Shown: piece by piece, positions 1-64,000 of the stretch
Numbering within the stretch: the stretch's first letter is position 1
How the letters are laid out: the number at the start of each line of letters is the position of its first letter
NCBI RefSeq assembly: GCF_003030345.1
Contig: NZ_CP028158.1
Span: 7,254,001-7,318,000, forward strand
Direction: 5' to 3'
Source: Plantactinospora sp. BC1
GTDB lineage: Bacteria; Actinomycetota; Actinomycetes; Mycobacteriales; Micromonosporaceae
DNA: 64,000 nt
Program-made: the position numbers and the translations under genes
Notes under the pieces: generated by a model
Told to the model about the DNA's origin: nothing
The model's database searches: none
Seen by the model: the letters and a program-made list of their open reading frames with translations, nothing else

Positions 1-3000
1 CCCGGGCCACGAAGTCCCGGTACGCCTCGACCGCCGAGACGACCTCCGCCGGAGCGGCGAGCAGCACCTCAATCCGGTCCGACACGTCCAGCCCGGCGTC
101 GCGGCGGGCCTGCTGCACCACCCGTACGACGTCCCGGGCCAGGCCCTCGGCGGCGAGTTCCGGGGTGACGGCGGTGTCCAGCACCACCACGCCCTCCCCG
201 CCGGGCAGCGGCGCGGAGTGCTCGGCGTCGGCGGGGACCAGCTTCAGCTCGTACTCGCCCTCCTCCAGCCGGACCCCGGCCGCCTCCGGTACCCCGTCCA
301 CCAGCGTCCAGTCGCCGGCCTTGACCGCCTTGATCACGGTCTGCACCTGCTTGCCGACCCGGGGGCCGAGCGCCCGGGGCACCACCGTGAGCACCTGCTG
401 GCAGTAGCTGGCCAGCTCGTCGCTGAAGGTGACCGCCTTGACGTTCACCTCGTCGGCGACCAGGTCGGCGAAGGGCCGCAGGGTGGCCGCGGCCGGGCTG
501 GCCACGGTCAGCGACGACAGCGGCAGCCGGACCCGCAGCCCCTTTGCCTTGCGCAGCGAGAGCGCCGCCGAGGCGACCGCCCGGGTGGCGTCCATCGCGG
601 CGACCAGCTCGTGGTCGGCCGGGAACTCGGCGGCCTCCGGCCAGTCGGTCAGGTGCACCGACCGCTCGCCGGTGAGTCCGCGCCAGACCTCCTCGGCGGT
701 CAGCGGGGCCAGCGGGGCCAGCACCCGGCTAACCGTCTCCAGCACCGTGTAGAGGGTGTCGAAGGCGTCCCGGTCGCCGGACCAGAACCGGTCCCGGGAC
801 CGTCGGACGTACCAGTTGGTCAGCGCGTCGAGGAAGGAGCGGACCGTGCCGCAGGCGCCGGAGATGTCGTAGACGTCGAGCTGCCCCTGTACCGCCTCGA
901 CCAGCTCCCGGGTCTTGGCCAGCACGTACCGGTCGAGCAGGTGCGTCGAGTCGGTACGCCGGACGGCCTGGTAACCCTCCGCGTTGGCGTAGAGCGAGAA
1001 GAAGTACCAGACGTTCCAGTACGGCAGCAGCACCTGGCGTACCGAGTCCCGGATCGTCGTCTCGCTGACCACCACGTCGCCGCCGCGCAGCACCGGCGAG
1101 GACATCAGCGTCCAGCGCATCGCGTCCGAGCCGTAGCTGTCGAACATCTCGTAGACGTCCGGATAGTTGCGCAGGCTCTTGGACATCTTGCGCCCGTCCG
1201 AGCCGAGCACGATGCCGTGCACCACGGCGTTGCGGAACGCCGGCCGGTCGAAGAGCGCGGTCGCCAGCACGTGCATGGTGTAGAACCAGCCGCGCACCTG
1301 CGGGACGTACTCGACGATGAAGTCCCCGGGGTAGTGGTGCTCGAACCACTCGCGGTTCTCGAACGGGTAGTGCACCTGGGCGAACGGCATCGAACCGGAC
1401 TCGAACCAGCAGTCCAGTACCTCCGGCACCCGGCGCATGGTGGAGCGCCCGGTCGGGTCGTCCGGGTTGGGCCGGGTCAGCTCGTCGATGCCGGGCCGGT
1501 GCAGGTCGGTGACCTTGACCCCGAAGTCGGCCTCCAGCTCGGCGAGCGAGCCGTAGACGTCGACCCGTGGATACTGCGGGTCGTCCGACTTCCAGACCGG
1601 GATCGGCGAGCCCCAGAACCGGTTCCGGCTGATCGACCAGTCCCGGGCGTTCGCCAGCCACTTGCCGAACGAGCCGTCCCGGACGTGCCCCGGAGTCCAG
1701 CTGATCTGCTGGTTCAGCTCCAGCATCCGGTCCTTGACCTTGGTGACGGCCACGAACCAGGAGGAGACCGCCTTGTAGACCAGCGGGGTGTCGCAGCGCC
1801 AGCAGTGCGGGTACGCGTGGGTGTAGGTGTCCTGCCGGAGCACCACCCCGCGCTCCTTCAGCTCCCGGATCACCGACTTGTTGACGTCGAAGACCTGCTC
1901 ACCCTGGTACGGCGGGACCAGCGCGGTGAACCGGGTGTGGTCGTCCACGGTCACCACGGTCGGGATGCCGGCCGCGTTGCACGCCTTCTGGTCGTCCTCG
2001 CCGAAGGCCGGGGCCAGGTGCACCACCCCGGTACCGTCCTCGGTGGTGACGAACTCCGCGCCGAGCACCTGGTAGGCGTTCGGCCCGCCCTGGTCGACGA
2101 GGAAGTCGTAGAGCGGGGTGTAGCGGCGGCCGACCAGGTCCCGGCCGTGCACCGTGCCGAGCTGGGTGTAACCGTCCAGCTCCTTCGCGTACGCCCCGAG
2201 CCGGGCGGCGCCGACGACGTAGCGCTGGCCGTCCCGCTCCAGCACCGCGTACTCGATGTCCGGGCCGACCGCGAGCGCCAGGTTCGACGGCAGCGTCCAC
2301 GGCGTGGTGGTCCAGACCCCGACCCGGACCGGCCCGCGCAGCGGCTCCGGGGCGCCCTCGTCCGGGGTCAGCTCGAACCAGACGGTCAGGGTCGGGTCGT
2401 GCCGGTCCCGGTAGACGTCGTCCATCCGGGTCTCGGTGTTCGACAGCGGGGTCTCGCAGCGCCAGCAGTACGCCAGCACGCTGAACCCCTCGTAGACCAG
2501 CCCCTTGTCGTGGAGCTGGCGGAACGCCCACATGACGCTCTCCATGTAGCTGAGGTCGAGCGTCTTGTAGTCGTTGCCGAAGTCGACCCACCGGGCCTGC
2601 CGGTTGACGTACCGCTCCCAGTCCCGGGTGTAGGCCAGCACCGACGTCCGGCAGGCGTCGTTGAACCGCCCGACACCGAGGTCGAGGATCTCCGCCTTGG
2701 TGGTGATGCCGAGCTGCTTCTCCGCCTCCACCTCGGCCGGCAGGCCGTGGCAGTCCCAGCCGAAGCGGCGCTCCACCCGCCGGCCGCGCATCGTCTGGTA
2801 TCTCGGCACCAGGTCCTTGACGTAGCCGGTCAGCAGGTGGCCGTAGTGCGGCAGGCCGTTGGCGAACGGCGGGCCGTCGTAGAAGACGTATTCGTTGGCG
2901 CCGTTCGGGCCGGGGTCGCGGCCCTCGACGCTGGCCTCGAAGGTCTTGTCGGCCACCCAGTGGTCGAGCACGCGCTGCTCGACCGTCGGCAGCTCCGGAC

Positions 3001-3046
3001 TGGCCGGCACGCCCGTGCCGGCGGGGGCGTTCTTCGGGTACGCCAT
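1..3046 (-). CDS. ileS: Isoleucyl-tRNA synthetase, 3' end outside window
   Basis: Charges tRNA-Ile with isoleucine in the cytoplasm. The class I signature is HYGH at residues 67-70, and the KMSKS loop is at 620-624 (codons 1189-1175). About 1015 codons are present, so only a short C-terminal tail is missing from the long type found in actinobacteria. The ATG at 3046 gives a start reading [10 protein letters not shown], preceded at 3055-3062 by the ribosome binding site GAGGAGAA. That site lies inside the sequestering hairpin of an upstream T-box, so translation is probably controlled by uncharged tRNA-Ile. The identification as an IleRS rather than a ValRS or LeuRS rests on the HYGH/KMSKS context, the length and the T-box. 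Confidence 0.96.
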
Positions 3047-3049
3047 CGC

Positions 3050-3285
3050 GGGTCGTTCTCCTCGTCGCAGCTCACTGACCGTGGTCTGCGAGGACGAGCC
3101 CTGGTACGCCGGAAGCCGGCGCGGCCGTGGGCCCGCGGTACCACCCCGCTTGGTGGTCGGGAATCGACCACCCGCTCGTTGGCCGGCTGTGACGGGCCGG
3201 TCCCGTCCGGTTCTACTGGGGTGTTTCCACCTGTTCTTCCGGAGGCTCGCCGGTGATGGCCGGGTCGACGCCTGTGCCCGTCAAC
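3050..3285 (-). promoter_or_regulatory. T-box riboswitch leader of ileS (translational type)
   Basis: Read on the minus strand, positions 3147-3134 give GGGGTGGTACCGCG, 13 of 14 matches to the T-box consensus. Downstream, 3098-3086 can pair with 3070-3058 to form a hairpin that hides the GGAG of the ileS ribosome binding site. Upstream, a short CCGG/CCGG stem closes a loop holding an ATC triplet (minus strand 3257-3255), a plausible isoleucine specifier in a short Stem I. Actinobacterial ileS T-boxes are known to act on translation and to have reduced Stem I structures. The exact 5' boundary is a guess. Confidence 0.88.
3058..3098 (-). promoter_or_regulatory. Shine-Dalgarno-sequestering hairpin of the ileS T-box
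   Basis: On the minus strand CTCGTCCTCGCAG (3098-3086) faces CTGCGACGAGGAG (3070-3058). Six contiguous inner pairs are followed by further pairs interrupted by two mismatches. The 3' arm contains the GAGGAG ribosome binding site of ileS, so this is the likely OFF conformation, competing with the T-box bulge for an upstream partner. Confidence 0.75.
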
Positions 3286-3424
3286 GATACTCGACCGTCG
3301 CTGCGGCTCCCACCCGATATCCCCGGCCGGGCGCCGGCCGGCGGCACCCCCGTCCCCGCCGTCCGGGCAGCGCCGCCCCGAGCACGGCGGTTACGCTGCC
3401 CGGACGGCACGGATCGGGGGACGG

Positions 3425-4228
3425 ATGCGTACGGCACCAGCGCTGGCGGTCGGGACGGCGCTGCTCGCCCTCGTCGCCTGTACCCCGCAGCCCGGTACGG
3501 CCCAGCCCAGCCGCCCGGTGCCACCGACTCCACCGCCGGCCTCGACGGCGCCGCCCAGCGTGGCGCCGGGGCCGCCATACCAGCCCGAGGCGGTGCTCGC
3601 CGCCCTGGCGACCACGGTCCGGTCCCGGGGCACCGTGCCGCCGCCGTCGCTTCTCGCCGAGGACGAACTCGCCTCGGTGCAGATCACCCCGTGCCGGTTG
3701 TTCACCGCCGAGGCGCGCCCCGGGGAGTCGTTCACGCCGCCACTGCCGATCTTCGCCGGGCTGGTCGAGGTCAACCCGATCGCCTCGTTCACCTCGGTCG
3801 AGCGGGCGACCACGATCATGGAGGTCACGGTGACCGGGTTCGCCAGCGCGGCGGCGGCGGAGCGGGTCGCCGACCGGGCCCGCTCGGCCCGGTGCACCCC
3901 TGGGTTCACCCTGAGCTACACCACCACCGACGCCCGCCGGGCCACCGACGTGATCCGGATCGGCGCCAGCCGGGCCCGGCTGACCACCGGTACGGCCCTC
4001 GGCCCGCACCCCGAGCAGGGCTTCGGCTTCGTACCCGGCGAGGCGCGCCTGCTCCTCGCACACGGCCCGCTGCTGCTCACCGTCGGGGTACTCAGGCTCT
4101 GGCAGGGCAGCACCGGCCCCGAGGTCACCGCGATGGCCCGGCGGACCGCGATCGAGGTCGCCACGGCGGCGCTCAGGGCACTGCCGCTGACCGGCACACC
4201 CACCACCCCGGCCGCCACCCCCTCCTGA
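3425..4228 (+). CDS. Secreted lipoprotein of unknown function
   Basis: A 267-residue protein beginning MRTAPALAVGTALLALVAC, with a lipobox LVAC whose Cys at 19 would be lipidated and anchored outside the membrane. A Pro/Thr-rich spacer (about residues 20-55) is followed by a single globular domain ending near residue 255 and a short Pro/Thr tail. The domain has two regularly placed Cys residues (PCRLF and ARCTPG). I do not recognise the domain; it resembles the general style of actinobacterial extracellular sensor-type lipoproteins, but that is only an impression. It is divergent from ileS and convergent with ndk. Confidence 0.8.
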   Translation: MRTAPALAVGTALLALVACTPQPGTAQPSRPVPPTPPPASTAPPSVAPGPPYQPEAVLAALATTVRSRGTVPPPSLLAEDELASVQITPCRLFTAEARPGESFTPPLPIFAGLVEVNPIASFTSVERATTIMEVTVTGFASAAAAERVADRARSARCTPGFTLSYTTTDARRATDVIRIGASRARLTTGTALGPHPEQGFGFVPGEARLLLAHGPLLLTVGVLRLWQGSTGPEVTAMARRTAIEVATAALRALPLTGTPTTPAATPS

Positions 4229-4245
4229 CCGGGCCGGTCCCGACC

Positions 4246-4365
4246 GGGCCGACCGCCAGCGGGCCGACCGCCAGCGGGCCGACCGCCAGCGGGCCGACCG
4301 CCAGCGGGCCGATCGCCAGCAGGCTGATCACCAGCGGGCGGTTCGCCAGCGGGCTGACCGCCAGC
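4246..4365. repeat. Eight-unit 15-bp tandem repeat between convergent genes
   Basis: Unit GGGCCGACCGCCAGC. Units 1-4 (4246-4305) are perfect; units 5-8 are degenerate but keep the frame and the CCAGC end. It fills most of the space between the lipoprotein stop and the ndk stop. Confidence 0.95.
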
Positions 4366-4410
4366 GGGGCGCGGGCGGACCGTCGCCGGGGCGCCCGGGC
4401 CGCCGGCCGG

Positions 4411-4836
4411 TCAGGTCAACTCGGGGAACCAGAGTGCGATCTCCCGGCGGGCGGTCTCGACCGAGTCGGCCGCGTGCACCAGGTTCTCCCGGGACGAGCA
4501 GGCCAGGTCGCCACGGATCGTGCCGGCGACCGCCCGACGCCCGTCGGTCGCGCCGACCAGCCCACGGACCATCCCGACCGCGCCGGAGCCGGAGAGCACC
4601 AGCGCGACCAGCGGCCCGGAGGTGATGAACTCCCGCAGCGCCGGATAGAACGGCTGGCCCACGTGCTCGGCGTAGTGCAGATCGGCGAGCCGGTCGTCCA
4701 TCCGGCGCAGCGCCATGGCGTCGATGCCGAGGCCCTTGCGCTCGAACCGGCCGAGGATCTCGCTTACCAGCCGGCGCCGTACCGCGTCGGGCTTGATCAA
4801 CACGAGGGTACGCTCGGCGGAACCGCTGCTGACCAC
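4411..4836 (-). CDS. ndk: Nucleoside diphosphate kinase
   Basis: Transfers the gamma phosphate from ATP to nucleoside diphosphates through a phosphohistidine intermediate. The 141-residue length is normal. The N-terminal TLVLIKPDAV and the active-site context RENLVHAADS, with His121, are visible; the family more often has NLVHGSDS, so the two residues after the His (AA for GS) are a mild variation. It starts with GTG at 4836. In many actinobacteria ndk follows folC and a DUF4233 gene; here a VOC-domain gene on the opposite strand separates them. Confidence 0.96.
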   Translation of the reverse strand: MVSSGSAERTLVLIKPDAVRRRLVSEILGRFERKGLGIDAMALRRMDDRLADLHYAEHVGQPFYPALREFITSGPLVALVLSGSGAVGMVRGLVGATDGRRAVAGTIRGDLACSSRENLVHAADSVETARREIALWFPELT

Positions 4837-5049
4837 GGAAGACCCCTCGGTACGGCCGGAGAGCTGGGCAGGGCCAGCGTATGTCGGCGCCCAGCGGCCC
4901 CGACGCCGGAGTCGACCCGGACCGGCCGGTCGGCACGTTGGGCCGGCGTACGACCGGACCGATCGGGCGACGGGGGCCGCGTACCGGCCTCGGGTCGTTC
5001 CATTCCCGCCAGATCCGGCCTAGCCTGGCCTTAACCAGGGAGGTCCACT

Positions 5050-6840
5050 GTGGCAGATGGTCGTCGCCGCCAGGTCGCGCCGGTGCGCAAGCTGGTCGCC
5101 GCTGTGCTGGGCACCTTCGCCACCTTCGTCATCCTGTTCGGCTTCGGGATGCGCAGTTGGGCGATCGCCGTACTCGGGGTGGCACTGCTCGCCCTGGCCA
5201 TCGCGCTCGTCGCGGTCACCGCCGTACGCAGCGGTCCCCGGGCCTGGGTGACCGGCATCGGACACGTACACAGCGTCACCGAGCCGCCCGCCTCGTCGAC
5301 CTTCGGCCGCTGCGAACTTCAGATCGTGATCGACGCGCCCGGGGTGCCGGGCCGGTCGGTGCGGATCCGCGATCCCCGGGTACCGGTGTCGAAGTGGCCG
5401 GATCCCGGCGCCACTCTCCCGATCATGGTGGCGATCGACGACCAGCGGCACGTCCGGATCCTCTGGGACGAGGTGTTGACCCACGCCGAGGCGGCGGCCG
5501 GCGGCGACCTGCCGCCGGAGTTCAACGACTTCGACCCGGTCGACGACGACATCCTGATCGGGCAGGAGGCGCCGCCGTGGGCCCGGGGTGGACGGGACGA
5601 CCCGTACGCCGCCGCACCGCCCGGTGGCCCGCCGGTCGGCGACCCCCTGACCGAGGACGATCTCGCCCCGCTCCGGGACGATCTGGAGCCGCTCCGGGAC
5701 GACCGGGCAACGCCCCGCGAGGAGCCGGTAGTGATGCGGCAGACCCCCGGCGGAACGATCGTGCTGGAGGGGACCCTGGTCGACCCGCCCTCCACCGCGC
5801 CGCTGCCCCGCCGTTCCCGGCCGACCCCGGGCCCGGGCGGCCGGACCCGCCGACCCCGCCCCGGCCCGACTCCGACCCCGACCGCCACCGGTCCGGCCCC
5901 GGCCGCTGCCGGACCCGTCCCCGACGCGCCACCGGCGCCGCACCCGACCGAGCCCGACGTCCCGCCGACGGAGGCCGGTGGCGGTGACACACCCGACGAC
6001 GGCACCGGGCGGCGGCCCGGGACTCCCCCGATTCCGGGGGCCCGGTCCGGTGGCAGCCCGGGGAGGGCTGCGGCACCGGCCGATCCGGATTGGGAAGCAC
6101 CCGGCCCGGCCCCGGTGACCCCGGAACCCACCAAGACCGACGCCGCCCGCTCGGGCGCTGCCGCGGACGACTCCGGCCCCCGCTCCGCCGGCCCGGCCGG
6201 CAGCTCGTACGACGAGTCGTACGACGAGATCGACATCCCACTCGACGACCCCGACCCGGCCCCCGTCCCCGACCGCGCCTCCGCGGCGGACCTGGACCAA
6301 GACCGGGACCGCGACCTGGACCGCGATCTGGACCAGGAGCCGGATCTCGACCCGCGAGCCGGCGCGGCGTCGTCGTCCGGCGACCAGGTGGCCGACCCGG
6401 ACGACGAGGCGATCCTGGCGGACCTGATCGCCACCCAGCCGCCGGCCCGGCTCGGCGGGTCCGGGCCGATCGCCGGGGTCGGGATCACCCTGCTGGTCAC
6501 CGACCTCGAACGGTCGATCGCGTTCTACCGGGACCTGCTCGGCTTCTTCGAGATCGACGGTGGCGAGGGCAACGCCATCCTCGCCTCCGGCGCGACTCGG
6601 CTGGTGCTGCGGGCGATCCGTGAGGTGGCGCCGATCAACCGGCGGCTGGTCCACCTCAACCTGGAGGTGAACGACGTGACCGCCGTCTACGAGGAACTCC
6701 TCGGCAAGGGCGTGAAGTTCACCTACGCTCCCCGGGCGGTCAACCGGGGCGCCAAACTCGAACTCTGGGCCGCCGCGTTCCGGGACCCGGACGGGCACGG
6801 GATCGCGCTCACCCAGTGGCGGAGCCGGGCCACCGGCTGA
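5050..6840 (+). CDS. Membrane-anchored, Pro/Asp-rich protein with C-terminal VOC domain
   Basis: A 596-residue protein starting at GTG after the ribosome binding site GGGAGG. It has two N-terminal membrane segments (about residues 15-58), a roughly 100-residue beta-rich region (to about 150), and a long disordered linker rich in Pro, Asp and Arg (about 170-475) including a DLDQDRDRDLDRDLDQ run. The C-terminal ~115 residues (GVGITLLVTDLERSIAFYRD onward) form a vicinal oxygen chelate (glyoxalase/bleomycin-resistance) domain. The C-terminal HLNLEVNDV and DPDGHGIALTQW fit the VOC metal/substrate site. Function and substrate are unknown; joining a VOC domain to a membrane anchor is unusual. Confidence 0.85.
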   Translation: MADGRRRQVAPVRKLVAAVLGTFATFVILFGFGMRSWAIAVLGVALLALAIALVAVTAVRSGPRAWVTGIGHVHSVTEPPASSTFGRCELQIVIDAPGVPGRSVRIRDPRVPVSKWPDPGATLPIMVAIDDQRHVRILWDEVLTHAEAAAGGDLPPEFNDFDPVDDDILIGQEAPPWARGGRDDPYAAAPPGGPPVGDPLTEDDLAPLRDDLEPLRDDRATPREEPVVMRQTPGGTIVLEGTLVDPPSTAPLPRRSRPTPGPGGRTRRPRPGPTPTPTATGPAPAAAGPVPDAPPAPHPTEPDVPPTEAGGGDTPDDGTGRRPGTPPIPGARSGGSPGRAAAPADPDWEAPGPAPVTPEPTKTDAARSGAAADDSGPRSAGPAGSSYDESYDEIDIPLDDPDPAPVPDRASAADLDQDRDRDLDRDLDQEPDLDPRAGAASSSGDQVADPDDEAILADLIATQPPARLGGSGPIAGVGITLLVTDLERSIAFYRDLLGFFEIDGGEGNAILASGATRLVLRAIREVAPINRRLVHLNLEVNDVTAVYEELLGKGVKFTYAPRAVNRGAKLELWAAAFRDPDGHGIALTQWRSRATG

Positions 6841-6871
6841 GCCGTACGCGGTGCGCCGGCCGCCGCCCGGG

Positions 6872-7396
6872 TCAACCGAGGATGACCCGCCGGACGTGCA
6901 GCACGTACGCCCAGACGGCGGCGAAGATCAGCCCCAGCGCGCCGAGTGACCAATGCAGGAAGCCGGCGAGCAGCAGCAGCCCCTGTAGGACGGTGGCGGC
7001 GTGCCAGGCCCACGGCCGGCGCAGACACCCCGCCAGTACGGCCGCCAACACCGCGAGCCCGACGACCACCCCGATGGCAGCGCCGCCCAGGTCGCCGCCG
7101 AGGAGTCGGATCGGTTGGATCGCCAGCAGCAGCACCAGCGTCTCGACGCTCAGCGTCAGGGCGCCGAGGCCGCGTACCGCCCGCCCCGGGTCCCGCAGTC
7201 CGGAGGGCCGACCACCGGGGGTACCCGGTGAGCCGCCGTCGTCGACGCGGCCGGCCGTACCCGTCGGACCGCCGCCGTCGACGCGGCCCGCCGCACCCGT
7301 CTGATCGCCGCCGTCGACGCGGCCCGCCGCACCCGTCTGATCCGGGCCGTCGACGGCCCGGTCGGCCGGGTTGACCGCCTCGTCCGGCGCGCTCAT
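6872..7396 (-). CDS. DUF4233 family membrane protein
   Basis: A 174-residue protein starting at ATG 7396, overlapping the folC stop as ATGA, so it is probably translationally coupled to folC. The N-terminal ~65 residues are a hydrophilic repeat region with a DQTGAAGRVDGG unit; the rest carries about four membrane segments. DUF4233 proteins commonly sit just after folC in actinobacteria, and this position supports the call. The role is unknown. Confidence 0.85.
   Translation of the reverse strand: MSAPDEAVNPADRAVDGPDQTGAAGRVDGGDQTGAAGRVDGGGPTGTAGRVDDGGSPGTPGGRPSGLRDPGRAVRGLGALTLSVETLVLLLAIQPIRLLGGDLGGAAIGVVVGLAVLAAVLAGCLRRPWAWHAATVLQGLLLLAGFLHWSLGALGLIFAAVWAYVLHVRRVILG
7238..7358. repeat. 36-bp in-frame tandem repeat in the DUF4233 gene
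   Basis: The core GTCGACGCGGCC recurs at 36-bp steps (units starting near 7238, 7274, 7310 and 7346). Because 36 is a multiple of three it encodes repeated 12-residue units in the N-terminal tail and can change length without a frameshift. Confidence 0.9.
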
Positions 7397-8739
7397 CGCT
7401 TCAGCAGCCGTCGCGCGTCGGCCACGGTCACCACCGAGCCGGTGACCAGCACACCCACCCCGCTCAGCTCGCCCTGCACGTCGGATTCGGCCAGCGCCAC
7501 GGCGGCCTCGATCGCGTCCGGCAGTTCCTCGGCCACCTCGACCCGGTCCGGTCCGAAGACCTCCTCGGCCAGTTCGCCGAGTGCCGCCGCCGACATCGCC
7601 CGGGGCGAGCTGTTCCGGGTCACCACGATCGCGTCGACCACGGGTTCGAGGAGTTCGAGCAGGCTTGCGGCATCCTTGTCCTCCAGTACGCCGACCAGCG
7701 CGATCAGTCGGCTGAACGCGAACTCCTCCTGGAGTGCGGTGACCGTGGCGGCCATGCCGTGCGGGTTGTGCGCCCCGTCCAGCAGGATCGTCGGGGCGGA
7801 CCGCACCCGCTCCAGCCGGCCGGGTGAGTCGGCGGTGGCGAAGCCCTGCCGGACGGTCTCGACGTCGAGCTGGCGGGACGCGCCCGCGCCGAGGAACGCC
7901 TCGACGGCGGCGAGCGCGATCGCGGCGTTCTGCGCCTGGTGTGCGCCGTGCAGGGGTACGAAGACGTTGTCGTAGACCCCGCCGAGGCCCTGCAACGACA
8001 GCACCTGGCCGCCGACCGCCATGCTCCGGCGCAGTACGCCGAACTCGCCGCCCTCCCGGGCGATGGTGGCGCCCACCTCGGCGCAGCGTTCCAGGATCGG
8101 CCCGGCGGCCTCCTCCGGCTGGACCGCCGAGATCACCGTCGCGCCCTTGTGGATGATGCCGGACTTGTGCAGCGCGATGTCCTCGATGGTGTCGCCGAGC
8201 CACTCGGTGTGGTCGAGCCCGATCGGGGTGATGACGGCGATCCCGGCACCCAGCACGTTGGTGGAGTCCTCCGCCCCACCGAGCCCCACCTCGACCACCG
8301 CCACGTCGACCGGGGCGTCGGCGAAGGTGGCGAAGGCGAGCGCCGTGGTCATGTCGAAGTACGTCAACGGCTCGTCGGCGCGCTCGTCGACCAGCCGGGC
8401 CAGCGGCGCCACCTCGCGGTAGACCGAGACGAACCGTTCCTCGCTGATCGGCTCGCCGTCCAGGCTGATCCGCTCCCGCACGGTCTCCAGGTGCGGGCTG
8501 GTGTACCGGCCGGTGTGCAACCCGAACGCCCGGAGCAGCGAGTCGATCATCCGCGCCGTCGACGTCTTGCCGTTGGTGCCGGTCAGGTGGATCGCCGGGT
8601 ACGCCCGCTGCGGGCTGCCGAGCACGTCGAGCAGTTCCTCGATCCGCCCGAGGTCGAAGACCATCCTGGTGTAGCCGCGATCGGCCAGTTCCGCCTCGAC
8701 CCGGGCGAACTCGGCCGCCCGCTCCGTACGCTCACTCAC
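7393..8739 (-). CDS. folC: Folylpolyglutamate/dihydrofolate synthase
   Basis: Adds glutamate to (dihydro)folate in the cytoplasm. The N-terminal YPAIHLTGTNGKTSTARMID holds the Mur-ligase-type ATP loop GTNGKTS; GLHTGRYTSPHLETVRERI and DVAVVEVGLGG follow in the expected order, and the late LLDGAHNPHG matches the family. The chosen start is GTG 8739 (SERTERAAEF), with GAGGAA just upstream. A longer reading continues 47 codons upstream but is made of a VGSVAA repeat and is unlikely to be real. Product length is 448 residues. It is followed immediately by the DUF4233 gene. Confidence 0.95.
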   Translation of the reverse strand: MSERTERAAEFARVEAELADRGYTRMVFDLGRIEELLDVLGSPQRAYPAIHLTGTNGKTSTARMIDSLLRAFGLHTGRYTSPHLETVRERISLDGEPISEERFVSVYREVAPLARLVDERADEPLTYFDMTTALAFATFADAPVDVAVVEVGLGGAEDSTNVLGAGIAVITPIGLDHTEWLGDTIEDIALHKSGIIHKGATVISAVQPEEAAGPILERCAEVGATIAREGGEFGVLRRSMAVGGQVLSLQGLGGVYDNVFVPLHGAHQAQNAAIALAAVEAFLGAGASRQLDVETVRQGFATADSPGRLERVRSAPTILLDGAHNPHGMAATVTALQEEFAFSRLIALVGVLEDKDAASLLELLEPVVDAIVVTRNSSPRAMSAAALGELAEEVFGPDRVEVAEELPDAIEAAVALAESDVQGELSGVGVLVTGSVVTVADARRLLKR

Positions 8740-8791
8740 CGCGTTCCTCGTCCCCGCACCGTACGCCCCCCGCCCGTTCCGCCGGACCACC

Positions 8792-8863
8792 ACACTCCCG
8801 ACCGCCGCCACACTCCCGACCGCCGCCACGCTTCCGACCGCCGCCACGCTTCCGACCGCCGTA
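8792..8863. repeat. 18-bp tandem repeat upstream of folC
   Basis: Four copies of an 18-bp unit, ACACTCCCGACCGCCGCC in copies 1-2 and ACGCTTCCGACCGCCGCC in copies 3-4, between valS and folC. It would read as VGSVAA repeats if the folC frame were extended. Confidence 0.92.
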
Positions 8864-8925
8864 CCCTGACCACCGCACACCGCCGTCCCGCACCCGCAAA
8901 CCCTCGATCCGCACCCCGTCGCCGG

Positions 8926-11568
<2,643 letters not shown>

Positions 11569-11623
11569 CCTCGAAGTCTACGAGCCTGGGCGCCGGGCCC
11601 GTCGTGCGCCACCTCCCGTCGCG

Positions 11624-11636
11624 TACGGTGGCGGCT
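11624..11636 (+). promoter_or_regulatory. Candidate -10 box giving a leaderless transcript
   Basis: TACGGT (11624-11629) ends 7 nt before the ATG at 11637. A TANNNT hexamer at this distance is what leaderless actinobacterial mRNAs usually show, and no ribosome binding site is visible. Confidence 0.45.
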
Positions 11637-12368
11637 ATGTCCGATGCCCCCCGCTCCGAACGGCCTGCCACGACCGATTCCGGTGCCATCGAGATCACCT
11701 CGGAACCGATCGTGCTGCACCAGAGGACCGGCCGGGAAGCCGAGGCGGTCGACGTCACTCCGGCACCCGACGGCGAGCCTGGTGCCGCCGGCCCGGCCGG
11801 CAAGCCGTCGTCACGCCGCCGGAAGATCGTCCTCGGTTCGGTACTCGCGGTCACCGTCGCCGGAGCCGCCGTCTTCGGCACCGTGGGCTGGCGCATCATG
11901 CAGCAGAAGGACGCCACCCTCGCCACGCCGGTCGAGGTCGCCGGGCTCACCCGGGACGAGAGCGAGGGCGCCCGGGCGACCATCGAGTACCTCCGGACCG
12001 CCGTCAACGCCGAAATCAACTTCGCCGAGAGCTTCGGTGCCGTTTACGCCGACCCGGCGGGCCCGGACCGCAGCGTCCTGCTCTTCGGCGGTACGACCCT
12101 GGTCTGGCAGCCCGAACGGGACCTCGACCGCCTCTTCGACCTGGCCTCGGAGGAGGACAGCAAGGTCTCGGGCGTTCGGAAGGTGGACGCCGGTCCGCTC
12201 GGCGGGGTGATGAAGTGCGGTACCGCCCCGATCCGGGACGGCGAGCTGGTCTTCTGCGGCTGGGCCGACCACGGCAGCATCGCGATGGGCATGTTCGCCG
12301 GTCGTCCGCTGGACGAGTCCGCCACGCTGCTACGGGAGATCCGAAACGCCGTACAGAGCCGGGACTGA
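11637..12368 (+). CDS. Single-pass membrane protein of unknown function
   Basis: A 243-residue protein with a hydrophilic N-terminus (about 60 residues, probably cytoplasmic), one membrane segment (VLGSVLAVTVAGAAVFGTVGW, about 63-83), and an external alpha/beta-looking domain. It starts at ATG 11637 (MSDAPRSERP) divergently from valS, probably leaderless. No known domain was recognised. Confidence 0.75.
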   Translation: MSDAPRSERPATTDSGAIEITSEPIVLHQRTGREAEAVDVTPAPDGEPGAAGPAGKPSSRRRKIVLGSVLAVTVAGAAVFGTVGWRIMQQKDATLATPVEVAGLTRDESEGARATIEYLRTAVNAEINFAESFGAVYADPAGPDRSVLLFGGTTLVWQPERDLDRLFDLASEEDSKVSGVRKVDAGPLGGVMKCGTAPIRDGELVFCGWADHGSIAMGMFAGRPLDESATLLREIRNAVQSRD

Positions 12369-12479
12369 TCCGCAGGCGGCGCAGGCGGCGCGTGGTCAGG
12401 CACGGCACCGGGGTTGAGCGCGCCGTGCGTTGAGCCGCGGGCGCGTCGTCAGACCCGTCCCAGGCGACACAGGTCAGGT

Positions 12480-12520
12480 AAAACACGAGTGGCGCCACCC
12501 GCATGGGTGGCGCCACTTCG
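12480..12520 (-). terminator. Terminator downstream of the 5S rRNA gene
   Basis: A perfect 12-bp inverted repeat GTGGCGCCACCC (12489-12500), loop GCAT, and GGGTGGCGCCAC (12505-12516). On the minus strand it is followed by TCGTGTTTTACC, a modest U run. It lies 14 nt past the 5S gene and can also end transcription of the + strand gene that stops at 12368. Confidence 0.9.
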
Positions 12521-12530
12521 TAGAAGATGT

Positions 12531-12647
12531 CCGGCGGCGTCTTACTCTCCCACACCCTCCCGAGTGCAGTACCATCAGCGCTGGAAGGCTTAGCTTCCGG
12601 GTTCGGAATGTAACCGGGCGTTTCCCCTCCGCCATAACCGCCGTAAC
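12531..12647 (-). rRNA. rrf: 5S ribosomal RNA, isolated copy
   Basis: On the minus strand the 117 nt run from GTTACGGCGG to GACGCCGCCGGA. They contain the conserved 5S segments CATTCCGAACCCGGAAGCTAA and TGATGGTACTGC, and the two ends pair to form helix I. No 23S or 16S sequence lies upstream: only 143 nt separate it from an alpha/beta hydrolase gene. It is therefore unlinked to an rRNA operon in this window. A possible promoter box (TTATAC about 65 nt upstream) is weak. Confidence 0.95.
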
Positions 12648-12790
12648 CCTACCAACTCCCACCGACCCGGCAAGCCCGGGGGGGACTGCTGCTGCGGACG
12701 TACGCCGGGTATAACCACCGCCACCGGCCCGGTGTTCCGCGATCCGCCCCCACCCACCACCCGATCATGACCAAAAATCGGACATCCGGG

Positions 12791-13603
12791 TCACGACCGG
12801 ATGGCGGTCAACCCGTCGAACAGCGCCAGCACCCGGGCCGGGTCCTCGACGTGGGCGTTGTGCCCCAGACCGGACAACGTACGCGTCGGCACACCGAACC
12901 GGGCCAACTCGTCGTCACCGACCATCGGGTCGTGCTCGCCCCGGGCCAGCAGCACCGGGGCGGAGACCGCCGCCAGCAGCCCGGCCATCGCCGGAGCCCC
13001 GACGCCGAACGCGCGCGGATCCATCGCCAGCCGCCAGCGGCCGTCCCCGGTCGGGACGATTCCGCCGTCGACGACCGGATCGTCCGGTTCGACGAGCCCG
13101 ACCAGGCCGGAGACCCGCAGATGGCGCCGCGCCGCCTCGGCCCGGGAGTCGTACCAGGCGACCGGGCGGTCGGCGAGCGCGGCGGTTCTGCCCAGCTCGT
13201 CGGCGGTCCAGCCGACCTTCACACCCAGCCCGAGAACCGCCTCGACCGCCCAGCCGGACCCGCTACCGGCCGGACCGTCCGATCCGCGCCCCGCCAGGGC
13301 CAGCCCGACCGCACCGCCCAGCGAGTGCCCGAGCACCACCACCCGGTCACCGGACGAGAGCAGTCCGGCCAGGCCGGCCGCCAGCGAGTCGAAGGAGTAC
13401 CGGTCGAGTGGCGCGGAGCCGCCGTGTCCGGGCAGGTCCGGTGCCAGCCAGCGTCCCGGCCAGCGGTCGGCGAGCAGCCCCGCCCAGCCCCGCCACACGT
13501 CACCGGTGGCGCCCATCCCGTGCAGCAACAGCAGCAGCGGCCGCCCGGTGCCGCCGCCGAGCGCCACCCGCAGGTCCCCGGCCGCCGGATCCGCACCCGT
13601 CAT
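12791..13603 (-). CDS. Alpha/beta hydrolase
   Basis: A 270-residue cytoplasmic hydrolase. The order is LLLLHGMGATGDVW (oxyanion-hole region), the nucleophile elbow GHSLGG, the acid in ARGEHDPMV, and the catalytic His in GLGHNAHVEDP. All three members of the triad are present. The substrate cannot be told from the sequence; esterase- or lactonase-like activity is typical. It lies on the same strand as the 5S gene downstream. Confidence 0.9.
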   Translation of the reverse strand: MTGADPAAGDLRVALGGGTGRPLLLLLHGMGATGDVWRGWAGLLADRWPGRWLAPDLPGHGGSAPLDRYSFDSLAAGLAGLLSSGDRVVVLGHSLGGAVGLALAGRGSDGPAGSGSGWAVEAVLGLGVKVGWTADELGRTAALADRPVAWYDSRAEAARRHLRVSGLVGLVEPDDPVVDGGIVPTGDGRWRLAMDPRAFGVGAPAMAGLLAAVSAPVLLARGEHDPMVGDDELARFGVPTRTLSGLGHNAHVEDPARVLALFDGLTAIRS

Positions 13604-13678
13604 GCCGAGCAGTCTGCCACCGGGAACCCTCCTGCCGAGCCCCGCACCGACGGCGGATTCTGCACCGCCGCCAGCAGG

Positions 13679-14851
13679 TCAGCGCAGCGCGGCGGCCATC
13701 CGGCGGACCGCCTCGGTGACCACCTCCGGTGAGGTCGCCAGGTTGAACCGGGCGTGTCCGGCACCGCCGGTCCCGAAGAGCGGCCCGGAGACCAGCGCGA
13801 CCCGGCCGCGCTCCAGGAACACCTCGGCCGGGTCGGCGGGCGCGCCGGAGCCGTCGACCGGCAGCGGCAGGTCCCGGCAGTCCAGCCAGGTCAGATAGGT
13901 GCCCTCCGGAGGCCGGTACTGCACCTGCGGCAGGTGCTCGGCGAGCAGGTCACCGAGGAGCCGACGGTTCTGGTCGAGCCCGGCCAGCAGTTCGTCGAGC
14001 CATCCGCCGCCGTAGCGGAACGCGGCGGTGTGCGCGAGCGCGCCCAGATGACTCGCACCGTCGCCGGCCACCTTCGGCAGCCGGGCCAGGTCGTCGGCGG
14101 CCGCCGGCCCGGCGATCGCCAGCGCCGCCTTCACCCCGGCCAGGTTCCACGCCTTCGAGGCGGAGTGCAGCGCGAGGCCGCGTTCACCGCCGGGCATCGA
14201 GAGGTACGGCCGGAACGTCACGCCCGGATAGATCAGTGGCGCGTGGATCTCGTCCACGACGACGCGTACGCCGTACCGGTCGGAGAGTTCGATCACCATC
14301 GCGAGTTCGTCGGCGGTGTGCACGGTCCCGGTCGGGTTGTGCGGGCTGCACAGCAGGTAGGCGGCCGACCGGCCCCCGTCGACGGCCTCGGCGAAGGCAC
14401 GCTCCAGGGCGTCCGGGTCGAGCCGGTACTCCGCGTTCAGCGGCGCCTCGACGACCCGCCGCTCGTTGCTGCGGAGGAAGTCGTAGAACGGCGGATAGAC
14501 CGGCGGGTTGATCACCACCGCGTCGCCGTACCCGGTGACCAGCTTGACCATCTCGACGACGCCGAGCATCACGTCGGGGACCAGCCGGGTCTGCTCGATC
14601 TTCGGGGCCCAGCCCCAGCGTTCCCGGGCGAATCCGGCGAGCGCCGAGGCGTAGTCCGTACCGTCCGGCGGATAACCGGTGTCACCGAGCGCGACGGCGT
14701 CGGTCAGCGCCCGCGCGACCGGCTCGGCGAGCGGTACGTCCATCTCGGCGACCCAGAGCGGGAGTACGTCCGGCGGATAGCGCCGCCACTTCTCGCTGGT
14801 ACGGCGTCGCAGGTCGGCCAGGGAGAGGGTCTGCAAGGGGTTGCCCACCAC
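13679..14851 (-). CDS. MalY/PatB-type PLP aminotransferase (likely C-S lyase)
   Basis: A 390-residue fold-type I PLP enzyme. It shows [17 protein letters not shown] near the N-terminus (the MalY/PatB signature region), [17 protein letters not shown] with the PLP-pyridine Asp, and [10 protein letters not shown] with the Schiff-base Lys. MalY/PatB relatives cleave cystathionine or cysteine conjugates. The start is one of two adjacent GTG codons (14851 or 14848); longer upstream readings have no family similarity. Transcribed in the same direction as the HxlR regulator gene upstream, 82 nt away. Confidence 0.88.
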
Positions 14852-14933
14852 GCCACGGTACTTCGCCGCGGGGCCGGCGTGGCTGGTACTCCGGCCGGAA
14901 CTCTTCCCGGCGACACCGCCCGGCGGCGAGTGC

Positions 14934-15602
14934 TCAGGAGTAGAGGCGCAGGATCCGTACGACGGCCGCCCGGTCGCCTTCGACGCGCACGGTCCCGTCG
15001 CGCTCGGCCTGCCCGAGTGGCACATCGGCGAAGAGGAGGCGACTCCAGACCGTCGACTCTGCGGTCACTGTCGCCGCCGGCTCGGTGGCCACACCCGCCC
15101 GGACGTCGATGCGCCCGTCGACCGGGGCCACCCGGTAGTCGCAGATCGGCGGGTCGGGGCGCCGGCCGTCGTACAGGCGGAGGGCCAGGACCGGCGCCTC
15201 GCCCGGCACCTCCGGTGCCATCGTCCGCATGGCGAGGACCGTCCCGTCCGGAGTCATGCCGCCGTCGGTGCGCGGGTCGGGGCCGGCGGAGTACCAGCGC
15301 CCCAGCGATCCCAGGACGGACTCCAGTTCGCGTCCCCACTCCGTCGCGACGTACGCGCGGGTGCGGGCCAGATCCGAGAGGACGACCTGCTCGACGATCC
15401 CGGTCTCCTGTAGCGACCGCAGCCGGTCGGCGAGAACGGCCGGGGTGATGCCACGGACCGACTCTTGCAGGTCGGTGAAGCGCTTGGGTCCGAGAATCAC
15501 CTCACGCACCACGATCAGCGTCCATCGATCGCCCACCAGGTCGAGAGCGTTCGCGGCACGGCAGGCGTCGCCGAGTTCCCGAAAGGTCCGCTTGGTCGGC
15601 AC
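14934..15602 (-). CDS. HxlR-family transcriptional regulator with C-terminal extra domain
   Basis: A 222-residue protein from GTG 15602. The winged helix (residues 14-100: [20 protein letters not shown], then [20 protein letters not shown]) is HxlR-type, but the conserved early Cys is at position 14 ([10 protein letters not shown]) rather than next to the usual CPV motif. The ~100-residue C-terminal part resembles the SCP2-like domain found in some longer HxlR proteins. It is divergent from the DUF899 gene, with a 64-nt shared promoter region holding direct repeats, so it probably controls both itself and that gene. Confidence 0.85.
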
Positions 15603-15626
15603 GCCGTCTCACCGCCTTCCCTCTAA

Positions 15627-15659
15627 CTATGGTCAAGCAAGTACTCGCTATGTTTAAGC
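15627..15659. promoter_or_regulatory. Candidate HxlR operator: 12-bp direct repeat
   Basis: CTATGGTCAAGC (15627-15638) and CTATGTTTAAGC (15648-15659) match at 10 of 12 positions and are 21 bp apart, two helical turns. The second copy overlaps TAAGCT (15655-15660), a possible -10 box six nt before the ATG of the DUF899 gene, and the first covers the matching -35 position. Confidence 0.55.
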
Positions 15660-15666
15660 TATCAGC

Positions 15667-16395
15667 ATGACAACCGTCCACACCACGACCCCCGCCCCTC
15701 CGGTCGTCGACCGCGAGACCTGGCTCGCCGAGCGCGAGGCGTTGCTCTTCCGCGAGAAGGCGCACACCCGCCAGGGCGACGCGATCGCCGCCGCCCGGCG
15801 CCGCCTGCCGATGACCGAGGTGACACCGATCTCGCTCATCGGAGCGCACGGCCCGACACCCCTGCCGGACATCTTCGCCGGCCGCGACCAGCTCGTCGTC
15901 TACCGGCACATGTGGCACCTCGGAAAGCCCTTCGAGGACCAGTGCGAAGGCTGCACGGCCAGCATCTGGGACTTCCAGAACGCGGCATACCTCGAGGAGC
16001 GGGGCATCTCCTTCGCGGTCTTCTGCGAGGGGCCGTACGAGGAGATCGCTCCCTTCCGGGACTTCATGGGCTACACGCACCCGTGGTATTCCACGCACGG
16101 CATCGACGACCCCGCCTATGCCGGCGGCGGCGAGATCGCCTGCTTCCTGAAGCGAGACGACCGGTTCTTCCTGACGTACGAGACGACCGGCCGGGGCGTC
16201 GAAGCGATCATGTCGTCACACAGGCTGCTCGACATGACCGTCTACGGCAGACAGGAGGTCTGGGAGGACTCACCGGAGGGCTGGCCGCAGGAACCGACCT
16301 ACACGAGGTGGCGCAGGGACGGCCGACCCGTGCCGCAATGGACCAGGCCCGGAGTCGGACCGGTCGGCGCAGCACACCAACAGCACTGCCACTGA
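15667..16395 (+). CDS. DUF899 (thioredoxin-like) family protein
   Basis: A 242-residue cytoplasmic protein. The DRETWLAEREALLFREKAHT start, the DQLVVYRHMWHL segment and the CEGC motif in the thioredoxin-like fold identify DUF899. Cysteine spacing (CxxC) suggests redox chemistry, but no activity is established for the family. It is divergent from an HxlR regulator, a family that often senses redox or electrophiles, which fits a stress role. Probably leaderless: no ribosome binding site precedes ATG 15667. Confidence 0.85.
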   Translation: MTTVHTTTPAPPVVDRETWLAEREALLFREKAHTRQGDAIAAARRRLPMTEVTPISLIGAHGPTPLPDIFAGRDQLVVYRHMWHLGKPFEDQCEGCTASIWDFQNAAYLEERGISFAVFCEGPYEEIAPFRDFMGYTHPWYSTHGIDDPAYAGGGEIACFLKRDDRFFLTYETTGRGVEAIMSSHRLLDMTVYGRQEVWEDSPEGWPQEPTYTRWRRDGRPVPQWTRPGVGPVGAAHQQHCH

Positions 16396-16428
16396 CGGTC
16401 GGCGGGTGGCGGGCCCCCGGTGGGACGG

Positions 16429-16664
16429 TCAGTTGCGCACGGGTGGCCCGAACACCCGCTCGCGGTCGAACGGGCAACTGGAGACCTCGTCGCCGAACAG
16501 CTCGGCGACCAGGTCGCGGGCGCTCGGCAGTACCGGGCGCAGCCCGCGCCGCCCGTCCCCGCCACCCGGTCGAGGATGCGCCCGGCGTCGGCCCGCATCC
16601 GGGGCCACGCCGCCAGGAACGACGGGCTCCGCGGACGGTACGAGAAGTGGTGGGTGTAACCCAT
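16429..16664 (-). pseudogene. Small gene broken by a -1 frameshift
   Basis: An ATG at 16664 opens MGYTHHFSYRPRSPSFLAAW and continues to DRVAG near 16555. There the frame must change to continue as GLRPVLPSARDLVAELFGDE and CPFDRERVFGPPVRN before a TGA at 16431-16429. One extra G in the GGGG run at this point would restore a single ~78-residue protein. The halves belong together by length and amino-acid style; I know the MGYTHY-type start from uncharacterised small actinobacterial and phage-linked proteins. It is either a true pseudogene or a sequencing error. Confidence 0.6.
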
Positions 16665-16725
16665 GCCAGGAATTGTCGCGGCACGAGGGACATTTCGGCG
16701 GTTCCGGTCGAGCCGTCCGCCGCCG

Positions 16726-16923
16726 TCAGCCAGCCGTGCCGCACGGGATCTCCCGGCTGACGAACGCCCGCCACGCGTCGGCGGCGAAGACGAGCACCGG
16801 CCCGGACGGGTCCTTGCTGTCCCGGACCCCGACCGCCCCCGGCAGGCCGACCGCAACCTCGACACACGCGCCTTGAGAGTTGCTGCGAACGCTCTTGCGC
16901 CAGTGGGCTCCGGTCAGATCCAT
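16726..16923 (-). CDS. DUF397 protein without its regulator
   Basis: A 65-residue protein with the DUF397 pattern: WRKSVRSNSQGACVEVA, then GVRDSKDPSGPVLVFAADAW. DUF397 proteins normally pair with an upstream XRE-DUF5753 regulator, often with overlapping genes. Here only the last codons of such a regulator remain upstream. A complete pair exists at 54452-55470 and this protein resembles its DUF397 member closely. Confidence 0.88.
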   Translation of the reverse strand: MDLTGAHWRKSVRSNSQGACVEVAVGLPGAVGVRDSKDPSGPVLVFAADAWRAFVSREIPCGTAG

Positions 16924-17000
16924 GTCTTGGCCACCTTCGCTATCAACTCGGTCGACTGCGGCTGGTCCGGCCGCGCCTGCTGATCACCCGCGCCCGGCGG
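16914..17000 (-). pseudogene. C-terminal remnant of an XRE-DUF5753 regulator
   Basis: On the minus strand the frame ending at TGA 16914 reads PQSTELIAKVAKTWI, matching 8 of the last 11 residues of the intact regulator at 54667-55470 (ELIAEVAETWT). The same ~10-nt overlap with the DUF397 start is kept. The frame is closed at 17001 by the stop codon of the neighbouring gene, so the HTH and sensor portions are gone. Confidence 0.7.
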
Positions 17001-17507
17001 TTACGGCATCTGTATGGGATATGACCCCGGCCCGTACGGCATCGAACTCGGCTGCACCGGATGGGTCTCCCGGCGCTCGGCCTGGGCGAACCCGGCGGAC
17101 CGGCTGTTCACCTGCGGCCAGCCGCCGGCCTCGTGGAACAGTCGCAGCGCGGTCGCCACCACCTCGGCCAGCGACTCGTTCGCCTCGATCTCGATGGTGG
17201 CGCCCGGGGTGTCGATCCGGACCTTGGTCGGACTGGCCGAGCCGTCGCCCGACGACCTCGACGCCGCCTCGTCGGCCGGAGCCGACGCCGGCTCCGACGC
17301 CGGCTGTGCCGGCATCGCGGGGTGCGGCGTCGGCGCCTCGGCGCCGGTCGGACCGTCCGGTGCCGCGGGGACGGCCGGCGGCGGGGTGGTCTCGGGGATC
17401 GGCGTGGTCTCGGGTACCGGCGAAGTCTCCGGGGCGATCTCCGGCGGCGCCGGCTGGGCGGGGACCGATCCGGCAGACGACACGACTCGGGATGGTTCAA
17501 ATGTCAC
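17001..17507 (-). CDS. Pro/Ala-rich protein with short conserved C-terminal segment
   Basis: A 168-residue protein. Residues 1-95 are low complexity with repeated PETTPIPETT-type motifs. Residues ~96-135 (KVRIDTPGATIEIEANESLA and the following VVATALRLFHEAGG) look like a small folded alpha/beta unit, and the C-terminal tail is Pro-rich. There is no signal peptide or membrane segment. Not recognised as a named family. Confidence 0.65.
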   Translation of the reverse strand: MTFEPSRVVSSAGSVPAQPAPPEIAPETSPVPETTPIPETTPPPAVPAAPDGPTGAEAPTPHPAMPAQPASEPASAPADEAASRSSGDGSASPTKVRIDTPGATIEIEANESLAEVVATALRLFHEAGGWPQVNSRSAGFAQAERRETHPVQPSSMPYGPGSYPIQMP

Positions 17508-17579
17508 CCCGTCATTGTCGGGTCGAGCCGCACCGGTCCGCCACGCCGTCCCGGGGCGCCGGACGCGAGGTGGGGCCGG

Positions 17580-19481
17580 TCAGCCGGCGACCAGCTCCGC
17601 CTCCTCGGCCCGGGGCCGCTCCTCTTGCGCGAACTGGGTCCGGTACAGCTCCTCGTAGCGACCGCCGGCCGCGAGCAGTTCGTCGTGGGTGCCGCGCTCC
17701 ACGATCCGGCCCTCCTCGACCACCAGAATCTGGTCGGCGGCCCGTACGGTGGAGAGCCGGTGCGCGATCACCAACGCCGTACGGTCGGCCAGCGCCTCGC
17801 CGAGCGCCGCCTGCACCGCCGCCTCGGAGGTGGAGTCGAGGTGCGCGGTCGCCTCGTCCAGGATCACCACCCGGGGTCGGGCCAGCAGCAGCCGGGCGAT
17901 GGTCAGCCGCTGCCGCTCACCGCCGGAGAGCCGGTAGCCGCGCTCGCCGACCACGGTGCCGAGCCCGTCGGGCAGCCCCTCGATCAGGTCGGCGAGCCGG
18001 GCCCGGCGCAACGCGTCCCACAGCTCCTGCTCGGTCGCATCGGGCCGGGCCAGCAGCAGGTTGCTCCGGATGGTGTCGTGGAACAGGTGCCCGTCCTGGG
18101 TGACCAGGCCGAGCGTCTCCCGGATCGAGTCGGCCGACAGGTCCCGCACGTCCTGCCCGGCCAGGCGTACGGCGCCGGAGTCGGTGTCGTAGAGCCGGGG
18201 TACGAGCTGGGCGATGGTGGACTTGCCGGCCCCCGAGGAGCCGACCAGGGCGACCAGTTGACCCGGCTCGACCCGGAACGAGACGTCGTGCAGCACGTCG
18301 ACCCCGCCCCGGGTGTCCAGGGTCGCCACCTCTTCGAGGGAGGCGAGCGAGACCTTCTCCGCCGACGGGTAGCCGAAGGTCACCCCGTCCAACTCGACCG
18401 AGACCGGCCCGTCCGGCACGTGGCGCGCGTCGGGCTTCTCGGTGATCAGCGGCTTGAGGTCGAGGATCTCGAAGACCCGCTCGAAGCTGACCAGCGCGCT
18501 CATCACCTCGACCCGGGCGCTGGCCAGGGCGGTCAGCGGGGCGTAGAGCCGGGTCAGCAGCAGGGCGAGCGCGACCACGGCACCGGGCTCCAGTTGGCCG
18601 CGCAGCGCGTAGAGGCCGCCGAGGCCGTACACCAGGGCGAGAGCCAGCGCCGAGACCAGGGTGAGCGCGGTGATGAAGACCGACTGGACCATGGCGGTGC
18701 GCACCCCGATGTCGCGGACCCGGCGGGCCCGGAGCGCGAACTCGGCGGACTCCTCCGCCGGCCGGCCGAAGAGCTTGACCAGGGTCGCGCCGGGCGCGGA
18801 GAACCGCTCGGTCATCTGGGTACTCATCGTCGCGTTGTGGTTGGCGGCCTCGCGCTCCAGCCGGGCCAGCCGGCTGCCCATCCGGCGGGCCGGCAGCACG
18901 AAGACCGGCAGCAGCACGAGCGCGAGCAGGGTGATCCGCCAGGAGATCCCGATCATCACCACCAGGGTGAGCAGCAGGGTGACGAGATTGCCGACCACCC
19001 CGGAGAGGGTGTCGGAGAACGCCCGCTGCGCGCCGATCACGTCGTTGTTGAGCCGGCTGACCAGCGCACCGGTCCGGGTCCGGGTGAAGAAGGCGACCGG
19101 CATCTTCTGCACGTGGTCGAAGACGGCGGTACGCAGGTCGAGGATGAGCCCCTCGCCGATGCTCGCCGAGAAATAGCGGGTGAGCAGCGCGAGGCCGGCC
19201 TCGGCCAGCGCGACGACTCCGATCAGCACGGCGAGCCCGACGACCAGGTCGGTGCTTCCGCCGCCGACGATGCCGTCGACCACCCGACCGGCGAGCACCG
19301 GCGTGGCCACCGCCAGCACGGCCAGCACCACGCTGAGCAGCAGGTAGTAGGTCAGCCGGCGGCGGTGCGGCCGGGCGAAGCCGGCGATGCGCCGGAGCGT
19401 GGCCATCGAGAACGGCCGTCTGTCCTGCTGGGCGTGCATCGCGTGGTAGAGCGAGTTCCACGCCGTGACTTCCATACTCAT
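17580..19481 (-). CDS. ABC exporter, fused membrane and ATPase domains
   Basis: A 633-residue half-transporter. An N-terminal ABC exporter membrane domain (six segments, about residues 30-340) is followed by an ATPase domain with Walker A VGSSGAGKST, signature LSGGERQRL, Walker B VVILDEATAHLD and the switch His in ALVIAHRLSTVRAADQI. The start at ATG 19481 (MSMEVTAWNS) has GGAGGG at the right distance; longer upstream readings lack family similarity. It would work as a homodimer pumping lipids, peptides or drugs outward. Its promoter has a MerR-family layout, consistent with induction by a small molecule or redox-cycling agent. Confidence 0.93.
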   Translation of the reverse strand: MSMEVTAWNSLYHAMHAQQDRRPFSMATLRRIAGFARPHRRRLTYYLLLSVVLAVLAVATPVLAGRVVDGIVGGGSTDLVVGLAVLIGVVALAEAGLALLTRYFSASIGEGLILDLRTAVFDHVQKMPVAFFTRTRTGALVSRLNNDVIGAQRAFSDTLSGVVGNLVTLLLTLVVMIGISWRITLLALVLLPVFVLPARRMGSRLARLEREAANHNATMSTQMTERFSAPGATLVKLFGRPAEESAEFALRARRVRDIGVRTAMVQSVFITALTLVSALALALVYGLGGLYALRGQLEPGAVVALALLLTRLYAPLTALASARVEVMSALVSFERVFEILDLKPLITEKPDARHVPDGPVSVELDGVTFGYPSAEKVSLASLEEVATLDTRGGVDVLHDVSFRVEPGQLVALVGSSGAGKSTIAQLVPRLYDTDSGAVRLAGQDVRDLSADSIRETLGLVTQDGHLFHDTIRSNLLLARPDATEQELWDALRRARLADLIEGLPDGLGTVVGERGYRLSGGERQRLTIARLLLARPRVVILDEATAHLDSTSEAAVQAALGEALADRTALVIAHRLSTVRAADQILVVEEGRIVERGTHDELLAAGGRYEELYRTQFAQEERPRAEEAELVAG

Positions 19482-19534
19482 CGCTGGCACCCTCCGTGAA
19501 CACCGAGTCGCCCGGACCTTATCGGCGCCCACCG

Positions 19535-19565
19535 ACAGTACGACCTCAAGCAATGTCGAGGTCAA
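19535..19565 (-). promoter_or_regulatory. MerR-family type promoter (19-bp spacer with dyad) for the ABC exporter
   Basis: On the minus strand TTGACC (19565-19560) and TACTGT (19540-19535) are separated by exactly 19 bp. The spacer contains the dyad GACCTC...GAGGTC (19563-19542), in which CTTGAGG resembles the half-site of SoxR-type operators. MerR-family activators act on such over-long spacers. The predicted start of transcription is about 47 nt before the ATG. Confidence 0.7.
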
Positions 19566-19631
19566 CCGTCGCGGTCCCGCCCGGAGTGGCGGCCGGGGCG
19601 GCGGTCGGGGCGGAACGAAACGACTGAAGAT

Positions 19632-21170
19632 GTGACAGACTCGCGACTCGTGCCGCTCCGCCTCCCCCGCCCCGGCCGCTACGGCCTGCTCGCCGCCGCG
19701 CTGGGCGCGCTCGGTGTGCTCTGGCGGATCTGGCTGACCGTGGTCGGCACCCCGCCCACCAACAGCGACGAGGCCACGATGGGACTCGCCGCGCTGCACA
19801 TCGCGCAGGGGCGGGACCTGCCGGTCTTCTTCTACGGGCAGCACTACATGGGCACCGTCGAGGCGTACCTGGCGGCGCCGCTGGTCGCGCTGGCCGGGCC
19901 GTCGGTGACCGCGCTGCGGATCCCGACACTGCTGCTCTACGCGCTCTTCCTGCTGCTGATGTACCTGCTGGTCCGCCGCGTCTTCACCGCCGGCCTGGCG
20001 GTGCTGACCGTCGGGCTGCTGGCGCTGGGCTCCGACCGGACCGTGAAGAACCAGTTGATCGCCGGTGGGGGCTATCCGGAGACCGCCCCGATGGTCGCCG
20101 GGCTGCTGCTGCTCGGCTACCTGCTGGCCACCCGCGCCACGACCCGCTGGTACGCCTTCGCCGGCTGGGGCGCCCTGTTCGGGCTGATCGCCTGGAACCA
20201 CTGGCTGCCGGCGCCGTACCTGCTCGGCGCGCTGGTGGTGCTCGGCACCGCCCGGGTGCTGACCCGGCGCACCGCCGGACTGGTCGGGGCCGGGCTGCTG
20301 GTCGGGGTGGTGCCGTTGATCGTCGGGAACGCGCAGGCCGGCTGGGCGGAGAACCCGATCGCGGTCTTCCTCCGGCTGAACGGGGCCGGCACCGACGCCG
20401 GGATCTGGGAGCGGATCGTCGGCGGCGCCTGGCTGGGCCTGCCGCTGGGCACGGGCCTCTGCGAGCCGGGTTACTGCGCCGGCTGGTCGCTCTGGTGGGG
20501 ACCCGTCCTGCTGGTACTGCTCACCGCGGCCCTGCTGCTCGCGGTACGCCGGCTGCGTACCCCGGCACCGCTGGACCCCGTCGACCGCACCCGGGCGGTG
20601 ACGCGGCTGGTGATGGCCGCCGCCGGGCTGCTCAGCGTGCTCAGCTACGTACGCAGCCCGGCCGCCGCGGACTCACCTGTGGAGAGCGCCCGCTACCTGT
20701 CGGTGCTGCTGGTCTCGCTGCCGGTGGCGCTCTGGCCGCTCTACCGGCTGGCCCGGGCCGGCGGCCGTGCGGCGATACCGGCGGCGCTGCCGATCGCCGC
20801 GCTCGCGGTCACCATGCTGGCCGCCACGGTGAGCCTGGTCGGCACCGTCGACGAATACCGGGCGGAGCGTGCGGAGCGGTCGCAGGTGCTGGCGGCGCTG
20901 CGCGAGCGCGGGCTGAGCCAGGTGCACGGCGGGTACTGGACCTGCAACTGGATCACATACCTGAGCGCGGAGCGGACCACCTGCGGCGTCGTCGACGACC
21001 GGCTCGACCGGGGACTCAACCGGTACCCGGGCTACTGGCACCCGCGCCCGCAGGCCGTACTGGCGCCGATCGGCTCACCGCTGGACGCCGAACTGGCCCG
21101 GCGGATGCCCGACAGCACCCCGGAAACCGTTGCCGGCTACCACCTCTACCCGCCACCGCCGGCAGCCTGA
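19632..21170 (+). CDS. Polytopic membrane glycosyltransferase-like protein
   Basis: A 512-residue protein with about 11 membrane segments and a C-terminal extracytoplasmic tail. After the first segment, NSDEATMGLAALHIAQG places an Asp-Glu pair in the first outer loop, as in GT-C fold transferases (ArnT/PMT-like) that use polyprenyl-linked sugars. YGQHYMGTVEAYLAAPL is also typical. The start is GTG at 19632. Transcribed divergently from the ABC exporter. Confidence 0.75.
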   Translation: MTDSRLVPLRLPRPGRYGLLAAALGALGVLWRIWLTVVGTPPTNSDEATMGLAALHIAQGRDLPVFFYGQHYMGTVEAYLAAPLVALAGPSVTALRIPTLLLYALFLLLMYLLVRRVFTAGLAVLTVGLLALGSDRTVKNQLIAGGGYPETAPMVAGLLLLGYLLATRATTRWYAFAGWGALFGLIAWNHWLPAPYLLGALVVLGTARVLTRRTAGLVGAGLLVGVVPLIVGNAQAGWAENPIAVFLRLNGAGTDAGIWERIVGGAWLGLPLGTGLCEPGYCAGWSLWWGPVLLVLLTAALLLAVRRLRTPAPLDPVDRTRAVTRLVMAAAGLLSVLSYVRSPAAADSPVESARYLSVLLVSLPVALWPLYRLARAGGRAAIPAALPIAALAVTMLAATVSLVGTVDEYRAERAERSQVLAALRERGLSQVHGGYWTCNWITYLSAERTTCGVVDDRLDRGLNRYPGYWHPRPQAVLAPIGSPLDAELARRMPDSTPETVAGYHLYPPPPAA

Positions 21171-21225
21171 GAATCCGCCGCAGCGAGGTTACCCCCGTCA
21201 CACCACGTCGTGTCATCCTGACCGA

Positions 21226-22068
21226 ATGCGAGTCACCTCGATGTACACGTACCCGGTGAAGGGGTGCCGTCGGATGGACCGCGACACGGCCCGGGTCGAG
21301 CCGTGGGGCCTGGACGGCGACCGGCGCTGGTTGATCGTGGACGAGAACGGGCTCGGCCTGAGCCAGCGCCAGCACCGGGAACTGGTGACGATGCGGGCGA
21401 TCTCCCGGCCGGGCGGGCTGACCCTGGAGGCGCCGGGGCGGTCCCCGCTCGACCTGGCCGAACCGACCGACGGCGAGCCGCTCCAGGTCCGGGTGTACCG
21501 GGCGCGGCCGCCGGCACCCGTCCGCGCCGCCGGCCCGGAGGCGGACGAGTGGCTCCACCGGCTGTTGGGACGTACCGTCCGGCTGGTCTGGCTCGGCGAC
21601 CCCACCGGCAACCTCGTGCCCTGGCCGGTGCCGACCGAGGTCGGCGCCGAGCTGAGCTTCGCCGACGGCACCCCGCTGCTGCTGGCCAACACCGCGTCGC
21701 TGGACGCGTTCAACGGCTGGCTGCGGGAGTCGGGCAGCGCCGAGGGGCCACTGCCGATGATCCAGTTCCGCCCCAACGTGGTGGTCGACGGTGCCGCGCC
21801 GTGGGCCGAGGGCGAGTGGGTCGGCCGGCGGATCAGGATCGGCGGTGCGGTGTTCCAGGGCGCCGCCGAGTGTGGCCGGTGTCTGATCTCGACGATCGAC
21901 CAGGAGACCGGGGAGCGGGGGCGGGAGCCGTTGCGGATGCTCGCCGCCCGCCGGAACATCGGCCGGAGGCTCCTCTTCGGTCTCCAGCTGACGGTGTGGG
22001 CCGAGTCGGGCGGGGTTGCCGAGGGTCGTACGGTCAGCGTCGGTGACGCCGTGGAGGTGCTGGACTGA
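21226..22068 (+). CDS. MOSC domain protein (MOSC N-terminal barrel plus MOSC)
   Basis: A 280-residue cytoplasmic protein. MYTYPVKGCRRMDRDTARVE begins the N-terminal beta-barrel; the C-terminal MOSC domain includes QFRPNVVVDG and the Cys in GAAECGRCLISTID that binds sulfur or molybdenum cofactor in relatives (YcbX, mARC). Likely a molybdoenzyme reducing N-hydroxylated compounds. The ATG at 21226 is chosen because family similarity begins there. Confidence 0.9.
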   Translation: MRVTSMYTYPVKGCRRMDRDTARVEPWGLDGDRRWLIVDENGLGLSQRQHRELVTMRAISRPGGLTLEAPGRSPLDLAEPTDGEPLQVRVYRARPPAPVRAAGPEADEWLHRLLGRTVRLVWLGDPTGNLVPWPVPTEVGAELSFADGTPLLLANTASLDAFNGWLRESGSAEGPLPMIQFRPNVVVDGAAPWAEGEWVGRRIRIGGAVFQGAAECGRCLISTIDQETGERGREPLRMLAARRNIGRRLLFGLQLTVWAESGGVAEGRTVSVGDAVEVLD

Positions 22069-22099
22069 CCCGGAACGTACCGCAGCCTGGGAGCGACGG

Positions 22100-22134
22100 C
22101 GACGGGCCGCCCGCGCATCGCGGACGGCCCGTCG
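22100..22134. terminator. Bidirectional hairpin terminator between MOSC gene and lon
   Basis: CGACGGGCCG (22100-22109) pairs perfectly with CGGCCCGTCG (22125-22134), with five further pairs inside and a CAT loop. It sits between two convergent stops. There is no long U run, as is common in high-GC actinobacteria. Confidence 0.75.
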
Positions 22135-22152
22135 ATCGGTTGTCGGGTCAGG

Positions 22153-24495
22153 TCAGGCGGCGGCCAGCGCCGGGCCGTCGGCCGTGTCGAGCAGCCCCGG
22201 GTCGTCGGCCGGCCGCAGGGCCAGCGCCAGTACGTCCGCCACGTCGGCCAGGGTGTGCACGGTCAGTGCCTCCCGCACCTCGGTGGGCAGGTCGTCCAGG
22301 TCCGGCTCGTTCCGGGCCGGGATGATCACCTCGGTCAGCCCCGCCCGGTGCGCGGCGAGCAGCTTCTGCTTCACCCCGCCGATCGGCAACACCCGGCCGG
22401 AGAGGGTGACCTCGCCGGTCATGCCGAACTCCGGGCGTACCGGCCGGCCGCTGGCCAGCGAGGCCAGCGCGGTGACCATGGTGATGCCGGCGCTCGGACC
22501 GTCCTTCGGCACCGCACCCGCCGGGACGTGCAGGTGGATCCGCCGTCCGGCCAGCGCGTTCGGGTCCAGCCCCAGCGCCCGGCCGTTCGACCGGAGGTAG
22601 GAGAGGGCGATGTGCGCCGACTCCTTCATCACGTCGCCGAGCTGCCCGGTCAGGGTCAGCCCCGGCTCGCCCTCCATGCTGGTCGCCTCGATGAAGAGCA
22701 CGTCACCGCCGGCACCGGTCACCGCCAGCCCGGTCGCCACCCCGGGCACCGCCGTCCGCTCCGCCGACTCCGGCGTGAACTTCGGCCGGCCCAGGTAGCT
22801 GGTCAGGTTGTCGGTGTCGACGCGTACCGGACCCTCGGTCGAGGCCAGCGCGACCGCGACCTTGCGGAGGATCTTCGCCAGCGCGCGTTCGAGCTGGCGT
22901 ACCCCCGCCTCGCGGGTGTGCTCGGCGGCGATCCGGCCCAGCGCCTCGTCGGAGACGCTCACCTCCTCGGCGGTCAGTCCGGCCCGCTCGATCTGCCGGG
23001 GCAGCAGGTGGTCCCGGGCGATCGCGACCTTCTCCTCCTCGGTGTAGCCGTCCAGCGTCACCAGCTCCATCCGGTCCAGCAGCGGGCCGGGGATCGCCTC
23101 CACCACGTTGGCGGTGGCGAGGAAGAGCACGTCGGACAGGTCGAGGTCGACTTCCAGGTAGTGGTCCCGGAACGTGTGGTTCTGCGCCGGGTCCAGCACC
23201 TCCAGCAGGGCGGCGGCCGGGTCACCGGCGTACCCCGCCGAGATCTTGTCGACCTCGTCGAGCAGCACGACCGGGTTCATCGAGCCCGCCTCGCGCAGCG
23301 CCCGGACGATCCGGCCGGGCAGCGCGCCGACGTACGTCCGGCGGTGGCCACGGATCTCGGCCTCGTCCCGGATGCCGCCCAGGGAGACCCGGACGAACTT
23401 CCGGCCCAGCGCCCGGGCGACCGACTCGCCGAGGCTGGTCTTGCCGACCCCGGGCGGGCCGCCGAGGGCGAGCACCGCGCCCGAGCCACGGCCGCCGACG
23501 ACCTGGAGGTTGCGGGCCGCGCGCCGGTTGCGCACCGCCAGGTACTCCAGGATGCGGTCCTTCACGTCGGCCAGGCCGGCGTGGTCGGCGTCGAGCACCT
23601 GCCGGGCCTGGACCAGGTCGGTGTTGTCCTCGGTACGCGTGGACCACGGCATCTCCAGCACCGTGTCCAGCCAGGTACGGATCCAGCCCGCCTCCGGGGA
23701 GGCGTCACTGGCCCGCTCCAGCTTGCCGACCTCGCGCAGTGCCGCCTCGCGTACCTTGTCGGGCAGTTCGGCGGACTCGACCCGGGAGCGGTAGTCGGCC
23801 GAGCCGTCCGGCTCGTCCTCGCCCAGCTCCTTGCGGATCGCGGCGAGCTGCTGGCGGAGCAGGAACTCGCGCTGGGACTTCTCCAGTCCCTCCCGCACGT
23901 CGGAGTTGATCTGCTCGGTGACCTCCTGCTCGGCCAGGTACGCCTTCACCCAGCCGACCAGCAGGTCGAGCCGGGCCGTCACGTCCGGTGCGGCCAGCAG
24001 TTCGATCTTCTGTTCCAGGGTGAGCCACGGCGCGTAGCCGGCCGAGTCGGCCAACTCGGCCAGGTCGGTCATCCGCTCGACCGCGTCGATGACCTGCCAG
24101 GCGCCGCGCTGTTGCAGAAGTGACGTCACCAGTGCCCGGTACTCCCGGGCGAGTTCCTTGGCCCGGCCGGCCGGTGCCGGCTCGGTGATCTGGACGGTCT
24201 CGACCCAGAGGGCCGCACCGGGACCGGGCACGCCGGAGCCGATCCGGGCCCGGGCCTCGCCACGCACCACGGCGGCGGGTTCGCCGCTGGGTAGCCGGCC
24301 GACCTTCTCGATCGTGGCGATGACGCCGATGGAGCCGTACTCCCCGTCGACCCGGGGCACGGCCAGAAGCTTCTTGTCGCCCGTGGCCCGGGCGGCGTCC
24401 ACCGCTGCCTGGGTGGTCGCGTCCAGGGTCACCGGGATGACCATGCCGGGCAGCAGGACAGCGTCGGTCAGAGCAAGAACCGGAAGAGTTGCCAT
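22153..24495 (-). CDS. lon: ATP-dependent protease Lon
   Basis: A 780-residue Lon: N-terminal substrate-binding domain (1-~200), a helical linker, an AAA+ module with Walker A GPPGVGKTS (Lys at 352), and the C-terminal protease with Ser668 in KDGPSAGITM and Lys709 in GGVKQKLLAAH. It degrades misfolded proteins and some regulators. The start at ATG 24495 (MATLPVLALTD) follows a weak AGG. An HspR-type HAIR box lies 20-40 nt upstream, so heat-shock repression is likely. Confidence 0.97.
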   Translation of the reverse strand: MATLPVLALTDAVLLPGMVIPVTLDATTQAAVDAARATGDKKLLAVPRVDGEYGSIGVIATIEKVGRLPSGEPAAVVRGEARARIGSGVPGPGAALWVETVQITEPAPAGRAKELAREYRALVTSLLQQRGAWQVIDAVERMTDLAELADSAGYAPWLTLEQKIELLAAPDVTARLDLLVGWVKAYLAEQEVTEQINSDVREGLEKSQREFLLRQQLAAIRKELGEDEPDGSADYRSRVESAELPDKVREAALREVGKLERASDASPEAGWIRTWLDTVLEMPWSTRTEDNTDLVQARQVLDADHAGLADVKDRILEYLAVRNRRAARNLQVVGGRGSGAVLALGGPPGVGKTSLGESVARALGRKFVRVSLGGIRDEAEIRGHRRTYVGALPGRIVRALREAGSMNPVVLLDEVDKISAGYAGDPAAALLEVLDPAQNHTFRDHYLEVDLDLSDVLFLATANVVEAIPGPLLDRMELVTLDGYTEEEKVAIARDHLLPRQIERAGLTAEEVSVSDEALGRIAAEHTREAGVRQLERALAKILRKVAVALASTEGPVRVDTDNLTSYLGRPKFTPESAERTAVPGVATGLAVTGAGGDVLFIEATSMEGEPGLTLTGQLGDVMKESAHIALSYLRSNGRALGLDPNALAGRRIHLHVPAGAVPKDGPSAGITMVTALASLASGRPVRPEFGMTGEVTLSGRVLPIGGVKQKLLAAHRAGLTEVIIPARNEPDLDDLPTEVREALTVHTLADVADVLALALRPADDPGLLDTADGPALAAA

Positions 24496-24514
24496 CACAC
24501 ACCTGCCATCGTTA

Positions 24515-24535
24515 GTTGAGCTTGTACGACTCAAG
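24515..24535 (-). promoter_or_regulatory. HAIR box (HspR operator) upstream of lon
   Basis: On the minus strand CTTGAGT-N7-GCTCAAC matches the HspR-associated inverted repeat CTTGAGT-N7-ACTCAAG at 12 of 14 fixed positions. It lies about 20 nt before the lon start. HspR is known to repress lon together with dnaK and clpB in Streptomyces. Confidence 0.82.
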
Positions 24536-24651
24536 TAACAAACGGTGCTCCATGTTCCGGCTTGTGATCCAGAGCACTGCGGCTGTCCGGAGTTCCGGGG
24601 AAACGTCCGGACCTCAGGGGAAACGTCCGGGACGCCGAGGGAACCGGACAG

Positions 24652-25692
24652 TCAATCCGGGCGGGGACGGCCGGGGCAGGGCGGGATGAACCAGCCGCGT
24701 CGGGCCGTTCGGAGCAGCGCCGCGTGCCGGTCCGGGGCGTCCAGCTTGGCCACGATCCGCGCGACGGTCTCGGCGACGGTGCCGACCGGCAGGCCCAGGC
24801 CGACCGCGATGCGCCGGTCCGACCAGCCCTCCAGCAGCAGGCCGACCACCACCAACTCGCGGCGGGTCAGCACCGACCGGCCGCCGGGCAGCGCAGAGAG
24901 CACCAGCACCCCGACCACGGACGGCGGTGCGGTGGCACAGCCCAGCACGGCGACCTGGAGCAACCCCGACCGGTCGTCGGGCTCCAGTCCGACACAGGCC
25001 GGCCAGAGGAACGAGGCGGAGCCGCCGCAGCTGACCGCCTGGTGCAGGGCCACGCCGGGCAGCGCCGAATCCGGGGCCAGCAGCGGATGCCCGGGCAGGC
25101 CGGGCAGCGGATGCGCATCGCCGCTGCGGGTCAGCACCGCACCCGCTCGGGCGTTCCGGACCACCTGGGCCAGCACCGCCAGCGACCGGACCTGGTCGAC
25201 GGCGGCGGCGACCTGTGGAGCCAGCGCCGCGACCAGATCCCGCTCGGCGTCGGTCGGCCGATCGGGGTCGTCGGTGCACATGACCAGTACCCCGACGTGC
25301 CGGCGGTCCGGGGTGAACAGGCCGACCGCGATCCCCTCCCGGAAGCCGGCCGGAAAGTAGTAGTCCCCCCAGACCGGCAGCTCGGCCAGCGGCACCGGCG
25401 AGTCACGGGCCCGCTGCGGCACGGGCGAGCTGGTCAGCCCGACCAGTTCGACCTGCTCCAGCAGCGCCGCGGTGCCGAAGTAGTTCCGGATCCGGGTGTC
25501 GTAACCGAAGCTGGCGACCTCGGCGTACCGGCGCTGCCGGTCGTCGAGCAGGGCGAGCCAGGCGGCCTGGACCGGCACCACCGCGCCGATCCCGGCCAGC
25601 AACTCGTCCGGCTGACCGGCGCGGGCCACCGCCGAGGCGATCTCGGCCAGGCCACGGATCGCCTTCGACGATGATGGTGGAGGAGCGGTCAT
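24652..25692 (-). CDS. GAF-LuxR regulator, B type, copy 2
   Basis: A 346-residue protein. Residues ~15-180 form a GAF-like sensor (EIASAVARAGQPDELLAGIG, then VWGDYYFPAGFREGIAVGLF). The C-terminal ~60 residues (LTRRELVVVGLLLEGWSDRR onward) form a LuxR-type HTH, ending in the B-type sequence RRGWFIPP. Its HTH is more divergent than the A type (GTVAETVARIVAKLDAP). Its closest relative in the window is the gene at 26922-27986. It lies 47 nt downstream of A-type copy 2. Confidence 0.87.
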   Translation of the reverse strand: MTAPPPSSSKAIRGLAEIASAVARAGQPDELLAGIGAVVPVQAAWLALLDDRQRRYAEVASFGYDTRIRNYFGTAALLEQVELVGLTSSPVPQRARDSPVPLAELPVWGDYYFPAGFREGIAVGLFTPDRRHVGVLVMCTDDPDRPTDAERDLVAALAPQVAAAVDQVRSLAVLAQVVRNARAGAVLTRSGDAHPLPGLPGHPLLAPDSALPGVALHQAVSCGGSASFLWPACVGLEPDDRSGLLQVAVLGCATAPPSVVGVLVLSALPGGRSVLTRRELVVVGLLLEGWSDRRIAVGLGLPVGTVAETVARIVAKLDAPDRHAALLRTARRGWFIPPCPGRPRPD

Positions 25693-25739
25693 CACAGAAC
25701 CTTCGTCGGCGGACAGGCCGGTACGACGACGCGGAACGG

Positions 25740-26771
25740 TCAGCGTCGGATCCGGGCGAGGGGCTGGGGGACGTAGAGGCCCAGCCGCAGTGCACGGACG
25801 GCGGCCAGGGTACGGGTCGGGGCATCCATCTTGTCCAGGATGTGTTCGATGTGCGCGGCAACCGTGCGTTGGGTGATCACCAACTGGCTCGCCATTCGCT
25901 GGTTTGACCAGCCGTCGACGAGCAGTCCGAGGATCTCCAACTCCCGCCTGGTCAGGCCGCGCAGGTCTCTCGTGGGGGAGATCAGCAGCACCGCGAGCAG
26001 GTGTGGCGGCGCCGAGGCCGGACAGGCCAGTACGGTCACCTGGAGGTGCCGGCCCGAATCGTCCGACGACGGGTACGGGCAGAGGAACGAGTTGTGCACG
26101 TGCCCCTCGCGCAGCCCGGCCGCCGCCACCTCCAACACCGGCGCCCCGACCTCCAGCAGCGGATGGCTCGGCAGCCCGGGTAGCGGCAGCACGTTGCCGG
26201 CCCGGGTCAGCACCACACCCCACTGCGCGTCGGCGACGATCCTCGACAGCGTGACGATCGACCGCATCGGGTCGACGGCGTCGGCCAACGTCGGCGTGAG
26301 CAGCCCGAGGAAGTCCCGGATCGCATCGCTCGGCTGCGCCGGGTCGTCGGTGTGCAGGGTGATCAGTCCGAGATGCCGTCCGTCCCGGCTGAACAGGGTG
26401 AGGCCGATCCCCTCCCGGAAACCCGCCGGCTCCAGGTGCTCCGCCCAGGACTGCAACTCACCGGGCGGTACCGGCGCGTCGCGTACGCACATCGGCGGCC
26501 GGTCCCGGTCCATGCCGAGCAGCTCCATCTCCCGGTAATGCTCCGAGCTGCGCATGTAGGCGAGAGTCGCCTCCGTGTAACCGGACTCCCCCATCGCCTC
26601 GAACTCCCGACGCTCCGGGTCGAGCACGTGCATCATCGAGCCGCCGGTCGGCATCAGCCGGTGCAGTACCTTCAGCAGTTCCGGCACCCGGTCCCGCACA
26701 TCTCCCGGCAGCGCCGCGATCCGCTCAATGTCAGCCACGATCTCGGCGGCACCGGGTGGCAGCTCAACCAT
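25740..26771 (-). CDS. GAF-LuxR regulator, A type, copy 2
   Basis: A 343-residue protein with a GAF-like sensor (about 15-190; LEPAGFREGIGLTLFSRDGR) and a canonical LuxR HTH (LTRRELEILGLLVDGWSNQR, then TVAAHIEHILDKMDAPTRT). It ends LRLGLYVPQPLARIRR. It is clearly homologous along its whole length, and equal in length, to the A-type copy at 27983-29014. A TTACCTA motif lies about 95 nt upstream. DNA-bound, probably ligand-sensing; the ligand is unknown. Confidence 0.88.
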   Translation of the reverse strand: MVELPPGAAEIVADIERIAALPGDVRDRVPELLKVLHRLMPTGGSMMHVLDPERREFEAMGESGYTEATLAYMRSSEHYREMELLGMDRDRPPMCVRDAPVPPGELQSWAEHLEPAGFREGIGLTLFSRDGRHLGLITLHTDDPAQPSDAIRDFLGLLTPTLADAVDPMRSIVTLSRIVADAQWGVVLTRAGNVLPLPGLPSHPLLEVGAPVLEVAAAGLREGHVHNSFLCPYPSSDDSGRHLQVTVLACPASAPPHLLAVLLISPTRDLRGLTRRELEILGLLVDGWSNQRMASQLVITQRTVAAHIEHILDKMDAPTRTLAAVRALRLGLYVPQPLARIRR

Positions 26772-26864
26772 CCCCCGTACCGGTACACCGAGCCGTCGCC
26801 CGCATGATGATCCACTCCTCGCCGTGTCCGCAGCGCCGCCACCACACTGCCCGCACTGATGCGG

Positions 26865-26876
26865 TTACCTAAGAGA
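26865..26876 (-). promoter_or_regulatory. TTACCTA motif upstream of A-type copy 2
   Basis: The + strand reads TTACCTAAGAGA, in the context GATGCGGTTACCTAAG. The minus strand TAGGTAACCGCA closely resembles TAGGTAATCGCA ahead of A-type copy 1, about 95 nt from each start. Candidate site for autoregulation. Confidence 0.4.
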
Positions 26877-26921
26877 ACGGCGAGGACCGCCGCCGGAAAC
26901 GGCGGCGGACCCGAACGGCAC

Positions 26922-27986
26922 TCAGTTCGGTGGCGCCGCCCCGGGCAGGTGCGGGATGAACCAGCCCCGCCGGGCCGCCCGCAGCAGGGCGACGTGCCGG
27001 TCCGGGGCCTCCAGGCCGGCGACGCACCGCTGCACCGACTCGGCGACCGCCGCACCCGGCAGGTCGAGCCCGACCGCGACCCGCTCCTCCGTCCAGCCCG
27101 CCAGGAGCAGACCCAGCACCACCAGTTCGCGCCGGTCCAACGGGCAGCCGCCGGCCGGCACCGGCGCGAGCATCGCCACCCCGACCAGCGGCGACAGGGC
27201 GGCGGCGCAGCCCAGCACCACGACCCGGAGCAGTTCGTCCCGCACCTCCCACCCGCCACCCGCCGGGCGGTACGACGGCTGCCGCCGGTGCCGCGCCGGC
27301 CAGAGGAACGAGACGGCGCCCTCGCCCCGGGGCGCGTACTCGTCGATCACGGCCAGCAGCGTCGAACCCGCCGCCAGCAGCGGATGGTCGGGCAGTCCGC
27401 AGAGGGGCAGCGGCTCGCCGACCCGGGTCAGCACCACCCCGGCGACGGCGTCGTGCACCACCCTGGCCAGCGTCGCCAGCGACCGCAACGGGTCCAGGGT
27501 GGCGGCGATCCGGGGCGTCAGCAGGCCGATCACGTCCCGCTCCGCGTCGGTGGGATGGTCCGGGTCCTCGGTGCTCAGCACGAGCATGCCGACGTGCCGG
27601 CGGTCCCGGCTGAAGAGCCCGGCCGCCAAGCCCTCCCGGTAACCGGCCGGCAGGTAGTAGTCACTCCAGACCGGGTACTCGACGGCCGGAACCGGCAGGT
27701 CCCGACCGCGACACGGCAGCGGCGACTCGGTCAGCCCCGCCTGCTCGGCCTGCCGCGTCGTCTCCCCGGTGCGGAAGTAGTTGCGGATCCGGTCGTCGTA
27801 TCCGGCGCCGGCCACCTCGGCGAACCGGTGGGACCGGTCGTCGAAGAGGGACAGCCAGATCGCGTCGTACGGGACCACCCGGCGCAGCAGCGACAACCAC
27901 TGTGCCGGGCGGTCGGTGCCGGGCGGGCTGGCGAGGATCGACGCCGCCTCGTGGAACAGTTCGGGGAGGGCGGGGGTACGGGTCAT
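26922..27986 (-). CDS. GAF-LuxR regulator, B type, copy 1
   Basis: A 354-residue protein with a GAF-like sensor domain and a C-terminal LuxR-type HTH (LDRRELVVLGLLLAGWTEER). It ends in the B-type sequence RRGWFIPHLPG. It shares with B copy 2 the blocks DDRIRNYF/DTRIRNYF and RRGWFIP. Its ATG overlaps the stop of A-type copy 1 as ATGA, so the two are translationally coupled and may act as a pair. Confidence 0.88.
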   Translation of the reverse strand: MTRTPALPELFHEAASILASPPGTDRPAQWLSLLRRVVPYDAIWLSLFDDRSHRFAEVAGAGYDDRIRNYFRTGETTRQAEQAGLTESPLPCRGRDLPVPAVEYPVWSDYYLPAGYREGLAAGLFSRDRRHVGMLVLSTEDPDHPTDAERDVIGLLTPRIAATLDPLRSLATLARVVHDAVAGVVLTRVGEPLPLCGLPDHPLLAAGSTLLAVIDEYAPRGEGAVSFLWPARHRRQPSYRPAGGGWEVRDELLRVVVLGCAAALSPLVGVAMLAPVPAGGCPLDRRELVVLGLLLAGWTEERVAVGLDLPGAAVAESVQRCVAGLEAPDRHVALLRAARRGWFIPHLPGAAPPN

Positions 27987-29014
27987 CTTCCGCTCCGAGT
28001 CAACGATCGCGGCACGTAGAGCCCCAGCCGCAGCGCGCGTACGGCGGCCAGGGTCCGGGACGGGGCCGCCAGTTTGGCGAGGATGTGTTCGACGTGCGCG
28101 GCGACGGTACGCGGGGCGACCACCAGGGCCTTCGCGATCCGCTGGTTGGGCCAGCCGTCGACGAGCAGCCCGAGGATCTCCAGTTCCCGAGGGGTCAAGC
28201 CGTGCAGGTCACCGGGGGGCAAGAGCAGCACCACGGCGTGCAGGTACGCCGGTGCGTGCCCCGAGCAGGACAGCACGGTGACCCGGGCATAGCCACGGTC
28301 GGCCGGGTCCCGCCCGCCGGGGCAGAGGAACGCGGCGTGCCGCTCCCCCTCGGCCAGGCTCTCCGCCGCCGCGACGAGTACCGCCGAGCCGGGCCGCAGC
28401 CGGGGATGCTCCGGCAGTCCGGGCAGCGCGAGCACCTCACCGGCACGGGTGAGGACCACCCCGGCGACCGCCGAGGTGACGACCGTGGACAGTGTGACGA
28501 TCGAACGCATCGGATCCACCGCGTCGGCGATCACCGGGGCGAGCAGGCCGAGAAAGTCCCGAGCCTCGTCGGTCGGGTGCTCGGCGGTCTCGGTGTGCAG
28601 GGCCAGCACACCTATCTGCCGGCCGTCCGGACTGAACAGCGGGACCCCGACGCCCTCCCGGAAGCCGGCCGGGGCGAAGTGCTCGACCCAGGAACAGATC
28701 TCGGCCAACGGTATCGGGGCGTCCCGGACCCGGACCGGGGCCCGGTCCCGGTGCAGCCCGAGCAGCTCGACCTCCTGGTAGTGCGCGGCTCCGAGCAGAT
28801 GCGTCATGATCGACTCGCGGTAGCCGACGGCGCCGAGCGTCTCGAACCGGCGCCGCTCCGGATTCAGCACCTGGAGCACACCCGCCTCGTACGGGACCAG
28901 CCGGCGCAGCACCACGAAGAGTTCGGCCACCCGTTCCTCGGTACCGGCCGACGAGGACGCCACCCGCTCGACCTCGGCGGCGATCTCCGCGGCGTACGGC
29001 GGAAGTTCGCCCAC
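27983..29014 (-). CDS. GAF-LuxR regulator, A type, copy 1
   Basis: A 343-residue protein from GTG 29014 (GELPPYAAEIAAEVERVAS). A GAF-like domain (FAPAGFREGVGVPLFSPDGR) precedes a canonical LuxR HTH (LTPRELEILGLLVDGWPNQR) and the ending LRLGLYVPRSL. It is the first gene of the four-gene block and is followed by B copy 1 with a 4-nt overlap. A palindrome TTACCTAGGTAA lies about 90 nt upstream. Confidence 0.88.
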   Translation of the reverse strand: MGELPPYAAEIAAEVERVASSSAGTEERVAELFVVLRRLVPYEAGVLQVLNPERRRFETLGAVGYRESIMTHLLGAAHYQEVELLGLHRDRAPVRVRDAPIPLAEICSWVEHFAPAGFREGVGVPLFSPDGRQIGVLALHTETAEHPTDEARDFLGLLAPVIADAVDPMRSIVTLSTVVTSAVAGVVLTRAGEVLALPGLPEHPRLRPGSAVLVAAAESLAEGERHAAFLCPGGRDPADRGYARVTVLSCSGHAPAYLHAVVLLLPPGDLHGLTPRELEILGLLVDGWPNQRIAKALVVAPRTVAAHVEHILAKLAAPSRTLAAVRALRLGLYVPRSLTRSGR

Positions 29015-29321
29015 CGGTCAGTGTCCGGACCGTCGGCGCATCGGATCGACGACTCCCTCTCATATCGGCAGTCCTGTCAATCGACAGCACGGGCACAGGT
29101 GCGATTACCTAGGTAAACGCCGGTCTGCACCGCAGGACACGCGGCCGCCGGCCCGGGGGATGAACCGGTCCGACGACGGACGGGAGCCAGCCGGCGCGAT
29201 GGTCGTGGAGGGCGCGCACGCTCCGGCGCGCCCTCCACCCGCACCCGGCCGGCGCCCGGTCGGCCGGGCCTCTCGGGCCGGTCAGCCGGCCGACGTCCAT
29301 TCGGCGAGGGCTCTCGGGCGG
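29015..29321. other. Gene-free stretch upstream of the GAF-LuxR block
   Basis: Holds the perfect palindrome TTACCTAGGTAA at 29105-29116, which is the likely control site for A-type copy 1, and a ~21-nt direct repeat (29270-29291 and 29311-29331) whose second copy spans the stop codon of the FN3-CBM2 gene. No coding region was seen. Confidence 0.6.
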
Positions 29322-30344
29322 TCAGCCGGCCTGGCAGAGCTGGCCGTTGAGGGTGATCCGGTCTGGTTGGAAGGTTCCGGCGGCGAGATATCCGATGGTC
29401 ACCGTCGCGCCCGGGGCGATCACCGGGTTCCAGCCGACGTTCCGGGTGGTGACGACCCCGCCGACATGGCTGACCAGCGCCGCGTTCCAGATGGCGGTGA
29501 TCCGCTGCGAGTCCGGCAGCGCCCAGGTCAGCGTCCACCCGTCGACCGGGGTCGCGGCGACGTTCCGGACCGAGATCCAGACATCCGCGCCGCCGCGCTG
29601 GGCCCGGGCCGTGCAGGTCGGCGCTGGCCCGGTGGTCACGGCGACCTGGTTGGAGAGCGCCGATTGGTTGCCGGCCTCGTCCACCGCGCGCACCGCGAAC
29701 CGGTACGCCGTGCGCGGCGCCAGCCCGGAGACCGTCAGCGCGGTACTGGGATAGGCGGGCGGCAGCATGGGGACCCGTCCCACCACGCTGGTCTCCCCGG
29801 TCGGCCCGATCGACAGCACCTCGTACCGGGCCAGCAGCACGTTGTCGGTGGAGGCGTTCCAACGCAGGCCGACGCTGCTCTCCCCGACCTCCGCCACGGT
29901 GAGCGATTCGGGTGCGGTCGGCGGCTGGCTGTCGCCCGGCGGCAGGGTGAAGCGCAGCGACGGCGGCGCCGTCGACCGGTTGCCGGCCGCGTCGACCGCC
30001 CAGACCCCGAAGGTGTACGTCCGGGACGGCTGCATGCGGGTGAGCACGATGCTGTTGGTGGGGGTCCGGTGCAGCATCGCGATGTCGGTGAAGATCTGCG
30101 AGACGTGGTATTCCACCACCCCGACGTTGTCGCTCGACGGTGCCCAGGTGAGTTCGACGGAGTTGGTGGTGGCGGCGGCGACCGTGATCGGGCCGGGCGT
30201 GCTGGGCGGTTCGGTGTCCTCGGCCGCCGCGTGCGCGGCGGGCCCGCCGGTGACGGTCAGGGCGGCGACGAGGACGGCCAGGATCAGGGTACGGGCCGGG
30301 CGGGACGGACGACTGCGCACGGAATCCTCGCTCTCGGTCACCAA
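29322..30344 (-). CDS. Secreted FN3-FN3-CBM2 protein without a catalytic domain
   Basis: A 340-residue protein. The signal peptide ends near AAHAAAED (about residue 40). Two fibronectin type III domains follow (about 45-135 and 140-235), each with the NVG/NVL turn and AVDAAGN/AVDEAGN motifs. A C-terminal family 2 carbohydrate-binding module (about 240-340) has terminal Cys residues, the WTLTWALPDSQRI strand and NVGWNPVIAPG. It should bind cellulose or chitin outside the cell. No hydrolase domain is present, so it is a stand-alone binding protein or a truncated enzyme. The GTG start at 30344 or the GTG at 30320 are both possible. Confidence 0.88.
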   Translation of the reverse strand: MVTESEDSVRSRPSRPARTLILAVLVAALTVTGGPAAHAAAEDTEPPSTPGPITVAAATTNSVELTWAPSSDNVGVVEYHVSQIFTDIAMLHRTPTNSIVLTRMQPSRTYTFGVWAVDAAGNRSTAPPSLRFTLPPGDSQPPTAPESLTVAEVGESSVGLRWNASTDNVLLARYEVLSIGPTGETSVVGRVPMLPPAYPSTALTVSGLAPRTAYRFAVRAVDEAGNQSALSNQVAVTTGPAPTCTARAQRGGADVWISVRNVAATPVDGWTLTWALPDSQRITAIWNAALVSHVGGVVTTRNVGWNPVIAPGATVTIGYLAAGTFQPDRITLNGQLCQAG

Positions 30345-30427
30345 CGCCGGTACCGGCGCCGGATATTCATCTTGAGCGATGGATTTCGGCCCCGGATCCC
30401 CCGGCCGGGCAGTACTTCACCGGCGGC

Positions 30428-30461
30428 GGGTGACCGGAGCCCTCGCCGGCCTCGGTCACCC
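30428..30461 (-). terminator. Candidate terminator after the metallopeptidase pair
   Basis: GGGTGACCGGAG and CTCGGTCACCC form a stem with one bulge, about 45 nt past the stop at 30505. Confidence 0.5.
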
Positions 30462-30504
30462 GGACGTCGTTCCCCGCCCCCGTCGCGGGGTACGACGTCA
30501 GAAC

Positions 30505-31986
30505 TCAGCCGACGGCGCGGCGCAGGTGGGAGACGCAGGCCCGGTCCAGCGCCGCGAAGCTCTCGCCGAGAGACTCCCGGGTCGCCGGCTCGTAGTTGGC
30601 CGAGCCCTCGCTCACCATCGCGTACCACCACCTGAAGAGCTTGGCCTCGCCGTGCCGGTCGGCCACGCACGTCATCGTCAGGTGGTTCATCAGGTAGAAG
30701 ACCCGCGCCTCGGCGTCGGAGGAGGTGCTGGCGAGCCGGGGAAGCTGGATGCTGCCCCGCCACTGGCCGCCGCGCAGGTGGGCACGCACCTCGGTGAGCT
30801 GGGCCCGAGCCGGCGGCTTGCCGCCCCACTGGATGTACTCGGCGATTCCCTCGACCAGCCACTGGTGGATGCTGCCGAGGATGTCGTCGGTCCCGGGCAC
30901 GGTGATCACGTGCCCGAACTCGTGGCGCAGCGTACCGAGCAGCCCGGCACGGTCGCGCATCTCGGCCATCTGCACCACCACGTTGCTGGGCGTCTTGCCC
31001 GCGCCGTACGCGTAGGCCGCCGCCCACTCCGGAGCCGTTCCGCCCCGCCAGGTGCGCCACTCCCTCGCACCGGCCAGGAAGACGATGTAGCGCTCGGGCA
31101 CCTCCCGTCCGGCGAGCCGGCCGTACCGGTCGACGACCGACGCGGCCTGGTCACCCGCCGACACCGCCTCGGCGAGCCGCTCGGTCTCGCCCGGCGCGGC
31201 GGCCACGATCACCCGCCGCCCCTCCCGGACGGTCAACCCGCCGTCCTCCCACGGCAGTGGACGGGAACCGTAGCGATCGCGTTCGGCGGCCCGGGATCCG
31301 GTGATGGTGACGGTCTGTTCGTCCGGCCCCCACCGCACGGTCAACTCCTGGGTCAACTGCGGAGCCTCGGGACCGACGAACCTGGCCGGCGGGCACTTCG
31401 GTACGGCGAGACAGTAGGCGACGGTGACGTCGGTGCTGGTCTCCTCGCCCCGCTTCAGCAGGGGCCGGACCACCGGCCTCGCCTGCCAGGAGGAGACCCG
31501 CAGCGCGCGAAGTGTCCTGAACTGGCTGCGGTACGCCTCCCGCAGCTGCGCGTCGTCCGGGTCGAGCGGCGCCAGCCAGCCCTGCTCGTCGCCCCGGAGC
31601 AGCGCCTCGCCCTGCGCCCTGAGCAGCTGCTCCAGTCTCTCGCCCGGCTGCACGTAGCCGCTCTGCCCCGACGTCGGTGCCAGTACGACGTCGGGGCCCG
31701 AGTGGACCGCCTGGCTGGCCACCAACCGCACCAGCGAGACCACCCCGACCAGCAGCAGCACGCCCGCTGCCGCGCCCACCGCCAGCCAGCGCCCCACCGA
31801 CCAGCCGGTCGGGCCGGCGGACCGGGGCGCGGGCGGCCGGCCCGGGTATCCCGGCCAGGGCGCCGCCGGATGACCGGGATGCGGAGCCGGCGGCGGGTAC
31901 GGCGGTGCCGCCGGGTACCGGGCTGGCGGCGGCGGGTACTGCGGTGTCGGGTGACCCGGTGCGGATGGTCGGTCCTGGTCGGGCAC
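30505..31986 (-). CDS. Membrane-anchored HEFGH metallopeptidase, paralog 1
   Basis: A 493-residue protein. A Pro-rich cytoplasmic N-terminus (1-65) is followed by one membrane segment (about 67-90) and an extracellular part with a ~100-residue spacer domain that includes GEALLRGDEQGWLAPLDP. The peptidase domain has HEFGH at 355-359 and EGIAEY 20 residues later, the zinc-ligand layout of gluzincins; four Cys residues could form disulfides. Start at GTG 31986 with GGGGAG upstream. It follows paralog 2 by 14 nt, so the two are probably one operon. Exactly 139 residues lie from HEFGH to the end in both. The substrate is unknown. Confidence 0.85.
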   Translation of the reverse strand: MPDQDRPSAPGHPTPQYPPPPARYPAAPPYPPPAPHPGHPAAPWPGYPGRPPAPRSAGPTGWSVGRWLAVGAAAGVLLLVGVVSLVRLVASQAVHSGPDVVLAPTSGQSGYVQPGERLEQLLRAQGEALLRGDEQGWLAPLDPDDAQLREAYRSQFRTLRALRVSSWQARPVVRPLLKRGEETSTDVTVAYCLAVPKCPPARFVGPEAPQLTQELTVRWGPDEQTVTITGSRAAERDRYGSRPLPWEDGGLTVREGRRVIVAAAPGETERLAEAVSAGDQAASVVDRYGRLAGREVPERYIVFLAGAREWRTWRGGTAPEWAAAYAYGAGKTPSNVVVQMAEMRDRAGLLGTLRHEFGHVITVPGTDDILGSIHQWLVEGIAEYIQWGGKPPARAQLTEVRAHLRGGQWRGSIQLPRLASTSSDAEARVFYLMNHLTMTCVADRHGEAKLFRWWYAMVSEGSANYEPATRESLGESFAALDRACVSHLRRAVG

Positions 31987-32000
31987 AATCTCCCCGTTCC

Positions 32001-33590
32001 TCAGACGGTGCGGCGGATGTAGGAGAGGCAGGCGCGTTCCATCGCCGTCCAGCTCTCGCCGAAGTGCTTGCGGGTCGCCTGGTCGTCGTCGACCTCGCCG
32101 TGGACCACGTCGATCCACCAGCGGAACAGCTTCGGCTCTCCGTGCCGCTTGGCCAGGCAGCTCATGGTCAGATAGTTCAGGCCGTAGAAGGCGTCCACCT
32201 CCACGTCCTCCGCCTCCACGTCCAGCGACGGCAACTTGATCGTCCGCGGCCAGCCCTTCTGACGCACGTACTGTCGGATGGCGCCCATCCGTGGCGTACG
32301 GGACGCCGGCTCGCCCGACCGACCGATGTACTCCGCGATCCCCTCCACCAGCCACTTGTCGAACACCGACGTGCCGTAGGGGTCGGAGCCGGTCGCCGTG
32401 ACCACGTGCCCGAACTCGTGTCGCAGGATCGTCTCCATGTAGTCCCGGTCGACCCGGCTCATCCGGATCACCACGTTGCTGGTCATCAGGCCCACCCGAT
32501 AGGCGTATCCGCTGACCCACTTGCCCTTCTTGCCACCCCGCCAGGCGTTCCACTCCGTCTCGCCGGCCAGGAAGACGATGTAGTGGGTGGGCGGCTCACG
32601 CCCGGCGAGCCTGGCGTAGCGGTCGACGATCGGGGCGGCCCGGTCGGCGGCGGCGACCACCTCACCGAGCCGGCTCAGTTGGCCGGCGGGGGCGGCCACG
32701 ATCACCCGCCGCCCCTCCCGTACGGTCAGCCGCTCGCTCTCCCAGGGCAGCGGGCGCGCCTCGAACCGGTCCCGCTCGGCCGCCTTCGACCCGGTGACCA
32801 GAATCGTGCCGTCCTCGCCCCACCGGACCCTCAGGTCCTGGGTGAACTGCGCAGCCTCGCCGTACAACTGCTTGAACTCCGGGCACCTGGGGGTGCCGAA
32901 ACAGTAGGCGACCATCATCCGCGCCTCGGTCTCCCTGCCGAGCACCACTATCGGCGGGATGCCCATCCTGACCTGCCAGGCTGAGACCTTCAGCGCCCGC
33001 AGCACCGTGAACTGGCTGCGATAGTGCTCGTAGAGCTTCCGGTTGCCCGGGTCGATCGGGGCCAGCCAGCCCTGCTCGTCACCACGGAGCAGCGCCTCCC
33101 CCTGCGCCTTGAGCATCTCCTCCAACCGGTCCGCCGGATGCACCGAGCCCTCCGGTGACGCCGAAGCGGACGGCTGGTCCGCGACCACCGGGGCGTCGCC
33201 ACCCCTGCCGACGACCACCGCCGCCGCACCCACCAGCAGTACGACCAGGACAGCGGCACCCACCGCCAGCCAGAGCTTGTACGACCGCCGCCCGCCACCC
33301 TGCGGCGGCACTCCGCCCACCGGTCCCGCCCCCGGCGGCGCCATCCGCCCGGGCGGTACCTGCCCAGGCGGTACCTGCCCAGGCGGCGCTTGATATGCCG
33401 GCGGCAGCCCCGGATAGCCCACCGCCGGTGGCGGGTTGCCCGGTGCCGACGGCGGACTCGGATAACCCGCTGCCGGTGGCGGGTAGCCCGGTGCTGGTGG
33501 CGGATAGCCGGCGGCGGGCGGCCGATGCCCCGGCGGCGCTCCATCCGGCTTGGAGTGTCCCTCGCCAGGCACCGGCCAGTGGTCGTTCAT
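32001..33590 (-). CDS. Membrane-anchored HEFGH metallopeptidase, paralog 2
   Basis: A 529-residue protein built like paralog 1. It has a longer Pro/Gly/Ala-rich cytoplasmic tail (1-~100) with repeats such as PAAGYPSPPSAPGNPPPAVG, one membrane segment, the spacer domain (GEALLRGDEQGWLAPIDP) and a zinc peptidase domain with HEFGH at 391-395 and EGIAEY. ATG 33590 (MNDHWPVPGE) follows GGGGGAAG. The two paralogs look like an old tandem duplication because the Pro-rich tails have diverged while the peptidase parts stay aligned without length change. Confidence 0.86.
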   Translation of the reverse strand: MNDHWPVPGEGHSKPDGAPPGHRPPAAGYPPPAPGYPPPAAGYPSPPSAPGNPPPAVGYPGLPPAYQAPPGQVPPGQVPPGRMAPPGAGPVGGVPPQGGGRRSYKLWLAVGAAVLVVLLVGAAAVVVGRGGDAPVVADQPSASASPEGSVHPADRLEEMLKAQGEALLRGDEQGWLAPIDPGNRKLYEHYRSQFTVLRALKVSAWQVRMGIPPIVVLGRETEARMMVAYCFGTPRCPEFKQLYGEAAQFTQDLRVRWGEDGTILVTGSKAAERDRFEARPLPWESERLTVREGRRVIVAAPAGQLSRLGEVVAAADRAAPIVDRYARLAGREPPTHYIVFLAGETEWNAWRGGKKGKWVSGYAYRVGLMTSNVVIRMSRVDRDYMETILRHEFGHVVTATGSDPYGTSVFDKWLVEGIAEYIGRSGEPASRTPRMGAIRQYVRQKGWPRTIKLPSLDVEAEDVEVDAFYGLNYLTMSCLAKRHGEPKLFRWWIDVVHGEVDDDQATRKHFGESWTAMERACLSYIRRTV

Positions 33591-33919
33591 TGCTTCCCCC
33601 CGGATCCTGCCCGGCACGGAAGTCGCCGAGACAATCCCTGATCCTGGAGTTGCACTCGATAGATCGGCGATACGCCGCGTATCGATCCGCCCGCAGCCTC
33701 CGGCCAGCCCGGTCGGTGCCGTGCCGCCATCTGGCCGGGGTGGCTGATGCCCTGTTCGAGGACGGCACCGACCTGCCGCAGCGGCTGCGCCAGATCGCGG
33801 AACGTCCAGCCGGCGCCCCGGTAAACGAGTACCGGCCCGCTCCGTTCTTGCTGCCGCCGGAGCACGATGACGACGACCAGGACGTCGTTGACGAGAACAC
33901 CTGACGACGGCCGAGGCGG
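33591..33919. other. Gene-free stretch with a duplicated ABC-ATPase fragment
   Basis: 329 nt between the metallopeptidase start and the ABC permease stop. The only structure I can support is the 74-nt copy of part of the nearby ABC ATPase gene (33730-33803). The flanks give no convincing reading frame. Confidence 0.7.
33730..33803 (-). pseudogene. 74-nt duplicate of an ABC ATPase internal segment
   Basis: Matches 35133-35206 at 73 of 74 positions in the same orientation. In the minus-strand frame it encodes FRDLAQPLRQVGAVLEQGIS, the segment found inside the ATPase at 34522-35406. It has no start, stop or flanking ATPase sequence. Confidence 0.9.
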
Positions 33920-34522
33920 TCAGTCGCCGGTCAGGTCCCGGCGGACGGCGATCACCGCGCCGAGCAGGGCCAGCACCGTCCAGCCGACGGCGATCAGCAG
34001 GCTGGTCCGGTCACCACCGCCGGCACCCAGGAAGGCCGAGAACGGCAGCGGCGCGGAGAGCCGGCCGAGCAGGCCCTCGACGAAGACGAACCAGCCGGCG
34101 TACCCGAGGAACAGCCAGGTGGGTCGGCGTACCACCGCCGCGTTGGCGGCGCCGAAGACCGCCATCACCGGCGCCAGGACCAGGGTGTTCCGGTACTGCG
34201 TCAGGTCGCCCTTGGCTAGCACGGTCACCCCGCTGACGGCGGCGAACCCGACCGCCACGATCACGCCCGCCACGATCTGCCCCAGCAGGGTCGGCAGCCG
34301 ACCCGGTCGGGCCAGATGCAGCAGCACGGCCGTACGGTGTTGGTAGTGCTGGGTCACGCCGAGTACGGCGAGGCCGAACGCGCCCATCCCGGCCAGCAGC
34401 GCCCAGGCGTCGACGTTCACCGCGCCGAAGAGCGCGCCCAGCACGCTGAACACGGCGATCGAGATCCAGCTCGACCGGATCGTCGCCACCCGGTACAGCT
34501 CGCTGCGGACCAGTGTGATCAT
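33920..34522 (-). CDS. ABC transporter permease (ABC-2 style)
   Basis: A 200-residue protein with six predicted membrane segments, beginning MITLVRSELYRVATIRSSWI as in ABC-2 permeases. Its ATG shares a nucleotide with the stop of the ATPase gene (TGATG), so the two are coupled. Substrate unknown; small size and pairing suggest a bacteriocin/lantibiotic-immunity or drug-export style transporter, which is inference only. Confidence 0.82.
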   Translation of the reverse strand: MITLVRSELYRVATIRSSWISIAVFSVLGALFGAVNVDAWALLAGMGAFGLAVLGVTQHYQHRTAVLLHLARPGRLPTLLGQIVAGVIVAVGFAAVSGVTVLAKGDLTQYRNTLVLAPVMAVFGAANAAVVRRPTWLFLGYAGWFVFVEGLLGRLSAPLPFSAFLGAGGGDRTSLLIAVGWTVLALLGAVIAVRRDLTGD

Positions 34523-35406
34523 CAGGCCGCCGCCAGGTTGAGGAAGATCTGTTCGAGGTTCGGGGCGTCGCTGGTCAGCTCGTAGATCGGTACCCGCGCC
34601 TGGAAGGCGATCTCGCCCGCCTCCTCCGGCGAGAGGCCCAGCACCTCCAGCACGTACCCGTCCGAGCTGACCCGGCCGCCGGCCCGCTCGAACGCCTGCC
34701 AGAGCCGACGCGGGTCACGGCCCCGGATCCGCAGCCGGCGGGTGGTGCCGCCGTACAGCTCGGCGAGCGGGGCCGCCCGCCTGACCCGGCCCTTGGCGAT
34801 GATCACCACGTCGTCGATGAGCTGGGCCAGCTCGGCCAGCAGGTGGCTGGAGATCAGGACGGTGCCGCCCGCCCGGGCACGCTCGCGCAGCAGCTCCCGC
34901 AGCCAGGCGATCCCCTCCGGGTCGAGACCGTTCGCCGGCTCGTCCAGGATCAGCACCGGCGGGTCGCCGAGCAGCGCGGTCGCCACCGCGAGCCGCTGCC
35001 GCATGCCGAGCGAGTAGTCGCCGGTGCGCTGGTCGGCGGCGTGCGCGAGGCCGACGTACTCGACCAGGTGGTCGACCCGGGACCGGCCGGCGCCGGCCAG
35101 GATCGCCTGGGCCACCAGGTGCGCCCGGCCGGTCTGGCCGGGGTGGCTGATGCCCTGTTCGAGGACGGCACCGACCTGCCGCAGCGGCTGCGCCAGATCC
35201 CGGAACCGCCGCTTGTTGATCAGCGCCCGGCCGGAGGTCGGCCGGCTCAGCCCGAGCAGCATCCGCAGCGTCGTGGTCTTGCCCGAGCCGTTCAGCCCGA
35301 GGAATCCGGTCACCCGGCCCGGCACGGCGGTGAACGTCACCCCGTCCACGGCCCGGACCCGCCGGTACTGCTTCGTCAGTTCGATGGCCTCGATCATCGC
35401 GGCCAT
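34522..35406 (-). CDS. ABC transporter ATP-binding protein
   Basis: A 294-residue ATPase with Walker A LNGSGKTTT, signature YSLGMRQRLAV, and Walker B VLILDEPANGLDP followed by the switch His in ISSHLLAEL. The C-terminal ~80 residues form the accessory domain common in CcmA/BcrA-type ATPases. Partner permease directly downstream. A 74-nt stretch of this gene has been copied to 33730-33803. Confidence 0.93.
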   Translation of the reverse strand: MAAMIEAIELTKQYRRVRAVDGVTFTAVPGRVTGFLGLNGSGKTTTLRMLLGLSRPTSGRALINKRRFRDLAQPLRQVGAVLEQGISHPGQTGRAHLVAQAILAGAGRSRVDHLVEYVGLAHAADQRTGDYSLGMRQRLAVATALLGDPPVLILDEPANGLDPEGIAWLRELLRERARAGGTVLISSHLLAELAQLIDDVVIIAKGRVRRAAPLAELYGGTTRRLRIRGRDPRRLWQAFERAGGRVSSDGYVLEVLGLSPEEAGEIAFQARVPIYELTSDAPNLEQIFLNLAAA

Positions 35407-35468
35407 TCTTACCCGACCGGGCGGCGCAGCGGGGGCGGCCCGCGCCCGCCTCCCGACCCGGCGGGCCG

Positions 35469-35771
35469 CTACATGCGCTGGAGTTCGCCGGTGTCGTCGA
35501 GTTCGCGCACCCCGGCGGCACCGCCGAACTCGCGCTCGACCATCTGCTGGAAGGCCGGCGGAACCGGCCGACCGGTCGCCGCGTAGAGGCGCTTGATCGC
35601 CGCACCGGGACGGCGGATGTCGTCCAGCATTCCCGGGTTGATCCGGTCGAACTCCGCCTCGATCAGCCGGGTGGCCGTTTCGCCGACCGTCTCGTTGCGG
35701 CTGTTGGCGAGCATGACCAGCAGGTCGTGCAGTTCGCCGTCGATCACCAGCGCCCGCTCCCCGTCGTCCAT
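35469..35771 (-). CDS. Small acidic helical protein of unknown function
   Basis: A 100-residue protein, MDDGERALVIDGELHDLLVM to GELQRM. Helical throughout, without Cys or membrane segments. The first half (ELHDLLVMLANSRNETVGET) could form a ribbon-helix-helix-like or dimerisation unit. I do not recognise the family. It lies upstream of the ABC pair on the same strand. Confidence 0.6.
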   Translation of the reverse strand: MDDGERALVIDGELHDLLVMLANSRNETVGETATRLIEAEFDRINPGMLDDIRRPGAAIKRLYAATGRPVPPAFQQMVEREFGGAAGVRELDDTGELQRM

Positions 35772-35961
35772 GGCCTCACGCTAAGCCCGCTCACCCCGGC
35801 CGGGACCCCGATCGACCGGAGTGGCGACCGGCGGGGCCAGCGAGCCGAACGGGGCCCCACGGGCCGAACGGGCCGAACGGGCCTAGCGCGCCCAGCGGGT
35901 TTAGCGGGCTGAGGGTGACTGTCGGGCACGGGGTGACGGGGGTGTGCGCCATGATGCTCCG

Positions 35962-38244
35962 GTGACCGGACAGCAGGCACCGACCGCCGTACGGCCGGCG
36001 TCGACCGCCGGGGACGGCCCCACCGAGCGGCCGGCCGGGGTGGTGCTGGAGGCGGTACTGGAGCGGATCACCTACGCCAACGAGGAGACCGGCTACACCA
36101 TCGCCCGGTTCGCCACCGAACGCAGCGGCCCCGACCTGCTGACCGTGGTCGGCTCGCTGCTCGGGTTGCAGCCCGGCGAGAGCGTACGGCTGGTCGGGCG
36201 CTGGGGCACGCACCCGAAGTACGGGCGGCAGTTCGAGGTGCAGTCGTACACGACGGTGCTGCCGGCGACGGTCCAGGGCATCGAGCGGTACCTCGGCTCG
36301 GGGCTGATCAAGGGGATCGGGCCGAAGATGGCCGAACGGATCGTCGGGCATTTCGGCGTCGACACCCTGCGGGTGATCGAGGAGGAGGTCGGGCGGCTGG
36401 TCGAGGTCCCCGGGCTCGGCCCGAAGCGGACGAAACTCATCGCCGCCGCCTGGGTCGAGCAACAGTCCATCAAGGAGGTGATGGTCTTCCTCCAGGGCGT
36501 CGGCGTCTCCACCTCGCTGGCCGTACGCATCTACAAGAAGTACGGCGACGGCTCCATCTCGGTCGTCCGCAACGAGCCGTACCGGTTGGCCGCCGACGTC
36601 TGGGGGATCGGCTTCAAGACCGCCGACACCATCGCCCAAGCGGTCGGCATCCCGCACGACAGCCCGCAGCGGGTCCGGGCCGGCATCCAGTACACCCTCT
36701 CCGAGGCCGCCGACGCCGGGCACTGCTACCTGCCCGAGCCGAACCTGGTCGCGGACGCCGCCGAGATCCTCGGGGTCCCCGTCGAACTGGTCCGGGACTG
36801 CCTGGCCGACCTCGCCGCCGACGAGGGCGTGGTCCGGGAGGCGGTGCCGAACCCGAGCGCCGAGGGCGGCACCATTCCGGCGGTCTACCTGGTGCCGTTC
36901 CACCGGGCCGAGTCGGCGCTCGCGGCGAGCCTGCTCCGGCTGCTGCATCACCGTGACGACCGGATGCCGGCCTTCGCGACCGTGGACTGGGCGAAGGCGC
37001 TGGCCTGGCTGCGTACCCGGACGGGTGCCGAACTGGCCCCCGAGCAGGAGGCCGCGGTCCGGCTCGCCCTGACCTCGAAGGTCGCGGTGCTGACCGGCGG
37101 ACCCGGCTGCGGCAAGTCGTTCACCGTCTCCTCGGTGATCACACTCGCCGCCGCCAAGGGGGCGAAGATCGTGCTGGCCGCGCCGACCGGCCGGGCCGCG
37201 AAGCGGATGACCGAACTTACCGGGCATCCGGCCGCGACCGTGCACCGGCTGCTGCAACTGCGCCCCGGCGGCGACCCGACGCACGACCGGGACAACCCGA
37301 TCGACGCCGACCTGGTGGTGGTGGACGAGGCGTCGATGCTCGACCTGCTCCTGGCGAACAAGCTGGTCAGGGCGGTCGCACCCGGCGCGCACCTGCTGCT
37401 GGTCGGCGACGTCGACCAACTCCCCTCGGTCGGGGCCGGCGAGGTGCTCCGGGACGTGCTCGGCGCCGGGTCGATCCCCCGGGTCCGGCTGACGAAAATC
37501 TTCCGGCAGGCGCAGCAGTCCGGGGTGGTGGTGAACGCGCACCGGATCAACGCCGGCCAGTCCCCGCTGCTCGGCGAATATCCCGACTTCTTCCTCTTTC
37601 CGGTGGACGAGCCGGAGGCCACCGCCGACCTGGTGGTGGACATCGTCGCCCGCCGGGTGCCCCGCAAGTTCGGCCTGAAGCCCCGGGACATCCAGGTGCT
37701 CACCCCGATGCACCGGGGCCCGGCCGGCGCCGGCAGCCTGAACACCGCGCTGCAACAGGCGATCTCGCCCTATCGGGAGGGGCAGCCGGAGCGTCGGCAC
37801 GGCGCCCGGGTCTTCCGGGTCGGCGACAAGGTCATCCAGATCAGGAACAACTACGACAAGGGCGCCGCCGGGGTCTTCAACGGCACCGTCGGGGTGGTCA
37901 CCGAACTGTCGGTCGAGGACCGGAAACTCACCGTCCGCACCGACGAGGCCGAGGAGATCGGGTACGACTTCGACGAACTCGACGAGCTGCAACACGCGTA
38001 CGCCATCACGGTGCACCGGTCCCAGGGCAGCGAGTACCCGGCGGTGGTGATCCCGGTGACGATGAGTTCCTACACGTTGTTGCAGCGGAACCTGCTCTAC
38101 ACGGCGGTGACCCGGGCCCGGAAGCTGGTGGTACTGGCCGGCTCGCGCAAGGCGCTGGCGATCGCGGTCCGTACCGCCGGCACCGGCCGCCGGCACACCG
38201 CACTCACCCACCGGCTCGGCGGGCTCGACCTTGCTGTGACGTGA
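35962..38244 (+). CDS. recD2: RecD2-type helicase
   Basis: A 760-residue SF1B 5'-3' DNA helicase that works without RecBC. It has an N-terminal OB-like domain (LEAVLERITYANEETGYTIA), helix-hairpin-helix motifs (GIGPKMAERIVG and VPGLGPKR), Walker A GGPGCGKSFT, motif Ia PTGRAAKRM, Walker B DLVVVDEASMLD, motif III GDVDQLPSVGAG, and C-terminal motifs AYAITVHRSQGSEYPAV and RNLLYTAVTRA. GTG 35962 is preferred; another GTG lies 18 nt upstream in frame. Role: DNA repair and replication fork maintenance. Confidence 0.93.
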   Translation: MTGQQAPTAVRPASTAGDGPTERPAGVVLEAVLERITYANEETGYTIARFATERSGPDLLTVVGSLLGLQPGESVRLVGRWGTHPKYGRQFEVQSYTTVLPATVQGIERYLGSGLIKGIGPKMAERIVGHFGVDTLRVIEEEVGRLVEVPGLGPKRTKLIAAAWVEQQSIKEVMVFLQGVGVSTSLAVRIYKKYGDGSISVVRNEPYRLAADVWGIGFKTADTIAQAVGIPHDSPQRVRAGIQYTLSEAADAGHCYLPEPNLVADAAEILGVPVELVRDCLADLAADEGVVREAVPNPSAEGGTIPAVYLVPFHRAESALAASLLRLLHHRDDRMPAFATVDWAKALAWLRTRTGAELAPEQEAAVRLALTSKVAVLTGGPGCGKSFTVSSVITLAAAKGAKIVLAAPTGRAAKRMTELTGHPAATVHRLLQLRPGGDPTHDRDNPIDADLVVVDEASMLDLLLANKLVRAVAPGAHLLLVGDVDQLPSVGAGEVLRDVLGAGSIPRVRLTKIFRQAQQSGVVVNAHRINAGQSPLLGEYPDFFLFPVDEPEATADLVVDIVARRVPRKFGLKPRDIQVLTPMHRGPAGAGSLNTALQQAISPYREGQPERRHGARVFRVGDKVIQIRNNYDKGAAGVFNGTVGVVTELSVEDRKLTVRTDEAEEIGYDFDELDELQHAYAITVHRSQGSEYPAVVIPVTMSSYTLLQRNLLYTAVTRARKLVVLAGSRKALAIAVRTAGTGRRHTALTHRLGGLDLAVT

Positions 38245-38357
38245 ATCACGGGTCCGTTCTCGACCGATAACGCGGCGATGTCTCGTTAGGACTCTTGCCG
38301 TCCGGCGTACGCCCGCCGCGCCGGCCCGAGTGTCCCCCTGTCACCGGACGGAACAAC

Positions 38358-38663
38358 ATGTCGCACACACCGGTCAGAGTCGAGATCTTCCCGACCGACG
38401 GCACCGATCCCCGCCAGATCGGCCCGAGTCGGCGGCTCACCACCCTGCTACAGGAACGCGCCGACGACATCGGCACCGCCGTCCGGGACATCTCCCGGAT
38501 GCTGCGCGAGTCGGTGCAGACCGAACCCGACGACACCGGATTCCGGGTCTCGACCGTGACCTCGACCTTCGGGCTGAGCCTCGCCACCAGCGGCGGCGTC
38601 GTCGTCACCCGGGCGTCGGCCGAGGTCTCGTTCGAGGTCACCCTCACCATCGAACGTGCCTGA
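38358..38663 (+). CDS. Trypco1-like protein (trypsin-co-occurring domain)
   Basis: A 101-residue cytoplasmic protein: VRVEIFPTDG, a helix (RLTTLLQERADDIGTAVRDI), then FGLSLATSGGVVVTRASAEV and a closing strand EVTLTIERA. This beta-helix-beta layout with the FGL...G.V...A...F.V.L pattern fits the Trypco1 family as I remember it from work on bacterial conflict systems. It is followed after 6 nt by a trypsin-like protease, which is the context that gives the family its name. ATG 38358 (MSHTPVRVEI) is chosen. The function of the domain is not established. Confidence 0.65.
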   Translation: MSHTPVRVEIFPTDGTDPRQIGPSRRLTTLLQERADDIGTAVRDISRMLRESVQTEPDDTGFRVSTVTSTFGLSLATSGGVVVTRASAEVSFEVTLTIERA

Positions 38664-38669
38664 GCCGTC

Positions 38670-39524
38670 GTGCCGTCCCGGAACTCCTACCTGGTCAGGA
38701 TCCGTCCGCGCGACAAGCCCGACGCGACACCCGGGTACACCGTCGGGTTCCTGGTCAGCAGCCACTGGGTGATCACCGCAGGGCACTGCCTCGCCCGGCT
38801 CGCCCAGGACGAACCGGTGACGATGACCGTGGCCGGCAGCGGAACGGTCGACGGGCGGGTGGTGCGGATCGCCCGACGCGACGACCTCGGCCTGATCTGC
38901 GTCACCGGCACGCTGCCCCGGGCCGTCGTCCGGCCGGTGCTGGCCAGGGCGGCCGACAACGACGGCTGGGTGGCACCGGCCCGGCCGGAGGCCAGCCCGC
39001 ACCGGCTGACGGGGTCGGTGCTCAACGCCGACCTGCGACACCGGTGCACCGGCGGCGGCGAGATCGCGGCGCTCGAACTCAAGGTCGAGCAGGAACTCGG
39101 CGACTACCGGGGCTACAGCGGCGGTCCGGTCGAGCGGGTACGACGCCCCTCCGACGAGCCCGGCCCACCGGCCGTACTCGGCATGCTCGTCGAGCAGGCA
39201 CCGAAGTGGAACCACTCCGGCGACGCCACCAACGTACTGATCGCGGTGCAGGCCGAGTACGCCCTCGCCGAACTCGACGTCCTCGCCGACGCCCGCCGGA
39301 TCGCCCAGGAGAACACCCGGGCACTGCAACGGGCGTACGACGCCGAACCGGTCGGGCTGACCGAGGAACTCCGGGAACTCAACGTGATGGGTGACCAGCT
39401 CGACCGCATGATCAGTCGGGGCCTGCTGGGGCGCCGCAAGGCCCGCCGTTTTCTGCACAAGGTGCTGGACCGGACCCTCCGGTACTGGATCGCCAGGAGC
39501 AGCCGTGACCAGATCCGCACCTGA
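38670..39524 (+). CDS. Trypsin-like serine protease without signal peptide
   Basis: A 284-residue protein from GTG 38670. The S1-family triad is visible: His39 in WVITAGHCL, Asp71 or 72 in RRDDLGLICV and Ser150 in YRGYSGGPV. No secretion signal, so it likely acts in the cytoplasm. After the protease fold (about 205 residues) comes a helical C-terminal tail (ELNVMGDQLDRMISRGLLGR...). The gene is 6 nt after the Trypco1-like gene and overlaps the next gene by 20 nt. Cytoplasmic trypsins in such sets are thought to activate partner effectors by cleavage. Confidence 0.85.
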   Translation: MPSRNSYLVRIRPRDKPDATPGYTVGFLVSSHWVITAGHCLARLAQDEPVTMTVAGSGTVDGRVVRIARRDDLGLICVTGTLPRAVVRPVLARAADNDGWVAPARPEASPHRLTGSVLNADLRHRCTGGGEIAALELKVEQELGDYRGYSGGPVERVRRPSDEPGPPAVLGMLVEQAPKWNHSGDATNVLIAVQAEYALAELDVLADARRIAQENTRALQRAYDAEPVGLTEELRELNVMGDQLDRMISRGLLGRRKARRFLHKVLDRTLRYWIARSSRDQIRT

Positions 39525-41430
39525 CGACCTCGTACTCGACGAGCTGCTGCCCCGGGCCATCGCGGAGGCCGAGGCGGCGTTGCGGCGGCCGGGCCGGTGC
39601 CGGGCCGGGTTCGACCCGCTGCGGCCGGCGCTGAGTTCGCTGGCCGCCTTCGACACGAAGCGGAACCCGGGCGCCGTGCACCGGCTCGCGATGCTGCTCA
39701 CCCGGCTCGGCCTGCACGCCGAGGCCGGACGGCTGCTCGACTGGGCGGCCTGGCGGACCACCCGGGGCAGCGACGCCTGGCTGGCCACCGAGAACGTCCG
39801 GGCGATCCTCGCCGCGGCCCGGGGCGACCGGGACCGGGCGGCGATCCTGCTCGACCTGGCCCTGCGCACCACCGACCGGCTCTCGGTGACCAGCGCGAAA
39901 CTCCACGCCAACCTCGCCGTCCTCTGCCTGGAGACCGGCGAGTCCGGTCGGGCCGCCCGGCACGCGACCGCCGCGCTGACCGCCGCGATCGCCACCGACC
40001 GCCCGGCGGAGTGGCCGGCCGACCTGCTGGCCAGCGCGGAAACCAGCGCCATGCAGGCGATCGAACGGTCCGCCACCGATCCGCCGGGTACCGCGCAGGA
40101 GTTGCGGGACCTCGCCGAGACCCAGTTCGCGCTGGCGATGCGGCGCCGACGGCTCGACCTCGTGGAGTCGGCGATCGAGGTGATGGAGCTGGCCGGTCAG
40201 CACCTGACCGCCCGGCTGCCGGCCGGCCACCCGGAGGCGGTACGGCTGGGCGAGGAACTCGCCACCGCCGAGGAGCGGTACGCCGACCTGCGCGCGGCGA
40301 ACCCCGCCACCCCGGCCGACGCGACCGCACCGACCGCCGCCGGCCACCCGACCGCCGCCGGCCCGCCGGACGCGGTCGTCCCGGACGCGCCACCCGGCAC
40401 CCCGCCGGATCGGGGCAGGCTGGGCGTGCCGGAGGCGTACCACTGGGTGGTGGAGCGCTATCTGGACAGCGTCTTCCGGTTCGTCTACTACCGGGTCGGT
40501 GACCGGCGACTCGCCGCCGAACTGACCTCGACCGCCGTACGCCGCGTGCTGCACCGGATCGACACGTTCGCTGGCCCCGACCGTGAGCTGGGCGCCTGGC
40601 TGATCGACACCGCCCGGGAGGTACTGGCCGACCACCGTCCGGGTGACCGGTCACCGGTCGACGACCCGGACCACCCGCTCCGGGACGGCGCCGCCGAGCT
40701 GGTGAACGGCCCGCTGCTGGCCGCACTCCGGCACCTCGACCCGGAACAGCGGGACTGCCTCGTCCTCCGCTTCCTCCAAGCGTTCTCGCTGGCGGAGACC
40801 GCCCGGGCGATGGGGCAGGCCGAGAGCCGGATCCGGGCGGTACAGCACCGGGGGGTCCGGGCACTGACCCGGCTGCTGCCGCCCGGGCCGCCGCCGCCCT
40901 GGTCGGACCTGACGCGGCGCCGGGTGCACCAGGGCCGGTACCTGCTGCGCAGGCTGCTCCGCCCCAGCCCACCCGACCTCTTCCGGGGCGACGGCGAGGA
41001 CAGCGCCCCCGCCGCCGGCCCGGGCGTCGTGCACAGTGCCGACCGGCTGATCGTGCTCGGGCTCCAGCTCCGGGCCATCCCGACCTCGCCCGCCAGCTGC
41101 CCTGCCCCCACGAGCCCCTGCCGGCAGCACCCGACCGGCTGTCCGCCGGCACTCCTGCCGCCGGACGCCGACGCCCGGCTCCGGAGCATGCTGCTGGCGA
41201 TCGTCGGTGGAGCGGCCGTCACGATGGCCGGTGCCGACGACAGCGGCGCCGCACCGGGTACGTCCGGCGGTGCCGCCCGGAGCGGATCCCGGATCGTCGT
41301 GCCGGGGCGGGCCGGGTCCGGGCGGGGCGCTGAGGAGGGCGGACTCCGCCCGAGGCGGAGAAAGACATCGACAGACGTTTCCGTATCTGGCGCCGGGTGC
41401 GTACGGTGGCGCCATGAGGCAGCCCGGTGA
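39505..41430 (+). CDS. TPR-like domain fused to an ECF-type sigma factor
   Basis: A 641-residue protein from GTG 39505. Residues 1-~270 are helical repeats of TPR character (TKRNPGAVHRLAMLLTRLGL; LATENVRAILAAARGDRDRA; SAKLHANLAVLCLETGESGR). A Pro/Ala linker (~275-310) is followed by sigma region 2 (AYHWVVERYLDSVFRFVYYR) and region 4 (LAALRHLDPEQRDCLVLRFL, then AETARAMGQAESRIRAVQHR). The last ~190 residues are low complexity and may be partly unreliable. The start overlaps the protease gene by 20 nt, and the end overlaps the CGNR gene by 17 nt. Likely an operon partner of the protease: the TPR part could sense it or be its substrate. Confidence 0.75.
   Translation: MTRSAPDDLVLDELLPRAIAEAEAALRRPGRCRAGFDPLRPALSSLAAFDTKRNPGAVHRLAMLLTRLGLHAEAGRLLDWAAWRTTRGSDAWLATENVRAILAAARGDRDRAAILLDLALRTTDRLSVTSAKLHANLAVLCLETGESGRAARHATAALTAAIATDRPAEWPADLLASAETSAMQAIERSATDPPGTAQELRDLAETQFALAMRRRRLDLVESAIEVMELAGQHLTARLPAGHPEAVRLGEELATAEERYADLRAANPATPADATAPTAAGHPTAAGPPDAVVPDAPPGTPPDRGRLGVPEAYHWVVERYLDSVFRFVYYRVGDRRLAAELTSTAVRRVLHRIDTFAGPDRELGAWLIDTAREVLADHRPGDRSPVDDPDHPLRDGAAELVNGPLLAALRHLDPEQRDCLVLRFLQAFSLAETARAMGQAESRIRAVQHRGVRALTRLLPPGPPPPWSDLTRRRVHQGRYLLRRLLRPSPPDLFRGDGEDSAPAAGPGVVHSADRLIVLGLQLRAIPTSPASCPAPTSPCRQHPTGCPPALLPPDADARLRSMLLAIVGGAAVTMAGADDSGAAPGTSGGAARSGSRIVVPGRAGSGRGAEEGGLRPRRRKTSTDVSVSGAGCVRWRHEAAR
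41402..41413 (+). promoter_or_regulatory. Candidate -10 box for a leaderless CGNR transcript
   Basis: TACGGT at 41402-41407 ends six nt before ATG 41414. It resembles the TACGGTGGC context before the gene at 11637. Confidence 0.4.
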
Positions 41431-41986
41431 CCGTGCCCCCGCACCCGGACCGCTAGCGCTGGTGCAGGACCTGTTGAACACCGTCGACATCGAGGCGGGC
41501 CGGGACCGGCTGCGCACGATCGCCGAACTCACCGCCTTCGCCGCCGCGCACGGCGCGACCGGACTCAGCTTCACCGACTCCGACGTGACGGAGACCCGAC
41601 GGTTCCGGGAGGCGTTACGGGACGCCTGCCGGGGGCACACCGGCAACGAGGTGCCGAGCGCCTCCGCCGCCGCGCTGCGCTACACCCTCGCCACGTCCCC
41701 GCTGCTGCTCACCATCGACGCCACCGGGGCGGCCCGGGCGGTGCCGGCGACCGGGCTCGGCGGGTCGGCGGCGTTGATCGCCGAGGTGGCGGCGGCGATC
41801 CTGAACGCCGCCACCGCCGGCACCTGGCCCCGGCTGAAGGCATGTGCGGCACACCGGTGCCAGTGGGTCTACTACGACCACAGCCCGGCCGGACGCGGTC
41901 GGTGGTGCACGATGAGCGTCTGCGGCAGCCGGGCGAAGATGCGCGTCTACCGGGCCGCCCGTTCGGTGGGCCCGTCGGCCGGCTGA
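41414..41986 (+). CDS. CGNR zinc-finger (ABATE-type) transcription factor
   Basis: A 190-residue protein. The N-terminal ABATE-like domain includes ALVQDLLNTVDIEAGRDRLR. The C-terminal CGNR zinc finger reads CAAHRCQWVYYDHSPAGRGR, then WCTMSVCGSRAKMRVYRAR-like sequence with four Cys; here CGNR is CGSR. Such proteins are stress-linked putative regulators. ATG 41414 overlaps the end of the sigma-factor gene. Confidence 0.85.
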   Translation: MRQPGDRAPAPGPLALVQDLLNTVDIEAGRDRLRTIAELTAFAAAHGATGLSFTDSDVTETRRFREALRDACRGHTGNEVPSASAAALRYTLATSPLLLTIDATGAARAVPATGLGGSAALIAEVAAAILNAATAGTWPRLKACAAHRCQWVYYDHSPAGRGRWCTMSVCGSRAKMRVYRAARSVGPSAG

Positions 41987-42023
41987 CCTCGCCGGCCCGG
42001 CCCGCCGCACCCGGTCGGCGTTT

Positions 42024-42054
42024 CCGGACGGGACGGCCGCGCCGCCCCGTCCGG
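42024..42054. terminator. Bidirectional hairpin terminator
   Basis: CCGGACGGGACGGC and GCCGCCCCGTCCGG pair over 14 positions with one mismatch and a 3-nt loop, between convergent stops at 41986 and 42069. Confidence 0.7.
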
Positions 42055-42068
42055 AGATCCGCGACCGG

Positions 42069-43274
42069 TCAGGCGGCCGGCTTCTCGTCGCCCGGGGTGA
42101 CCAGTACGACCCGGCGGCGCCGGGCGAGCAGGAACAGCGCCCCGCCGAGCAGTACGACGCCGGCTCCGACGCCGCCGACCAGGCCGGCCTGGACACCGGT
42201 CACCGGAAGGCCGCCACCGCCACCGCCGGTACCGTCACCCGACGGCGCCCCGATGTGCGCCCGGAAGGTGTCGGTGTTGTCGGCCGGGTCGGCGTCGTCG
42301 ACCTGCTTCGCCGACATCCCCTTGGCGCCCTCCGGCAGTCCGGTGCTCCGGCTCCGGGCCACCGAGGCCGAATCGACCCCGTCCTCGACGGCGAGGGCGC
42401 TGCTGAACATCTCGCCGCCCCGGGCGACGACCGGGCCGGGAGCGTCCTCGGCGACCTTCACCGGGAAGACGATTCCGACGGCGGAGATGACGTCGTCGGA
42501 GTCGTCGGTGTCCCGGTCGGCGGGGACCAGGGTGATCTGGTCGTAGTCGCAGGTGACCGTCCGGTTGCCGGCCGAGTACTCGCAGCCCGGCTCGACCTCG
42601 TCGAAGGTCAGGTACTGCGGCAGGGCGACCCGCACCCTGACGCCCTTGGCGATGGTGTCACCGAAGTTGGCGACCACCCCGAAGGTCAGGGTACGGCCAC
42701 CCGGCGGCACGGGCCGGTCGGTGAACTCGCCCTCCTCGGTGACCTGGTGGACGTCGTCGGCGTAGACCGCCAGGTCCACCCCGATCGCCGGCACCTCGAC
42801 CTCGACCTTCGCCGAGTTGTTCGTCTGGTCCGGGTCGGTCTCCGAAACCGCGGTGACCGTGTAGGAGCCCGCCCTGCCGTGCTTGCCGGGCACCTTCGTC
42901 AGGGTGAACGGGGTGGGCTGGGCGAGGCTGTGCCCCGGGGCGAGGCCCATGGTGGAGCAGCGGATCTTCTCGCCGGTCAGCTCGCAGCCGAGGTGCAGGC
43001 GGTCGCCGAGCGTCACCACGCTGTCGTCGAGCCCACTCAGGTCGTACTCGAACTGCCAGCCCGCGGCGTCGCCCGGGCCCTTGTTCAACGCCACCGCCCG
43101 GTGCGCGGCCAGCGGTTCGCCGACCGCGACGGAGTCGGACGAGACGGTCAGCTCCAGGTCGGCACCGGCGTCCGCGTGGGCGGCGCCGCCGATGGCGATC
43201 ATCGCGCCGCTGGTGAACAACGCCAGGCCGCCCGCGCCGGCCCGGGCCAGCAGGCGCCGGGTACGCAGCTTCAT
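42069..43274 (-). CDS. Cell-wall-anchored surface protein with LPVTG sorting signal
   Basis: A 401-residue protein with a signal peptide (to about residue 36, AAHADAG). Two immunoglobulin-like/DUF11-style repeats follow (DLELTVSSDSVAVGEPLAAH and DLAVYADDVHQVTEEGEF), each with a pair of Cys (HLGCELTGEKIRCS; PGCEYSAGNRTVTC). The C-terminus has LPVTG at 356-360, a hydrophobic stretch and the positive tail ARRRRVV, a standard sortase sorting signal. No sortase gene is in the window. Start at ATG 43274; longer upstream readings run into repeats. Likely a surface adhesin or structural wall protein. Confidence 0.88.
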   Translation of the reverse strand: MKLRTRRLLARAGAGGLALFTSGAMIAIGGAAHADAGADLELTVSSDSVAVGEPLAAHRAVALNKGPGDAAGWQFEYDLSGLDDSVVTLGDRLHLGCELTGEKIRCSTMGLAPGHSLAQPTPFTLTKVPGKHGRAGSYTVTAVSETDPDQTNNSAKVEVEVPAIGVDLAVYADDVHQVTEEGEFTDRPVPPGGRTLTFGVVANFGDTIAKGVRVRVALPQYLTFDEVEPGCEYSAGNRTVTCDYDQITLVPADRDTDDSDDVISAVGIVFPVKVAEDAPGPVVARGGEMFSSALAVEDGVDSASVARSRSTGLPEGAKGMSAKQVDDADPADNTDTFRAHIGAPSGDGTGGGGGGLPVTGVQAGLVGGVGAGVVLLGGALFLLARRRRVVLVTPGDEKPAA

Positions 43275-43684
43275 GGTTCCCCCGAATTGCAGAGTCGATC
43301 GGATGACCGACGTACGGTACCGGTCACCAGGGGGAACGGGCCGTCCCGGTGATCTTCTGCTCACCCGGGGCACCCGGAGCGGCGCCGGATTGCGGCGCAT
43401 TTGCGGCGGCGTGCCGGGCGGCCCGTCGAGTGATCGGCCAGAAACCTCGACCGGCCAGCCGGCCGACCGCTCCACCGTCCGGAGGAGACGCTCCGGACGG
43501 CGGCTGCCCTCGTCGGCCGGAGACCGGCCCGCGCCGCCCGGCCGCACGGCTCGGCGGCGCTGCTGTCCCGCCGCACGGCTCGGCGTCGCCGTCGTCCAGG
43601 CGCACGGCTCGGCGGCGCTGCCGTCCCGCCGCACGGGTCGGCGGCGGTGCCGGGTGGCCGGGTGGGGCGGCGGGGTCGCGCGGG
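43275..43684. other. Gene-free stretch holding a 29-bp tandem repeat
   Basis: 410 nt between the LPXTG protein start and the prepilin peptidase stop. It contains the 29-bp repeat (43543-43658). No coding region with convincing composition. Confidence 0.6.
43543..43658. repeat. 29-bp tandem repeat, four units
   Basis: CGCACGGCTCGGCGGCG begins copies at 43543, 43572, 43601 and 43630, spaced exactly 29 bp. Copies 1 and 3 are nearly identical over the full 29 bp; copies 2 and 4 diverge at their 3' ends. The period is not a multiple of three. Confidence 0.92.
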
Positions 43685-44461
43685 TCAGCTCAGTGCCAGG
43701 GTGCCCAGCGTGCCGAGGACGAGGAACGGGCCGAACGGCAGGTGGCCGCCCCAGCCGATCCGGCGGGTGGCCAGCAGGGCCAGCCCGCACAGCGCCGAGG
43801 AGCCGAAGGTCAGCAGCGTGCCGAGCAGCACCGCCGGCCAGCCGAGCCAGCCGAGTACGGCGACCGCGCTCAGCGCCAGCTTGGCGTCGCCGAGCCCGAA
43901 GCCCCGGCGGCCGAGCAGCAGGGTGGTGCCGGCGAGGAAGAGGGCCGCGCCGAGTCCGGCCAGTACGGCCCGGCACCAGGCCGTGGGGTCGCCGGCCAGC
44001 AGGGCGGCCAGGCCGAGCAGGGCCAGGGTGCCGACGGCGGCGGCATAGCTGAGCCGGTCCGGCAGCCGGTGTACGGCCAGGTCGACGAAGAGCAGCGGCA
44101 CGGCACACGCGGCCCACCAGCCGAACGCGATCGACTCGACCGGCGACCGTCCGGCCACGACCACCGCCGCCACGGCGAGAAGCAGGGCGAACTCGACGGC
44201 CAGCGGCGGGGCGCCGATCCGGCCGCCGCAGCCGGGGCAGCGGGCCGACGGGGCGAGCGCGCGCAGTGACCCGGCGGGGCCGATCGGGACGCCACAGTGG
44301 TCACAACCTGAGCGGCGCGGGTGGCCGTACGGGACCGACTCGGCGGCGACGAGCCAGCGCAGTACCGGGGCGACGGTGAGCAGCGCGAGCCACCGGACCG
44401 GCCGGCGCGCCGCCGCTCCGGCCGGCTGCACCGGGGTACGCGGTGTCGCGGTGTTCCGCAT
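43685..44461 (-). CDS. Type IV prepilin peptidase (A24)
   Basis: A 258-residue membrane protein with about seven membrane segments. It has CDHCGVPIG and CPGCGGRIG (the zinc-binding CxxC loop pair seen in longer TadV/PilD types). Active-site Asp residues lie in VDLAVHRLPDRL and GFGLGDAKLALS. ATG 44461 follows GGGAGG. It would cleave the leader peptides of the pilin-like proteins encoded by the Tad operon transcribed in the opposite direction. Confidence 0.88.
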   Translation of the reverse strand: MRNTATPRTPVQPAGAAARRPVRWLALLTVAPVLRWLVAAESVPYGHPRRSGCDHCGVPIGPAGSLRALAPSARCPGCGGRIGAPPLAVEFALLLAVAAVVVAGRSPVESIAFGWWAACAVPLLFVDLAVHRLPDRLSYAAAVGTLALLGLAALLAGDPTAWCRAVLAGLGAALFLAGTTLLLGRRGFGLGDAKLALSAVAVLGWLGWPAVLLGTLLTFGSSALCGLALLATRRIGWGGHLPFGPFLVLGTLGTLALS

Positions 44462-45108
44462 CTCGACCTCCCGTTCGGCGGCGGCCCGGTACGCCCGGAT
44501 CCGGGGCAACCCAGAACACGCAGAGTAACTTCATGATCGCTGTTTCCGGATCTCCGCCGGCCCGCCGAGCCGACGCCCACCGACCGGACGGCGACGGGGC
44601 GGCGCCGCGACGAGAACCACCGAACCCCGGCCGACTGTGCGGCAAGCACCGGTACGGAAGCTGTCAGATCATCGTCATCCATGGCATTTCGCTCCCCGGA
44701 GCCGGCACAATCGGAGCGGAAGGGGCGGCGGTTCTGCACCGTCCAACAGCTATTGATCAAATAAGCGCCATCGACCGACATCATATGACCGCGATGTCGA
44801 TCGACAACAGAGATCGTAACCGTACGTATTCTCTCAAATAGCCCCTGTTGTATCGTCGGCGGTCAGCCTATGCTCGCCCTCTGGACGGCGCACAACCGTC
44901 GGCCAACAGGCGACAAAAAGATCGACTGGCAATACCACACCGAGAATCTAGATCGACTCACCCGAATGTGGATGCAGCGGCGCCGGGCCCGGTCCAGGGC
45001 CTCCGGGGCGGAGCGGCCGTGCCCACGTCCCGACCGACGCCACCGGCGGGAGCGACCGGTCAACCCTGCTCAGGTGGGCGGTCAGCGGCGGAGCAGGAGG
45101 AGGCACCG
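44462..45108. other. 647-nt control region between prepilin peptidase and Tad operon
   Basis: No gene supported. Positions ~44740-44960 are clearly richer in A/T than the surroundings. The region contains a 34-bp dyad (44771-44804). It probably holds the promoters of both divergent units and a long 5' leader of the Tad operon. No match to a known riboswitch class was recognised. Confidence 0.6.
44771..44804. promoter_or_regulatory. 34-bp dyad (12-10-12) in the Tad control region
   Basis: TCGACCGACATC and GATGTCGATCGA are inverted repeats with one mismatch in 12, separated by 10 nt. Candidate operator or RNA hairpin. Confidence 0.5.
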
Positions 45109-45669
45109 TTGCGAACCCGGCAACCGGCGTACCTCTGGAGCACCCTGCTCACGGTGGCGCTGCTCGTCGGCGGCACCGGCTGCGGCAACCGGCCGGGCGG
45201 CGCGGCCCCACCCGGCGGCGACGCCGAGCCGGCCGCCAGTGCCGACGCCCGGGCCGCCGAGGCGGAGAAATCCGCCCTGGCCGCCTATGCGGGTTATCTG
45301 GCCGCCGTGCGGAAAGCGGAACGGTCCGGCGATCCACTTGATCCGCAACTGCGGAAATATCTCGCCGATCCACTACTGACCCGGGTCAGGCTCACCATTC
45401 GCGACGCGAAGGAGCACGGCGCGATGCGTACCGGAAAGCTCGTCTCCAATCCGTCGGTCACCGCGGTCGACCTCGACTCCGACCCGGCCACCGTCTCGAT
45501 CCAGGACTGCATCGACGCCACCGGCTACCGGCTGGTCTACAAGAAGGACCGGAAGGTGGTACCCGGTTCGGCCAGCGGCCGACATCTCGCCACCGCGACC
45601 GCCACCCGCTATCCCGACGGCCGCTGGCTGATCAACGTCGGCGCGGCGCACCAGGACCAGCCGTGCTGA
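45109..45669 (+). CDS. Lipoprotein at the head of the Tad operon
   Basis: A 186-residue protein from TTG 45109, chosen because GGAGGAGG lies 5 nt upstream and the signal peptide (RTRQPAYLWSTLLTVALLVG) starts there. The lipobox is GGTGC. The mature part is hydrophilic, with two Cys (IQDCIDATGY and a C-terminal DQPC). It overlaps the next gene by 7 nt. Its position suggests a Tad assembly accessory; no named domain was seen. Confidence 0.78.
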   Translation: MRTRQPAYLWSTLLTVALLVGGTGCGNRPGGAAPPGGDAEPAASADARAAEAEKSALAAYAGYLAAVRKAERSGDPLDPQLRKYLADPLLTRVRLTIRDAKEHGAMRTGKLVSNPSVTAVDLDSDPATVSIQDCIDATGYRLVYKKDRKVVPGSASGRHLATATATRYPDGRWLINVGAAHQDQPC

Positions 45670-46619
45670 CCCGGCGCGGGCCGGCGAGGGGCCTCTTCGG
45701 CGTGCCGGCCCGGCGGTCGCTGGCGACCGGTGCCGTGGCCCTGCTCGCCCTGGCCGCCGCGCTGGCGGTGCCCGCCGGTCCGGCCGGGGCCGACCCGGTC
45801 GCGGAGTGCCCGCCCGGGCAGGACAACTGCGACGTCTGGCAGAACCTGCCGGGTGAGCCGGGCGACGGCGGCGGCGACGGTTCGGGCTCCGGTGACGGCG
45901 GCGGCTCCGGCGGCGGCGACCGGGTCTGCGAGAAGGACGACGGTACCGAGGTGCCCTGCTACGACGACGTGCTCGGCTGGTTCAACAGCGTCGACGACTG
46001 CTACTACAAGCGGGCCGAGCCGCAGCCGCCGAACGTCGAGGCAGGAAAGACCGCCTACCTGAGGACGTGCAGCGCGGCGGGCAGTTCCCAGGTGGTGGAG
46101 TTGACCGACCCGCCGACCGGGTTCGCGCCACCGGACCCCGAGCAGATGGCGCTGAACCTCTTCGCCAGCCTGACCCTGGAGCCGCCGGAGATCCGGACCG
46201 CGCCGAGCGACGCGCCCGGCCTGGTCGGTGTGCCGGTCTGGCTGCACGACGCGTCGAGCTGGGAGGACGAGCGGCAGACCGCGACCGAGGGCGGCGTGAC
46301 GGTCTGGATCGAGGCGATCCCGACGAAGATCGTCTGGCGGATGGGCAACGGCGAGACGGTGGAGTGCGGCTCGGCCGGCATCCCGTTCAAGGCCGGCACC
46401 CACGACCCGCGCCAGCCACCCCCGGCGGCCTGCGCGTACCCCGGCTATCCGCGATCGAGCGGCACCGAGCCGGGCGGGCGGTACGAGATCACCGCCGTCA
46501 AGCACTGGCGAGTGCCGTGGGGCAGCAGCACCGGTGAGGGTGACGAGGACGCGCTCACCGCCGAACGCTCCGACACGACCTCGATCCGGATCGACGAACT
46601 CCAGGTGGTGACGAGGTGA
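45663..46619 (+). CDS. Secreted Cys-containing protein of the Tad operon
   Basis: A 318-residue protein from GTG 45663. Signal peptide to about AGADPVAE (residue 41); a Gly/Asp/Ser-rich spacer (EPGDGGGDGSGSG...); then a domain with about eight Cys (VCEKDDGTEVPC, DDCYYKRAEP, TVECGSAG, AACAYPGY). No transmembrane anchor beyond the signal. I do not recognise the fold; conserved placement between a lipoprotein and CpaB-like gene suggests a role in pilus biogenesis outside the membrane. Confidence 0.8.
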   Translation: MLTRRGPARGLFGVPARRSLATGAVALLALAAALAVPAGPAGADPVAECPPGQDNCDVWQNLPGEPGDGGGDGSGSGDGGGSGGGDRVCEKDDGTEVPCYDDVLGWFNSVDDCYYKRAEPQPPNVEAGKTAYLRTCSAAGSSQVVELTDPPTGFAPPDPEQMALNLFASLTLEPPEIRTAPSDAPGLVGVPVWLHDASSWEDERQTATEGGVTVWIEAIPTKIVWRMGNGETVECGSAGIPFKAGTHDPRQPPPAACAYPGYPRSSGTEPGGRYEITAVKHWRVPWGSSTGEGDEDALTAERSDTTSIRIDELQVVTR

Positions 46620-47275
46620 CCGTGGCGACCAGTCCGACCACAGGGGTCCCGATCGACGCGCCGATCACCCCGCCCCGGATCGTCCGGCAGCGCCGGATGC
46701 GACCCGGGCTGCTCGGCCTCGCCGTACTGCTGATCGCGCTCGGCGGGCTCGGCTCCGCGTTCGCGATCACCTCCGTACGGGCCACCGGCAGCTATCTCGC
46801 GGTCGCCCGGGCCGTACCGGTCGGCACCGCGCTCAGCGCCGACGACCTGGTGACGGTGCAGGTGGCCGGCGGTCAGGGCCTCGAACCGGTGGCCGCCGAC
46901 CGGATCGCCGAGGTGGTCGGCAAGCGGGCCACCGTGACGCTGACCCCGGGCACCCTGCTGACGATGGCGCAGCTCACCGACAAGCCGCTGCTCGGCCCCG
47001 GCCAGCAGCAGGTCTCGGTCGGGCTGCGCCCCAGCGAGGTACCGGCGAAGCGGCTCCGCCCCGGCGACAAGGTGCTGCTGTTCAGTACCGCCGGTGACGA
47101 CGCGCGGGCCGCCGCCGCACCGGCGACCCGGTTCCAGGCCACCGTCATCGACATGGCGACCCCGGCCAGCAACTCGGTGGTCCTCTACCTCGCGCTCGCG
47201 GCCAAGGACGTACCGGCGGTGGTGGCACTGGCCACCAGCGACCGGATCGCCGTCGTGCTGAACGCGGCAGCCTGA
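46616..47275 (+). CDS. CpaB/RcpC-like SAF domain protein
   Basis: A 219-residue protein from GTG 46616 (4-nt overlap). One membrane segment (about 30-52; RPGLLGLAVLLIALGGLGSA) is followed by a SAF domain (VARAVPVGTALSADDLVTVQ; GKRATVTLTPGTLLTMAQL). CpaB proteins act in Tad/Flp pilus assembly in the periplasm or cell wall. Confidence 0.82.
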   Translation: MTVATSPTTGVPIDAPITPPRIVRQRRMRPGLLGLAVLLIALGGLGSAFAITSVRATGSYLAVARAVPVGTALSADDLVTVQVAGGQGLEPVAADRIAEVVGKRATVTLTPGTLLTMAQLTDKPLLGPGQQQVSVGLRPSEVPAKRLRPGDKVLLFSTAGDDARAAAAPATRFQATVIDMATPASNSVVLYLALAAKDVPAVVALATSDRIAVVLNAAA

Positions 47276-47277
47276 CC

Positions 47278-48081
47278 GTGGCCATCGTCGCCCTCGTCTC
47301 GGCAAAGGGATCGCCCGGGGTCACCACGACCGCCCTCGCCTGCACGCTCACCTGGCACCACCGGGTGGTGCTCGCCGAGTGCGACCCGTCCGGCGGATCG
47401 GTGCTGGCCGGCTATCTCGGCGGGGCGCTGCCCGGGCCCCGGGGCATCGGCGAGCTGGCCGTCGGCGAGTTGCGGGACGGCAACCTCGAAGAGGCGTTCT
47501 GGTCGCAGCTCGTCGACCTCGACGCGCCCCGACGGGAACGGCTGCTGCTGCCCGGGGTGGTCGACCCGGCACAGGCCGGCAGCGTCGTACCGCTCTGGCA
47601 GCGGTTCGCCGACTTCTTCACCGGGCTGGCCCAGGGCCGCCCGGCGTACGACGTGCTGGTCGACTGTGGACGGCTCCAGGTGGTCGGGCCACCGTGGCCG
47701 CTGCTCCGGGCCGCCGACCTCGTACTGGTCGTCACCGCCGCCCGGCTGCCGCACCTGTCCAGCACCCAGGCGACGATCCGGGCCATCGAGCGGGACTTCG
47801 CCGAACACCGGGTACCGGCCGACACGCTGCGACTGCTGCTGATCGGTGGCGAGCACGGCCGCAGCGAGGTGGGCAAGGCGCTCCGGATCCCGGTCATCGG
47901 GCAGTTGCCGGACGACCCGCGTACCGCCGAGGTGCTCAGCCACGGCGGGACGGTACGGGCCAACCGGCCGCTGATGCGCGCGGCCAGCGCCCTGGAGGTG
48001 CCGGTCCGGGCGGTGCTCGACCGGCGCCGGGCCCGGCTCGGCTGGCCGGCCGCGATCGAGGGGGTGCCCGGTGCGATTTGA
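47278..48081 (+). CDS. TadZ/CpaE-like P-loop ATPase
   Basis: A 267-residue MinD/ParA-like protein from GTG 47278. The deviant Walker A AKGSPGVTTTA lacks the signature first Lys of the KGGxGK form and has Val-Thr in place of Lys-Thr, so nucleotide binding may be weak or altered. The Asp in CDPSGGSVLAGYL is kept. TadZ-type proteins position the Tad machine at its site in the cell. It overlaps tadA by 11 nt. Confidence 0.8.
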   Translation: MAIVALVSAKGSPGVTTTALACTLTWHHRVVLAECDPSGGSVLAGYLGGALPGPRGIGELAVGELRDGNLEEAFWSQLVDLDAPRRERLLLPGVVDPAQAGSVVPLWQRFADFFTGLAQGRPAYDVLVDCGRLQVVGPPWPLLRAADLVLVVTAARLPHLSSTQATIRAIERDFAEHRVPADTLRLLLIGGEHGRSEVGKALRIPVIGQLPDDPRTAEVLSHGGTVRANRPLMRAASALEVPVRAVLDRRRARLGWPAAIEGVPGAI

Positions 48082-49639
48082 GCCGGTCTACTCCGACCCG
48101 CGTCCCCGGGACCCGGACGCCGCGGCGACCGCCCCGGTCTGGCAGGTCGTCCCGCACAACGGGCACCGGCCCGTACCGCTGCCGAGCGGCGGCGGCCCGA
48201 CGCCGCCGTACGCGGCGGTGCCGCAGCCGGTGACACCACCCACCCCGCCCAAGCCCCGGGTCGACTTCGCGGTGGTCCGGGAACTCCGGCGCGAGTTGAG
48301 CGAGCGGTTGACCCTGTGGCAGCGCGGCCGGGAGTTCAGCACCGCCGAGGAGGACGTCGAACGGGCCCGGCTCGCCGTGGCGGTGGTCGCCGAGTACGCC
48401 GACTCCACCCGCCGGGCCGGTACCCCGATGTCGGCGGCCGAGGAGCGGATGCTGCTCGACCAGGTCAACGCGGAACTCGTCGGGCTGGGCCGGTTGCAGA
48501 CCCTGCTGGTCGACAACTCGATCGAGGAGGTGCACATCCTCGGCTGCGACTCGGTGCGGATCACCCGGCGCGGCGGTGGCGTCGACTGGGCCGAGCCGAT
48601 CGCCGACAGCGACGAGGAGATGGTGGAGATCCTCCAGGCGGCGGCACGCCGGGCCGGCGCCACCGAGCGGTCCCTCTCCACCTCGAAGCCGACCCTGGAC
48701 CTGCAACTGCCGGACGGCAGCCGGCTGGCGGCGGTCTTCCTGGTCAGCCACCGCCCGTACGCGGTGATCCGCAAGCACAACACCATCGAGGTGACCCTCG
48801 ACGACATCTCCGGCGGCCGGGCCGACCTGGACGAGATGCTCGACGTGCTGGTCCGGGACTTCCTCCGGGCGGCGATGCGGGCCGGGCTGAACATCATGGT
48901 CGCCGGGCTGGCCGGGGCGGGCAAGACCACGGTGATCCGGGCCATGATGGACGAGATCCCGGCCGACGAGCCGTACGTGCTGCTGGAGGAGAGCCGCGAG
49001 CTGCTGCCCGCCCGGCGGGGCCGCAAGCACCGGGCGGTGATGAGCTTCGAGTCCCGGGAGGGGCACGGCGACCGGGGGCCGGACGGGCGGCCGGCGGGTG
49101 AGGTGACCATCGCCGACCTGATCCCGGTGGCGCTGCGGATGGGCGTACTCCGGATCATCGTCGGCGAGGTCCGGTCCCGGGAGATCGTGCCGATGCTCCA
49201 GGCGATGACCACCAGCCGGGGTTCGATGTGCACCATCCACGCCCGTACCCCGGCCGGGGTCAGCGAGCGGATCATCGAGCTGGCGCTGTCGCACGGCCGG
49301 GAGATGACCGTCGAGCAGGCCAGGCGGATGGCCGGCAACGCGCTCGACCTGATCGTCTACGTGACCATCGAGGACGAGACCGCGATCGGCGGTCGCAAGC
49401 ACCGCTTCGTCTCGCACGTCGAGGAGGTGGTCGGGGTCGGCGAGGGCAACCGGATCACCACGACCACCGTCTTCGGGCCGGGGCCGGACGGCCGGGCGGT
49501 CCCCCGCCACCTGCCGGAACGGGTCCGCGACCAGTTGCTCCGGGTCGGGTACGACGCCCGGCTGCTGACCCGCTACATCGAGGCGGGTACCGGCGCGTGG
49601 CGGCGGCCCCGGCACAGTCGACTCGGGCGGCCGGCATGA
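48071..49639 (+). CDS. tadA: TadA secretion ATPase
   Basis: A 522-residue hexameric traffic ATPase of the CpaF/TadA type. It shows the N-terminal domain with SIEEVHILGCDSVRI, then Walker A GLAGAGKTTVIRAM, the Asp box LLEESRELLP, Walker B RIIVGEVRSREIVPML and the His box MCTIHARTP. It powers pilus assembly on the cytoplasmic face. Start at GTG 48071 overlapping the previous gene. Confidence 0.95.
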   Translation: MRFEPVYSDPRPRDPDAAATAPVWQVVPHNGHRPVPLPSGGGPTPPYAAVPQPVTPPTPPKPRVDFAVVRELRRELSERLTLWQRGREFSTAEEDVERARLAVAVVAEYADSTRRAGTPMSAAEERMLLDQVNAELVGLGRLQTLLVDNSIEEVHILGCDSVRITRRGGGVDWAEPIADSDEEMVEILQAAARRAGATERSLSTSKPTLDLQLPDGSRLAAVFLVSHRPYAVIRKHNTIEVTLDDISGGRADLDEMLDVLVRDFLRAAMRAGLNIMVAGLAGAGKTTVIRAMMDEIPADEPYVLLEESRELLPARRGRKHRAVMSFESREGHGDRGPDGRPAGEVTIADLIPVALRMGVLRIIVGEVRSREIVPMLQAMTTSRGSMCTIHARTPAGVSERIIELALSHGREMTVEQARRMAGNALDLIVYVTIEDETAIGGRKHRFVSHVEEVVGVGEGNRITTTTVFGPGPDGRAVPRHLPERVRDQLLRVGYDARLLTRYIEAGTGAWRRPRHSRLGRPA

Positions 49640-49688
49640 GGCGTCGGGTCCGCCCCGGCGAGGGTGCTCGGGGCGCGGGGGTGGCATC

Positions 49689-50591
49689 GTGACGCTGCCG
49701 TCGCAGATCGAGCTGATCGCCGTACTCTCCGGAATCGCCTGCGCGACCGGGCTGGTGCTGGTGGTGGCCGCGCTGGTCGGGACGAAACGGCCGGCGACGC
49801 CGCGCCGCGACTCGGTGCTGCGTCGGCTCTGGCTCGGCCCGGGGACGAGTGCCCGGGAGCGGCGGGCGCACCAGACGCTGCTGGTCGGGGCGGTCGTGGC
49901 CGGGGCGGTGGCGTTCCTGCTCACCGGGCTGCCGGTGGTCGGGCTGCTGGTCGCCGTCGCGGTGCCGGGCGTGCCGTGGCTGCTCGGCACCGGCCGGGCC
50001 GAACGGCGGGCGATCAACCGGATCGAGGCGATCGGCGAGTGGACCCGCCGGCTGAAGGACGTCTCCGGCACCGGCCAGGGCCTCCAGCAGGCGATCATCG
50101 GTACGGTCGCGACCGCACCGGACCAGGTCGACGAGGAGGTACGCCTGCTCGCCGCCAGGCTGGCGGCCGGCTGGCAGGGGCGGGCCGCACTGCTGGCCTT
50201 CGCCGAGGAGATCGGTGACCCGGTCTGCGACCAGGTGGTCGCCGCGCTGATCCTGCACCTGACCGACCGGGGTGAGCGGTTGGGTGACGTGCTCGGGGCG
50301 ATCGCCTCGGCGGCGGCGGCCGAGGTGGTGACCCGGCGTGAGGTGGAGGCGAAGCGGGCGCAACCCCGGTTCGCGGTGCGCTTCCTGACCGGGATGACCC
50401 TGCTGGTCCTGGCGTACGGGCTGCTGAACCCGGACTACATGGAGCCGTACGGCACCCCGGACGGGCAGTTGGTGATGGTACTGCTCGGTGCCGCCTTCGT
50501 CGCCCTGCTGGCCTGGGTACGGGCGATGAGCCTGCCGCCCCGGCCGGCCCGGTTCCTCGCCCCGCCGGACCGCGAGGCGGCGCTGAAATGA
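49689..50591 (+). CDS. tadB: TadB inner-membrane platform protein
   Basis: A 300-residue T2SSF-type protein. Membrane segments lie at about 8-30, 62-100, and two near the C-terminus (FLTGMTLLVLAYGLLNP; LVMVLLGAAFVALLAWV). The central cytoplasmic part (IEAIGEWTRRLKDVSGTGQG) is typical. Its stop overlaps the start of tadC by 4 nt. Confidence 0.88.
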   Translation: MTLPSQIELIAVLSGIACATGLVLVVAALVGTKRPATPRRDSVLRRLWLGPGTSARERRAHQTLLVGAVVAGAVAFLLTGLPVVGLLVAVAVPGVPWLLGTGRAERRAINRIEAIGEWTRRLKDVSGTGQGLQQAIIGTVATAPDQVDEEVRLLAARLAAGWQGRAALLAFAEEIGDPVCDQVVAALILHLTDRGERLGDVLGAIASAAAAEVVTRREVEAKRAQPRFAVRFLTGMTLLVLAYGLLNPDYMEPYGTPDGQLVMVLLGAAFVALLAWVRAMSLPPRPARFLAPPDREAALK

Positions 50592-51460
50592 TTCTGAACT
50601 GGCACCTGACGTTCGGGGTACTCGGCGGCGCCGCCGTCGGGCTGGGACTGTTCCTGCTGGTCCGGGAGGCGTTGCCGGCGACTCCGGCGCTCGGTCCGGC
50701 GCTGCGCCGGCTGCACCAGCCGGCCGGGTTGAGTCGTCCGGCCCGGGCGTCCCGCCGCGATCTCGACTGGCTCGCCGGTACGGCCCGCTGGCTGCGTCCG
50801 CCGCACCGGCAGCTCGCGCTGATCGGGCAGTCGCCGGAGCAGTACACGCTGTCGTTGCTGCTCTCCGGGCTGATCGGGCTCGCCACTCCGGCGGTGTCGA
50901 CCGCGATCCTCTTCCTGGCCGGGATCCGGCTGCCGTTCGTGGTGCCGACCGTCGGCGCGCTCGGCTTCGCGCTGCTCTGCGTGCTGATGGCGCACCGGAG
51001 CGTACTGGTCAAGGCGGAGCGGGCCCGGCGCGAGTTCCGGCAGGCCGTCTGCGCCTATCTGGACCTGGTCGCCCTGCAACTGTCGGCCGCGCACGGTCCG
51101 GTGCAGGCGCTGGAGCGGGCGGCCGAGGTCTGCGACGGCTGGGTCTTCGAGCGGATCCGGGAGGCGCTGCGGCTGGCCCAGTTGCAGATGCACTCGCCCT
51201 GGGACGAGCTGCGCGACCTGGCCGAGAAGATCGGCATCCCGGAACTCGGCGACGTGGGGGCGATCATGCAGTCCTCCGGCACCGAGGGCGCACAGGTGCA
51301 CGACTCGCTGCGGGGCCGGGCCGACTCGCTGCGCGACCAGATCCGGACCGACAACCTGGCCCGGGCCGAGGCGGTGACCAGCCGGCTGGACGTGCCGGGC
51401 GCGCTGCTGGTCTTCGTACTCGTCGGCTTCGTGCTCTATCCGTTCGTGGCCCGGATCTGA
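50588..51460 (+). CDS. tadC: TadC inner-membrane platform protein
   Basis: A 290-residue T2SSF-type partner of TadB. N-terminal segment (FGVLGGAAVGLGLFLLV), central segments (~90-135) and a last C-terminal one (GALLVFVLVGFVLYPFVARI). The cytoplasmic helices include AYLDLVALQLSAAHGPVQAL and ELGDVGAIMQSSGTEGAQVH. Confidence 0.88.
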   Translation: MILNWHLTFGVLGGAAVGLGLFLLVREALPATPALGPALRRLHQPAGLSRPARASRRDLDWLAGTARWLRPPHRQLALIGQSPEQYTLSLLLSGLIGLATPAVSTAILFLAGIRLPFVVPTVGALGFALLCVLMAHRSVLVKAERARREFRQAVCAYLDLVALQLSAAHGPVQALERAAEVCDGWVFERIREALRLAQLQMHSPWDELRDLAEKIGIPELGDVGAIMQSSGTEGAQVHDSLRGRADSLRDQIRTDNLARAEAVTSRLDVPGALLVFVLVGFVLYPFVARI

Positions 51461-51494
51461 CCCCGACCCACCGTTGCCCTGAAGGGAGACCGCA

Positions 51495-51737
51495 ATGTCG
51501 ATCATCAACTACCTGCACATTGCGTTCGTCGTGCGGATCGCCGAGCTGCGCCGTACCGGTGAGGGGGATCGGGGTGACAGCCCGGTCCCGACCGCAGTGA
51601 TCATCTTTGGTCTGGTGGCCGCCGCCCTGGCGGTCACCGTCGCCGTGTCCCGCAGCGTCACCGACTGGATGGACGCCATTCCGGAGCCGGGCGGCGGCGC
51701 CGACACCGGCGGCGACCCCGGACTGCCGCAGGACTGA
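51495..51737 (+). CDS. Small pilin-like protein of the Tad locus
   Basis: An 80-residue protein with its own strong ribosome binding site (GAAGGGAGA), unlike most genes of the operon, which suggests higher output. A charged N-terminus (RIAELRRTGEGDRGDS) leads into PVPTAVIIFGLVAAALAVTV, then a short acidic tail. The layout aligns with the RGANPVELAVL motif of the neighbouring TadE, but the conserved Glu at +5 is Pro. Candidate major pilin (Flp role) or a minor pilin. Confidence 0.7.
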   Translation: MSIINYLHIAFVVRIAELRRTGEGDRGDSPVPTAVIIFGLVAAALAVTVAVSRSVTDWMDAIPEPGGGADTGGDPGLPQD

Positions 51738-51740
51738 TCC

Positions 51741-52262
51741 GTGCCAGGACCGCGCGACCGCATCCGGCACCGGCCTCCGGCGACGACGGCCGGGCGCCGG
51801 TCGCGCCGGCGCGGTGGTGGGCGGCTGGTCCGTGTGCGGCGGGACCGGATCGTCGGCGGGCGGCTGGCCGGGGTGGAACGGGACCGGGGTGCCAACCCCG
51901 TCGAGTTGGCCGTGCTGATGCCGGCCATCCTGATCCTGCTGCTCGCCTCGATCCAGGCCGCCGCCTGGTTCATCGCCCGGGCCACCGCACTGAACGCCGC
52001 CCAGTCGGCGGTCAGCGCGCAACGCGCCTACCAGGCCGAGCCGGGGGTGGGGCAGCAGCGCGCCGAGGACTTCCTGGAGCGGGCCGGCGACTGGCTGGCC
52101 GGCTGGGAGGTGACGGTCACCGCCGTGGAGCCGGACGACACCCAGGTGAGCGCCACCGTCACCGGCGAGCCGCTCCGGGTCGTGCCGCTGATCTCGCTGC
52201 CGCCGATCAGCGAGACGGCCTTCGGCACCGTGGAACGGTTCACCGACGAGGAGACACCGTGA
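51741..52262 (+). CDS. TadE-like pseudopilin 1
   Basis: A 173-residue protein from GTG 51741. An unusually long, Arg-rich N-terminal leader (~50 residues) precedes the TadE motif RGANPVELAVLMPAILIL and membrane segment. The rest is extracellular. The motif matches the processed pseudopilin site with Glu at +5. Overlaps the next gene by 4 nt. Confidence 0.87.
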   Translation: MPGPRDRIRHRPPATTAGRRSRRRGGGRLVRVRRDRIVGGRLAGVERDRGANPVELAVLMPAILILLLASIQAAAWFIARATALNAAQSAVSAQRAYQAEPGVGQQRAEDFLERAGDWLAGWEVTVTAVEPDDTQVSATVTGEPLRVVPLISLPPISETAFGTVERFTDEETP

Positions 52263-52765
52263 CGACCGTGCGGGACGGCGCGCGGCGGCTGCGGGGGCGC
52301 GGCCGGGACCGGGGGTCGGTGTCGGTGGAGACCGCGATCCTCACCCCGGCCTTCCTCGCCCTGGTCGCGCTGGCCGGGGTCGCCGGCCGGACCGCCGTCG
52401 CGCACGAGGCGATCGAGGCCGCCGCGCACGACGCCGCCCGGGCCGCCTCGATCTCGCGTACGGCGGGCGACGGGCGGGACGCGGCACGGGCGGCGGTGCG
52501 GAGCCGGCTCGACGCGGAGGGGCTCTCCTGCTCGGACGAGCCGGAGTTGGACTTCGCCGGTACGGTCGACGGCCAGCGGACCGGCTTCGACGAGACGTAC
52601 GTGACCGGCCTCGGCACCGACGCCTCGGTCGTCGTCACGGTCACCTGCGACGTCTCGGTACGGGACCTGCGGATGCCGCTGCTGCCGGGCGTACGGAGGT
52701 ACAGCACCGTCGAGGCGACGTTCGCGTCCCCACTGGACCGCTACCGTGGCCGGAGCGCCGGGTGA
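52259..52765 (+). CDS. TadE-like pseudopilin 2
   Basis: A 168-residue protein from GTG 52259. It has RGSVSVETAILTPAFLALVA as the pseudopilin motif and membrane segment near residues 18-38, then an Ala-rich helix (AAHDAARAASISRTAGDGRD) and a C-terminal domain with two Cys. Overlaps the TadG-like gene by 4 nt. Confidence 0.87.
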   Translation: MTTVRDGARRLRGRGRDRGSVSVETAILTPAFLALVALAGVAGRTAVAHEAIEAAAHDAARAASISRTAGDGRDAARAAVRSRLDAEGLSCSDEPELDFAGTVDGQRTGFDETYVTGLGTDASVVVTVTCDVSVRDLRMPLLPGVRRYSTVEATFASPLDRYRGRSAG

Positions 52766-53235
52766 GCGCCCGACGCCCCGCCGCCGGTGACCTCGTCGGG
52801 CCGGAGCACCGACTCGGACCGGACTCGGGGCGGGTCAGCCTCTTCCTCGCGGTCGCGCTGATCGGCGTACTCGCGATCATCGGGCTGGCGTACGACGGCG
52901 CCGGCCAGCTCCGCACGATGCAGCGCGCCGACAACCTGGCGGCCGAGGCGGCCCGGGCCGGCGGCCAGGCGATCGACCTCGGGCAGTTGCTCCTCGACGG
53001 CACCACCCTGTTGGACCAGCCGGCCGCCCGGACGGCGGTCGGCAACTACCTGGCGAGCGTGGACGGCGTCGAGCGCTGGGAGGTCGACTTCGCGGTCGCC
53101 GGGGACAACTCCACGCTGACGGTCAACCTCGAACTCGACTACGACACGGTCTTCCTCGACCTGTTCGGTTTCGCCGACAACATCACGGTGCCCGGTACGG
53201 CCACCGCGACACTCCTCACCACGACGAACCGCTGA
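52762..53235 (+). CDS. TadG-like protein
   Basis: A 157-residue protein from GTG 52762. SGRVSLFLAVALIGVLAIIG is the Flp-pilus TadG-type N-terminal segment, followed by AADNLAAEAARAGGQAIDL-type helix and a small outer domain. Unlike full TadG proteins it has no von Willebrand A domain, so it is the short type. Confidence 0.82.
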   Translation: MSARRPAAGDLVGPEHRLGPDSGRVSLFLAVALIGVLAIIGLAYDGAGQLRTMQRADNLAAEAARAGGQAIDLGQLLLDGTTLLDQPAARTAVGNYLASVDGVERWEVDFAVAGDNSTLTVNLELDYDTVFLDLFGFADNITVPGTATATLLTTTNR

Positions 53236-53250
53236 ATAGGGGGCATAGTC

Positions 53251-54417
53251 ATGCCTGCATCCCGGGCGGCCCGCCGGGCCGGCCAGTTCTGCACCGGGCT
53301 CGGGGCGTTGATCGTCCTGATCGGACTGCTGGTCGGCGCGCCCCTCGCGCTGCTCGCCCTGGCCGGCAATCCGCTGCCGGACCACGTGCCGGGGCTCGAC
53401 GAGATCGGCACCGCGCTGACCAGCCGGGACGACGGTCAACTCTTCCTCCGGGCACTGGCGGTCGTCGGCTGGGCCGGCTGGGCCACCTTCGCCCTCTCGG
53501 TACTCGTCGAGATCCCGGCCCGGATCCTGCGCCGGCCGGCGATCCGGCTGCCCGGACTCGGCCGTCAGCAACGCTGGGCCGCGACCCTGGTCGGCTCGGT
53601 GGCGCTGGTCCTGGCGGTCAGCCCGGCCGCCACCGCCGCCAGCACCGTCCTCGGGCCGACGGCAGCGGCAGCAGCCGCCCAACCGGGCCTGGCAGGGCCA
53701 CCGGAGACGGCCGGGCAGCCGGTCGGCGTCGGGCAGGCGGCGCCCGGGGTGCAGCCGGTCAGCGGAGACGGGCCGGCGTCGGGGCCGGCGCCGCACTGGC
53801 TGGCGGCGGAACCGGCCTCCGGGCCCGCGCCGCAGTGGCTGGCCGGGAAGCCGGAGGAGCAGCCGGAGCCGGTCTACCGGGTGGAGAAGGGTGACTACCT
53901 GGGCCACATCGCCGGCCGCTACCTCGGCGACTTCGACCGCTATCCGGAACTGGCCCGACTCAACGAGATCCGCGATCCGGACCGGATCCGGCCGGGCCAG
54001 CTACTGAACCTGCCGCCGGCCGCCGAGGACCGGGGTGCCCGCCAGCACGCCACCGGGCTGGTCGCGACCCCGCCGCCGCCCGGTGGCTGGCCGCAGACCG
54101 TACCCGCCGACCCGGCGCCGAAGACCGGGCAACCGGAGGCCGGGCAGCCGGAGGCTCCGCAGCCACCGCCCGGTACCCGGCCTCCGGCCGAGCCGCCGCC
54201 CGCGCAGCCCTCCGGTGGTGACGACGACGGCACCACGTACCGGGTCACCGCCTCCCGGGCCGGTGCGGCGGAGGAACTGAACCGGCCACTCGCGGTCTCC
54301 GCGGTGATCGCCGTGGCCAGCATCGTCGGCGCGCAGGTCGGTGCGGTCTTCGGGCTGCGCAACCGCTCGGGCCGCCGGCCTTCCTTCGGCAACGGTCGAC
54401 ATCGGCAACACGACTGA
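53251..54417 (+). CDS. LysM-domain membrane protein closing the Tad operon
   Basis: A 388-residue protein. Three membrane segments (about 12-36, 68-90, 110-132) are followed by a Pro/Ala linker and one LysM domain (YRVEKGDYLGHIAGRYLGDF ... LARLNEIRDPDRIRPGQLLN, about 208-262). A second Pro-rich stretch ends in one last hydrophobic segment. Homologous proteins at the end of actinobacterial Tad loci are often much longer, with a transcriptional-activator-type domain; none is seen here. The LysM would bind peptidoglycan. Confidence 0.8.
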   Translation: MPASRAARRAGQFCTGLGALIVLIGLLVGAPLALLALAGNPLPDHVPGLDEIGTALTSRDDGQLFLRALAVVGWAGWATFALSVLVEIPARILRRPAIRLPGLGRQQRWAATLVGSVALVLAVSPAATAASTVLGPTAAAAAAQPGLAGPPETAGQPVGVGQAAPGVQPVSGDGPASGPAPHWLAAEPASGPAPQWLAGKPEEQPEPVYRVEKGDYLGHIAGRYLGDFDRYPELARLNEIRDPDRIRPGQLLNLPPAAEDRGARQHATGLVATPPPPGGWPQTVPADPAPKTGQPEAGQPEAPQPPPGTRPPAEPPPAQPSGGDDDGTTYRVTASRAGAAEELNRPLAVSAVIAVASIVGAQVGAVFGLRNRSGRRPSFGNGRHRQHD

Positions 54418-54451
54418 ACGGCAGGGACGGCCGGCCGGCCTGGGACAGCCG

Positions 54452-54676
54452 TCAGGCGACGGACAGGCCCTGTGCGGGTGTCCGGTCGGTCAGGACGCCG
54501 ACGTGGGCGACAAAGGCTCGCCACGGTTCAGGGCCGACGGTCAGCGCCGGACCGGCCGGATCCTTGCTGTCCCTGACCGCGACGACGCCGGGCAGGTTGG
54601 CCGCGACCTCTACGCAGGCACCACCGCTGCTGTTGCTCCGGCTGCTCTTCCGCCACTCCGCGTTGGTCAGGTCCAC
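54452..54676 (-). CDS. DUF397 protein paired with the XRE-DUF5753 regulator
   Basis: A 74-residue protein from GTG 54676: WRKSSRSNSSGGACVEVAAN and VRDSKDPAGPALTVGPEPW. Its start overlaps the regulator gene by 10 nt. Such pairs are typical of streptomycetes and relatives and act in development and secondary metabolism, or as toxin-antitoxin-like pairs in some proposals. Confidence 0.9.
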   Translation of the reverse strand: MDLTNAEWRKSSRSNSSGGACVEVAANLPGVVAVRDSKDPAGPALTVGPEPWRAFVAHVGVLTDRTPAQGLSVA

Positions 54677-55470
54677 GTCTCCGCCACCTCCGCTATCAAC
54701 TCGATCGACTGCTGGTGAGGGAGCGCCTCGCCCCGGATCGAGTCCCAGACATCGAGCATATGGTTCACGTAATCCGCACGGTCGACCATCTGCCCGTGGA
54801 AGTGGCCTTCGAAGTACGCGACCGGCTCACCGACCGGCGGGGTGGCGATGATGAACGGCCCGTCGAGCCCGGCGTACGCGCCGACTCTGGACGGTACGAC
54901 GTGGATCCGCACCTGAGGCAGGCTGGTACCGACCTTGACCAGGTGCAGGAGCTGTTCACGCATCACCGCAGGGCCGCCGATCGGTCGGCGCAGCGCGGAC
55001 TCGTCAAGAACGACCGTGAACAGCGGCGGCTTGTCCCGGGTCAGGATCTCCTGTCGGTCCAGCCGGGCGGTCACCTGCTGCTCGACCTCCTCGGTGGTGA
55101 GCAGGCCGGTGCTGGACAGCACGGTCCGGGCGTACGCCTCGGTCTGGAGAAGGCCCGGCACGTACGCCGGTTCGAACCAGCGCAGCGCTTTGGCCTCCTG
55201 CTCGACGCCGGCCCACTCACGGAAGTACTGAACGATGATCTCTCGGCTGATCCGCTTCTGGATCCGTTCGAACCGCCCGTCGGTGTCGAACAGCCTGTCG
55301 CAACGACGGGCGAAGTCCAGGCTCGGACGCCGCCCGCAGTTCTCCACCTTGGCCACCATCGCCTGGGAATAGTTGATCGCCTCGGCGAGCGCTTCCTGCG
55401 ACATACCTGCCGCCGACCTGGCGAGCCGCAGTTCCTCGGCGAAGTGTTCGAGCATGGGCGAGCGCTCCAT
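54667..55470 (-). CDS. XRE-family regulator with DUF5753 domain
   Basis: A 267-residue protein. The N-terminal HTH (about residues 10-65) contains SAAGMSQEALAEAINYSQAM and VAKVENCGRRPSLDFARRCD. The C-terminal DUF5753 domain includes FEPAYVPGLLQTEAYARTVL, VLDESALRRPIGG and VAYFEGHFHGQMV. ATG 55470 has GGAGGA upstream. Followed by its DUF397 partner. The remnant at 16914-17000 is the tail of a related gene. Confidence 0.93.
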   Translation of the reverse strand: MERSPMLEHFAEELRLARSAAGMSQEALAEAINYSQAMVAKVENCGRRPSLDFARRCDRLFDTDGRFERIQKRISREIIVQYFREWAGVEQEAKALRWFEPAYVPGLLQTEAYARTVLSSTGLLTTEEVEQQVTARLDRQEILTRDKPPLFTVVLDESALRRPIGGPAVMREQLLHLVKVGTSLPQVRIHVVPSRVGAYAGLDGPFIIATPPVGEPVAYFEGHFHGQMVDRADYVNHMLDVWDSIRGEALPHQQSIELIAEVAETWT

Positions 55471-55648
55471 GGAGTCCTCCGGGCGATACGGGTGACATGC
55501 GGCCCACGCCGATGCAGAACGCCGTACCGGGAGTGCAGCGCGCATATCCGCTGATGCAGACGGATGTAAACCCTGCACAGGCTAGCGCCACGAACTCCGG
55601 AAAGAAACGTCTCGATTGCGGAACGTAAGGGCCAAGTATGGACTGTCC

Positions 55649-56497
55649 TCAGGGCAGGCGGGTCTGTAGGACGCCGCCGACCACCCGGGTGGGCAGGACC
55701 TGCTGGTCGGTGCTGGCCGGGCCGTGCACCACCTCGCCGCCGTCCAGCTCGAACATGCTGCCGTGCCAGGGGCACTTCACGCAGGTCCGCCCGTTCTCCT
55801 GGACGACCTCGCCGGCACCGAGCGGGCCGCTCTGGTGGGCGCAGCGTTCCAGCATCACCGTGACGTCGTCGCCCTGCCGGTAGACGATGACCGCGATGTC
55901 GTCGATCCGGCGGGTCAGCAGTTCCTTCTCCGGCAGCGCGGACATGTCCGCCAGCGCGTGCCAGCCGTCCTCGATCCGGCGCAGGTCCGGCACGCCCTGG
56001 TTGACGTTGGCCGCCTGCTTGTAGGCGAGGTGCCCGCCGATGAATCCGCCGCTGCCGACGGCGGCCAGGCCCAGGTAGCCGAGGGTACGGCCGAGGCCGC
56101 GCCGCCCGGAGAGTCGGGCGGCCAGCGAGCCGGCGTACATCGCGATGGCGACGCCGTTGGCGAGCGCGTGCACCAGGCCCACCCGCTGCTGCTCCCGGGA
56201 GAGTGCCCCCCAGTCGTTCCAGCCGGAGATCGCGGTCGGCACCGCGACGGCCGTGCCGACCGCCACCAGGGTGGTGGCGGCGCGCCGCTGGTTCGGCATC
56301 AGGTCCAGCACCGCGGTACTCATCCAGGCGCCGATCGGCACCTGCACCAGCGCCGGATGCAGCGGATGCCCGATCGGCACCCCGTGCAGGAGGTCGCGTA
56401 GCCACTGCGGCCGGATCGCTGCGGCGACGACCCGCTGCATGCGTTCCGCCGTCCGGTCCAGGCCGGTCGCCTGCTCAAGTTTCAGGATTGCTCGCAC
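55649..56497 (-). CDS. DUF2231 membrane domain fused to a Rieske [2Fe-2S] domain
   Basis: A 282-residue protein. The N-terminal part has several membrane helices with the DUF2231 motif HPLHPALVQVPIGAWMSTAV. The C-terminal ~100 residues form a Rieske domain with ligands in CAHQSGPLG and CPWHGSMFE (C-x-H and C-x2-H). It could pass electrons at the membrane. ATG 56497. It lies back to back with the epimerase gene; substrate not evident. Confidence 0.88.
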   Translation of the reverse strand: MRAILKLEQATGLDRTAERMQRVVAAAIRPQWLRDLLHGVPIGHPLHPALVQVPIGAWMSTAVLDLMPNQRRAATTLVAVGTAVAVPTAISGWNDWGALSREQQRVGLVHALANGVAIAMYAGSLAARLSGRRGLGRTLGYLGLAAVGSGGFIGGHLAYKQAANVNQGVPDLRRIEDGWHALADMSALPEKELLTRRIDDIAVIVYRQGDDVTVMLERCAHQSGPLGAGEVVQENGRTCVKCPWHGSMFELDGGEVVHGPASTDQQVLPTRVVGGVLQTRLP

Positions 56498-56604
56498 CGA
56501 CCCGGACTACCCGGCGCCTGGCCGGACAAACCTCGCGGCTCGACGGAGCCGTCCGATATCACCCGGCCGGGTTACCCGGGCGTCCTCCGGGTAGACCGGC
56601 CGAC

Positions 56605-57648
56605 ATGCGGATCGCGATCACCGGGGCCACCGGCAACGTCGGTACGGCGTTGCTGCGTCGGCTGGCCCGCGAGTCGGACATCGAGGTGATCGGCATCGCC
56701 CGGCGCTGCCCGCCGCCGGACGCCGGGCCGCCGTACGACCGGGTGCGGTGGCACGCCGCCGATCTCGGGGACCCCGCCTGCCTGCACTCGCTCGCCGAGC
56801 GGCTCGCCGGGGTGGACGCGGTGGTGCACCTGGCCTGGCAGATCCAGCCCGGTCACCACCGGGCGCGGCTGCGCCAGACCAACATCAACGGCAGCCGGCA
56901 CGTCCTCAACGCGATGCTGGCGGCCGGGGTACCGAAGCTGGTGTACGCGTCGTCGGTCGGGACGTACGCCCCCGGGCCGAAGGACCGGCGGGTCGACGAG
57001 AACTGGCCGGTCACCGGCGTCGGCCGCTCCGGTTACAGCGTCGACAAGGCGGCCGTGGAGGCGATGCTCGCCGACGCCGAGCGGGACTATCCGGTACTCC
57101 GGGTCACCCGGCTGCGCACCGCGCTGGTGCTCCAGCACGACGCCGGTGCCGAGGTCACCCGCTACTTCCTGGGCCGGTTCGCCCCGGTCTCGCTGCTCCG
57201 CTCGGGGCGGCTGCCGGTGGTACCGAGGCACCGGCGGCTCCGGGTCCAGGTGGTGCACGCGGACGACGCCGCCGAGGCGTACCTGCGGGCGTTGCGCAGC
57301 GACCGGACCGGCGCGTTCAACATCGCCGCCGAGCCGGTGGTGGACGGGCCGCTGGTCGCGGCGGAGCTGGGCGGTTGGGCGGCGCCGCTGCCGTTGACGC
57401 TGCTCCGGCTGCTGGCCCGGGCCGCCTGGTGGACCCGGCTGGTACCGATGGACGAGGGTTGGCTGGAGATGGGTGCGGCGGTACCGCTGCTGGACTGCTC
57501 GCGGGCCGAGCGGGAGTTGGGCTGGCGACCCCGGCGGGACGCCCGGGACGCGCTGCGGGACCTGCTCACCGGGATCGCCGCCGGCTCGGGGACGACGAGC
57601 CCGCCGTTGCGGCCGACGGAACGGTTCGCCGACCGTCAGGCGGCCTGA
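56605..57648 (+). CDS. NAD(P)-dependent sugar epimerase/dehydratase
   Basis: A 347-residue extended SDR. The cofactor loop ITGATGNVGTALL is at the N-terminus. The catalytic Ser/Tyr/Lys are in YASSVGTYAPG and GYSVDKAAVEAM (Y-x3-K). The substrate is unknown; many such proteins act in cell-envelope or secondary metabolism. ATG 56605 is used because family similarity starts there. Confidence 0.88.
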   Translation: MRIAITGATGNVGTALLRRLARESDIEVIGIARRCPPPDAGPPYDRVRWHAADLGDPACLHSLAERLAGVDAVVHLAWQIQPGHHRARLRQTNINGSRHVLNAMLAAGVPKLVYASSVGTYAPGPKDRRVDENWPVTGVGRSGYSVDKAAVEAMLADAERDYPVLRVTRLRTALVLQHDAGAEVTRYFLGRFAPVSLLRSGRLPVVPRHRRLRVQVVHADDAAEAYLRALRSDRTGAFNIAAEPVVDGPLVAAELGGWAAPLPLTLLRLLARAAWWTRLVPMDEGWLEMGAAVPLLDCSRAERELGWRPRRDARDALRDLLTGIAAGSGTTSPPLRPTERFADRQAA

Positions 57649-57679
57649 CGTGGCACAGTCGAGCCTCATGGAGGGCGTC

Positions 57680-58039
57680 ATGGACCGGACCCGGGTGCAG
57701 GACTGGATCGTCGGCTACGAGCGGGCCTGGCGTGCGCCGGGCACCGAACCGCTCTCCGCGCTCTTCACCCCGGACGCGAGCTACCTGCCGGGGCCCTACC
57801 AGCGGCCGGTGGTCGGCCTGCACGACATCGGCGAGATGTGGGAGGCCGAGCGGGAGGGGCCGGACGAGGAGTTCGAGATGACCAGCCAGATCGTCGCGGT
57901 GGACGGCGACGTCGGGGTGGCCCGGATCGAGGTCCGGTACGGCAACGGCGAGGAGTTCCGGGACCTCTGGATCATGACTTTCGCCGGAGACGGCCGGTGC
58001 GCGGCGTTCGAGGAGTGGCCCTTCTCGCCGCCCTCCTGA
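57680..58039 (+). CDS. SnoaL-like (NTF2-fold) protein
   Basis: A 119-residue protein, MDRTRVQDWIVGYERAWRAP, LFTPDASYLPGPYQRPVVGL, with the curved-sheet NTF2 pattern. ATG 57680 is favoured over ATG 57668 because GGAGGG lies just ahead of it. It follows the epimerase by about 30 nt. The function is unknown; SnoaL-like folds act as polyketide cyclases or ligand binders. Confidence 0.8.
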   Translation: MDRTRVQDWIVGYERAWRAPGTEPLSALFTPDASYLPGPYQRPVVGLHDIGEMWEAEREGPDEEFEMTSQIVAVDGDVGVARIEVRYGNGEEFRDLWIMTFAGDGRCAAFEEWPFSPPS

Positions 58040-58085
58040 CCAGCCGGCACCGGCCGCCCCGACACGTCCCCGGGAACGTCTTCCG

Positions 58086-59273
58086 TCAGCGCATGCCCAG
58101 CACCGCCTGGACGATGGCCCCGGTGACCGGGTTCTGGCCGTCGCCCTTGGCGTCGGTCGAGGTCACCGAGTAGGCGACCCGGAACGAGCCGTCCCGGGTG
58201 CCGGCGAGCGCGGCGGAGTAGCCGTACCGGGAGCCGGACTTGACCCAGAGGGTTTCCCCGGTCGGCAGCCGGAAGGCGGTCAGCCCGACGCTGTAGAGCG
58301 CGGGTCCGCCGTCGACGTCGTCGACCGCCGGCAGGGTGAACATCTCGGCGAGCTGGGCGGCCGGGAGCAGCCGGCCGCCGAACAGCGCTTCGGCGAAGGT
58401 GTCCAGGTCGGCCAGGGTCGAGATCAGGTCACCGGCGGCCGGGGTGATGCTCTGGTTCCAGTTCGTCACGTCGACCAGCGTGCCGGTCCCGTTCCGGGTC
58501 ACGCTCTGGTAGCCGTGTGCGTGCGGACCGCGGATCGTCGGGTCGTCGCCGGGGACGTACGTGTCGTGCAGGCCGAGCGGCTGGAAGATCTGCCTGCGCA
58601 TCTCCCGGGCGTACGAGTGGCCGGTCACCTTCTCGATCAGCATCCCGGCGACGATGTAACCCATGTTGGTGTACTGCTGCTTCTTCCCGGGGTCGAACGC
58701 GCGCTCGTTGCGCAGTCCGAGCCGGACGAGCTGCTCGGGCGTCCACCGGTCGTAGCGGTGCGCGAGCGCCCACTCGATGTCGTCCGGGAGGGTCGGGCTG
58801 GGCAGTCCGCTGGTGTGGTCGAGCAGTTGCCGTACGGTCACCGTCGGATAGTCGGCGGGCAGCAGGCCCGGCAGGTACCGCTGGACCGGGGCGCCCAGGT
58901 CGATCCGGCCCTCGGCGGCGAGCTTGAGCACCACCGTGGCGGTGAACACCTTGGTCACGCTGCCGATCCGGAACCGGGCGTTGCGCGGCACCGGCGCCTC
59001 GGTGCGCAGCCTCGCCACACCGGTGGCGCCGGTCCAGCAGCCGTCGGGGGTGGTCACCCGGACCTGCGCGCTGGTCGCCACCGCCTCGTCGGGAAGGCCG
59101 GCCATCGCCTGTTCCAGGGCGGCCGTCTCCAGGTGGCCGGCCGGGCAGGCCGCGGGTCTGTGCCGGGTCGCGGCCGGGCCGGCGGCGCTCGCGGGCGAGG
59201 CGAGCGGGGCGGCGCCGAGTGCGGCGGCGGCCACCAGGGCGACGGCGCGGGTACGACCCTTGCTGATCTTCAT
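58086..59273 (-). CDS. Secreted serine hydrolase (beta-lactamase/DD-peptidase family)
   Basis: A 395-residue protein. Signal peptide to about SPASAAG (residue 31). Catalytic SxxK is SVTKVFT (with Ser nucleophile and Lys), YxN is YTNMGY, and the third box is KSGSRYGYS. This matches class C beta-lactamase/D-Ala-D-Ala carboxypeptidase-like esterases (family S12). It likely acts on peptidoglycan or small esters outside the membrane. ATG 59273. Confidence 0.9.
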   Translation of the reverse strand: MKISKGRTRAVALVAAAALGAAPLASPASAAGPAATRHRPAACPAGHLETAALEQAMAGLPDEAVATSAQVRVTTPDGCWTGATGVARLRTEAPVPRNARFRIGSVTKVFTATVVLKLAAEGRIDLGAPVQRYLPGLLPADYPTVTVRQLLDHTSGLPSPTLPDDIEWALAHRYDRWTPEQLVRLGLRNERAFDPGKKQQYTNMGYIVAGMLIEKVTGHSYAREMRRQIFQPLGLHDTYVPGDDPTIRGPHAHGYQSVTRNGTGTLVDVTNWNQSITPAAGDLISTLADLDTFAEALFGGRLLPAAQLAEMFTLPAVDDVDGGPALYSVGLTAFRLPTGETLWVKSGSRYGYSAALAGTRDGSFRVAYSVTSTDAKGDGQNPVTGAIVQAVLGMR

Positions 59274-59397
59274 CGTCCGAGTCTCTTGCCGTACCGCACC
59301 TCCGGACATCCGGTCACTGCCCTGGCCTGACCCCGAAGCCACCACCTAGGGGTCCGGTACCGTCGGCCGCGACGACACGGCACGCGGGGGGAACGGC

Positions 59398-59973
59398 ATG
59401 ACGGTCCGGGACGACGGCAACGGTGGCGGCAACGACGGCAACGGTGGCGGCGACAGCAACGGTGGCGGCGACGGCGGTGCCGAGGTTCTCGCGGTCGGCC
59501 AGCCGGTGACCGTCCGCCTGGTCAAGGCTCCCCGGCCGGACCTGAGCTATCCCGCGTCGGTGCTCTCCGACGACGGCACCCACCTGGTGGTCCGGGCTCC
59601 CTGGGGCAAGGACGTCGTCCGGGACATGGGCTTCGTCCGGTTCGTGCCGGGCGACGTCTGGACCGAGCACTACTGGCGGGACCGGTGGTACTCGGTCAAG
59701 GAGGTGTACGACGCCGCCGGCACCCTCAAGGGCTGGTACTGCGACGTGTCCCGGCCGGCGACCGTCCGGGACGGCGTGGTCGTGGTGCCGGACCTGGACC
59801 TCGACCTGTGGGTCTCCGCCGACCTGAGCCAGGTGCTCCGGCTCGACGAGGACGAGTTCGTCGCCAGCGGCCTGCCCGAGCGGGAGCCGCAGACGGCCGC
59901 CCGGGCCCGGCAGGCCCTCGACGAGCTGGCCGAACTGGCCGTCAGCGGCTTCGACACGATCACCGGCCGGTAA
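59398..59973 (+). CDS. DUF402 protein with Gly/Asn-rich N-terminal tail
   Basis: A 191-residue cytoplasmic protein. Residues 6-30 are an N-G-G-G-rich repeat (in-frame ~15-bp repeats in DNA). The remainder is DUF402 with WTEHYWRDRWYSVKEVYDAA, GWYCDVSRPATV and VPDLDLDLWV, similar to nucleoside phosphatase-like/RNA-binding FAU-1 relatives. Function here unknown. Confidence 0.85.
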   Translation: MTVRDDGNGGGNDGNGGGDSNGGGDGGAEVLAVGQPVTVRLVKAPRPDLSYPASVLSDDGTHLVVRAPWGKDVVRDMGFVRFVPGDVWTEHYWRDRWYSVKEVYDAAGTLKGWYCDVSRPATVRDGVVVVPDLDLDLWVSADLSQVLRLDEDEFVASGLPEREPQTAARARQALDELAELAVSGFDTITGR

Positions 59974-60015
59974 CCCGCTCGCCTTCGGGGCGGCCCGGGC
60001 CGGAGGATGATCGGC

Positions 60016-61002
60016 ATGTCCGGGACGTACACCTGCACCGTGGGCCCGTCGGGGGCGGAGCCGGCGCGGGCCGGCGTGGGCCGGCTCGCCGCCCTGGCCG
60101 GGCCGGACGCGGTGCCGCCGCCGCTGCTGATGCTGCTCGGCATGGTCTCCACGCAGGTCGGCGCGGCGATCGCCACCCAGCTGTTCCGGACCACCAGCCC
60201 CGGCGGTACGACCGCACTGCGGCTCGGCTTCGGCGCCCTGGTGCTGCTCGCGGTGGCCCGGCCGGCACTGCGGCTCGGCTGGCGCACCGCCGGGCTGGTC
60301 GCGGCGTTCGGGGTGGCGATGGCCGGGATGAACTTCGCCTTCTACACCGCCCTGCAACGGGTGCCGCTCGGCATCGCGGTCACCATCGCGTTCACCGGCC
60401 CGCTGCTGGTCTCGGTCGCGACCAGCCGTCGGGCCCGGGACCTCGGCTGGGTCGTACTGGCCGGGCTGGGGGTGGCGCTGCTCGCCGGCCTGCTCGACCT
60501 CGGCACCCTGACCGGCTCCGGCTCCGGTGGCGGTGGCGGTGGCGGCCCGGACGGGACGGGCCGGCTCGACGGTACGGCGCTGCTCTGCTGCGGGCTCATC
60601 GCGCTGGGCTGGGCCGGTTACGTCGTGCTCGGCAAGGCGGTCAGCACCCGGCTGGGCGGCAGTCGGGGCCTCGCCCTCGGCATGGCGGTCGGAGCGGTCT
60701 GCGTACTGCCGTTCGGGATCGCCGGCAGCGGAACGGCGCTGTTCGACCCGTGGACCATGACGCTGGGGCTCGGCGTCGCGCTGCTCTCCTCGGTGCTGCC
60801 GTACTCGGCCGAGATGGCGGCACTGCGCCGGATGCCGGCCCGGGTCTTCGCGGTACTGCTCAGCCTGGAACCGGCGATCGCGGCGCTGGTCGGCCTCGCC
60901 CTGCTGCACGAGACGCTGGGCTGGCCGCAGCTGCTCGGCATCGGCTGTGTCGTCGCCGCCTCGCTGGGCGCCCTCACCGGCCGGTCGGGGCGGACCGGCT
61001 GA
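60016..61002 (+). CDS. EamA-family (drug/metabolite) transporter
   Basis: A 328-residue polytopic membrane protein with ten predicted segments in two repeats (AIATQLFRTTSPGGTTALRL and later LPYSAEMAALRRMPARVFAV). RhtA/YddG-like; likely exports amino acids or metabolites. ATG 60016 has GGAGG 9 nt upstream. A GSGSGGGGGGPDG linker lies between the two halves. An extra hydrophilic N-terminal tail (~35 residues) is present. Confidence 0.88.
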   Translation: MSGTYTCTVGPSGAEPARAGVGRLAALAGPDAVPPPLLMLLGMVSTQVGAAIATQLFRTTSPGGTTALRLGFGALVLLAVARPALRLGWRTAGLVAAFGVAMAGMNFAFYTALQRVPLGIAVTIAFTGPLLVSVATSRRARDLGWVVLAGLGVALLAGLLDLGTLTGSGSGGGGGGGPDGTGRLDGTALLCCGLIALGWAGYVVLGKAVSTRLGGSRGLALGMAVGAVCVLPFGIAGSGTALFDPWTMTLGLGVALLSSVLPYSAEMAALRRMPARVFAVLLSLEPAIAALVGLALLHETLGWPQLLGIGCVVAASLGALTGRSGRTG

Positions 61003-61060
61003 GACCGACCGGCGATATTGGGGGGTGCGGAGCCGGGGAGTGGGACGGCATCCTTGTTCG

Positions 61061-61828
61061 GTGGGCGTACGAGTTGAGCAGAACGGTCCGGTGCGGACGG
61101 TCGTACTGTCCCGGCCGGAGACCAGGAACGCGGTGGACGGCCCGACCGCGCGGGAGCTGGCCGCCGCGTTCCGGAGCTTCGACGTCGACCGGGAAGCCTC
61201 GGTCGGGGTGCTCTGGGGCGAGGGCGGCACGTTCTGTTCCGGCGCCGACCTGAAGGCGATCACCACACCCAGCGGCAACCGGGTCGAGCCGGAGGGGGAC
61301 GGCCCGATGGGCCCGACCCGGATGCGACTCGGCAAGCCGGTGATCGCCGCCGTCTCCGGGTACGCCGTCGCGGGCGGGTTGGAGTTGGCGCTCTGGTGCG
61401 ACCTGCGGGTCGCCGAGTCCGACGCGGTGTTCGGGGTGTTCAGCCGACGGTGGGGCGTACCGCTGATCGACGGCGGGACGGTGCGGCTGGCCCGGCTGAT
61501 CGGGCAGAGCCGGGCGATGGACCTGATCCTGACCGGTCGACCCGTCCCGGCTCCGGAGGCGTACGAGATGGGGCTGGTCAACCGGCTCGTCGAGCCGGGC
61601 GAGGCACGGGCCGCCGCCGAGGCGCTGGCCGCCGAGATCGCCGGCTTCCCGCAGACCTGCCTGCGCAACGACCGGCTCTCCGTGCTGGCCGCCGCCGGTC
61701 GGCCGGAGGAGGAAGCCATGCGCACCGAGTTGGCGTACGGGATGAACTCGCTCGCCACCGACGCCACCGAGGGGGTGGCCCGGTTCACCTCGGGCGAGGG
61801 CCGGCACGGGTCGTACACCCCGGCGTGA
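61061..61828 (+). CDS. Enoyl-CoA hydratase/isomerase family protein
   Basis: A 255-residue crotonase-fold enzyme: FCSGADLKAI and the oxyanion loop AVAGGLELALWCDLRVAE. The usual Glu pair is only partly seen (FGVFSRRWGVPLIDGGTVRL, where a Glu is replaced by Asp/Gly), so it may be a non-hydratase crotonase. GTG 61061 has a weak ribosome binding site; nearby alternatives are possible. Confidence 0.85.
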   Translation: MGVRVEQNGPVRTVVLSRPETRNAVDGPTARELAAAFRSFDVDREASVGVLWGEGGTFCSGADLKAITTPSGNRVEPEGDGPMGPTRMRLGKPVIAAVSGYAVAGGLELALWCDLRVAESDAVFGVFSRRWGVPLIDGGTVRLARLIGQSRAMDLILTGRPVPAPEAYEMGLVNRLVEPGEARAAAEALAAEIAGFPQTCLRNDRLSVLAAAGRPEEEAMRTELAYGMNSLATDATEGVARFTSGEGRHGSYTPA

Positions 61829-61870
61829 CGCCCGGCCGGCGGGCGGCTCGGACCGGTGGGCGGCTCGGGG

Positions 61871-62464
61871 TCAGGCCGGCAGCGCCGGCAGCGGCGGGAG
61901 TGGGAGGGGCAGCGCGGGCAGGTCGTCGATGCTGCTGCCGACGTGGTCCTTGCGCTCGCAGTACGCGGCGAACTCCTCGTCGGTCTTCCGGCCGAAGTAG
62001 TCGGCGTGCAGCGTCCGCTCCTCCCGGTAGTCCATGAACGGGACGGAGTAGCCGCAACTGTCGCTGATCCGCCCTGCGGTGACCAGCACGATCGCCCGCA
62101 GTCCCGGCGAGCCGGACTGCTCCGGGAAGTGCCGGATCAGCTCCGCCCACCGGGGGTCGTCCCGGAACACCGCCTCGCCCCGGCCGTGCACCCGGACGAT
62201 GTTCGGCGGGCCCTCGAAGGCGCACCACATCAGCGTGATCCGGCCGTTCTCCCGCAGGTGCGCGACGGTCTCCGCCCCGCTGCCACCGAAGTCGAGATAT
62301 GCCACGGTCCGCTCGTCGAGCACCGCGAGCGACCCGGCGAGCCCCTTCGGCGAGAGGTTGACGTGCCCGTCGGCGGCGAGCGGCGCGGTCGCCACGAAGA
62401 AGACCTTCTGCTGCTCGATGAAGGTGCGTAACCTGCCGTCGATCCGGTCGTACGTCTTTCCCAT
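61871..62464 (-). CDS. Pyridoxamine-5'-phosphate-oxidase-like FMN/F420-binding protein
   Basis: A 197-residue protein. The FMN-binding split barrel starts near FFVATAPLAADGHVNLSPKG; then TVAYLDFGGSGAETVAHLRE and NGRITLMWCAFEGPPNIVRV. C-terminal Leu/Pro run. The cofactor (FMN or F420) cannot be decided from sequence alone; F420 is plausible in an actinobacterium. ATG 62464. Confidence 0.85.
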   Translation of the reverse strand: MGKTYDRIDGRLRTFIEQQKVFFVATAPLAADGHVNLSPKGLAGSLAVLDERTVAYLDFGGSGAETVAHLRENGRITLMWCAFEGPPNIVRVHGRGEAVFRDDPRWAELIRHFPEQSGSPGLRAIVLVTAGRISDSCGYSVPFMDYREERTLHADYFGRKTDEEFAAYCERKDHVGSSIDDLPALPLPLPPLPALPA

Positions 62465-62703
62465 CTGGCCATCCTCCCTGCTGAGCCCCGGCCCACCGTA
62501 GTCGCGCCGGGCAACTCCCCCCGGTCGGGAGAGGGCGGTGCGCCACCTCGGGCCGGCGGGTCAGCCCGGCGGTGAGCCCGCCGGCGGCGGGGTCGGCGTC
62601 CCCACCGCCGGCGTGCACCACCGCGACACCGGTGAGGTCGGCGTACCCACCGGAGCCGGCACCGCCACGGGGGCGGTGGCCGCCACGCCCGGCCCGCGTA
62701 CCG

Positions 62704-64000
62704 TCAACTCGCGTCGGCGGTACGCAGCCAGACGGCGGTGTCGGACGGCAACAGGTCACCATCCACCGGCCGGCTGGCCAGCAGGCGGCCCTGATGCGGC
62801 GGAAGCTCCACGGGAGCCTCGGAGAGGTTCACCACGCAGGCGAACCCGGGATCGCGGGCGAAGGCGAGTACCCCGTCCGGCGCCGGCAGCCAGCGCAGCG
62901 TGCCGTCGCCGAGCGCGGGCAGGCTCCGCCGGATCCGGATCGCCTCGCGGTACAGCTCCAGCATCGAGTGCGGGTCGTCGGTCTGCGCCTGCACGGTCTG
63001 GTCCTTCCAGGCGGCCGGCTGCGGCAGCCAGGGCGGGGTGGAGGCGTCCTCCGGGCTGAACCCGAACGGTGCGGCGTCCCCCGCCCACGGCAGCGGCACC
63101 CGGCAGCCGTCCCGGCCGGGGTCGACGAATCCGGAGCGCGGATACATCGGGTCCTGCCGCAACGCCGGTGGGATGTCCTCGACCTCCCAGAGCCCCAGCT
63201 CCTCGCCCTGGTAGACGTAGGCGGCGCCGGGCAGGGAGAGCGAGAGCAGCGCGGCGGCGCGGGCCCGCACCGTGCCCAGTTCCAGGTCGGTGTACGTCCC
63301 CTCGCGCTTGCTGGCGAAGCTGAACGTGGTGTCGGCCCGACCGTAGCGGGTGACCACCCGGGTCACGTCGTGGTTGGAGAGCACCCAGGTGGCCGGGGCG
63401 CCGATCGGGGCGTGTTCGGCGAGCGTGCCGTCGATGCTCTCCCGCAGCTTCGCCGCGTCCCAGGCGCAGCTGAGGAAGTCGAAGTTGAAGGCGGTGTGCA
63501 GCTCGTCCGGGCGCAGGTAGTTGGTGAACCGCTGCCGGTCCGGCAGCCACACCTCGCCGATCAGCGCACGCGGCTCGGGATAGCTGTCGGCGATCCGCCG
63601 CCAGCTCCGGTAGATGTCGTGCACCCCGTCCAGGTCGTGGAAGGGGTGCGGCGCGCCGTCGACCACCTCGGGCAGGGTGGCGTCCTTGAGCAGCAGCGCC
63701 GCCGAGTCGATCCGGATGCCGTCCACCCCCCGGTCGAACCAGAACCGGAGGATCTCCTCGAACTCGGCGCGTACCCGGGGGTGGTCCCAGTTGAAGTCGG
63801 GCTGTTCGGCGGCGAAGAGGTGCAGGTACCAGTCGCCGGGGGTGCCGTCCGGGTTGGTGGTCCGGGTCCAGGTCTGGCCGCCGAACTCGCCGACCCAGTC
63901 GGTCGGCGGCTGGTCGCCGTCCGGGCCGCGTCCGGGACGAAACCAGAACAGTTCCCGCTCCGGCGCGTCCGGACCGCCGGCCAGCGCGGCCTGGAACCAC
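62704..64000 (-). CDS. Alpha-glucosidase (GH13), 5' end outside window
   Basis: Part of a GH13 hydrolase (alpha-1,4/1,6-glucosidase or oligo-glucosidase). The nucleophile Asp is in GVDGIRIDSAALLL, the acid/base Glu in RALIGEVW and the transition-state Asp in VLSNHDVTRV. QDPMYPRSGFVDPGRDGCR and the C-terminal barrel (VVNLSEAPVELPPHQGRLLA) agree. About 432 codons seen; the N-terminus, including domain A start, is off the right edge. Cytoplasmic maltodextrin use is likely. Confidence 0.93.
   Translation of the reverse strand, partial: WFQAALAGGPDAPERELFWFRPGRGPDGDQPPTDWVGEFGGQTWTRTTNPDGTPGDWYLHLFAAEQPDFNWDHPRVRAEFEEILRFWFDRGVDGIRIDSAALLLKDATLPEVVDGAPHPFHDLDGVHDIYRSWRRIADSYPEPRALIGEVWLPDRQRFTNYLRPDELHTAFNFDFLSCAWDAAKLRESIDGTLAEHAPIGAPATWVLSNHDVTRVVTRYGRADTTFSFASKREGTYTDLELGTVRARAAALLSLSLPGAAYVYQGEELGLWEVEDIPPALRQDPMYPRSGFVDPGRDGCRVPLPWAGDAAPFGFSPEDASTPPWLPQPAAWKDQTVQAQTDDPHSMLELYREAIRIRRSLPALGDGTLRWLPAPDGVLAFARDPGFACVVNLSEAPVELPPHQGRLLASRPVDGDLLPSDTAVWLRTADAS

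What the first reader, a model, noticed from the sequence alone, without database searches (positions are those of the whole stretch)
38358..41430. Three-gene set: Trypco1-like protein, signal-less trypsin and TPR-sigma factor fusion
The sequence shows a 6-nt gap and a 20-nt overlap joining a Trypco1-like protein, a trypsin-fold protease with a full His-Asp-Ser triad and no secretion signal, and a protein that joins TPR-type repeats to sigma regions 2 and 4. Trypco domains and cytoplasmic trypsins are known from NTP-dependent and protease-triggered bacterial conflict systems. Adding a sigma factor as the third part suggests a protease-controlled transcriptional alarm, a layout I do not remember being described. 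This is the most likely undescribed system here.
Basis: partly seen in the sequence, partly recalled or inferred. Interest (0 to 1): 0.78.

Follow-up and report, generated by a model that had tools for sequence, protein, structure and literature searches.

The report
Cytoplasmic protease with swappable host-copy modules
Three neighbouring genes encode a small helper protein, a protease that stays inside the cell, and a repeat protein carrying an altered copy of one of the cell's own sigma factors; related bacteria swap that last part for copies of other host proteins, which suggests a bait-type or protease-triggered alarm.

Summary
Window 38358-41430 encodes Trypco1, a signal-less trypsin with an intact His-Asp-Ser triad, and a TPR solenoid fused to ECF sigma regions 2 and 4. 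Against one congener the set is a 3.1 kb insertion between recD2 and an ABATE/CGNR gene.

Sigma is not a fixed third part. A scan for this trypsin gave 40 actinobacterial loci: Trypco1 lies beside it in 38, and a large third gene follows in 39. That gene's C-terminus is swappable: SARP in 17 of 43 third proteins, CHAT 4, HAD 3, sigma 2 (plus one region-4-only), LacI, kinase, RR-ANTAR, ribosomal S1, UMP kinase. Two related loci (88% DNA) differ abruptly after residue 349.

In Micromonosporaceae four modules are close copies of the cell's own proteins (PyrH 76%, S1 76%, PdtaR 88%, BldN-like sigma 80%); the window's sigma is 52%.

My reading is a protease-armed sensor with a host-mimicking bait (0.42); the rival is protease release of a regulator (0.33). 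Neither is shown. It is a new variant of known variable-module peptidase conflict systems: protease plus TPR plus ECF sigma was proposed for EACC2-caspase neighbourhoods, and Craspase cleaves a sigma-bound protein.

The parts
38358..38663 (+). Trypco1 protein, 101 aa
   Evidence: Pfam PF19493 42.3 bits, cut-off 24.6; NCBIfam CU044_2847
38670..39524 (+). signal-less trypsin-fold serine protease, 284 aa, with C-terminal helices (about residues 195-283)
   Evidence: AlphaFold2, PDB fold matches, weak Pfam hits; relatives 29-42% identical in the best tblastn segment
38784..38786 (+). catalytic His39 codon
   Evidence: invariant in 41 aligned sequences
38883..38885 (+). catalytic Asp72 codon
   Evidence: invariant in 41 aligned sequences
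39117..39119 (+). catalytic Ser150 codon (GYSGGPV)
   Evidence: invariant in 41 aligned sequences
39505..41430 (+). TPR-sigma fusion protein, 641 aa
39520..40317 (+). constant TPR solenoid (aa 6-271)
40318..40428 (+). Pro/Ala-rich linker (aa 272-308), predicted disordered
   Evidence: pLDDT under 50 at 272-318
40429..40635 (+). sigma region 2 (aa 309-377), diverged
   Evidence: Pfam 30.5 bits; 54% identical to the genome's own BldN-like sigma
40705..40881 (+). sigma region 4 (aa 401-459), better kept
   Evidence: Pfam 41.3 bits; 63% identical to own BldN-like sigma
40882..41427 (+). C-terminal tail (aa 460-641), no recognised domain; its last 22 codons lie in DNA shared with a congener that lacks the set
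38217..41361 (.). stretch present here and absent from congener G002, where recD2 is followed by the ABATE gene
   Evidence: blastn of L016 against the window: 94% up to 38216, 88% from 41362, 124 unmatched bases in G002

Best explanation
This is one member of a modular three-part intracellular system of actinobacteria: Trypco1, a cytoplasmic trypsin, and a TPR scaffold with an exchangeable C-terminal module. In the window the module is a diverged copy of the cell's own BldN-type ECF sigma factor. Most likely mechanism (inferred): the module is a bait that looks like a host protein. Binding or damage of the bait by an invader protein aimed at the real host protein is passed through the TPR solenoid to the Trypco1/trypsin pair. 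The freed protease then cleaves cellular targets or its own complex and stops the infected cell. Shown here: the three parts, their conserved linkage, the invariant triad, module swapping at a fixed boundary, and the close likeness of several modules to host genes of the same genome. Inferred: physical interaction, the trigger, the substrate, and a role in defence.
For: Constant part: Trypco1 in 38 of 40 trypsin loci, a third gene of 423 aa or more in 39 of 40, triad invariant. Variable part: 16 module classes need 18 changes on the trypsin tree. L121 and L123 are 88% identical in DNA through Trypco1, trypsin and about 349 residues of the third protein, with no further match after that. Host mimicry: module against the genome's own gene gives PyrH 76%, S1 76%, PdtaR 88%, sigma of G103 80%, with dN/dS 0.21, 0.37, 0.11, 0.10. 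The S1 module aligns only from inside the native protein on, without its first part (by inspection). Window sigma: region 2 54% and region 4 63% identical to own BldN, with changes at hallmark region-2 positions (hallmarks recalled). In L108 only region 4 is recognised. These fit a sigma-like surface better than a working sigma factor. TPR-only modules also suit a sensing role. BldN matters in phage infection: a bldN mutant of S. venezuelae gives large clear plaques with no significant shrinkage (PMC10117723, passages).
Against: At least 21 of 43 modules are transcription or antitermination regulators (17 SARP, 2 sigma, LacI, RR-ANTAR), which a release model predicts and a bait model does not. 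The kinase L099 keeps its catalytic motifs and L102 its receiver Asp (by inspection). For the window itself the sigma module is only 52% identical to the native sigma with dN/dS 0.62, so constraint to stay host-like is not shown there. Host-copy origin was tested in five Micromonosporaceae genomes only, not for the Streptomyces modules. No invader protein that targets any module is known here. L073 and L074 have no Trypco1 in the 15 kb examined.
Confidence: 0.42

Rival explanations
1. Protease-released regulator. The TPR region holds the module inactive; on a signal the trypsin cuts the linker and the freed module (sigma, SARP, LacI, kinase and so on) reprograms the cell.
For: At least 21 of 43 modules are regulators. 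A disordered linker separates TPR and module in P3. The sigma module of L072 is 80% identical to the native BldN-like sigma with dN/dS 0.10 and keeps the region-2 residues. Precedents: a trypsin activates a pro-nuclease by cleavage in Hachiman and AVAST (PMC12799240, abstract and passages); Craspase cleaves sigma-bound Csx30; a bldN mutant fails to shrink plaques.
Against: In the window, sigma region 2 is diverged and dN/dS is 0.62. UMP kinase, shortened S1, TPR-only and degenerate-looking CHAT modules are hard to read as released regulators. No cleavage site is known.
Confidence: 0.33
2. Dominant-negative effector. The module is freed or exposed and poisons the host machine whose copy it is (RNA polymerase, ribosome, UMP kinase), causing arrest.
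For: Host-like but shortened or diverged modules: S1 without its first part, sigma with region 4 kept better than region 2. Kaur et al. propose dominant-negative interactions for related systems (PMC7159879, abstract).
Against: Kinase, LacI and response-regulator modules look intact, and TPR-only modules do not fit.
Confidence: 0.13
3. The window copy is a decaying or misfused locus without present function.
For: Set present in 1 of 7 genomes of the genus; the last 22 codons of P3 read through DNA of the flank; sigma dN/dS 0.62; a decayed relative exists in L086.
Against: All three frames open, triad intact, coding composition kept to about residue 600 of P3; TPR part models confidently.
Confidence: 0.12

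Closest known systems
EACC1 two-gene system (Kaur et al. 2020, PMC7159879, section 33 read in full)
   Same: Small constant gene plus peptidase, with a C-terminal position that takes up to 50 different domains, including EF-Tu and periplasmic-binding domains; prevalent in actinobacteria
   Different: EACC1 has a membrane helix and the peptidase is a caspase fused to the module; here the small protein is Trypco1, the peptidase is a separate trypsin, and a TPR scaffold carries the module
VMAP ternary systems with Trypco1/Trypco2 (same paper, passages)
   Same: Trypsin with neighbouring Trypco1; variable modules, some of them inactive versions of enzymes with active counterparts in the cell, with decoys suggested (section 35 part 1 of 2)
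   Different: No MoxR ATPase or vWA gene in the set, and no VMAP part on the trypsin
EACC2-caspase neighbourhoods with ECF sigma and TPR (DUF1822) genes (PMC8195603, passages)
   Same: Peptidase, TPR and ECF sigma in one conflict-type neighbourhood; transcriptional step proposed
   Different: Caspase instead of trypsin; sigma and TPR are described as separate genes
Type III-E CRISPR Craspase with Csx30 and RpoE (PMC9729208, passages)
   Same: A protease with TPRs acts on a sigma-bound protein in defence
   Different: RNA-guided, caspase-type; the sigma factor is a separate protein
Hachiman/AVAST nuclease-trypsin pairs (PMC12799240, abstract and passages)
   Same: Intracellular trypsin activates a partner by cleavage; P2's only PADLOC hit at E up to 1 is Avs1b (1.4e-5)
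   Different: The partner is an MBL-fold nuclease, and the trypsin is fused to a defence enzyme
ECF sigma factors with TPR extension (review PMC8999054, passages)
   Same: Sigma regions joined to TPRs
   Different: The TPR extension described is C-terminal, and the passages read mention no trypsin or Trypco1 partner

Membership tests
Trypco1 (PF19493) | Pfam score above the curated cut-off | tested here: met
   42.3 bits against 24.6
Trypco1 (PF19493) | trypsin-like gene next door | tested here: met
   P2 starts 6 nt downstream; 38 of 40 related loci. But of 30 top-scoring Trypco1 loci of the family only 2 show a (weak) match to this trypsin type within 1.5 kb
Trypsin-fold serine protease | fold with His-Asp-Ser | tested here: met
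Trypsin-fold serine protease | Pfam gathering score (Trypsin, Trypsin_2) | tested here: not met
   20.1 against 20.6 and 19.4 against 27.6; relatives L070, L071, L072 and L074 each pass at least one
Trypsin-fold serine protease | proteolytic activity | not testable with these tools
   needs an assay
TPR repeat | Pfam TPR score above cut-off | tested here: not met
   TPR_2 10.4 bits against 27
TPR repeat | helical solenoid of TPR type | tested here: met
   aa 6-271, with the tool's caution on Z for helical repeats
BldN-type ECF sigma factor | sigma regions 2 and 4 above Pfam cut-offs | tested here: met
   30.5 and 41.3 bits
BldN-type ECF sigma factor | NCBIfam BldN equivalog cut-off | tested here: not met
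   TIGR02952 96.5 bits against 206.45
BldN-type ECF sigma factor | binds RNA polymerase and directs transcription | not testable with these tools
   region-2 positions diverged
EACC1 two-gene system | EACC1 transmembrane 5' gene | tested here: not met
   P1's only Pfam hit at E up to 1 is Trypco1
EACC1 two-gene system | N-terminal caspase domain on the module protein | tested here: not met
   P3 has a helical solenoid and sigma regions
VMAP ternary system | MoxR and vWA genes in the set | tested here: not met
   the inserted 3.1 kb holds three called genes; flanking genes are RecD2 and ABATE/CGNR
Anti-phage defence system | protection against phage | not testable with these tools
   no experiment; inferred from the company of Trypco1 and from module swapping

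The most novel reading that the evidence does not exclude
A family of bacterial integrated-decoy receptors. A constant Trypco1/trypsin/TPR core captures copies of the cell's own proteins (sigma factor, ribosomal S1, UMP kinase, response regulator and others) as interchangeable baits for invader proteins that attack the originals, and converts bait recognition into proteolysis.
Probability: 0.38. Interest if true: 0.88.

Novelty: new variant of a known kind. Interest (0 to 1): 0.68.

Why it matters
If the modules are baits, reading them would list host proteins that invaders of actinobacteria attack, and each locus could be matched to phages. If they are released regulators, this is a general way to put transcription under direct protease control in the cytoplasm. 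Either way the conserved core, the fixed module boundary and the host-copy modules make the decoy idea raised for related systems directly testable. In the open-access PMC searches run (where I saw listings of at most 10 papers each) I saw no description of the Trypco1-trypsin-TPR-module set; subscription papers, preprints and supplementary tables were not searched.

Tried and rejected
Built-in anti-sigma tail. P3's tail looked like the start of the gene downstream of the native BldN-like sigma. Not supported: a profile of that gene scored it 6.4 bits, with 3 of 2000 shuffles as high or higher; a gapped alignment score was reached by 197 of 3000 shuffles and 77 of 571 control windows.

Sigma as a fixed third gene: rejected, 2 of 43 with regions 2 and 4. 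A direct search with P3's TPR part found itself and two weak hits in 250 family genomes, and none of 165 pattern matches in genome contigs was confirmed. The kinship became visible through the trypsin.

Trypco1 as a marker of this system: rejected, 0 of 30 top-scoring Trypco1 loci fetched from the family have the TPR gene within 1.5 kb.

Plasmid or phage carriage: one related trypsin (L089) found no match in 72,556 plasmid records at E 1e-5; one viral contig matched A4 (L170).

Limits. AlphaFold2 could not place the sigma part or the tail of P3, so whether TPR masks sigma is untested. The N-terminal profile also picks up other TPR proteins (control genes in L084 2e-12, L076 2.9e-6, L070 1.6e-4), so it shows a TPR region of this kind rather than exclusive kinship; its 37 training rows match by construction. 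The third gene was taken as the longest frame after the trypsin. The window trypsin's place on the tree rests on a long branch. Modules are also clustered on that tree (18 changes against 29.3 shuffled), so many are inherited. The dN/dS values combine both copies of each pair. Genome searches scored only the best 6 to 10 candidates per genome, so counts there are lower bounds. Pfam tables per protein exist for 16 of the 43 third proteins; the other 27 were classed from the counts and the blastp clusters, and one search shows 25 of 36 families.

Rows dropped: L120 (third ORF 184 aa) was left out of the 43 third proteins and has no class on the tree. L070/L102 and L071/L115 are the same loci fetched twice and counted once. 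L090, L098 and L113 run off their contig. In one search the script labelled L103 and L118 'downstream', but their coordinates lie upstream of the trypsin; L115's is truly downstream. Alignment A3 used P3 and 32 of 39 available N-termini. Labels by eye or recalled, not from Pfam: HTH-type module in L117/L121, membrane-type modules in L112/L122, the names PyrH, RpsA and PdtaR, and the sigma region-2 hallmark positions.
Full report

Where it sits. The genome is a single 8.33 Mb contig. In congener G002 recD2 is followed by the ABATE/CGNR gene, with 124 unmatched bases in place of the window's 3145, so the set is most simply a discrete insertion; only this one congener was compared. The last 22 codons of P3 lie in the flank shared with G002. 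In the genus, P3's N-terminal part matches in 1 of 7 genomes, and P2 matches in the window genome and, at 35%, inside a 1013-codon frame of G001.

What the relatives show. With P2 as query, 15 of 354 family genomes had a hit at E up to 0.001; with a consensus of relatives, 38 of 354. Counting matches above 90 bits, five genomes hold the close type: the window genome, G118, G125, G103 and G255 (two intact loci and one decayed, L086). In the five intact loci outside the window the next gene joins a TPR region to a different C-terminal module: BldN-like sigma (L072), UMP kinase (L074), ribosomal S1 repeats (L071), response regulator with ANTAR (L070), further TPRs (L073). A scan of genome contigs with an alignment of six trypsins matched 84 stretches, of which 40 were confirmed, 33 of them Streptomyces by title. 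A third gene of at least 423 codons follows in 39 of 40, Trypco1 accompanies in 38 of 40 (not L093, L110; in L115 it lies after the third gene), and the catalytic triad is invariant in 41 aligned sequences. Of the five Micromonosporaceae loci, L070 and L071 have Trypco1, L072 has it divergently on the other strand, and L073 and L074 have none in the stretch examined. A profile of 37 third-protein N-termini finds all six held-out ones, P3 included (2.8e-16), and none of 500 shuffles of P3's N-terminus at E up to 10; it also finds some other TPR proteins.

The module is exchangeable. Pfam on 43 third proteins: BTAD/SARP 17 and NB-ARC 12, CHAT 4, HAD 3, sigma r4 3, sigma r2 2, and one each of S1, kinase, amino-acid-kinase, response regulator, ANTAR and LacI-type binding domain (LacI HTH). 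On the trypsin tree 16 classes need 18 changes, against 29.3 for shuffled labels, so modules are partly inherited and partly replaced. The clearest case is L121 against L123: 87.8% DNA identity over 2434 aligned columns, from upstream of Trypco1 to about residue 349 of the third protein, and no further match at E 1e-10 (DNA) or 1e-3 (protein).

The modules as host copies. Against the gene elsewhere in the same genome, identity is 76% for UMP kinase (G255), 76% for S1 over 363 residues (G125; 79% over 312), 88% for the response regulator (G118) and 80% for sigma (G103), with dN/dS 0.21, 0.37, 0.11, 0.10. The window's sigma is 52% identical to the genome's BldN-like sigma, the only other match of P3 in that genome at E up to 0.001, with dN/dS 0.62; region 2 is at 54% and region 4 at 63%. 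The native stretch AEDLTSDTFL reads AAELTSTAVR in P3. L108 keeps a recognisable region 4 only. Two of three sigma modules therefore look weakened in region 2, while L072's keeps 84% and 86% identity in regions 2 and 4. This weakening argues against a working sigma factor in the window, but it also means that constraint to stay host-like is not shown for the window's own module.

How it may work. The constant parts point to a regulated protease complex; the swappable part points to contact with something that changes fast. Two mechanisms stay close. In the bait model the module imitates a host target and its engagement frees the protease. In the release model the protease frees the module. Host-like sequence under constraint in four modules, shortened S1, weakened sigma region 2 and TPR-only modules favour bait. 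The many regulators (at least 21 of 43) and the intact-looking kinase, LacI and response-regulator modules favour release. I put 0.42 on bait, 0.33 on release, 0.13 on dominant-negative action and 0.12 on a decaying copy. No phage assay, interaction or cleavage has been shown.

Known and new. Trypco1 was named by Kaur et al. 2020 for genes beside trypsins of VMAP systems. That paper also describes EACC1-caspase proteins with up to 50 exchangeable C-terminal domains, and suggests decoys for inactive enzyme copies (PMC7159879: outline, sections 31 and 33 in full, section 35 part 1 of 2, passages). The word sigma does not occur in its main text; its supplementary tables were not seen, so members of this set could be listed there. 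The 2021 sequel reports ECF sigma and TPR genes beside EACC2-caspase systems (passages). I therefore call this a new variant of a known kind. What I did not find in print within the searches named under Why it matters is the trio of Trypco1, separate trypsin and TPR-module protein, its fixed module boundary, and close copies of host housekeeping proteins in the module position.

Noticed in passing
window 41414-41430: P3's stop lies 17 bases inside the ABATE/CGNR gene; the last 22 codons of P3 lie in DNA shared with a congener that lacks the set.
   Followed up: partly
L086 7159-8736: Decayed relative in G255: trypsin without its N-terminal half (His and Asp lost) runs in frame into a TPR region; no module.
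   Followed up: partly
L170 3178-7758: A contig of the viral collection carries Trypco1, trypsin and a TPR protein with a membrane-type module like L122's (by eye).
   Followed up: no
L100 8528-12525: Right after a Trypco1-trypsin-TPR set comes a small gene that looks like Trypco2 (by eye) and a second, larger trypsin-like gene.
   Followed up: no
L088 6996-7415 (own genome, C1:1245513-1245803): A second Trypco1 gene of the same genome, with no P2-like trypsin or P3-like gene in the 14.5 kb around it.
   Followed up: partly
L084, L085, L081: More distant trypsins of the family sit with MoxR-like ATPase and vWA-like genes (by eye), as in VMAP ternary systems.
   Followed up: no
L118, L123, L124: CHAT modules here look degenerate around the catalytic His/Cys, while L104's looks intact (by eye).
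   Followed up: no
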